Shown here: positions 1 through 36,442 of the stretch, in pieces
Position numbering within the stretch: position 1 is the first letter of the stretch
Layout: each line of letters begins with the position of its first letter
Source: Ignavibacteriales bacterium
Lineage (GTDB): Bacteria; Bacteroidota; Ignavibacteria; Ignavibacteriales; Melioribacteraceae
Direction of reading: 5' to 3'
NCBI GenBank assembly: GCA_016234355.1
Contig: JACRFC010000214.1
Location: 1 to 36,442, forward strand
DNA length: 36,442 bases
Notes under the pieces: generated by a model
What the model was told of the DNA's origin: nothing
Seen by the model: only the letters and a program-made list of their open reading frames with translations
Database searches by the model: none
Program-made: the position numbers and the translations under genes

Positions 1-2
1 TT

Positions 3-110
3 ATTGATGATATTGATTTAGAGCTATTAAAAAATCATAGAAAAACTGGAAGTGTTTTGAACTGGGAAGATCGAAGAACAGATTTGTATAATATTATATA
101 TAAAAAATAA
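3..110 (+). CDS. C-terminal fragment of a protein truncated by the window start
   Basis: Open frame from position 3 reads IDDIDLELLKNHRKTGSVLNWEDRRTDLYNIIYKK then TAA at 108-110; family not identified. Confidence 0.35.
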   Translation: MDDIDLELLKNHRKTGSVLNWEDRRTDLYNIIYKK

Positions 111-159
111 AAAAAGTCTCCTCTCGAGAAGGAACTACAGGGGTGTGTTTGGGAATTTT

Positions 160-1839
160 TTATTTCACCTTTATAACTAAACTTGTAATATCATCAGACT
201 GTTCGGCTCCGTGTGTGAAATCTTCAACATTGAATTTAATATGTGCAAGAATATTTTGAGCACTCTCTTCGTATTTCTGTAATGCTAATGTTTCTAATCT
301 TTCATCGGAAAACTCTTCCCACTTATCATTCATAGCTTCAGTGATTCCATCTGTAAAAAGAATAATTGCATCACCGCTTTCAAGTCGAACAGTTTCGGAA
401 ATATATGGAATCATTGTTTCCATAACGCCAAGTATCATTCCGCCTTTTTTAAGTTTTGTAATATTGTAGTTTCTTATATGAAGCGGCGGATTATGACCTG
501 CATTAACATAAGTAAGTTCTTTTTTAGCATTATCAATTATTCCCCAAAAGAAAGTTATGAAACTTCCCATGGTTGTATTTTCAGCAACAAGATCATTCAT
601 TAAACCGGTAGCTTCTGCAAGCTGCATTTTCATTTTGCAAATTGATTTTAAGAATGCTTGAATGTTTGCCATTAACAAAGCAGCAGGAACTCCCTTTCCG
701 GAAACATCGGCAATCGCAAACAAGACTTTATTTTCTTCTAATTTTACAATATCATAATAATCACCGCCTACCATGCGTGCCGATTTATTAAATGCGGCTA
801 TTTCAAAATTGGAAAGTTTGGGAATTGATTTTGGTAAAAGATTATTCTGAATATTCCGTGCAGTTTCCAAATCTTTTTCAAGCCGCTGTTTCTCAAGTGT
901 TTCTTTGAAGAGACGGGCATTTTCAATTGAAATGATTGCAAGACTACCTACTGAAGAAACAAATTCAATATCAGATTTAGTATACTGAAGTTCATTCTTT
1001 CTTTTACCAAGAAGAATTAATCCTTTTGTTTCCCCTTTAATCTGCATTGGTACAATAAGATCAACGCCAACTTCAGCAAATGGTTTGTATTTATCAATTA
1101 ATTCATTTCTGGTAAGCGGTTTTGTAAATTGATTTGATTCACACTGTTTAAGCGAATTCCTCAAATGATTTTCATCAAATCTATTATCGAGAAAATGTAA
1201 AGTATTAGCAGCGCAGGATATCACAGCATATTTAGAAACAAGCATCTGCCCGATCAAAGAATACACAAGCATTTTGCTAACCATTTCTATCTGTAATATT
1301 CCGCTGAATTCTTTGCTAAGATCGAATAGAGAACTTAGTTGATTTACCTTTGCATCCAGATCACGATTTACACGTTTTAATTTTTCAACCATTATTGAAT
1401 TTTCAATAGCGGTTGATCCGACATTGAGAATTGTTTTTAAGAAATTAATATCTTCTTCTTCGTAGTCTTTGCCTGTTAATCTTTGACCAAGAATTAATAT
1501 ACCCTTCAATCCTTCAGATGATTTAATATCCTGAACGATTGGAAAGTTATTTTCTTCGATATACGAACTTAACTCACCGCTTGTTTCATAATTGTGAATT
1601 GTAATCTTTGGAAATTTCGAAATAATATTATTTGAAATACCTTTAGAGACTTTCACTTCAAAATATTTTTCATCGTTTAGAAGCGCAATCATTCCTTTCG
1701 TTGTATGAAATTTTCCAAAACAAGTAAGAAGAATATTATTAAGACTAAAATTTAGGTCGAGTGTAGAATTAATAAGATTGCTGAAATCAACAAGAGCTGA
1801 AAAGTTTCTTAGTGCCGCATTATTATCTAATTGCTGCAT
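160..1839 (-). CDS. GAF-domain SpoIIE/PP2C-type serine phosphatase (RsbU-like)
   Basis: ORF 559 aa; C-terminal PP2C motifs LETARNIQNNLLP, MVGGDYYDI, FAIADVSGKGVPAALLMA, YVNAGHNPP, ILFTDGITEAMN; GAF-like N-terminal regions. Confidence 0.9.
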   Translation of the reverse strand: MQQLDNNAALRNFSALVDFSNLINSTLDLNFSLNNILLTCFGKFHTTKGMIALLNDEKYFEVKVSKGISNNIISKFPKITIHNYETSGELSSYIEENNFPIVQDIKSSEGLKGILILGQRLTGKDYEEEDINFLKTILNVGSTAIENSIMVEKLKRVNRDLDAKVNQLSSLFDLSKEFSGILQIEMVSKMLVYSLIGQMLVSKYAVISCAANTLHFLDNRFDENHLRNSLKQCESNQFTKPLTRNELIDKYKPFAEVGVDLIVPMQIKGETKGLILLGKRKNELQYTKSDIEFVSSVGSLAIISIENARLFKETLEKQRLEKDLETARNIQNNLLPKSIPKLSNFEIAAFNKSARMVGGDYYDIVKLEENKVLFAIADVSGKGVPAALLMANIQAFLKSICKMKMQLAEATGLMNDLVAENTTMGSFITFFWGIIDNAKKELTYVNAGHNPPLHIRNYNITKLKKGGMILGVMETMIPYISETVRLESGDAIILFTDGITEAMNDKWEEFSDERLETLALQKYEESAQNILAHIKFNVEDFTHGAEQSDDITSLVIKVK

Positions 1840-1841
1840 GC

Positions 1842-2279
1842 CTAATTGGGTAGATATTTAACTAAAATGACTTGGTTTTTATTTCCGCTGAGAGTAGAGT
1901 AATTCACTTCATCCATAAGTTTCTTTATTAAGAACATTCCAAGACCGCCCACCCGTTTCTGTTTGTAATATTCACACAGATCGGGTTCGGGTACTATATT
2001 CGGATCAAAATGTGATCCTTCATCAGTAATGGAAATGCTAAACTTCGGGTCGTTAAATTTTATTTTAATGATTATGTTGCCTTCTGGAGAATATTTATAA
2101 GCGTGTTTAATTATGTTTGTGCAAGCTTCATCAACAGCAAGTATTATCTTGCCAATAGTATCTTCAGAGAACCCGCTTTCATCAGCAGCAGATTTTATAA
2201 AATCTCTTATGACGGCAAGATTGTCGGTTTTGCTTTTAATGAGAAGCTCTTTCTCAAATATTTTGTTCCCGGAATTCAA
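1842..2279 (-). CDS. Anti-sigma regulatory factor, HATPase_c serine kinase (RsbW/SpoIIAB-like)
   Basis: ORF 145 aa; N-box DEACTNIIKHAY, G1 ITDEGSHFDP, G2 GGLGMFLIKKLMDEV. Confidence 0.9.
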   Translation of the reverse strand: MNSGNKIFEKELLIKSKTDNLAVIRDFIKSAADESGFSEDTIGKIILAVDEACTNIIKHAYKYSPEGNIIIKIKFNDPKFSISITDEGSHFDPNIVPEPDLCEYYKQKRVGGLGMFLIKKLMDEVNYSTLSGNKNQVILVKYLPN

Positions 2280-2281
2280 GT

Positions 2282-2635
2282 TTATCTTTGATCGCCAAAT
2301 TTGTAAACAGCTTCTTTTTCTTCTTTGTAGAATTCGTATAAAATAGGAAACCCTAAAAGATCGAAAATGTTGTAAACATTTTCTTTCATGTTGGAAAACT
2401 TTATGTCGCCTTTGTTTTCCCTCATAGTTTCCACATAAGCCATAAAGACACCAAGACCCGCACTGCTGATATATTTCAACTCGTCGAAGTTAACAACGAC
2501 CTTAAACTGTCTTTCATCAAGCAGTTTGTTGAAAATATTTTCGAGCTCGGGCGCTGTGTGGGCATCAAGATACCCTTTCACATCAATTACACTTACGGAA
2601 CCGACACCCCGCAAGTTTACGTTGAACTCCGCCAT
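2282..2635 (-). CDS. STAS-domain anti-sigma factor antagonist (RsbV/SpoIIAA-like)
   Basis: ORF 117 aa; STAS core VVNFDELKYISSAGLGVFM with the conserved phosphoacceptor-type Ser. Confidence 0.9.
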   Translation of the reverse strand: MAEFNVNLRGVGSVSVIDVKGYLDAHTAPELENIFNKLLDERQFKVVVNFDELKYISSAGLGVFMAYVETMRENKGDIKFSNMKENVYNIFDLLGFPILYEFYKEEKEAVYKFGDQR

Positions 2636-2653
2636 TAAATATCTCCGCTTTTA

Positions 2654-4699
2654 TTAATTGTTTTGATTCCACTTGAATATTACTAGTGTGATGTCATCAT
2701 GCTGAGAATGATTTTTGGAAAATAAACTCAACTCTTTCATTACTGCATTAGAAATTAAATCTAAACTTTTTCCGCGATTATTGAGAACAATGGTATCTAA
2801 TCTTTCATAACCGAAATCTTCTTCCTTATGATTCTTTGCTTCCGTGATACCATCGGAATAACATATAATAATATCATTATTCTTTAATTGAATTTCCGTC
2901 TCTTTTAATGAAGAAGCAAATCTCGGATTGTAATCGAGACCCAGACCAATCCCGGGCGGTTGAATGCTTTCTATTCTTTCTCCGCTGCATAGTAAAATTG
3001 GTGTATGCCCCGCTCTTGCAAAATTTAGTATACCATTCTTTTTATTGATGATACCGTAAATAGCAGTCACGAAATTTCTTTTATCTAAACTTCTTTTTAA
3101 TGTATCATTGACTCTTATCAAAAGCTCTTTCGGGTTTGTAATAATTTTTGATAACGATTCGAATATGCCTTTAACTTCTGCCATAATAAACGCCGAGCTG
3201 ATTCCTTTTCCGGAAACATCTGCAACAACAAAACCGAGGAGGTCATCACTTAGTTCAAAGAAATCATAATAATCGCCGCCTACCTCAAACGCCGGAACAA
3301 ATAATGCAGAAATTTCAAGTCGGTTTGAAGTTGGAACTGTACTTGGAAGAATTTTCTTTTGAATATCCCGGGCAACATCAAGTTCTTTTTCTAATCTTTC
3401 TTTCTCGATTGATTCTTCAAACAACTTAGCATTTTCTAATGCTACTGCCGCATAATCTGCAAATGCTTGAACTGCTTTTTTTTCATCCCGGTCAAAATTA
3501 TTTTCTCTGTGTCTTGCTGCAAAGAGATATCCGTTAATTTTCTTTTGAACTTTTAAAGGAGCAATTGCAATAGATTTGAATATCTGTCCGCCCTCGTTTG
3601 TATTGGATATGATAGAATCATATTGGATAATTCCAATTGAATCATAATCGTTTTCACCGGATCCTAAAAGATTATTGGTAATCTTATCCGCATCAACATA
3701 CCCTATATTATGCACGGAACTTAACTCAATATTTGCAGCAGATTTTAATACTAACCATGCAGAATCAGAATTACATACTCTTGTTGTTATTGTAGTTATA
3801 GTTTCAGCTAATTCCTTAAAATCAAATACTTGTGTGATAAGGTTTGTTAGGTCCATCAAAGAAGAAACTTCTTCGGCTTTTCTATCAAATGCTTCCGCTG
3901 TTGGTAAATGGAAAAGAGTTGTAAAGAATATTATACCAAAATTTATTGTTCCATAAATCATAACCAGGCTCATTAATGTATGCAGCCCGGGAGAAAAAGT
4001 ATAAACAATTTGACGCATTATACTATTATTAATAAATGTTGCAAAATTAATTCCGAATAAAGTGGATAGGATTACTGAGATTATCAATAAATAATATTTC
4101 TGTTTTTTTGTTAGGAAAGCAATCCAGGAAACACGTGTAGAATTAAGACAAATTAAAACAATTGTTACTACATAAAATGCGCTTTGCGGATAATCAAATG
4201 AAGGATCAAATAGAACTAATATATTAGAGAAAAAGGTCAATGCAAAAAAAACAAGCATAGTATTAAAGAACGTGCTTAGATCTCTCTTTTGTCTAAGAAA
4301 AAATAATTCGCGAAATGTTGAGAAGATATAAACTATTGATCCGATAAAAACAAATGCTAATAAAACAGAAAACAGAGAATTGAAAAATCCGATTCCCCTG
4401 CTGTTATCAGCAGAGCCCAAAATTGAATTTGCAATAGACACTATAAAGAAAATTAGAGCGGCAAGTATTCCGGCATTTAATATTAATGTTAAAGGAGAAT
4501 CAACTTTAGTATTTAAGAACTGATGGACATAATGATAAAGGAAAAAAACTGAGAGAAATACAAGTAACTCATTTATGATAGCAAGAACATTAGTATCATG
4601 AAGCGGAAAGATCATATTGAATAAAAAAAGTAGAATGGAAAGGAGAATAGCATTCTCTAGTCCTCGTGAGCGGGAAATATTTTTCAATTGATTGCGCAT
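2654..4699 (-). CDS. Membrane-anchored GAF-PP2C (SpoIIE) phosphatase
   Basis: ORF 681 aa; multiple hydrophobic N-terminal segments, GAF region, PP2C motifs VARDIQKKILP, EVGGDYYDFFE, FVVADVSGKGISSAFIMA, ARAGHTPILL, ICYSDGITEAKN. Confidence 0.88.
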   Translation of the reverse strand: MRNQLKNISRSRGLENAILLSILLFLFNMIFPLHDTNVLAIINELLVFLSVFFLYHYVHQFLNTKVDSPLTLILNAGILAALIFFIVSIANSILGSADNSRGIGFFNSLFSVLLAFVFIGSIVYIFSTFRELFFLRQKRDLSTFFNTMLVFFALTFFSNILVLFDPSFDYPQSAFYVVTIVLICLNSTRVSWIAFLTKKQKYYLLIISVILSTLFGINFATFINNSIMRQIVYTFSPGLHTLMSLVMIYGTINFGIIFFTTLFHLPTAEAFDRKAEEVSSLMDLTNLITQVFDFKELAETITTITTRVCNSDSAWLVLKSAANIELSSVHNIGYVDADKITNNLLGSGENDYDSIGIIQYDSIISNTNEGGQIFKSIAIAPLKVQKKINGYLFAARHRENNFDRDEKKAVQAFADYAAVALENAKLFEESIEKERLEKELDVARDIQKKILPSTVPTSNRLEISALFVPAFEVGGDYYDFFELSDDLLGFVVADVSGKGISSAFIMAEVKGIFESLSKIITNPKELLIRVNDTLKRSLDKRNFVTAIYGIINKKNGILNFARAGHTPILLCSGERIESIQPPGIGLGLDYNPRFASSLKETEIQLKNNDIIICYSDGITEAKNHKEEDFGYERLDTIVLNNRGKSLDLISNAVMKELSLFSKNHSQHDDITLVIFKWNQNN

Positions 4700-4748
4700 A
4701 TTTTACAATATGGATCCTTAATAATTTATTTCAACAACTGTCATAATG

Positions 4749-6041
4749 TTAGTTCACTCTTGTTGAGTCGGTTTTTCGACGATCATATTTTTTAAGATCT
4801 TTTTTCAATTTCATCATAGCATCACGAATTTTTGTTTTAGTCAACGAGTCTTTTGCTGTAAACTTATTACTGCCTGTGATAGAATCCATCTTTGCACCAA
4901 ACTCTGCCAGTTTGCTAAAATCCTGCTTAGAAAGTAACTCCATAGTTTTATTAACTATTTCATAGGGATCGATAAGTCTCGATTGGACATCTGTGTGTGC
5001 TTGAGACGGAGAGGGTACTTTCGGTGGTTTGTAAGATTTTCCTTTGGAAAAATACATTGGAATAGAAATATTCTTTAATTGTTTTGCAACTTCATTTAGT
5101 TTTACTCTTATGCTATCTGAAATCAAATCCGACAAACCATTAATCGTTTCTGCAGGAATTACTACTTTAAATAGGTTAGAATCTAATTTAAATGAATAAT
5201 CAGATTCAGCAGTAACAGAATGTTTATTTTTTACTTCTGGGGGCATAACATCAAAATTAAAATCATACTTAGGCATTGGGGAATGTCCAACAGATTTACT
5301 TTTTTCAAAATCTTCTAAATGCTTATTAAATTTTTCCTGATCCCAATTAAAATAAGTTCTGGCAACAGTATCCGGTGAGATAAGTATATATTCATTGTAA
5401 GGAATTTGTTTCGCAGAAACTATCATATTCGATATCTTTTCATTATTGTAAAATTTATAAGCATTCGGAAAAAGTTCTTTCGATTTAGTTTCGTCAACTT
5501 TTTGTGCAAACGATATTAGATCCGCAAGCACAGCCTGCTGCAAGACCGGCAGTCCCGGATTTACGGCAATTGTACTTTTATCATTTACTAATACAGATGA
5601 GTAGATTTCTTTTTTATACGAACTTAAAATCGAATCAGCTTCAGCTTTTTGTTTTTCATTCAATCCAAGAAGTTTTACAAACGTATTATAATTTTTAGTC
5701 TGCTGGTTGTAGTAGGCGGGTTTTATTTCATATATATTATTACCGGGTTCATCTTTCGAAATTAATAGAACTTTATTTTTCTCTTTATCAAGCGGAATGC
5801 TCTGATACAACGCAAAATTAAAAACATCCTCATTGTTAATCTCGGTCTCAAAGAGAAGCGGTTTTAAATTTTTGGCTATGGCAAGTAAGTTATTTTTTCC
5901 TGCTTCGATTATTCGGCTAATGTCTCTCTTATTATATTTGAAAAAGAACATCAGTGCTATAGTGAGCAAAAATAAAATAATATAGGGAACAAATTTTTTG
6001 AAATTATCAAAGTTTGTTATTTTTTTTACATGTCCTTCCAT
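4749..6041 (-). CDS. Hypothetical single-pass membrane protein encoded directly after an ECF sigma factor
   Basis: ORF 430 aa; one N-terminal TM (VPYIILFLLTIALMFFF) after a short cytosolic tail; starts 3 nt after the sigma factor stop; no recognised domain. Confidence 0.8.
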   Translation of the reverse strand: MEGHVKKITNFDNFKKFVPYIILFLLTIALMFFFKYNKRDISRIIEAGKNNLLAIAKNLKPLLFETEINNEDVFNFALYQSIPLDKEKNKVLLISKDEPGNNIYEIKPAYYNQQTKNYNTFVKLLGLNEKQKAEADSILSSYKKEIYSSVLVNDKSTIAVNPGLPVLQQAVLADLISFAQKVDETKSKELFPNAYKFYNNEKISNMIVSAKQIPYNEYILISPDTVARTYFNWDQEKFNKHLEDFEKSKSVGHSPMPKYDFNFDVMPPEVKNKHSVTAESDYSFKLDSNLFKVVIPAETINGLSDLISDSIRVKLNEVAKQLKNISIPMYFSKGKSYKPPKVPSPSQAHTDVQSRLIDPYEIVNKTMELLSKQDFSKLAEFGAKMDSITGSNKFTAKDSLTKTKIRDAMMKLKKDLKKYDRRKTDSTRVN

Positions 6042-6044
6042 TTA

Positions 6045-6644
6045 CTAAGCTCTTAATTCTTTTTGATAAGGTTCAAGAATCAATTTTAAACTTTCACGCG
6101 CACGAAATATTCTTGACTTAATTGTTCCGACTTCTGTTCCCATTTGATCTGCAATTTCTTTATAACTAAATCCATCAATATCTCTCATCACAAGAGGGGT
6201 TCTCAATTTTTCAGGAAGCTTTTCTATTGCGCTTCTTACCAGATTTGGGATATCAACATTTTCAGAAAATGGTCCGGTACCATATTCAGTATCAGAATCT
6301 TTAATAGGAACAAAAATGCTTCGTACTCTTTTTTTACGAAGATAATCTCTGCATTTGTTAACTGTTATTCTATATAACCATGTAGTAAATTTTGATTCGA
6401 ACCGAAATTCTTTGAGCTTATGATAAACACTAATAAAAACATCCTGGGAAATATCATCAACAAATTCTGCATCACCCAAAGTTAAAAAGACTAAATTTCT
6501 AACCTTATCTTTATGTTTGATGACTAGTGTTCGAAATGTTGTATCATTACCTTTAATGAAGGCTTTAATTAAAATAAAGTCTTCATCTTTCTCATTCTTG
6601 CCTTCGCTAAAATCAAATGTTTCTTGATCTTTTAATAAATCCAT
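6045..6644 (-). CDS. RNA polymerase ECF-family sigma factor (sigma-70 region 2 and region 4)
   Basis: ORF 199 aa; FVDDISQDVFISVYHKLKEFRFESKFTTWLYRITVNKCRDYLRK and region 4 MRDIDGFSYKEIADQMGTEVGTIKSRIFRARESLK. Confidence 0.93.
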   Translation of the reverse strand: MDLLKDQETFDFSEGKNEKDEDFILIKAFIKGNDTTFRTLVIKHKDKVRNLVFLTLGDAEFVDDISQDVFISVYHKLKEFRFESKFTTWLYRITVNKCRDYLRKKRVRSIFVPIKDSDTEYGTGPFSENVDIPNLVRSAIEKLPEKLRTPLVMRDIDGFSYKEIADQMGTEVGTIKSRIFRARESLKLILEPYQKELRA

Positions 6645-6876
6645 ACTTTTAGACGATGATTCGGGTTTATTGTTCCTTTCAAACTAAGCATTTCTGAAAT
6701 CATTTTTTCAAATGTAACGGAGATAAAATGACTTTCTTTTTACTCGAGTATTCAATAATTTACTTATGAATATAATTATTTGTGTATTATTATATCCAAT
6801 CTGTAAATTTTAATTTTGATAATCATTGTAAATTATAAAATCGAGATATAACTTAAATTAAAATTCAGGAGAAACT

Positions 6877-7215
6877 ATGAAGGTCAAAACAATTGAGAAA
6901 TATGGAGCTGTTGTAATAGAATTAAAAGGAAATGTTATGGGCGGACCTGAAGCTCAGGAATTCAGCGATACCCTTCATAAACTTATTGATGACGATAAGA
7001 AAAATGTAATAGTTGATTTAGCTGAAACAAAATTCATGAACAGTTCCGGTCTCGGTATGTTGATCAGCGGTTACACAACTATGAAGAACGGCGGCGGTTC
7101 AATGAAACTTGCTAATGCTACAGAAAAGATCGAAAGTTTACTTGTAATAACAAAACTTATAACTGTATTTGAACATTATACTTCTGTTGAAGAAGCTGTT
7201 AATAGTTTTAAATAA
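6877..7215 (+). CDS. STAS-domain anti-anti-sigma factor
   Basis: ORF 112 aa; NVIVDLAETKFMNSSGLGMLISGY; RBS AGGAGA upstream. Confidence 0.92.
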   Translation: MKVKTIEKYGAVVIELKGNVMGGPEAQEFSDTLHKLIDDDKKNVIVDLAETKFMNSSGLGMLISGYTTMKNGGGSMKLANATEKIESLLVITKLITVFEHYTSVEEAVNSFK

Positions 7216-7221
7216 TTTTTG

Positions 7222-7272
7222 CGGAGCTATTTTACTTTATAGCTCCGGTATTGAATGCCGGAGTATTTTTTT
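7222..7272 (+). promoter_or_regulatory. Two overlapping hairpins with a T7 tract: terminator of the STAS gene and/or attenuator of purA
   Basis: CGGAGCTAT (7222-7230) pairs with ATAGCTCCG (7239-7247); CTCCGG (7243-7248) also pairs with CCGGAG (7258-7263), followed by T7 at 7266-7272. Confidence 0.65.
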
Positions 7273-7300
7273 CCCTACCAAATTTTTTACCGAGGAATAA

Positions 7301-8569
<1,269 letters not shown>

Positions 8570-8654
8570 AATAATTTTTACCATATCTATAATTTAATTA
8601 GCAAAATCCGTTTTTGTAAATTCCGTTTAGAATTATTTCTCTTAGGAGAGTAAA

Positions 8655-9878
8655 ATGAAAATGACCGGTGGTCCCGCCTCAATGAATATTAAACTTGCAC
8701 TAATTATTATTGGTGCAACGATTGCGCTCGGAACACTTTATTACACTCAAAATCTTGTAGGCAGACTACAGCAACGAGAAAAAGATATTGTTCAGTTATA
8801 TGCCAGCAGTCTTGAGTACGGTGCTAGTACAGAAACTATTAATGCAGATTTTACATTTGTTTTTCAAAATATTATAGAAAGAATTGACTTCCCTCTTATT
8901 CTAACCGATCAAAATGACCGGGTAAATTCCACCGGAATTGTAAGCGGTTACAAAAATATCGAACACGATCCAAAACTACCCGATCAAAAATTAAAAATTT
9001 TTCTTCAGGAAAAAGTAATTGAGCTCTCCAAACAACACGCTCCCATTTTAGTCAAATCCCCTTCGGGCACAATACTTCAAAAAATTTATTACGGTGATTC
9101 TGATATTATTCAGCGTCTTCGTTTTTACCCTTATCTGCAAATATTATTTGCTCTAGTTTTTCTGATCATTGCTTATACAAGTTTCAGTTATGTTAAAAAA
9201 AGCGAGCAAAGAAATATTTGGGTGGGAATGTCTAAAGAAACCGCTCATCAACTTGGTACTCCTATTTCAAGTCTTATGGGTTGGAATGAAATGTTGAAAA
9301 TGAATTATTCCAATCATGATAAAGTATTAGATATTTCAGATGAGATTAGTAGCGATCTAACACGATTAAGTAAAATCACAAAACGATTTTCAAAAATCGG
9401 TTCAAAACCGGAATTAATTGATGAAAATCCTTACGAAATTATAGTGAATGTTATCAATTATTTTCAGCGACGTTTACCTCAGTTGGGCAAAAATGTATTA
9501 ATTTCTATTGCGGGCGAAAAAGAACAAAAGGTAAAACTAAATATCGAATTATTTGAATGGGTCATCGAAAACTTAATTAAAAATGCACTTGATGCAATTG
9601 ATAACAAAGAAGGAAAAATTACTTTTAAGGTAGAGCATAATCGCAATAAGATTGAAATTGAAGTTACCGACAACGGCAAAGGGATAGAAAACAACAGAAG
9701 AAAAGATATTTTCCGACCTGGTTATAGTACTAAAAGAAGGGGTTGGGGTTTGGGATTAAGTTTATCAAAAAGAATTATTGAAGATTATCACAATGGGAAA
9801 ATTTTTGTAAAACAATCAATTATTAATGTCGGTGCTACTTTTAAAATTATTTTAAATTCATCCGAAGAAATTACCTGA
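8655..9878 (+). CDS. Membrane sensor histidine kinase
   Basis: ORF 407 aa; two TM segments, H-box KETAHQLGTPISSLMGW, N-box NLIKNALDAID, VTDNGKGI, RRGWGLGLSLSKRII; no adjacent response regulator. Confidence 0.93.
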   Translation: MKMTGGPASMNIKLALIIIGATIALGTLYYTQNLVGRLQQREKDIVQLYASSLEYGASTETINADFTFVFQNIIERIDFPLILTDQNDRVNSTGIVSGYKNIEHDPKLPDQKLKIFLQEKVIELSKQHAPILVKSPSGTILQKIYYGDSDIIQRLRFYPYLQILFALVFLIIAYTSFSYVKKSEQRNIWVGMSKETAHQLGTPISSLMGWNEMLKMNYSNHDKVLDISDEISSDLTRLSKITKRFSKIGSKPELIDENPYEIIVNVINYFQRRLPQLGKNVLISIAGEKEQKVKLNIELFEWVIENLIKNALDAIDNKEGKITFKVEHNRNKIEIEVTDNGKGIENNRRKDIFRPGYSTKRRGWGLGLSLSKRIIEDYHNGKIFVKQSIINVGATFKIILNSSEEIT

Positions 9879-9913
9879 AAATTATTCCTATAGAGTACAC
9901 CCTAAGACATTCC

Positions 9914-10155
9914 GACTGATAGTCTGATTAGCAATATGTAACGAAATTCGTTTCCAAGTTTCAAGAATGCGTTTATTCTTATTCCCAAACTCAAGGATAT
10001 GCACTTTTCCTATCCGAAATAAAACTAAATTTTCTAAATAATTAATTGGTATGTTCTTTGAACAGACAATAGTGCCCTAATTATCGAATGTGTTAAACCC
10101 TCCTATATAACAGATCAAACTGCTATGGTTCGCCCTCAACCATAGCAGTTTATTT
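9914..10155 (+). ncRNA. Candidate structured small RNA in a 359-bp intergenic region
   Basis: Series of short hairpins (9914-9924, 9940-9952, 9963-9980, 9995-10015, 10052-10064) ending in a strong terminator hairpin at 10117-10151; no family match recognised. Confidence 0.35.
10117..10155 (+). terminator. Rho-independent terminator-like hairpin
   Basis: Perfect 14-bp stem AAACTGCTATGGTT / AACCATAGCAGTTT, 7-nt loop CGCCCTC, then ATTTTC. Confidence 0.8.
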
Positions 10156-10237
10156 TCAAGATAATTCAAAAAACAATTGATTAATATCAAACCATAATAT
10201 TTTGTAAATTTGCCCCTCAAATAATCTTAGTGGATTA

Positions 10238-10732
10238 ATGAATAATTCTAATACTAAACGTCCTTCCTGGGATGAATACTTCTTAAAAGTTGCTATGCTT
10301 GTTTCTGAGCGTGCTACTTGCCCCAGAATGCATTGCGGCTGTGTCCTTGTTAGAGAGAAACAAATACTTTCAACCGGGTATAATGGTTCAATTCCCGGCG
10401 ATAGGCATTGTGAAGACGACGGATGTATAATTGTTGATAATCATTGTATTCGAACTATTCATGCGGAAATGAATGCAATACTTCAATGTTCATCTCACGG
10501 TATAAGTACGCAGGGATCGACTGCATATATAACAAACATGCCTTGCACAAACTGTGCAAAAGCCCTAATTACCGCCGGCATAAAAGAAATAGTAATATTT
10601 TCTGATTACCATGATACATTGGCTGAAGAGTTCTTTAAGAAGGCAAATGTTAATATTAAAAGATTATCAATCCCCAATAAAAACATTGAATATGATCTTG
10701 ATCGTTTTAGCTCTGCAAAAAAAATCAAATAA
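10238..10732 (+). CDS. Deoxycytidylate (dCMP) deaminase family protein, ComEB-like
   Basis: ORF 164 aa; zinc motifs HAEMNAILQ and MPCTNCAKALI; RPSWDEYFLKVAMLVSERATCPR. Confidence 0.93.
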   Translation: MNNSNTKRPSWDEYFLKVAMLVSERATCPRMHCGCVLVREKQILSTGYNGSIPGDRHCEDDGCIIVDNHCIRTIHAEMNAILQCSSHGISTQGSTAYITNMPCTNCAKALITAGIKEIVIFSDYHDTLAEEFFKKANVNIKRLSIPNKNIEYDLDRFSSAKKIK

Positions 10733-10749
10733 TAATTGACCGGCAGAAA

Positions 10750-12885
10750 ATGAAGTTAAGTAAAGAATATCTTCAGAAATATCTAAAGCCGGATAATTTT
10801 TTTAACAGAGATCTCAGCTGGCTTGAATTTAACCGCAGAGTCCTGGAAGAAGCCCTCAATCCCGAATTACCGTTATTAGACAAAATAAAATTTGTCTCTA
10901 TCTTCTTTTCCAACCTTGATGAATTTTACATGATTCGTGTCGCAGGAATTAAAGAACAATTGCGCGCCAAAGTTATTGATACCTCCATTGATGGACTAAC
11001 ACCCATAGAACAGTTACGAAAAATAGAAAGTACAATTCAGCCAATGTTGAAACAACTTTCTGATTTTTGGCGAGATGAAATTATTCCCCGGCTAAAAGAA
11101 AATAAAATTTATATTTATAATAATTTAGATGAGATCGCCAAAGAAGAACGGGATGCTCTCAATCAATATTTTCTAAAAGAAATTTATCCTGTTCTAACTC
11201 CTTTAGCATTCGACCCCGGCAGACCATTCCCCTATATCTCAAATTTAAGCTTAAGCTTTGCTATTTTAATTAAAAAACCTTCCGGCGAAAAACATTTTGC
11301 GCGTGTTAAAGTTCCGGGTATTATTCCAAGATTACTTCGTATTGACAACATTGTAAAATCTAAACCTAAAAATGGTTCTAACGGTACATACAAATACGTC
11401 TGGATAGGTGATCTTATCAAATCAAATTTAAGTTTACTTTTTCCCGGTCTTGAAATACTTGAATCCTACCTGTTTAGAATTACACGGGATACCGACCTTG
11501 AAATTCAAGAAGATGAGGCAGACGATCTTCTGCAGATGATAGAAGAAAATATAAAGCAACGAAAATTCGGTTCAGTTGTTCGGCTTGAAGTGGAAAAACA
11601 GATGCCGGAATATATGATTGATACATTAATCGAAAATCTGGAAATCTCCCGAGATGATCTTCATGTAATTGACGGTAACCTCGGTTTAAGCGATGTGATT
11701 TTACTTTATGATTTACAGCTGCCACACTTGAAAGAGAAACCGTTTCATCCGGTTACTCCAAATATTTTCGAAGAAGAAGAAAATATCTTTTCTCTCATTC
11801 GAAGAAAAGATATTATGTTGCATCATCCGTACGATTCATTTAATCCTGTAATTGAATTTATTAAACTTGCTTCTAGAGATCCCGAAGTATTAGCAATAAA
11901 ACAAACACTCTACAGAGTTGGACCAAACTCCCCTATTATAAAATATTTAATAGAAGCTGCCGAACGTAAAAAACAAGTTGCTGTTTTAGTTGAACTTAAA
12001 GCACGTTTTGATGAAGAGAATAATATTTTTTGGGCACGTGAGCTTGAAAAAGCTGGAGTGCATGTTGTTTATGGTTTATTAGGATTGAAAACTCATGCTA
12101 AAATGACCCTTGTTGTTAGAAAAGAAATTGACGGTGTTAAACGTTATGTTCATATGAGTTCGGGTAATTATAATATCGATACAGCTAAAATTTATACTGA
12201 TATTGGTTTGTTCACAGCTGACCAAAATATTTGTTCTGATGTCTCTGAAATATTTAATTACCTTACCGGTTACTCCGAGCAGAAAACATTTAGAAAATTA
12301 TGGGTAGCACCGGTAAATAAACGGCAAAAATTTCTTGATCTGATTGAAAGAGAAATAAAAAATGTAAAGTCTGGCGGTAAAGGGCATTTAATATTCAAAC
12401 TAAATGCCCTTGTGGATCCACTCTTAATTGCTGCTTTGTATGAAGCCTCAGCAAAAGATGTTATGATTGATTTAATTGTTCGCGGTATCTGTTGTTTGAT
12501 CCCGCAAGTACCCGGTTTAAGTGAAAATATTCGTGTTATAAGTATTGTAGGAAGATTTTTAGAACACGCACGGGTCTATTATTTCTATAATAACGGAACA
12601 GAAGAAATTTACTGCAGCAGTGCCGATCTAATGCAGAGAAATTTAGATAGAAGAATTGAAACAACTTTCCCTATTCTTGATGAAGAATTAAAAAAATATA
12701 TCAAAGAAAAGATTTTAGAGACGTCAATTGCAGATAATGAAAAAGCGAGAATATTGTTGCCGACCGGAAAATTTGTTTTCAATAGAAAGGTCTTAAACGA
12801 AGAGAAAGTCAATCATCAAGAATTTTTAATGTCCCGTCAGCATCCGGCAAGTAAGAAAATATTGCCTATAGAGACTGCCGAATAA
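10750..12885 (+). CDS. ppk1: Polyphosphate kinase 1
   Basis: ORF 711 aa; FFNRDLSWLEFNRRVLEEA, HHPYDSF, KTHAKMTLVVR, HMSSGNYN, CSSADLMQRNLDRRIE. Confidence 0.97.
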   Translation: MKLSKEYLQKYLKPDNFFNRDLSWLEFNRRVLEEALNPELPLLDKIKFVSIFFSNLDEFYMIRVAGIKEQLRAKVIDTSIDGLTPIEQLRKIESTIQPMLKQLSDFWRDEIIPRLKENKIYIYNNLDEIAKEERDALNQYFLKEIYPVLTPLAFDPGRPFPYISNLSLSFAILIKKPSGEKHFARVKVPGIIPRLLRIDNIVKSKPKNGSNGTYKYVWIGDLIKSNLSLLFPGLEILESYLFRITRDTDLEIQEDEADDLLQMIEENIKQRKFGSVVRLEVEKQMPEYMIDTLIENLEISRDDLHVIDGNLGLSDVILLYDLQLPHLKEKPFHPVTPNIFEEEENIFSLIRRKDIMLHHPYDSFNPVIEFIKLASRDPEVLAIKQTLYRVGPNSPIIKYLIEAAERKKQVAVLVELKARFDEENNIFWARELEKAGVHVVYGLLGLKTHAKMTLVVRKEIDGVKRYVHMSSGNYNIDTAKIYTDIGLFTADQNICSDVSEIFNYLTGYSEQKTFRKLWVAPVNKRQKFLDLIEREIKNVKSGGKGHLIFKLNALVDPLLIAALYEASAKDVMIDLIVRGICCLIPQVPGLSENIRVISIVGRFLEHARVYYFYNNGTEEIYCSSADLMQRNLDRRIETTFPILDEELKKYIKEKILETSIADNEKARILLPTGKFVFNRKVLNEEKVNHQEFLMSRQHPASKKILPIETAE

Positions 12886-12886
12886 A

Positions 12887-13060
12887 TTATCTAGGTAATC
12901 TTACAGTTATACCCAATCCACCAAACCAATCCGAGATATCATTATTCAATGTTGTTCCGACAGAAAAATCAATTTGAATATTTTTTGTGTGAAAGTATGT
13001 AAGACCGCAATCAAAATTATTTGATGGAATAAAACCGTCTTTCATTGTTCCATTTTTCAT
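12887..13060 (-). pseudogene. Possible residual C-terminus of an outer-membrane/transporter-type protein
   Basis: 57-codon ORF MKNGTMKDGFIPSNNFDCGLTYFHTKNIQIDFSVGTTLNNDISDWFGGLGITVRLPR; alternating beta-strand pattern like the last strands of a barrel; no upstream remainder seen. Confidence 0.35.
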
Positions 13061-13189
13061 ATTAGCACATCGTTATTTACTTACCCTGAATTTGGAAAAG
13101 TAATTTGATCAGTTTACTTGAAAAGGTAAAAATTGAAATGTTTTTTATTGATTACACATTCCATTATTGAACCGGGTAATTCACGTTTC

Positions 13190-15133
13190 TTACTTAATTC
13201 TTTGTGGACGTTCACGATTATCACGGCTCGTTCTCACAACCATGATTGGAATTTTGATTGAATGCCGCACACTTTCAACGGTTTGTCCAAAAAATAGATC
13301 TCCAAAAGTTTGATGTCCGTGAGAACCTAACACAAGAAAATCATAACCTTCTTCCTTAACGGATTTAACAATCTCTTCAGATGGATTTCCGTAACGGATT
13401 GTTGTTTCAACCGGTAAATCATGTTCTTCTATTTCTCTTGCCAATTCTTCTATGTAAGCGTGATCTTCCCTGCTATGAAGACTTTCTTCATCCGAACCAT
13501 ATACCATTGTTCCGGGTGTATCTACAATATGAATCAAACTTAATTTTGCGTTATGCAATTTTGCTAAAGTCAAAGCTTCGGAAATAACAATTGCATCTCC
13601 ATCACCATGCTCGATGGCAACACCAATGTTTTTATATCTTTTTGTTTGAATGCGGGAAGCTACATCTTTACTTGATGTTATTATTCCGCTTGTCCATGTA
13701 GTTCCTAATTTGAAAAATGGAACTAAGGTTATGTAAGCCAATACCGCAGATATTATCAACATTAACGGAAGAAGAATAAAGAATAACCAGCTTCTACCTT
13801 CAGTCCATCCTACAATAGAATCGAGTACCAACTTAAAGTTTAGAGCAATTATTATAATAGCAACAATCCATGCTAAAATTTTCACAAGTAACGGATTCGA
13901 AAAATTTCCCATCTTTTTCTTATCGGATGTAAAATGAATCAAAGGTACAATTGCAAAAGGTAGTTGTAAACTAAGCACTACTTGAGAAAAAATTAAAAGC
14001 TTAAAAGTACCTTCATTACCGGTTAATGCTATAACAATCACTGCCGGCAAAAGAGCTAATCCTCTGGTAATTAATCTTCTTAACCAAGGACTAAGTTTAA
14101 TATTTAAAAATCCTTCCATAACAATCTGGCCGGAAATAGTTCCTGTCAGCGTAGAACTTTGTCCTGCAGCAACTAATGCAATACCAAATGCTATAGGTGC
14201 AATACTTGTTCCTAATATTGGTGCAAGCAGGTTATGAGCTTCCTGTATCTCGGTAACGACTAATCCCCGGCTATGAAAAACTGCGGCTGCCATTATTAAG
14301 ATTGCAGCATTAACAAAAAAAGCTCCATTCAAAGCAATAGCTGAATCAATAAGATTGAATTTACAGGCTTCCGATTTTCCCGTATGAGTATTTGAAACAG
14401 CTCTGGTTTGAACAAGTGACGAATGCAAATAAAGATTATGAGGCATAACAGTAGCGCCGATAATTCCAATTGCAATATATAGTGCACTCGAATCTAAATG
14501 AGGAATAAACCCGGATGCAATTCCGCTCCAATTCGGCTGTGCGAAAAATATTTCAATTATAAAACTTATACCGATGGTAGAAATCAACATAATAATAAAT
14601 GCTTCCATCTTACGAACTCCAAGCCGTTGAATTGCTAACAATAAGAAAGTATCAAACGCAGTTACAACACATCCCCACAAAAGCGGTAAACCAAAAAGTA
14701 AATTTAATCCGATTATAGTACCCAGCACCTCTGCCAGATCGCAAGCGGCAATTGCAATTTCTGCAAGTACCCAGAGGACAAAACTCAATCTTTTTGAATA
14801 CTCTTTTCTGCATCCTTGTGCTAAATCATAACCGGTCACAATTCCTAATCGGGCTGATAATGTTTGAAGCAGTATTGCCATTATGTTGGACATTAGCAAA
14901 ACCCAGATTAGAGTATAACCGAACCGTGCACCGCCTTCAATATCGGTTGCCCAGTTTCCGGGATCCATATATCCTACACTTACAAGGTAAGCAGGGCCTG
15001 CAAAAGCAAAGAGCCGCCGCAACCATCCGCGTTTCTTTACAGACACGGAATTTTCCAGCTGATTTAAATTATTTTCTTTAGAAGTGTTCTTAATTTGATT
15101 CATTATCAATCTAAATAGTTTGAGAATAAACAA
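13190..15133 (-). CDS. Nramp-family divalent metal (Mn/Fe) transporter with C-terminal UspA universal stress domain
   Basis: ORF 647 aa; SVGYMDPGNWATDI, MPHNLYLHSSLVQTR, then a C-terminal Usp domain (KNIGVAIEHGDGDAIVISEALTLAKLHNAKLSLIHIVD...VLGSHGHQTFGDLFFGQTVESVRHSIKIPIMVVR). Start may be the internal Met at about 15103. Confidence 0.93.
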   Translation of the reverse strand: MFILKLFRLIMNQIKNTSKENNLNQLENSVSVKKRGWLRRLFAFAGPAYLVSVGYMDPGNWATDIEGGARFGYTLIWVLLMSNIMAILLQTLSARLGIVTGYDLAQGCRKEYSKRLSFVLWVLAEIAIAACDLAEVLGTIIGLNLLFGLPLLWGCVVTAFDTFLLLAIQRLGVRKMEAFIIMLISTIGISFIIEIFFAQPNWSGIASGFIPHLDSSALYIAIGIIGATVMPHNLYLHSSLVQTRAVSNTHTGKSEACKFNLIDSAIALNGAFFVNAAILIMAAAVFHSRGLVVTEIQEAHNLLAPILGTSIAPIAFGIALVAAGQSSTLTGTISGQIVMEGFLNIKLSPWLRRLITRGLALLPAVIVIALTGNEGTFKLLIFSQVVLSLQLPFAIVPLIHFTSDKKKMGNFSNPLLVKILAWIVAIIIIALNFKLVLDSIVGWTEGRSWLFFILLPLMLIISAVLAYITLVPFFKLGTTWTSGIITSSKDVASRIQTKRYKNIGVAIEHGDGDAIVISEALTLAKLHNAKLSLIHIVDTPGTMVYGSDEESLHSREDHAYIEELAREIEEHDLPVETTIRYGNPSEEIVKSVKEEGYDFLVLGSHGHQTFGDLFFGQTVESVRHSIKIPIMVVRTSRDNRERPQRIK

Positions 15134-15322
15134 TCTGTTAGCAATTTACTTGAACAATATTTCTATATCAAGAAGGGAATTTTTCATTTTAGTATTTCAA
15201 GTTTATCAATCGGTTTTCAATTTTTATGATTTTGGATTATGAACCTCTTAAAAAAATTTTTTGTTTACAAAGATGTGTAACATAAAAAATTGCTATTTTT
15301 GAAACCAAATTTTGGAGAAATA

Positions 15323-16423
15323 ATGCTTACAAAGGAATCCGTCTTAAATGCGTTAAGTAAAGTAACCGATCCGGATTTACATAAAGATCTTGTTACTCTT
15401 GGAATGGTAAAAGAGATAAATATAAATGGAGAAAACGTTTCTGTAACTGTTGAGTTAACAACTCCCGCTTGCCCGCTAAAAGAAAAAATAGAACAAGATT
15501 GCGTTGATGCAATCAAAAAAGAAAATCCTTCAGTAGGAAAAATTTCAATCACAATGAGTGCTAAGGTTCAACATAGTAAGAATCAAAAAATGAGCGAGAT
15601 TTTACCCGGAGTAAAAAATACAATAGCTGTTGCAAGTGGAAAAGGCGGCGTAGGAAAAAGTACAGTCGCTGTTAATCTTGCTGTCGCTCTTGCACTGGAT
15701 GACGCTAAAGTTGGATTGATTGATGCCGATATTTACGGGCCAAGTATTCCAATGATGCTGGGAATAAATGATAAACCAAAAATTTTCCAAGATACAGCAA
15801 CCGCAAAAATGGTTCCTCTTGAAAATTACGGAATAAAAGTAATGTCTATTGGATTCTTAATTGATGATGATGCACCGGTTATTTGGCGGGGACCAATGGC
15901 AAGCGGGGCTATAAAACAATTTATGAGTGATGTACATTGGGATGAACTTGACTATTTAATTTTTGATTTACCACCCGGAACAGGTGATATTCAACTTACA
16001 CTTGTGCAAACAATTCCTCTTTCCGGCGCTGTAGTAGTTACTACACCGCAAGATGTTTCAATTATTGATGTAAAAAAAGCCTTAAAAATGTTTCAACGTG
16101 TCAATGTTCCTATACTTGGCATTGTAGAAAATATGAGTTATTTTATTGCACCCGATACAGGCAAACGATATGATATTTTTGGAACCGGCGGCGGAAAAAA
16201 ACTTGCAGAAGAATTATCTATTCCGTTACTTGGTTCAATCCCGATCAATCAAGAAACTCGTGAGGGCGGTGATAAAGGTAAACCGATTGTTTTTGATAAA
16301 CCAAACTCTGAGCAATCTAAAAAGTTTTTAGAGATCAGCAGAAACATGGCAGCTGAAATTAGCAAAAACAATTACTCATCCACTTCACCAAAAATTGAAA
16401 TATCTTTGAATGATGAAAATTAA
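15323..16423 (+). CDS. Mrp/ApbC (NBP35-type) Fe-S cluster carrier ATPase with N-terminal DUF59/MIP18 domain
   Basis: ASGKGGVGKSTVAVNLA Walker A, DADIYGPSIPMMLG, FDLPPGTGDIQLT; N-terminal VTDPDLHKDLVTLGMV. ATG at 15323 is preceded by GGAG, preferred over ORF start 15290. Confidence 0.95.
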   Translation: MLTKESVLNALSKVTDPDLHKDLVTLGMVKEININGENVSVTVELTTPACPLKEKIEQDCVDAIKKENPSVGKISITMSAKVQHSKNQKMSEILPGVKNTIAVASGKGGVGKSTVAVNLAVALALDDAKVGLIDADIYGPSIPMMLGINDKPKIFQDTATAKMVPLENYGIKVMSIGFLIDDDAPVIWRGPMASGAIKQFMSDVHWDELDYLIFDLPPGTGDIQLTLVQTIPLSGAVVVTTPQDVSIIDVKKALKMFQRVNVPILGIVENMSYFIAPDTGKRYDIFGTGGGKKLAEELSIPLLGSIPINQETREGGDKGKPIVFDKPNSEQSKKFLEISRNMAAEISKNNYSSTSPKIEISLNDEN

Positions 16424-16435
16424 AAGGAGTTGACG

Positions 16436-16672
16436 ATGAACGAAGTTCTTCACGCAAAAGTTGAAAAAGCTTTACAATCAATTAGACCGTATCTTAAAGC
16501 CGATGGCGGCGATGTTGAACTTGTGCAAGTAACCAATGAAGGTATTGTTGAAGTTAAACTTACCGGAGCTTGCAGCGATTGTCCTATGTCTCAAATGACA
16601 TTACGTGCCGGTGTTGAACGCGCGCTTATTAGAGAAGTTCCTGGAATAAGAAGAGTTGAAGCTGTCAATTGA
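16436..16672 (+). CDS. NifU C-terminal domain-like Fe-S scaffold (Nfu type)
   Basis: LQSIRPYLKADGGDVELVQV...GACSDCPMSQMTL; ATG 16436 with RBS AGGAG. Confidence 0.95.
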   Translation: MNEVLHAKVEKALQSIRPYLKADGGDVELVQVTNEGIVEVKLTGACSDCPMSQMTLRAGVERALIREVPGIRRVEAVN

Positions 16673-16684
16673 CAGCTTTTTTTT
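16659..16684 (+). terminator. Intrinsic terminator overlapping the nfu stop codon
   Basis: AAGCTGTC-AATT-GACAGCTT followed by T8 (16677-16684); stop TGA is 16670-16672. Confidence 0.85.
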
Positions 16685-16705
16685 CAAATAAATTAAGGAT
16701 ACATC

Positions 16706-17467
16706 ATGCGTAAAAAAGTAATTGCCGGAAATTGGAAAATGAATAATGATCTTTATGGAACTATAAACCTAATTTCGGATCTCAAAAAGGAATTGAATGA
16801 AAAAAATGTTGAAGCTGATGTAATTATTTGCCCGCCATTCACAAGTTTGGAAACTGCATCTACTTTATTAAAAGATTCTACAATCAAACTTGGTGCACAA
16901 AATATGTATCTTGAAGAAAGCGGAGCTTTCACAGGCGAAGTATCTGTTTCTATGCTCAAAAGTGTCGGCTGCGAATATGTAATTCTTGGCCATTCGGAAA
17001 GAAGAACAATTTTTAGCGAAGGTGATCAAGTCATCAACAAGAAAATCAAAACAGCAATTAAGTTTGGACTAAAACCAATTTTTTGCATTGGTGAGACTTT
17101 AGAAGAAAGAGAAAAAGGCATTACATTTAAGGTAGTTGAGACCCAGGTTCAAAACGGATTAAAAGATTTAAGCGAAAGTGATTTATCGAACTTAATTATT
17201 GCTTATGAACCTGTATGGGCGATCGGCACAGGAAGAAATGCTACTCCCCAGCAAGCCCAGGAGGTTCATCAATTTATCCGCGGATTAATTTCCAAATTAT
17301 ACTCACCGAATTTTGCCCGTCAATTAGTTATTCAATACGGCGGAAGTGTAAAAGCAGATAACGCTAAAGAACTACTTTCTCAACCGGATATTGACGGCGC
17401 TTTGGTTGGGGGCGCCTGCTTAAACGCAGATTCATTTGCCAAAATCATTAATGCCTCTCTTAGGTAA
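16706..17467 (+). CDS. tpiA: Triosephosphate isomerase
   Basis: ORF 253 aa; VIAGNWKMNN, GHSERR, AYEPVWAIGTGRNA, YGGSVKADNAKELLSQPDIDGALVGGA. Confidence 0.98.
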   Translation: MRKKVIAGNWKMNNDLYGTINLISDLKKELNEKNVEADVIICPPFTSLETASTLLKDSTIKLGAQNMYLEESGAFTGEVSVSMLKSVGCEYVILGHSERRTIFSEGDQVINKKIKTAIKFGLKPIFCIGETLEEREKGITFKVVETQVQNGLKDLSESDLSNLIIAYEPVWAIGTGRNATPQQAQEVHQFIRGLISKLYSPNFARQLVIQYGGSVKADNAKELLSQPDIDGALVGGACLNADSFAKIINASLR

Positions 17468-17531
17468 ATTTGAATGTTTTGATTTTACTTCAAAATGGGC
17501 TCAATTAGAGTCCATATTTTTAGAAATTTTA

Positions 17532-17563
17532 TTGATACCCCCCCCCTCGATTTTGTATATTTG
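17532..17563 (+). promoter_or_regulatory. Bacteroidota-type promoter (TTG-N21-TATATTTG) containing a C9 homopolymer
   Basis: TTG at 17532-17534, TATATTTG at 17556-17563, C9 at 17538-17546; ATG of next gene at 17593. Confidence 0.5.
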
Positions 17564-17592
17564 TATGATTTTTTTGAAAAATTATTGGTAAT

Positions 17593-20157
17593 ATGACAAA
17601 AATTCTTAATCGTCTCTTCATTCTTATAATTTTATTCCAAAACCTACTTTTAGCTCAAATTAAAGTAATATCTCTTCCTCAAAATCAAAGAAATATTTTT
17701 GATCCGATTTTCTTTGACAAAAATGATTACCGAAACGTGGAATTGATAAACTCTAATTGGAAAGTTTTCTATGAAAGTGACTCCGAGAAAAAAATCTCGG
17801 TCTCAATACCGGCAATTTTTGAAGGTGAGGAATCCTTAATATTCGAAAAACAAATTTCTTTATCCAAAACTCAAATTCAAAGTTCACAACTCGTTTTGGG
17901 ATTTCTTGGAATAAATTACTCTGCAGAAATTTCAATCAACGGTTACAATATTTATAAACACTCCGGCGGATCATATCCTTTTGAACTTGCTCTTCCGAAA
18001 GATATCTTAAAAGAAAATTCAGTTATAACCATAAAAGTAAACAACAAACTTGATTCAGAATATTCCATTCCATCAACTCAAAGATTTTTGTTCTCAAGTT
18101 TAAGCGGCGGAATGATTAGGGATGTTTATCTTAAGACGGTATCAACAATTCACATTACTTATAATTCTTTTTCTTATTCGTTTGATCAGAATTTTTCAAA
18201 AGCAGTATTAAATTTTAAGATTGGAATCGGAAACTCCGACTTCAGAACAAATTCTCTTTCCGGTAATGTTATTATAAGAATAAATTTATTTCTTCCTGGC
18301 TCAACTTTTACAATAGCAAAAGGAGATTTCGTTCAAGTAATTTCTCAAGAAGATAACGAAGCTACATGCAGACTTGAAATTAATAACCCGCAATTATGGT
18401 CGCCTCAAACACCAATCAATTATTTATGCGATGTAAGTTTGATACGTAACGGTCAGATAATAGATAAATCCATTAAACAGATTGCGTTCTATCAGTTAAG
18501 AAAAGATGAAACAACTTTCACGCTTAACAGAAATCCGTTTACAATTCAAGGTACTACGTATTTATTTGATGAAACTTCGCTTCGAAGAACTAATGCATAC
18601 AATAAAATAAGAGACGATCTTTTGTTAATTAAGAATACCGGTTTTAATGCAGTTCGTTTTTCAAAACAATATCCTAATCCTTATGCAGTTAAACTTTGTC
18701 AGGAGCTTGGGTTATTTGCTATGATCGAACTTCCCATAAATTCTGTTCCCGAAGAAATTTTATCTCATAATGATTTTCAGCTAAAAGCAGTACAACTTAC
18801 TAAAAATTTCCTTTCCGGTTACAGTGAGTATTCTAATACGATCATAGTTGGAGTTGGCAGTTCTTTTCTTCCTAATTCTGAAATAAGCAGTAATTTTATT
18901 TCGAGTCAAACCAGCACAATAAAAGGAAAGGGATTTTTGTCTTATGCTTCTTTTGTAGGAATTCAAATTACGCAAATTCAAGATTTAGATTTTTATGGAA
19001 TTGAATTATACTCATCTCCAATTGATGAGATTAAGGATCAATTACAAAAATCAATTGATACGTTAGGTAAGAATTCGATTTTCATCAGTGAAGTATCCTA
19101 TCCTAATTATAAGGGAAGCGCTAGCGGATATTTAACAAAATATTCTTCTGATGCCCAAGCAAAATATTTGGGCGATATGATAGATTTATCGCGCCAATTA
19201 AAATTATCCGGAATTATTATTAACAGTTTATATGAATATAAGGGCGAGTATGCATCTCTATACGGTGGTTATTCAGAGAATTATATATACAAATTTGGTT
19301 TACTCGATAAATCCCGCGATCTAAATAGTATTGGTTATAAAGTCCTCGCTGCTAAACTCAGCGGCAATAGTAAAGTTACAATTCCAATTGGTACTCGTAA
19401 AGATGATAACCCAATAATATTTATAATTATTGCACTCTTGCTTTCTATTATTATGGCTGTACTGATCAACACTAAGAAGAAATTCCGTGAAGATTGTACA
19501 CGTGCATTATTGCGCCCATATAATTTTTTTGCCGATGTCCGCGATCACCGAATAATTTCCGGTGTTCATACTGCAATATTAATGTTAATACAGGCCGGAT
19601 CAGTTTCACTTTTGATGACTATATTATTATACTTTTATAAATCAAATATTTTATTAGAAAAGATTGTTTTATCATTTGGCAATCACAATTTATTAAAATT
19701 TGTCTCTTTCCTTTCATGGAATCCGCTAGTTTGTTTTGCTCTGCTTTTTGTTTTAATCATAATAAAGTTTGCTTTGATTTCATCAGTTATAAAATTCGCT
19801 TCTTTATTGTTAAAGACAAAAGTAGAATTTGCCAGCATATTTTATACAGTTGTTTGGGCGTTTTTACCGTTTACAATTCTGCTGACGGTTGAGTTAATTC
19901 TATTTAAGATATTAGTAAACGAAAATTTTAGTGTTATCGTAATTATCTTTTTAATTCTATTTATGTTATGGATACTTCAAAGAATACTAAAAGGCATTTA
20001 TGTAATTTTTGATGTTCGTCCAATGAAGGTTTATATCTATAGTTTTCTCGTTATTATATTAGTAGTTGGTGTGATTTTATTAAAATATCAACTTACCAGT
20101 TCTACTCTCTATTACATTAATAATGCATTTAAACAATACAACTCAATGATTTTCTAG
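17593..20157 (+). CDS. GH2/beta-galactosidase-like exported protein with C-terminal multi-pass membrane domain
   Basis: ORF 854 aa; signal peptide, jelly-roll sugar-binding-like region (LGFLGINYSAEISINGYNIYKHSGGSYPFEL), TIM-barrel-like region (GFNAVRFSKQYPNPYAVKLCQELGLFAMIELP), several TM segments after about residue 600. Confidence 0.75.
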   Translation: MTKILNRLFILIILFQNLLLAQIKVISLPQNQRNIFDPIFFDKNDYRNVELINSNWKVFYESDSEKKISVSIPAIFEGEESLIFEKQISLSKTQIQSSQLVLGFLGINYSAEISINGYNIYKHSGGSYPFELALPKDILKENSVITIKVNNKLDSEYSIPSTQRFLFSSLSGGMIRDVYLKTVSTIHITYNSFSYSFDQNFSKAVLNFKIGIGNSDFRTNSLSGNVIIRINLFLPGSTFTIAKGDFVQVISQEDNEATCRLEINNPQLWSPQTPINYLCDVSLIRNGQIIDKSIKQIAFYQLRKDETTFTLNRNPFTIQGTTYLFDETSLRRTNAYNKIRDDLLLIKNTGFNAVRFSKQYPNPYAVKLCQELGLFAMIELPINSVPEEILSHNDFQLKAVQLTKNFLSGYSEYSNTIIVGVGSSFLPNSEISSNFISSQTSTIKGKGFLSYASFVGIQITQIQDLDFYGIELYSSPIDEIKDQLQKSIDTLGKNSIFISEVSYPNYKGSASGYLTKYSSDAQAKYLGDMIDLSRQLKLSGIIINSLYEYKGEYASLYGGYSENYIYKFGLLDKSRDLNSIGYKVLAAKLSGNSKVTIPIGTRKDDNPIIFIIIALLLSIIMAVLINTKKKFREDCTRALLRPYNFFADVRDHRIISGVHTAILMLIQAGSVSLLMTILLYFYKSNILLEKIVLSFGNHNLLKFVSFLSWNPLVCFALLFVLIIIKFALISSVIKFASLLLKTKVEFASIFYTVVWAFLPFTILLTVELILFKILVNENFSVIVIIFLILFMLWILQRILKGIYVIFDVRPMKVYIYSFLVIILVVGVILLKYQLTSSTLYYINNAFKQYNSMIF

Positions 20158-20166
20158 AGGCGCATT

Positions 20167-23100
20167 TTGTTTCTATCGAAATTAGAAATATTTGGTTTTA
20201 AATCTTTTGCAAATAAAACATTAATAAATTTTAATCGCGGCATTACAGGAATTGTGGGTCCCAACGGCTGCGGTAAAACAAATATAGTTGATGCGATCCG
20301 CTGGGTTCTTGGCGAACAGAGAACAACGACTCTCCGCAGCGACAAGATGGAAAACGTTATCTTCAATGGTACAAGAGGGAAGAAGCCAATGGGTATGTCG
20401 GAGGTTTCTCTTACACTAGTAAACGATCAAGGCGTTCTTCCAACAGAATATACGGAAGTAACTATAACCAGACGAATCTTCCGTTCCGGTGAAAGCGAAT
20501 ATTTGTTAAATAAAAATATTTGCCGCTTGAAAGATATTACTAACCTTTTCATGGATACCGGAATGGGTACAAACGCTTATTCAGTTATTGAATTGAAAAT
20601 GGTTGAAACTATTCTTAGCAGTAAAACAGAAGAACGAAGAAGAATGTTTGAAGAAGCAGCAGGGGTTAATAAATATAAATTACGCCGCCGTCTATCGCTA
20701 AAAAAACTTGATGATGTAAAATCCGATCTTACACGTGTTAATGATATTGTCTCTGAAGTTGAAAAGACTGTCCGCTCGCTTGAACGTCAAGCAAAACGAG
20801 CTGATCAGTATAATCAGGTCCAAGTTGTTTTAAGAGAAAAAGAGATTGACCTTGCTGAACGCGATTTTGCTTCGTTAAATCTTAAATTAAGCATATTAAA
20901 AAATGATATATCAGAACACTCGGTTAAGAAAGATCAGATTGATCTTGATATCAGAAAAATTGAAAATGAATTGATCGAGTACCGGAATAGAATTAATGCT
21001 ATTGATTCTGAACTACAGTCTAAGCGGGACGAACTTTCTTCAAACACTGAACAACTCCATAATACACAAAAAAATATTTCTGTTTCGGAAGAACGATTTA
21101 AATCTCTTATTTATAACCACGAACGATTACAAAGAGAAATTGCAGAACTGCAACAGTCATTTGAAGATGCTGATCAGTACATATTACGAAGTAACAACGA
21201 ACTTAAATCTCACTCGGATAGTTTATCAGATAAGAACAATGAAATTATTGATAACGAACAAACAATAGTTGAAAAAAAGGAATCATTAGAGAGTAAACGT
21301 TTACAATTAAAGCAAAGTAACGAAGAGAAATTTGATCTACTTCGTGAAATCTCAGACAAGGAAAATTACTTAGCTAGTTTAAGGAAAGAGCTTGCTAATC
21401 ATAATTCTAACATTGAAAAGCTTAATTATAAAATACAAAGCATTACTAATACAATCGCAAAGACAGTCGGATTTATCGAAGAACTCAACGCCGAAAAATC
21501 CAGCGCTGAAAATAAACTTAAAGAAGCAGGATTATTAATTGCTCTTCGTGAAAAAGAAAAACAAGAACTCGAGCATGAATTAAATTCACTTAAACAAAAA
21601 GAGATTGAAGAAAAAACTTTACTTGCCGGACTCAAAGAAAAAATTGCTTTCATTCAAACGCTGATCGCTAATCTTGAAGGTATTTCGAAAGGTGCTAAAG
21701 TACTTTTAGAAAATAAAGAGTGGACAAAGAAGAATAAAAATATTTTTGCCGATGTTGGAAATACACAAGAAAAATACAGGTTCGCACTTGAAGCTGCCTT
21801 AAAATCTGTGTTGAATAATCTACTCGTTGATAGTTTTGATGATCTTCAAAATGCGATCAATTACTTAAAGAAAAATGACCTCGGCAAAGCTTCGTTCTAT
21901 CTGCTTCGCTCGAATAACAATTCTAAAAAATCTCTTCTTGATAGTTTAACATTGTTCAATCTTAAGAGAAAAGAAAAAAAACTTGTGAAGGAAGAATTCT
22001 TCATGGGTTGGGCAAAGGATTTTGTAGAAACCGAAAACAATTGGCTTCCCTATTTTGAACAAGTTTTATCAAAAATTGCTGTTACTTCCGATCTTAAATC
22101 TGCGATTGAGCTGAATTCAAAATATCCGGATTTCAATTTCACAACTTTAGATGGTGACTTTGTAAAACATGATGGAGTAGTTGAAGCCGGTTCATTGCCC
22201 AAACAAGATGAAACAATTTTTGGAAGAAGACAGCTTCTTGATAATTTGATCAAGGAGTATCCAAAGCACGAATCTAATCTTGCCAAAGTGCAAGCTTTTA
22301 TTGCTGAGACGGAAGGGAAAATATCGCGGATTGACTTAAAGAACCTTAGCAACAGCGAAAAACTTATTTCGAACGATATATCAAATATCGAAAAGCAAAT
22401 CTCACAGTTCGAATTTGAGAAAAATAAAGCAAACGAAGAGATCGAGTCTTCCCAAAAAGATATTCAAGAACTCGCAGATAAATCAAATTCGCTTTTTGTC
22501 CAAGCATCAGGATTGGATAAAGAGATCAATGTTCTTCTTGAGAAAAAGAATTCGGTTGATGAAAACATTTCAAAGCATGAAAATGAATTAAGCGACTTTG
22601 AAAATGATTTTAATCAATTTGTAGATCTTCAGAACGAAAGAAAACTTAAACTTGAAAGATTAAAAGGACAGATCGAAAATATTCACAATGCAATTAAGCG
22701 GACCGAAGCAAATCAGTTATCAATTACAAACGGAATAGAAAAACGTAAGACCGATTTGCAATCAAATGAAGTTGAGACTAATTCTTTACAAGAAATGATT
22801 GATCAATCTAATTTATCATTAGTTCAAATTAATACATCCCGAACAACATTACTTACCGAAGAAAAAGAGATCAATGACAAATTAAAAGTTGTTAAGGATG
22901 AAGCAGCACAATTTGAAAATCAGCTTAATGCATTAAGGAATGAACGGCAGACGGTTTCGGATCAAGTTCATTCTTTTGAAATAAAAGAAAATGAGTTCAA
23001 ACTCCGCTCTGAAAATTTGATCGAGCATATTAAAGAAAACTATTCGATCGAATTGGCTTTAAAGCAATTTGACGATCTTGATGCTTTTGATTTTGAAGGT

Positions 23101-23766
23101 ACTACAAATGAAGTCCATACCTTAAAAGAAAAAATAAGGAACATCGGTCCTGTCAATTTGCTGGCTTATTCAGAATACGAAGAAGAGAAGAGACGTTTAG
23201 ACTTTTTACACAAACAACGCGATGACCTGGTCAATTCGGAAAAAGATCTCATCAAAACAATTAATGAGATCAATGAAACCGCACAACAGCTGTTTATGGA
23301 TACTTTTGAAAAAATCCGACAGAACTTCACAACAATCTTTCAAACATTATTTAATCCCGGCGATGAAGCAGATCTATATCTTGAAGAAGGAATTGATCCG
23401 CTGGAAGGAAAGATCGAGATTATGGCTAAACCGAAAGGCAAGCGTCCAACTTCGATCGAACTTTTATCCGGAGGAGAAAAAACTTTAACAGCAACAGCGC
23501 TTCTTTTTGCAATTTATCTTGTCAAACCAAGTCCCTTCTGTATAATGGATGAAGTAGATGCGCCGCTTGATGATGCCAACATAGACAGATTTACAAAACT
23601 TATTAAAGAGTTCAGCACAAGAACACAATTCATTATTGTTACGCACAACAAACGCACAATGGAATCTTCCGAATCTATGTACGGTATTACGATGCAGGAA
23701 GAAGGAGTTTCTAAATTAGTAGGTGTTAGTTTTGAAGAGATACCGGATGATAAAGTACAAGAGTAA
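20167..23766 (+). CDS. smc: Chromosome segregation protein SMC (TTG start)
   Basis: ORF 1199 aa; FKSFANKT, GPNGCGKTNIVDAIRWVLGEQ, coiled coils with hinge, LSGGEKTLTATALLFAIYLVKPSPFCIMDEVDAPLDDANIDRF. Confidence 0.97.
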   Translation: MFLSKLEIFGFKSFANKTLINFNRGITGIVGPNGCGKTNIVDAIRWVLGEQRTTTLRSDKMENVIFNGTRGKKPMGMSEVSLTLVNDQGVLPTEYTEVTITRRIFRSGESEYLLNKNICRLKDITNLFMDTGMGTNAYSVIELKMVETILSSKTEERRRMFEEAAGVNKYKLRRRLSLKKLDDVKSDLTRVNDIVSEVEKTVRSLERQAKRADQYNQVQVVLREKEIDLAERDFASLNLKLSILKNDISEHSVKKDQIDLDIRKIENELIEYRNRINAIDSELQSKRDELSSNTEQLHNTQKNISVSEERFKSLIYNHERLQREIAELQQSFEDADQYILRSNNELKSHSDSLSDKNNEIIDNEQTIVEKKESLESKRLQLKQSNEEKFDLLREISDKENYLASLRKELANHNSNIEKLNYKIQSITNTIAKTVGFIEELNAEKSSAENKLKEAGLLIALREKEKQELEHELNSLKQKEIEEKTLLAGLKEKIAFIQTLIANLEGISKGAKVLLENKEWTKKNKNIFADVGNTQEKYRFALEAALKSVLNNLLVDSFDDLQNAINYLKKNDLGKASFYLLRSNNNSKKSLLDSLTLFNLKRKEKKLVKEEFFMGWAKDFVETENNWLPYFEQVLSKIAVTSDLKSAIELNSKYPDFNFTTLDGDFVKHDGVVEAGSLPKQDETIFGRRQLLDNLIKEYPKHESNLAKVQAFIAETEGKISRIDLKNLSNSEKLISNDISNIEKQISQFEFEKNKANEEIESSQKDIQELADKSNSLFVQASGLDKEINVLLEKKNSVDENISKHENELSDFENDFNQFVDLQNERKLKLERLKGQIENIHNAIKRTEANQLSITNGIEKRKTDLQSNEVETNSLQEMIDQSNLSLVQINTSRTTLLTEEKEINDKLKVVKDEAAQFENQLNALRNERQTVSDQVHSFEIKENEFKLRSENLIEHIKENYSIELALKQFDDLDAFDFEGTTNEVHTLKEKIRNIGPVNLLAYSEYEEEKRRLDFLHKQRDDLVNSEKDLIKTINEINETAQQLFMDTFEKIRQNFTTIFQTLFNPGDEADLYLEEGIDPLEGKIEIMAKPKGKRPTSIELLSGGEKTLTATALLFAIYLVKPSPFCIMDEVDAPLDDANIDRFTKLIKEFSTRTQFIIVTHNKRTMESSESMYGITMQEEGVSKLVGVSFEEIPDDKVQE

Positions 23767-23782
23767 GATAAAGAGTAAGATA
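23759..23782 (+). repeat. Perfect 12-bp tandem duplication (AAGAGTAAGATA x2) across the smc stop codon
   Basis: AAGAGTAAGATA at 23759-23770 and 23771-23782; smc TAA at 23764-23766. Confidence 0.8.
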
Positions 23783-23788
23783 ACCAGC

Positions 23789-24511
23789 ATGAACGATAAA
23801 ACATTTAAAATATTTGTTGACTTCGATGGTACAATTTCTCAGAAGGATGTTGGCGAAGCGATGTTCCTTCATTTCGGCGATTCTGAAAAAGCTCTTGAGA
23901 TTGCAAACGAATGGATGAGTTATAATATTAAAGCTACAGATGCATGGACAGCCACTTGCAAAACAATAAAGAAATTAGACCATGCTGAGTTCGATAAATT
24001 TCTTACAGGTATTCAAATTGATCCCGGATTTGTAAAATTTGTTGATTGGTGCATTCAAGGTCAATCCGAATTAAAAATTCTAAGCGATGGATTTGATTAT
24101 TACATAGATAAATTTCTAAAGAGAGAAGGATTGGATCACGTTGAAACCCGTACTAATAAATTATTCTTTGGAAATGAAAATCAATTGATACCGTCATTTC
24201 CTTACACAGATGAAGAATGCACAAAATGTGCGAACTGCAAACGCAATCATATCCTTAATTTTAGCGGCGATGAAGATTATACGGTTTATGTTGGTGATGG
24301 ATTTACAGATTTCTGTCCGGCACAATTCTGTGATTTTATTTTCGCAAAGAACTCTCTCCTAAAATATTGCGAAGTAAAGAGAATTACATATTTCCCATAT
24401 TCAACTTTTAACGATGTGATTGAAAAATTAGAAGAGCTTAAAGGAAAAAAACGTCTTAAGAAAAGACACCAGGCAGAACTTAAACGCAGAGAAGTTTTTA
24501 TTCAAGGATAG
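23789..24511 (+). CDS. HAD-superfamily phosphatase, MtnX-like
   Basis: FKIFVDFDGTISQKDVGE, LSDGFDYYID, CTKCANCKRNHI, VYVGDGFTDFCPA; ATG 23789 preferred over ORF start 23723 inside smc. Confidence 0.85.
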   Translation: MNDKTFKIFVDFDGTISQKDVGEAMFLHFGDSEKALEIANEWMSYNIKATDAWTATCKTIKKLDHAEFDKFLTGIQIDPGFVKFVDWCIQGQSELKILSDGFDYYIDKFLKREGLDHVETRTNKLFFGNENQLIPSFPYTDEECTKCANCKRNHILNFSGDEDYTVYVGDGFTDFCPAQFCDFIFAKNSLLKYCEVKRITYFPYSTFNDVIEKLEELKGKKRLKKRHQAELKRREVFIQG

Positions 24512-24536
24512 TTGTCAATTAACTAATGACGGTTTT

Positions 24537-25115
24537 ATGAATATAGCATCAAAAATTTTCAAGTACAGAAGTTATACACCGCTTCCATTTGTATTGTTAA
24601 TGCTGATTTTTCAAGAAGCTACTGTTATAACTATTCTAATTGGTTTTGTAATTGTACTCTTCGGTGAGTTTTTCCGATTGTGGGGTGTTTGTTATGCAGG
24701 CAGTGAAACAAGAACTACAGATGGAGTCGGCGGAACATATTTAGTTGTATCCGGTGCTTTCGCTTACGTACGCAATCCGCTTTATCTTGGCAACATGCTG
24801 ATGTATCTCGGTGTTGGAATTATGTCTATGGCACTATTCCCCTATCTTCAAATTGCTGCGCTACTCTTTTTTTTCTGGCAGTACACGGTTATCATAAAAG
24901 AAGAAGAGGGATTTCTTAAAACTAAGTTTGGGAAAAATTACGAAGACTATTTGAAAGCTGTTCCGAAGTTAATTCCAAGTTTAAGTAAGTATCGTAATTC
25001 CGGAATTGAACAACCGCCGTTAAATTTAGAAGCCGGTCTGCGTTCGGAAAGTAGAACTATGCAGGCAATTTTAGCGGTCTCTTTTTTAGTAATAATTCGT
25101 TTTGTATTGAGTTGA
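24537..25115 (+). CDS. Isoprenylcysteine carboxyl methyltransferase/PEMT-family integral membrane methyltransferase
   Basis: ORF 192 aa; GAFAYVRNPLYLGNMLMYLGVG, EEEGFLKTKFGKNYEDYLKAVPKLIPS. Confidence 0.85.
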   Translation: MNIASKIFKYRSYTPLPFVLLMLIFQEATVITILIGFVIVLFGEFFRLWGVCYAGSETRTTDGVGGTYLVVSGAFAYVRNPLYLGNMLMYLGVGIMSMALFPYLQIAALLFFFWQYTVIIKEEEGFLKTKFGKNYEDYLKAVPKLIPSLSKYRNSGIEQPPLNLEAGLRSESRTMQAILAVSFLVIIRFVLS

Positions 25116-26248
25116 ATAAAAAAATAATGATAATAGCCGGTGAGGCATCGGGTGATTTACACGGTGCTGGTCTCATCAAAGAATTGTTCAAGTTAGATCA
25201 GTCGCTCCAGATTTTTGGAATTGGCGGAGACAAAATGATTTCAGCAGGAATGAATGCACAATTCCATATAAAACAAATGGCATTCCTCGGATTTATAGAA
25301 GTGTTGAGACATCTTCCGTTTATATCGAAAGTAAGAAACGAATTACTTCGTAAAATTGCTGAAGAAAAAATCGAGACAGTTATTTTGATTGATTACCCGG
25401 GCTTTAATTTAAGTATTGCAAAAAAACTGCACGTGCTTGGTAAGAAAATTATCTATTACATATCACCGCAAGTATGGGCTTGGGGTAAAGGCAGGATTGA
25501 TAAGATCAGAGAAGTTGTTGACAAAATGATAGTTGTATTCCCGTTCGAAGAAAAGATGTACCGTAAGTATAATGTTGACGTTGAGTATGTTGGTCATCCT
25601 TTGGTAGAATATGTTGAGAATTACCCGTTAATGAACAAAGAAGAACTTTACAAAAAATTAAATTTAGAAGAAGGTAAAGAAATACTGCTCATTTTGCCTG
25701 GAAGCAGAAAACATGAGATCAAAAAAATATTTCCAAAGTGCATAAACGCTGCGGTAAAACTTTCAAAAGATTTTAATTTACAGACTGTTGTTGCTTGCTC
25801 GGAAAACATCAACGAAAGTATTTTCACAAACTTAACAACAGAAAACAATTACAAGTTGGTAAAAGGATATACTTACGATTTGCTCAAGCATTCGTATTTC
25901 GGGATTATTAAATCCGGTACTTCTACACTTGAAGCGGGGTTGTTTCAACTTCCGTTTATTGTAGTTTATTCTACTAATTATTTAACATACTGGCTCGGCA
26001 GAATTGTAGTTCAGATAAAAAATATTGCTATGACTAATATCATCCTTGGTGAGAATGTAATTGACGAATTGATTCAGTACGACGTTAATACAGAAAATAT
26101 TTATTCAAAATCTGAGGCAATATTAAAAGACAAGCAAAGATATAATTCAATCAAACAGAAACTTGGTTTGATAAAAGAAAAACTCGGCGGAAGCGGAGCT
26201 TCAAAAAAAACCGCCCAAAAAATATATACATTGTTAAATGAAGCTTAG
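25112..26248 (+). CDS. lpxB: Lipid-A-disaccharide synthase (TTG start, overlaps previous stop)
   Basis: ORF 378 aa; IIAGEASGDLHGAGLIKEL, GIGGDKMISAGM, YISPQVWAWGKGRI, VEYVGHPLVE, LLILPGSRKHEIKK, SGTSTLEAGL. Confidence 0.97.
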   Translation: MNKKIMIIAGEASGDLHGAGLIKELFKLDQSLQIFGIGGDKMISAGMNAQFHIKQMAFLGFIEVLRHLPFISKVRNELLRKIAEEKIETVILIDYPGFNLSIAKKLHVLGKKIIYYISPQVWAWGKGRIDKIREVVDKMIVVFPFEEKMYRKYNVDVEYVGHPLVEYVENYPLMNKEELYKKLNLEEGKEILLILPGSRKHEIKKIFPKCINAAVKLSKDFNLQTVVACSENINESIFTNLTTENNYKLVKGYTYDLLKHSYFGIIKSGTSTLEAGLFQLPFIVVYSTNYLTYWLGRIVVQIKNIAMTNIILGENVIDELIQYDVNTENIYSKSEAILKDKQRYNSIKQKLGLIKEKLGGSGASKKTAQKIYTLLNEA

Positions 26249-26897
26249 TGATTTTCAGAGAGATGTTCTTCGATATATTGGAATACAATTTGCAAGTGCT
26301 GCAATTAGAGTATTAATAAAAACACTGCGAATTAAAATTATTAACGGCGAAACAATTTCAAAGCTTGCAAGCGAAAAGAAAAATTTTGTTTCTGCTTTCT
26401 GGCATGGTAGTATGATGATCGGCTGGCATATTCATAGGAACAAAAATATTGCCGCACTTGTTAGTCAAAGTAAAGACGGCGAAGTACTTGCAAAAACACT
26501 TGAGAAATGGAATTATAAAGTTGTACGAGGTTCCAGTTCAATTGGTGGAAATGAGGCGTTATTTGTAATGGTTGATTTTCTCCGCGAGAACTATTCTCTT
26601 GGAATTACACCGGATGGACCACGCGGACCAATTTATAAAATGAAAGCCGGTGCTGTAGTTTCGGCAAAAAAAACTAATGTGCCTTTATTCTTAGTTGGTA
26701 TTGGCATTAAGAAAAAATTTGTTCTAAAAAGCTGGGATCATTTCGAAATACCCAAACCTTTTTCCAAAGTTGTTGTGCTTTATTCTGATCCGGTATTAAT
26801 TGATGATAGTCTCGGTTATGATGAAACAAATCAAAAAATAATTGAGTGCGAAGCACTCTTAAATAAATTGCAGAAGGATGCGTTGCAGTTGTGTTAA
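26238..26897 (+). CDS. Lysophospholipid/lipid A acyltransferase family protein (DUF374-type)
   Basis: ORF 219 aa; SAFWHGSMMIGWHIHRNKNIAALVSQSKDGE, ITPDGPRGPIYKMKAGAV. Confidence 0.88.
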   Translation: MKLSDFQRDVLRYIGIQFASAAIRVLIKTLRIKIINGETISKLASEKKNFVSAFWHGSMMIGWHIHRNKNIAALVSQSKDGEVLAKTLEKWNYKVVRGSSSIGGNEALFVMVDFLRENYSLGITPDGPRGPIYKMKAGAVVSAKKTNVPLFLVGIGIKKKFVLKSWDHFEIPKPFSKVVVLYSDPVLIDDSLGYDETNQKIIECEALLNKLQKDALQLC

Positions 26898-27946
26898 AAT
26901 TTTTTAGAGTGATGTTATCGCCCTTAGTGTTCGTTTATTCTTTTATAATAAAAGTTAGAAACTGGTTCTTTGACAAAAATATTTTCAGCGCAGTTAAGGT
27001 AAATGCAAACGTAATCTCTGTAGGAAATTTAACGGTCGGCGGTTCCGGCAAAACCCCAACTGTTATGATGATCGCTTCATACTTGAAGTCTATAAATAAA
27101 AATGTCGGGGTTTTAAGCCGAGGTTACGGCAGAAGTTCTCTCGGATACATTTATGTCAGCGACGGAAAAAATATCAATTCAACTGTTGATGAATGCGGGG
27201 ATGAAATGTATTTCATGTCCGAGGAGCTAAAAATTCCCACTGCTGTTTCCGAAAGACGTGCAGACGGAGCCCGTCAATTTATTGATGATGCCGGAGTTGA
27301 TACAATAATCCTTGACGATGCATTTCAACATAGATGGATTCACCGGAATGTTGATGTTGTGATCTTTGACCAAAATTTTTTGTACAAGTCGGGACAAATT
27401 GAACAGAGTTTGCTTCCTCTTGGTTTAATGAGAGAACCTTTTGATTCTGTTAAACGAGCAGATATTATTATCATTAACAGAAAATTCTCTGAAAAAATTG
27501 AGATACCGGATAAATTGAAAAAATATTTCGAGAACAAAAATGTATTTACCGGTTATTATCAAGCTGATGGAATTTACGATGTTAAAACACATCACTTTTT
27601 TAATATGAATGAGTTCCAAGGGCAGAAAAGTTTGGTCGTATGCGGTGTGGCTCTTCCATTCTCCTTCTTAAACGCACTTGAGAAGAACAAAATTGATATC
27701 ACAAATAAAATGATTTTCCCGGATCATAAAAATTATACTCTTAAAGAGGTACAGGATATCAGAAAGAAATTTTACGAAACAAATTCTTATTCAGTTTTAA
27801 CAACTCAGAAGGATGCAGTTAAACTAAATAAATTCTCTAAAGATTTAGATGATATAGATATTTTTTATTTGAAGATCGAACTCAAACTCGATGAACAAGA
27901 TTTATTTAATGAACAAATCATAAAAACAATGAACAAAACAAAGTAA
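26891..27946 (+). CDS. lpxK: Tetraacyldisaccharide 4'-kinase (GTG start)
   Basis: ORF 351 aa; ISVGNLTVGGSGKTPTVMMIA, VLSRGYGR, GDEMYFMS, IILDDAFQHRWIHRNVDVVIFD. Confidence 0.96.
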   Translation: MLKFFRVMLSPLVFVYSFIIKVRNWFFDKNIFSAVKVNANVISVGNLTVGGSGKTPTVMMIASYLKSINKNVGVLSRGYGRSSLGYIYVSDGKNINSTVDECGDEMYFMSEELKIPTAVSERRADGARQFIDDAGVDTIILDDAFQHRWIHRNVDVVIFDQNFLYKSGQIEQSLLPLGLMREPFDSVKRADIIIINRKFSEKIEIPDKLKKYFENKNVFTGYYQADGIYDVKTHHFFNMNEFQGQKSLVVCGVALPFSFLNALEKNKIDITNKMIFPDHKNYTLKEVQDIRKKFYETNSYSVLTTQKDAVKLNKFSKDLDDIDIFYLKIELKLDEQDLFNEQIIKTMNKTK

Positions 27947-27975
27947 AATAAAAACTACTATTGGAGGAATGATCA

Positions 27976-30756
27976 ATGGCTAAAGCAACACAAAAATATG
28001 TTTATTATTTCGGCGGCAAACGTGCTGAAGGTAAAGCAGATATGAAAGAACTTCTAGGCGGCAAAGGTGCAAACCTGGCTGAAATGGTTAACATCGGTTT
28101 ACCGGTTCCGGCCGGCTTCACAATTACAACGGAAGTCTGTACCACATATTATAAAAACAATAAAAAATATCCTAAAGAACTTGATAAGCAAGTTAAAGCT
28201 GCTCTTGCAAAAGTTGAAAAAGAGATGGGCGCAAAGTTTGGAGATAAAGTAAATCCGTTGCTCGTTTCGGTTCGCTCCGGTGCGCGTGCATCAATGCCCG
28301 GTATGATGGAAACAATATTAAATGTTGGATTGAACAATGAAACACGTGAAGCTTTAATAGCAAAGACAAATAATCCCCGCTTTGTTTATGATTCACACCG
28401 CCGCTTGATCCAAATGTATTCCGATGTTGTAATGGAAAAAGCTGCAGGCATCGAACCGGCAGAAGGTAAAAGTGTCCGCCATCAATTAGAAAAAGAACTT
28501 CATAAAATGAAAGAAGCTCGCGGTGCAAAAAGTGATACTGATCTAAGTTCGGATGATTTAAAAGAACTTATAGAAATTTACAAAGCAAAAGTTTATGAAG
28601 TTCTCGGTAAACCTTTTCCTGAAAATCCTATGGATCAATTATGGGGAGCTGTCTCTGCAGTATTTCAAAGCTGGATGGGTAAACGCGCTATATCATACAG
28701 AAGAATAGAAAATATTCCCGATGAATGGGGCACTGCTGTAAATGTTCAATCAATGGTTTTTGGAAATATGGGAGATACATCTGCGACAGGTGTTGCATTT
28801 ACACGTAATCCTGCAACAGGAGAGAATTATTTTTATGGTGAATGGCTGCCGAATGCACAAGGTGAAGATGTTGTTGCCGGTATTAGAACACCAAATCCTA
28901 TTAATGAAATTGGCAAGACTGATCATACACGCGATCTTCCTTCTCTCGAAACAGCTATGGTTCCGGCTTACAAACAGCTTTATTCAATAGAACGCTCACT
29001 TGAAAAACATTATCACGATATGCTTGATATTGAGTTTACAATTCAAGAAGGCAGACTTTATATGCTTCAGTGCCGTGTTGGAAAAAGAAACGGACCGGCT
29101 GCAGTAAGAATGGCTGTTGATATGTACAAAGAAAAATTAATTACAAAAGAAGAAGCTGTTATGCGAGTTCAGCATTCACAATTGGATGAACTTCTTCACC
29201 CGATTATAGATCCGAATGCAGAACTCACATCTAATGTTATTGTGAAGGGATTACCTGCAGGACCAGGCGGCGCATCCGGACAAGTTGTTTTCTCAGCAAA
29301 TGATGCTGTGGCTTGGGCTAAAGAAGGTAAGAGAGTTATTCTTGTACGTGAAGAAACAAATCCGGAAGACATTGAAGGAATGCGGGCTGCACAAGCAATA
29401 CTTACGGGCCGCGGTGGAATGACATCACACGCTGCACTCGTTGCGCGAGGTTGGGGCAAATGTTGTATCGTTGGTGCAGGTTCTGTTAAAATAAATTATC
29501 ATGAAAGATATTTTACCGTTGGAAATTATACAGTGCGTGAAGGTGAATGGCTTACTCTAAATGGTTCCAAAGGAACTGTATATCTTGGTGAACTGCCTAT
29601 GATCAAAGCTGCAGAAGAAAACCCCGACTTCCAAGCATTTATGAAAATTTGTGATACTGTAAGAAAATTAAAAGTTAGAACAAATGCTGATACACCGGAA
29701 GATGCAGCTCGTGCACGTGCATTTGGTGCTGAAGGCATCGGCTTATTTAGAACCGAGCATATGTTCTATGGAAAAGATTCCGAAGAGCCGTTATTCAAAC
29801 TTCGTAAAATGATCCACTCAAATACCGAAACGGAAAGAAGAAATGCGCTTGATGAATTGTTCCCTTTCGTAAAACGTGATGTTAAAGGTACAATGGAAGC
29901 GATGAACGGTTATCCTGTAACATTTAGAACTCTTGATCCTCCGCTTCACGAATTCGTACCAACAAGACAAGATGAAAGAGAAAAACTTGCTGCGAGCTTA
30001 GGAATTTCACTTGATGAATTAACTAAACGAGCCGATTCATTACATGAAAACAATCCGATGATGGGCCACCGCGGTGTTCGTCTTGGAATTACTTATCCTG
30101 AAATTACCGAGATGCAAGTTCGAGCGATCTTTGAAGCAACTGCAGAATTATTGCAAGAAGGGAAAAAACCATTTCCCGAAATCATGATTCCGGTTACCTG
30201 TCATGTTAATGAGATCAAACATCAATACCAAATAATTACAAAAGTTTATGCGGAAGTTTGTGGGAAATTCGGAATCAAGAAAATTCCGCATCTAACCGGA
30301 ACAATGATTGAAATTCCTCGTGCTTGTTTAACAGCTAACAAGATTGCGGAGGTTGCTCAATTTTTCTCGTTTGGTACAAATGATCTTACACAAATGGGAT
30401 TCGGCTTCTCAAGAGATGATATCGGCGGATTCTTACCTGAATATCTTGATAAGAAAATTCTTCCGGAAGATCCGTTCCAATCAATTGATCAAGAAGCGAT
30501 TGGCAGTTTAATGAAAATTGCTGTCGAAGGTGGACGTGCTACCCGCCCGGATCTTAAAATTGGAATTTGCGGCGAGCACGGTGGCGAACCAAAATCCGTT
30601 GAGTTCTGTCATAAAATTGGTTTGAATTACGTAAGCTGTTCTCCTTTCCGTGTACCTATTGCAAGACTTGCAGCCGCTCATGCTGTTGTTAAGGAATTGA
30701 GAAATGCAAAACAGACTGTTAAGAAAGCCGTAGTAAAAAAATCAAATAAGAAATAA
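27976..30756 (+). CDS. ppdK: Pyruvate, phosphate dikinase
   Basis: ORF 926 aa; LLGGKGANLAEM, VSVRSGARASMPGMMETILN, LTGRGGMTSHAALVARGWGKCCIVG, C-terminal IGICGEHGGEP. Confidence 0.98.
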   Translation: MAKATQKYVYYFGGKRAEGKADMKELLGGKGANLAEMVNIGLPVPAGFTITTEVCTTYYKNNKKYPKELDKQVKAALAKVEKEMGAKFGDKVNPLLVSVRSGARASMPGMMETILNVGLNNETREALIAKTNNPRFVYDSHRRLIQMYSDVVMEKAAGIEPAEGKSVRHQLEKELHKMKEARGAKSDTDLSSDDLKELIEIYKAKVYEVLGKPFPENPMDQLWGAVSAVFQSWMGKRAISYRRIENIPDEWGTAVNVQSMVFGNMGDTSATGVAFTRNPATGENYFYGEWLPNAQGEDVVAGIRTPNPINEIGKTDHTRDLPSLETAMVPAYKQLYSIERSLEKHYHDMLDIEFTIQEGRLYMLQCRVGKRNGPAAVRMAVDMYKEKLITKEEAVMRVQHSQLDELLHPIIDPNAELTSNVIVKGLPAGPGGASGQVVFSANDAVAWAKEGKRVILVREETNPEDIEGMRAAQAILTGRGGMTSHAALVARGWGKCCIVGAGSVKINYHERYFTVGNYTVREGEWLTLNGSKGTVYLGELPMIKAAEENPDFQAFMKICDTVRKLKVRTNADTPEDAARARAFGAEGIGLFRTEHMFYGKDSEEPLFKLRKMIHSNTETERRNALDELFPFVKRDVKGTMEAMNGYPVTFRTLDPPLHEFVPTRQDEREKLAASLGISLDELTKRADSLHENNPMMGHRGVRLGITYPEITEMQVRAIFEATAELLQEGKKPFPEIMIPVTCHVNEIKHQYQIITKVYAEVCGKFGIKKIPHLTGTMIEIPRACLTANKIAEVAQFFSFGTNDLTQMGFGFSRDDIGGFLPEYLDKKILPEDPFQSIDQEAIGSLMKIAVEGGRATRPDLKIGICGEHGGEPKSVEFCHKIGLNYVSCSPFRVPIARLAAAHAVVKELRNAKQTVKKAVVKKSNKK

Positions 30757-30773
30757 ATAAATTGTAATTCTGA

Positions 30774-30863
30774 ATCCGATGCCAAGATTTGTCTCGGCAT
30801 CGGGTGAAGAATCTCAAAGTTCACAAGTTGAGACTCTTCCCCCAATAAATCGGGGTCAGAGTA
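30774..30863 (+). promoter_or_regulatory. Multi-hairpin ppdK-queA intergenic region with alternative pairings
   Basis: CCGATGCCaAGA/TCTcGGCATCGG (30776-30803); GAAGaATCTCAA (30806-30817)/TTGAGAcTCTTC (30828-30839); CCCC (30840-30843)/GGGG (30852-30855), extendable by ACTCT (30833-30837)/AGAGT (30858-30862). Confidence 0.6.
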
Positions 30864-30879
30864 AAAAAGAGGAGAATAA

Positions 30880-31917
30880 ATGAAGTTATCAGATTTCAAG
30901 TACAACTTGCCGAAAACCGCAATCGCAAAAAATCCGAAATCTCCGCGCGATAAAGCAAGCATGATGGTTCTTAACCGTGCAACCGGTGAAATTGAACATC
31001 ACAAATTTTCAGAGCTTGTAAACTACATGAAGAAAGGTGATGTAGTTGTTGTTAATCAAACAAAAGTTATGCAAGCCCGTTTGTTCGGAAAAAAAGAACG
31101 GACAAATGCGAAGATAGAAGTTTTCGTCCTTAGAGAATTGAACAAGGAGGAAAATATTTGGGATGTAATTGTTGATCCTGCACGTAAAGTAAGAATTGGT
31201 AACAGAATTTATTTTAACGATAAACTCTGGTGTGAAGTAATTGATAACACTACATCTCGCGGCAGAACTGTCCGCTTCAACGAAGATGCCGGAGATATTT
31301 ATAAGGCGATTGAAAAGATCGGGCACACTCCTCTACCGCCGTATATCAAACGCGATGCAGTTCCATCGGATAAAGAAAACTATCAGACAATATTTGCTCA
31401 AACAGATGGATCGGTGGCTGCACCTACAGCCGGTTTGCATTTCACACCTGCTCTTGTTAAAAAGATTGAAAAGCTCGGTGCAAAAGTTGTTCCTGTAATT
31501 CTTCATATCGGTCTTGGTACGTTCCGTCCGGTTGAAGTTGAAGATCTTACAAAGCATAGAATGGATTCCGAATATTTTGAAATTCCTGAAGAGACTGCAA
31601 AAATTATCAATAAAGCTCTCGATGATAAGAAAAATGTTTTTGTTGTTGGAACAAGCACTTGTCGTGCAATTGAAAGTAGTGTAACTGCAGACGGATTTGC
31701 AAAACCGAATTACGGTTGGACAGATAAATTTATTTTCCCGCCATATGTTTTTAGAGTGACAAAAAAGCTAATAACAAATTTCCACCAGCCGGAATCTACT
31801 TTAATGATGCTTGCTGCTGCATTTGCAGATTATGATTTTTTAATGAAAGCTTATAAGAAAGCAATAAAAGACGGTTATCGCTTCTTAAGTTACGGCGATG
31901 CTATGTTAATAATTTAA
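30880..31917 (+). CDS. queA: S-adenosylmethionine:tRNA ribosyltransferase-isomerase
   Basis: ORF 345 aa; KLSDFKYNLPKTAIAKNPKSPRDKASMMVLNR, AAPTAGLHFTPAL, HIGLGTFRPV, NFHQPESTLMMLAAAFA. Confidence 0.97.
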   Translation: MKLSDFKYNLPKTAIAKNPKSPRDKASMMVLNRATGEIEHHKFSELVNYMKKGDVVVVNQTKVMQARLFGKKERTNAKIEVFVLRELNKEENIWDVIVDPARKVRIGNRIYFNDKLWCEVIDNTTSRGRTVRFNEDAGDIYKAIEKIGHTPLPPYIKRDAVPSDKENYQTIFAQTDGSVAAPTAGLHFTPALVKKIEKLGAKVVPVILHIGLGTFRPVEVEDLTKHRMDSEYFEIPEETAKIINKALDDKKNVFVVGTSTCRAIESSVTADGFAKPNYGWTDKFIFPPYVFRVTKKLITNFHQPESTLMMLAAAFADYDFLMKAYKKAIKDGYRFLSYGDAMLII

Positions 31918-31953
31918 GATTTGTAATTTACGAATTACGATTTACGATTTTGA
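31918..31953. repeat. Short degenerate intergenic repeat (TTTACGA-like units)
   Basis: GATTTGTAATTTACGAATTACGATTTACGATTTTGA: three TTACGA units; GTAATT-tacg-AATTAC can form a small hairpin. Confidence 0.5.
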
Positions 31954-31961
31954 TTAAGAAA

Positions 31962-32642
31962 ATGAAAACTTTTGCTATCATACCATCAGGAGGAACAGGT
32001 AACCGGATTGGAACCGATCTTCCAAAACAATATCTTCAATTCAACGGAAAGGAATTGATTGCATATACAATTGACATCTTTCAGAAATGTGATTTGATTG
32101 ATGAGATAATTATCTCAGCGTGCAAAGATTATTTTGATCTCCTTCATACAATAAAAAACAATTATTCATTCTCAAAGATTTCAAAGATTGTAGAAGGCGG
32201 AGAAGAACGACAGCATTCGGTTTTTAACGCATTAAAATCTATTAATGCTAATGATGATGATCTAATAATAGTTCATGATGCTGTTCGCCCTCTACTTCCA
32301 TATGATATTCTTATGAAAGCAATTGAAACAGCAAAAATAAGCGGAAGTGCTGTAGTTGCAATTAAAGCAAAAGATACTTTGGTCAAAGGATTGGATTCAG
32401 TTATTTCATACATAGACAGACAAGATATTTTTTACGTACAGACTCCGCAAATTTTTCATTTTAGAATTCTTATGGATGCTTTTATAAAAGCTGAGAAAGA
32501 AGAGTTTATCGGAACAGACGAATCAATGTTGGTTCAACGAGCCGGAAACAAAGTGAACATTGTAAGCGGTTCTTCTTTTAACTTTAAGATCACAACTGAG
32601 GAAGATTTATTAATTCTTAATAATATCATTCAAAATAGATGA
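31962..32642 (+). CDS. ispD: 2-C-methyl-D-erythritol 4-phosphate cytidylyltransferase
   Basis: FAIIPSGGTGNRIGTDLPKQYLQFNGKELIAYTID, VHDAVRPLLP, QTPQIFHF, TDESMLVQRAG; ATG 31962 preferred over TTG 31950. Confidence 0.95.
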   Translation: MKTFAIIPSGGTGNRIGTDLPKQYLQFNGKELIAYTIDIFQKCDLIDEIIISACKDYFDLLHTIKNNYSFSKISKIVEGGEERQHSVFNALKSINANDDDLIIVHDAVRPLLPYDILMKAIETAKISGSAVVAIKAKDTLVKGLDSVISYIDRQDIFYVQTPQIFHFRILMDAFIKAEKEEFIGTDESMLVQRAGNKVNIVSGSSFNFKITTEEDLLILNNIIQNR

Positions 32643-32706
32643 ATGATTCTCCCTTGTATATAAAATACTTTTTCTCTAATTTTAACCCAAAATTAAGGAA
32701 CTTCGA

Positions 32707-33375
32707 ATGTTGAATTTAGCTTTTGTTGTAATCCTATCTTATTTAGTTGGTTCAATTCCTACAAGTATAATAGTAAGTAAGCTTGTACGCGGAATAGATA
32801 TAAGAGAACACGGCAGCGGTAATGCCGGCGGATCAAATGTTTTCAGAGTTTTGGGATGGAAATTCGGCATTCTTGTTATTTTGTTGGATGCTCTTAAAGG
32901 TGCTCTGGCTGTAATTGTTGTAGCTCGTTTTTATTTAGATAGTTTTCCTTTCAATAATATAACTCCATTTGATGATTTTACTCTTGTTCAAATTATTTGC
33001 GGTGTATCCGCCGTCATTGGGCATATATGGACAGTCTTTGCCGGATTCCGCGGCGGAAAAGGAATTGCTACCGGTCTCGGCGTTTTAATAATGTTAGTTA
33101 CAATTGATATGGCTCTTGCACTCGGAGTATTTTTTATTGTTGTAGGAATATCGCGTTACATCTCACTTGGTTCTTTAGCGGCTGCAGTTGCTGTTCCTTT
33201 GATTCTTGTAGTACGCGAAAATATTTTTGGCGTTGATATTCCGGGCTACCATACAGTTCTTCCATTCTGTATAATTCTTGCCCTGTTAGTTATCTATACA
33301 CATAGAAAAAATATTGATCGTTTAATCAACGGCAGTGAAAGTAAAATTTCATTTATAAAAAAGAAATCTAATTAA
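32707..33375 (+). CDS. plsY: Glycerol-3-phosphate acyltransferase
   Basis: ORF 222 aa; YLVGSIPTSIIVSKLVRGIDIREHGSGNAGGSNVFRVLG, GHIWTVFAGFRGGKGIATGLG. Confidence 0.96.
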   Translation: MLNLAFVVILSYLVGSIPTSIIVSKLVRGIDIREHGSGNAGGSNVFRVLGWKFGILVILLDALKGALAVIVVARFYLDSFPFNNITPFDDFTLVQIICGVSAVIGHIWTVFAGFRGGKGIATGLGVLIMLVTIDMALALGVFFIVVGISRYISLGSLAAAVAVPLILVVRENIFGVDIPGYHTVLPFCIILALLVIYTHRKNIDRLINGSESKISFIKKKSN

Positions 33376-34377
33376 ATGAGAATTTCTGTTCTCGGCGCCG
33401 GAAGCTGGGGAACTACCTTAGCTATTCTTCTTCATTTCAACGGGCACAATGTTACAATTTGGGAATACAAACGAAGTTACGCTAAAACTCTAAATCGTTC
33501 ACGTGAAAATAAAGTTTACCTTCCCGGAATAAAAATTCCTAAAGAAATTACAATCTCACATTCACTTTCAGAAAGCTGCGAGAATAAACATATGATCGTT
33601 CTCGCTGTCCCGTCCCAATTTATCCGAAGTGTATTGAGAGAAATGAAGAAATATAATTTTAGTAACACAACTTTTGTTAGTGTAGCTAAAGGTATTGAGA
33701 AAGATACTTTATTGACAGTTTCACAAATAATTAAAGACGAATTGAAAAATATATCTGATTCCAGCATTGGAGTTTTATCCGGACCAAGTATTGCAGGTGA
33801 AGTGTCAAGAAAAATTCCCACAGCTGTTGTTGCCGCTTCGAAAGATCCTTTTACTGCTAAACAAATTCAATCGGCTTTTATTACATCATATTTCAGAGTT
33901 TATTCATCTACTGATATAGTTGGAGTTGAATACGGCGGTGCTCTGAAAAATGTAATTGCTATAGGTGCCGGAATTATTGACGGGGCAAAATTTGGAGATA
34001 ATACAAAAGCTGCTATCATGACTCGAGGCATAGCGGAAATATCCCGACTTGGAATTGCTCTTGGTGCTCGTCCTGAAACTTTTGCCGGCTTATCCGGAGT
34101 GGGCGATCTAATTGTTACATGTATGAGCAAGCACAGCCGTAATAGATTTGTTGGTGAACAACTTGGCAGAGGAAAAAAACTTAAAGACATTTTGAAAAAA
34201 ATGCAGATGGTTGCCGAAGGTGTTGAAACCTGCCGGTCGGTACATCAACTTTCTCTCAAACATAAAATCGAAACGCCAATAGCCAAAGCAGTCTATACTA
34301 TTTTATTCGAAGAGAAAGACCCGACCAAGGCTACATACGAATTGATGACCCGCGATATGAAAGCAGAAGACGAGTAA
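33376..34377 (+). CDS. gpsA: NAD(P)H-dependent glycerol-3-phosphate dehydrogenase
   Basis: ORF 333 aa; ISVLGAGSWGTTLAILL, VLSGPSIAGEV, EYGGALKNVIAIGAGI, GVGDLIVTCMSKHSRNR. Confidence 0.97.
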   Translation: MRISVLGAGSWGTTLAILLHFNGHNVTIWEYKRSYAKTLNRSRENKVYLPGIKIPKEITISHSLSESCENKHMIVLAVPSQFIRSVLREMKKYNFSNTTFVSVAKGIEKDTLLTVSQIIKDELKNISDSSIGVLSGPSIAGEVSRKIPTAVVAASKDPFTAKQIQSAFITSYFRVYSSTDIVGVEYGGALKNVIAIGAGIIDGAKFGDNTKAAIMTRGIAEISRLGIALGARPETFAGLSGVGDLIVTCMSKHSRNRFVGEQLGRGKKLKDILKKMQMVAEGVETCRSVHQLSLKHKIETPIAKAVYTILFEEKDPTKATYELMTRDMKAEDE

Positions 34378-34493
34378 TATATTACCTCATTTTTCATAGA
34401 CTGTTTTCAATAAAAAGTTATAATTATTAATTGGATTTTGTATTAAATTATAGTGAGGAATAAGCGGGTGGTTATGATAATTTCTTTTCGGTT

Positions 34494-35747
34494 ATGAATA
34501 CCAAATCTTTTTCTTACGTTGATCTCTTTGCGGGCGCGTCGGGACTTTCTGAGGGATTCCGTCAGGCTGGTTTTCGACCGGTAGCCCACATTGAAAGAGA
34601 TGAAAATGCCTGTCTTACTATTAAAACTAGAATTGCTTATCACTATTGCAAAGATAATAACCTGGAAAATTTTTATAAAGACTATTATTACGAAAAGATT
34701 GATAGAGAAGATTTCTATTCGGCAATCCCATTTGATAAAACCGATACTGTTGTTAATAAAGAAATTTCAGATGATAATTTTGAATTTATCATTTCAAAAA
34801 TAAATTTAGCAAAGAAACAACTTGATGTAGATAAAATTTTTGCGCTCATCGGTGGACCGCCGTGCCAGGCTTATTCCGTAAGAGGAAGAAAAGCTAATGA
34901 GCATAAAAAAAAATATGACCAGAGAATTTATTATTACAAACTGTACGCCCGGTTTTTGAGAGAACTTAAACCAAAGTTATTTGTCTTCGAGAATGTTCCC
35001 GGTCTAACCTCATTTGAAGGCGGTTACATTTTTGATGATCTACGCGAAACATTAGCAAATGAGGGATACACACTTGATTACAAAATATTAAATGCTTCTG
35101 ATTTTGGAGTATTACAGGATAGAAAAAGAATAGTTATTATTGGATGGAAAAATGAATTATCTTTTTCATATCCTTCATTTGAAAAAATTAAATACAACGC
35201 CGTTGTTTATGATTTGCTTAACGATCTTCCTGTATTAAAACCCGGCTCATATAATCCGCCACTTTACTATTCTAATAATTCAACTTCTTATCTGGATGAA
35301 AGTAAAATTAGAAACGGGTATAAAAAAGTAAGTTTGCATAACACTAGGCCTCATAACGCTATTGATCTTGAGATTTATAAACGGGCAATTGAATTATGGA
35401 ATGCAAAACAACAAAGATTGAAATACAGTTCTTTACCTAAAAGATTGAGAACACATAAAAACGTTGAAGGATTTCTTGATCGTTTTAAGGTTGTTGCAGG
35501 TGATGCAAAGTATTCCCACACATTAATTGCCCACATTGCCAAAGACGGTCATTATTATATACATCCGGATATTAAACAATGCCGTTCCATTTCTGTACGT
35601 GAAGCGGCGAGAATTCAATCTTTTCCGGATAATTTCATTTTTGAAGGTCCAAGAACTGCTGCATTCACTCAAATCGGAAATGCTGTTCCACCTTTGATGG
35701 CTAGTACTTTAGCCAAGGGGATTAAAAAACAACTAGAGAGTTTATGA
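34494..35747 (+). CDS. DNA (cytosine-5-)-methyltransferase
   Basis: ORF 417 aa; motif I YVDLFAGASGLSEGFRQAGF, IV GGPPCQAYS, VI VFENVPGL, VIII LQDRKRIVIIGW, IX RSISVREAARIQSFPDNF, X QIGNAVPPLMA. Confidence 0.96.
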   Translation: MNTKSFSYVDLFAGASGLSEGFRQAGFRPVAHIERDENACLTIKTRIAYHYCKDNNLENFYKDYYYEKIDREDFYSAIPFDKTDTVVNKEISDDNFEFIISKINLAKKQLDVDKIFALIGGPPCQAYSVRGRKANEHKKKYDQRIYYYKLYARFLRELKPKLFVFENVPGLTSFEGGYIFDDLRETLANEGYTLDYKILNASDFGVLQDRKRIVIIGWKNELSFSYPSFEKIKYNAVVYDLLNDLPVLKPGSYNPPLYYSNNSTSYLDESKIRNGYKKVSLHNTRPHNAIDLEIYKRAIELWNAKQQRLKYSSLPKRLRTHKNVEGFLDRFKVVAGDAKYSHTLIAHIAKDGHYYIHPDIKQCRSISVREAARIQSFPDNFIFEGPRTAAFTQIGNAVPPLMASTLAKGIKKQLESL

Positions 35748-36442
35748 GTATCACCTTTAGAGATATTTTAAATCAAAAGACCTGGAATCGTTATGAAGAT
35801 TATATAACTGAAGGTATTCGTCAATATTCAAAAGAACTTTCTGATGATATCTCCGAAGGAAGAAAACATAAAAAGCAAATCCGCGATTACCTCGAGAAAC
35901 ACTTCGATATAAAAAAAATACCTACAGATTTAAATTATGAAAAAGAATTACTTATTAAAGGCGAAGTTGTAGGAATAGATGGAACTATTGCCACACATAA
36001 GACAATTACAGGAACAATGGCACAGTTAGGTGTTGTTGCGGTTAACTATCTTAACGAAAAAATTCAGCATTCATTTTTCATTTCAGAAGCAAGATATAAA
36101 CAAGACATAGAAGATGTTGCAGAATATTTGTATGCACATGAACCAATTAATAAAGTAGTTTCAAATCCAGTTCTTCGAGCCGCTTTACAGGTCAGGGAAA
36201 GGGAACTTGGACTCGACGATCAATTCAAACAAAAATATAAAATCTATCATGGTCCTCTAATTCCATTTGAAATGTTAGCCAATCCCGGAAAAGCTGAATT
36301 GAAGCTTCTTGATGTAACTCTTGAAATTCTCGAAAAAATAATTGCAAATAAAAAATGTTTTAGTATAGTTTCAAGATCACAAAATGACGCATACATGAGA
36401 ATTGGTTTATCACTTAACAAAGGTGAGTACATTCAATTAAAA
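35744..36442 (+). CDS. Partial ORF (runs off window), candidate NurA-domain nuclease
   Basis: 233 codons without stop from ATG 35744 overlapping the MTase stop (ATGA); GEVVGIDGTIATHKTITGTMAQLGVVAVNY and KIYHGPLIPFEML resemble NurA acidic motifs; absent from the ORF track because it has no stop in the window. Confidence 0.55.
   Translation, partial: MSITFRDILNQKTWNRYEDYITEGIRQYSKELSDDISEGRKHKKQIRDYLEKHFDIKKIPTDLNYEKELLIKGEVVGIDGTIATHKTITGTMAQLGVVAVNYLNEKIQHSFFISEARYKQDIEDVAEYLYAHEPINKVVSNPVLRAALQVRERELGLDDQFKQKYKIYHGPLIPFEMLANPGKAELKLLDVTLEILEKIIANKKCFSIVSRSQNDAYMRIGLSLNKGEYIQLK

Follow-up and report, generated by a model that had tools for sequence, protein, structure and literature searches.

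At the end of a 36,442-nucleotide stretch of DNA from an Ignavibacteriales bacterium (the window, meaning the whole of the sequence analysed here), we have characterized two genes that most likely open an operon of five to six genes. In close relatives this operon encodes, in order, a C5 cytosine methyltransferase, a NurA-like protein, a HerA-type ATPase, a kinase and a receiver protein. We think it probable, inferring function from the sequences, that the operon would serve in modification-guarded restriction carried out by the NurA-like protein with HerA. The operon joins two lines of work that the literature searched does not connect: methyltransferase-kinase-receiver gene sets, which lie beside restriction-modification genes and have no known effector, and HerA-nuclease complexes, which kill phages by a poorly understood discrimination of self from non-self. 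If this reading is right, each line gains its missing half, and a compact gene set becomes available in which histidine-aspartate phosphotransfer may switch restriction on.

The window is an entire contig (G000:C150) of a 2.23 Mb genome that is 73% complete and divided among 235 contigs. Its genes and motifs described here all lie on the plus strand, and a run of housekeeping genes, of which gpsA is the last, precedes the operon. Reading the sequence placed ORF A at 34494-35747 and ORF B at 35744-36442, confirming the 4-bp ATGA overlap that the initial annotation had reported between a C5 methyltransferase and an ORF open to the end of the window. This start-stop overlap (35744-35747) is translational coupling, and the same 4 bp are shared in five related loci (L005, L007, L008, L009 and L010). 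ORF A is complete (417 aa) and, judged by its sequence, is an intact C5 cytosine DNA methyltransferase: it matches PF00145 (E 2.5e-61, Pfam), TIGR00675 (4.8e-49, NCBIfam) and, from end to end, the PADLOC model DrmMII PDLC02649 (1.3e-160, 533 bits). A motif scan found PCQ at residue 123 (the catalytic motif, 34860-34868), ENV at 166, QDRKR at 208 and GNAVPP at 395, all intact.

The reading frame of ORF B remains open up to the contig end at 36442, and the contig edge cuts the predicted NurA-like nuclease (35744-36442) after the first 233 of about 358 residues. As the window is the whole contig, its continuation was taken from relatives. Searches of the window's own genome found no continuation of the operon beyond ORF B, no HerA and no HEF_HK kinase, absences that say little at 73% completeness, and likewise no match to PF09376; HerA and the later genes are presumably present there, as judged from the relatives. 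ORF B is 91% identical to a 358-aa protein of a sister species (locus L005), and the two sequences differ at 22, 6 and 81 first, second and third codon positions, with dN 0.048 and dS 1.10. Thus, ORF B is a real gene that is evolving as a protein.

The initial annotation had pointed out an IDGT motif followed by HGPLIPFEML in ORF B, and both are present and kept, with minor changes, in seven close relatives. The resemblance to NurA that was drawn from them holds in part. An AlphaFold2 model of the NurA-like protein built from ten sequences was of modest quality (pLDDT 59.5, pTM 0.62); an earlier model from eight close homologues (pLDDT 40) was discarded, and the addition of two distant homologues gave the value of 59.5. 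When the modest model was compared with 350,542 PDB chains by Foldseek, the NurA fold ranked first (3taz_A, E 0.024, probability 0.95) and second (3taz_B, E 0.062, probability 0.38), and the next, unrelated match stood at E 0.2 and probability 0.06. A profile comparison by hhalign against 26 canonical NurA proteins of the same phylum gave an end-to-end but weak alignment with E 0.007 at a probability of 5%, compared with E 0.17-0.34 for four unrelated control alignments; it superseded an unreliable MAFFT alignment in which a single distant homologue had been set against two NurA proteins of Bacteroidota. Furthermore, a HerA partner adjoins the NurA-like gene in all nine loci with a readable gene downstream. 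Against these findings, PF09376 matched neither the window fragment (E<=1) nor the full-length homologues (E<=0.1), and searches of ORF B against Pfam, NCBIfam and PADLOC gave nothing beyond chance level, including the matches to JetA (E 0.01), DUF3067 and TetR_C_8. Matches to MmpL5 in a PDB sequence search (E 0.3) were also rejected, with nothing real found.

The active site departs from that of canonical NurA at two of the three recognisable positions. The motif I aspartate (DGS or DGT in canonical proteins) is present as D79 within GIDGT (35972-35986), where the profile alignment matches it to the essential NurA aspartate; its counterpart in the Thermococcus kodakarensis enzyme, Asp49, is essential (PMC12977600). 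It is kept in all homologues except that of G854. In motif II (HGPLIPFE, 36248-36271), the same alignment places His169 at the aspartate of the canonical DGTLI, and this histidine is retained in every homologue with the same single exception. The C-terminal histidine (GYP...EAH) is replaced in relatives by Asp320 within GFPLLIDYAD, the window fragment stopping before this point. These changes (Asp to His and His to Asp) could mean changed or lost catalysis. Fold, profile and motif I agree, while a family match is absent and two active-site positions are altered, and we therefore name the protein NurA-like and keep it outside PF09376; by its model and sequence it is supported only as such. The exceptional homologue (L071, 9358-10572, from G854) has lost D79, H85, H169 and D320 and looks catalytically dead, next to an intact HerA. 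The remaining full-length homologues retain all four residues, and their joint loss in one protein fits their forming an active site.

Among 84,980 species genomes scanned, seven loci encode close relatives of ORF B (67-91% identity), in metagenome-assembled genomes of Ignavibacteria and Bacteroidota and in the cultured Hydrotalea flava (L007). The order of C5 methyltransferase, NurA-like protein (358 aa) and HerA is the same in all seven, and in the six unbroken loci HerA is followed by the kinase (~710 aa) and then the receiver (~395 aa). In the seventh, L005, from the genus of the window, the contig ends inside HerA; another contig of that genome (L022) starts at the next HerA residues and continues with the kinase, the receiver and an HhH-GPD protein, and the sequences suggest that the two join. 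Genes are spaced by -17 to +31 bp, except for a 77-bp overlap (-77 bp) of an assigned HTH ORF in L010; small HTH genes were read 5' of the methyltransferase in L010 and L011. A further same-genus match to ORF B (L004, E 2e-4) sits among unrelated ORFs and was rejected. No homologue of ORF B was found in 72,556 plasmids, in phages or in IMG/VR contigs.

The HerA partner that had been predicted to lie outside the window was thus found directly after the NurA-like gene in seven close and two distant relatives. The protein matches DUF87 (3.4e-28), its best solved relatives are HerA, and it carries a Walker A motif (GTVGSGKT) and FIEEAH. The kinase, receiver and Vsr, Mig-like or HNH genes that the relatives also carry had no place in the initial annotation, and it is the kinase/paraMORC and receiver genes that connect the locus with a family already described in association with restriction-modification. 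The kinase has an N-terminal HATPase_c_3 domain, as in paraMORCs, a central HEF_HK domain with a THEF H-box and a C-terminal HATPase_c domain; in L008 the patterns for the H-box and for one C-terminal motif had no match. HEF_HK scored over its cut-off in four of the seven relative genomes (for example, 28.8 bits in L022 against a cut-off of 24.1), below it in two, and was absent from one. The receiver of L006 fell just under the 27-bit cut-off of Pfam Response_reg_2 (25.2 bits) and that of L022 gave no match, and the DD and LDW acceptor residues are conserved across all seven sequences. In L073 and L074 (G290 and G213), HEF_HK kinase and receiver-like genes adjoin genes that resemble, by sequence, those of DNA sulfur modification (DndC-like), which suggests that the kinase/receiver module is not tied to a single type of DNA modification.

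The operon carries variable accessory genes at one end. Vsr genes occur in L007, L008, L009 and L011 (match 8e-35), those of L008 and L009 being assigned by sequence likeness to two Pfam-tested Vsr proteins, and a Mig-like glycosylase, whose best PDB relative is the G-T mismatch enzyme 1kea, occurs in L006 and L022. A T:G mismatch enzyme is therefore found in six of the seven loci, as expected beside a writer of 5-methylcytosine. Three of the operons, those of L008, L009 and L010, have an HNH_2 gene at their end (PADLOC PDLC04132, 3e-80; type II HNH model, 1.9e-43). The proposal that the system works without a classical restriction endonuclease therefore stands for four of the seven loci (L005/L022, L006, L007 and L011), in which the only accessory is Vsr or the Mig-like protein; the other three carry the HNH gene, which is possibly one.

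The genes of the operon have not evolved in step. Across 21 locus pairs, the identities of the NurA-like protein, HerA and the kinase covary (Spearman 0.78-0.92), and those of the methyltransferase and the receiver show little relation to this core (Spearman -0.21 to 0.25); the pairs are non-independent and the coefficients purely descriptive. For example, L007 and L010 share 89, 94 and 86 per cent identity in the NurA-like protein, HerA and the kinase, compared with 54 per cent in the methyltransferase and 36 per cent in the receiver. The NurA-like protein and HerA are the best conserved proteins of the operon and are present in every locus. The simplest reading of these sequences would be a constant NurA-HerA-kinase core with exchanged or fast-evolving ends. 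The independent variation of receiver and methyltransferase is as a self-recognition module would show, and the receiver may help to recognise the target. This mosaic of core and exchanged ends yields a concrete prediction as to the protein in charge of target recognition.

A second architecture was found in two Bacteroidota genomes, G403 and G854, in which distant NurA-like homologues (24-26% identity) are again followed by HerA. Upstream of the NurA-like gene lie an M78 peptidase and two small proteins, one of which resembles sigma-70 region 2. A DNA methyltransferase of the N6/N4 type is also upstream in G403; the methyltransferase of G854 was assigned by likeness. This independent pairing of a methyltransferase with a NurA-like protein and HerA supports a functional link. 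In G403, HerA is split by an in-frame stop into two adjacent ORFs in the same frame (L014, 7806-9647), as a pseudogene, a sequencing error or recoding would produce.

The operon overlaps with several described systems. The systems of C5 methyltransferase, HEF_HK and Response_reg_2 proteins (Bellieny-Rabelo et al., 2021; PMC8011034) share with it a C5 methyltransferase gene 5' of an adjoining kinase/paraMORC and receiver, with Vsr or HNH_2 near. However, in those published loci, and in the HEF_HK loci with a C5 methyltransferase that we read, the methyltransferase lies directly beside a kinase of ~970-1000 aa, with a receiver of ~530 aa, whereas here the NurA-like and HerA genes intervene, the kinase has ~710 aa and the receiver ~395 aa. 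A C5 methyltransferase is near HEF_HK and the receiver in all seven loci, with these two genes in between. PMC8011034 makes no mention of HerA or NurA, and searches of ten HEF_HK regions of the phylum with the operon's HerA and with both NurA profiles were negative; five of the ten hold the methyltransferase-kinase-receiver trio and two a kinase beside apparent sulfur-modification genes. In the restriction-modification operons of the paraMORC/MORC type (Iyer et al., 2008; PMC2292703), DNA methylases and Vsr and HNH nucleases likewise accompany a GHKL ATPase, but the helicases are of superfamily II, HerA and FtsK being unmentioned in the text. Archaeal HerA-NurA, DUF4297-HerA and SIR2-HerA share a nuclease gene directly upstream of HerA, but these two-gene systems have neither a methyltransferase nor a kinase and receiver, and HerA 'capture' systems have been described without NurA (PMC10853773, PMC12839542). 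DISARM class 2 has in common the DrmMII profile match of ORF A, but DrmA, DrmB and DrmC had no match in searches that covered the proteins of the operon and large ORFs beside it. From MADS, only HerA matches mad8 (8.3e-20), below the plain HerA models, and no other mad1-mad8 protein is in the operon; we adopted neither DISARM nor MADS as the explanation. Thus, the methyltransferase-kinase-receiver trio has already been published, and its combination with a NurA-like protein and HerA was not found in the defence and protein-family libraries and the literature searched, a scope with most subscription journals and bioRxiv outside it.

How might such an operon work? The methyltransferase, with its catalytic motifs, would mark host DNA at a specific sequence, and this methylation would protect the host. 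By analogy with archaeal HerA-NurA and DUF4297-HerA, the NurA-like protein and HerA would form a ring-shaped, DNA-translocating nuclease. The kinase/paraMORC and receiver may sense unmodified or invading DNA and license this nuclease, gated by phosphate exchange from kinase to receiver, for which the domains and acceptor residues are in place. Vsr or the Mig-like glycosylase would, as in their families, repair T:G mismatches left by deaminated 5-methylcytosine, and an entry cut might come from the HNH protein in the loci that have one. Unmarked invading DNA would then be destroyed by the motor-driven nuclease. In E. coli, complexes of HerA with a nuclease act against phages (PMC11291478). A more specific version, in which phosphorelay gates NurA-like/HerA restriction, the receiver reads the methyltransferase's site, these two form an exchangeable specificity cassette around the constant NurA-HerA-kinase core, and restriction under two-component control needs no classical endonuclease, is a possibility that we put forward tentatively.

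Plain type II restriction-modification was considered and not adopted as the best explanation. On that account, the methyltransferase and the HNH protein would form an ordinary type II system, in which the NurA-like protein, HerA, kinase and receiver play an accessory or clean-up part, such as the degradation of DNA inwards from HNH-made ends. The HNH_2 genes that end three of the operons, with their strong matches to PDLC04132 and the type II HNH model, suit it, and among the nucleases encoded near Response_reg_2 genes HNH_2 is the most frequent (PMC8011034); however, the four loci that have neither HNH nor another classical endonuclease, and the never-missing, best-conserved NurA-like and HerA pair, make it unlikely. 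We regard as rather improbable an abortive infection system, in which the kinase and receiver sense infection, NurA-HerA attacks all DNA and the cell dies, with methylation not the main discriminator. A two-component-like sensor would suit triggered killing, and DUF4297-HerA does degrade both host and phage DNA (PMC11291478), but the tightly coupled methyltransferase of all seven loci, with another in G403 and G854, points instead to self-marking.

The genes could also form a DNA- or mismatch-repair operon with no part in defence, in which end resection would fall to NurA-HerA and the repair of deaminated 5-methylcytosine to Vsr or Mig, the paraMORC acting like MutL. Vsr and Mig-like proteins are indeed repair enzymes and end resection was proposed for archaeal HerA-NurA, but a 2026 study doubts resection even in archaea and prefers antiviral defence (PMC12977600). 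Furthermore, the operon is rare and sporadic (in one of 11 other same-genus genomes; one other, distant, of 396 in the phylum), sits after gpsA where relatives have recG and adjoins defence and mobility genes, all of which leaves repair very improbable. A final question cuts across these readings, namely whether ORF B is a nuclease or instead serves HerA as a structural or adaptor subunit, its fold being derived from NurA. The exchange of the canonical Asp and His for His and Asp, and the G854 homologue that retains HerA after losing all four residues, are what an adaptor might show; yet conservation of these residues in the other full-length homologues, with a single joint loss, looks like an active site under selection, and we consider an adaptor doubtful. 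Modification-guarded restriction by the NurA-like protein and HerA remains our preferred reading.

The genomic position of the operon shows a recent lateral acquisition, because it follows gpsA where relatives have recG, and lies beside defence, toxin-antitoxin and transfer genes. The gpsA-like gene (33376-34377), a conserved upstream neighbour outside the system, is found in all 12 same-genus genomes, the window's own included. Nine of the other genomes have recG (725 aa, with Pfam RecG domains) after it, one of them with an intervening 464-aa ORF, and the window has the operon there instead. In blastn comparisons with ten gpsA-recG junctions, similarity ended at about 34376-34394, a short way beyond the stop codon of gpsA. 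This left junction continues into a presumed promoter region (34378-34493); the right junction lies past the contig end. The intervening ORF, from the genome of a different species (G001; L097, 363-1757), is on the minus strand and unrelated, and the junction may accept insertions repeatedly. In the window's own bin, a second gpsA C-terminus (G000:C5:1-6000, L095), 91% identical in nucleotides to that of the window, leads directly to recG without the operon, and two related populations have probably been binned together.

Among the neighbours of the operon in relatives, L008 has relaxase and TraG-like transfer ATPase genes upstream and an adjoining PADLOC candidate defence system, PDC-M62 (ATPase and HNH-like protein; 17811-20637). 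L006 has a pair of SocA/Panacea-domain and Fic-domain proteins just 3' of the operon (17692-19027), likely a toxin-antitoxin unit, and HigB and HipA are neighbours in L011 and L010, respectively. Homologues of ORF B were found in three of 200 genomes of the Hydrotalea family, and none new among 395 genomes of the class of G403. Finally, in one genome of the window's genus (L016, G004:C108), the gene for a HerA-like ATPase comes after that for a canonical NurA, a pair separate from the operon described here.
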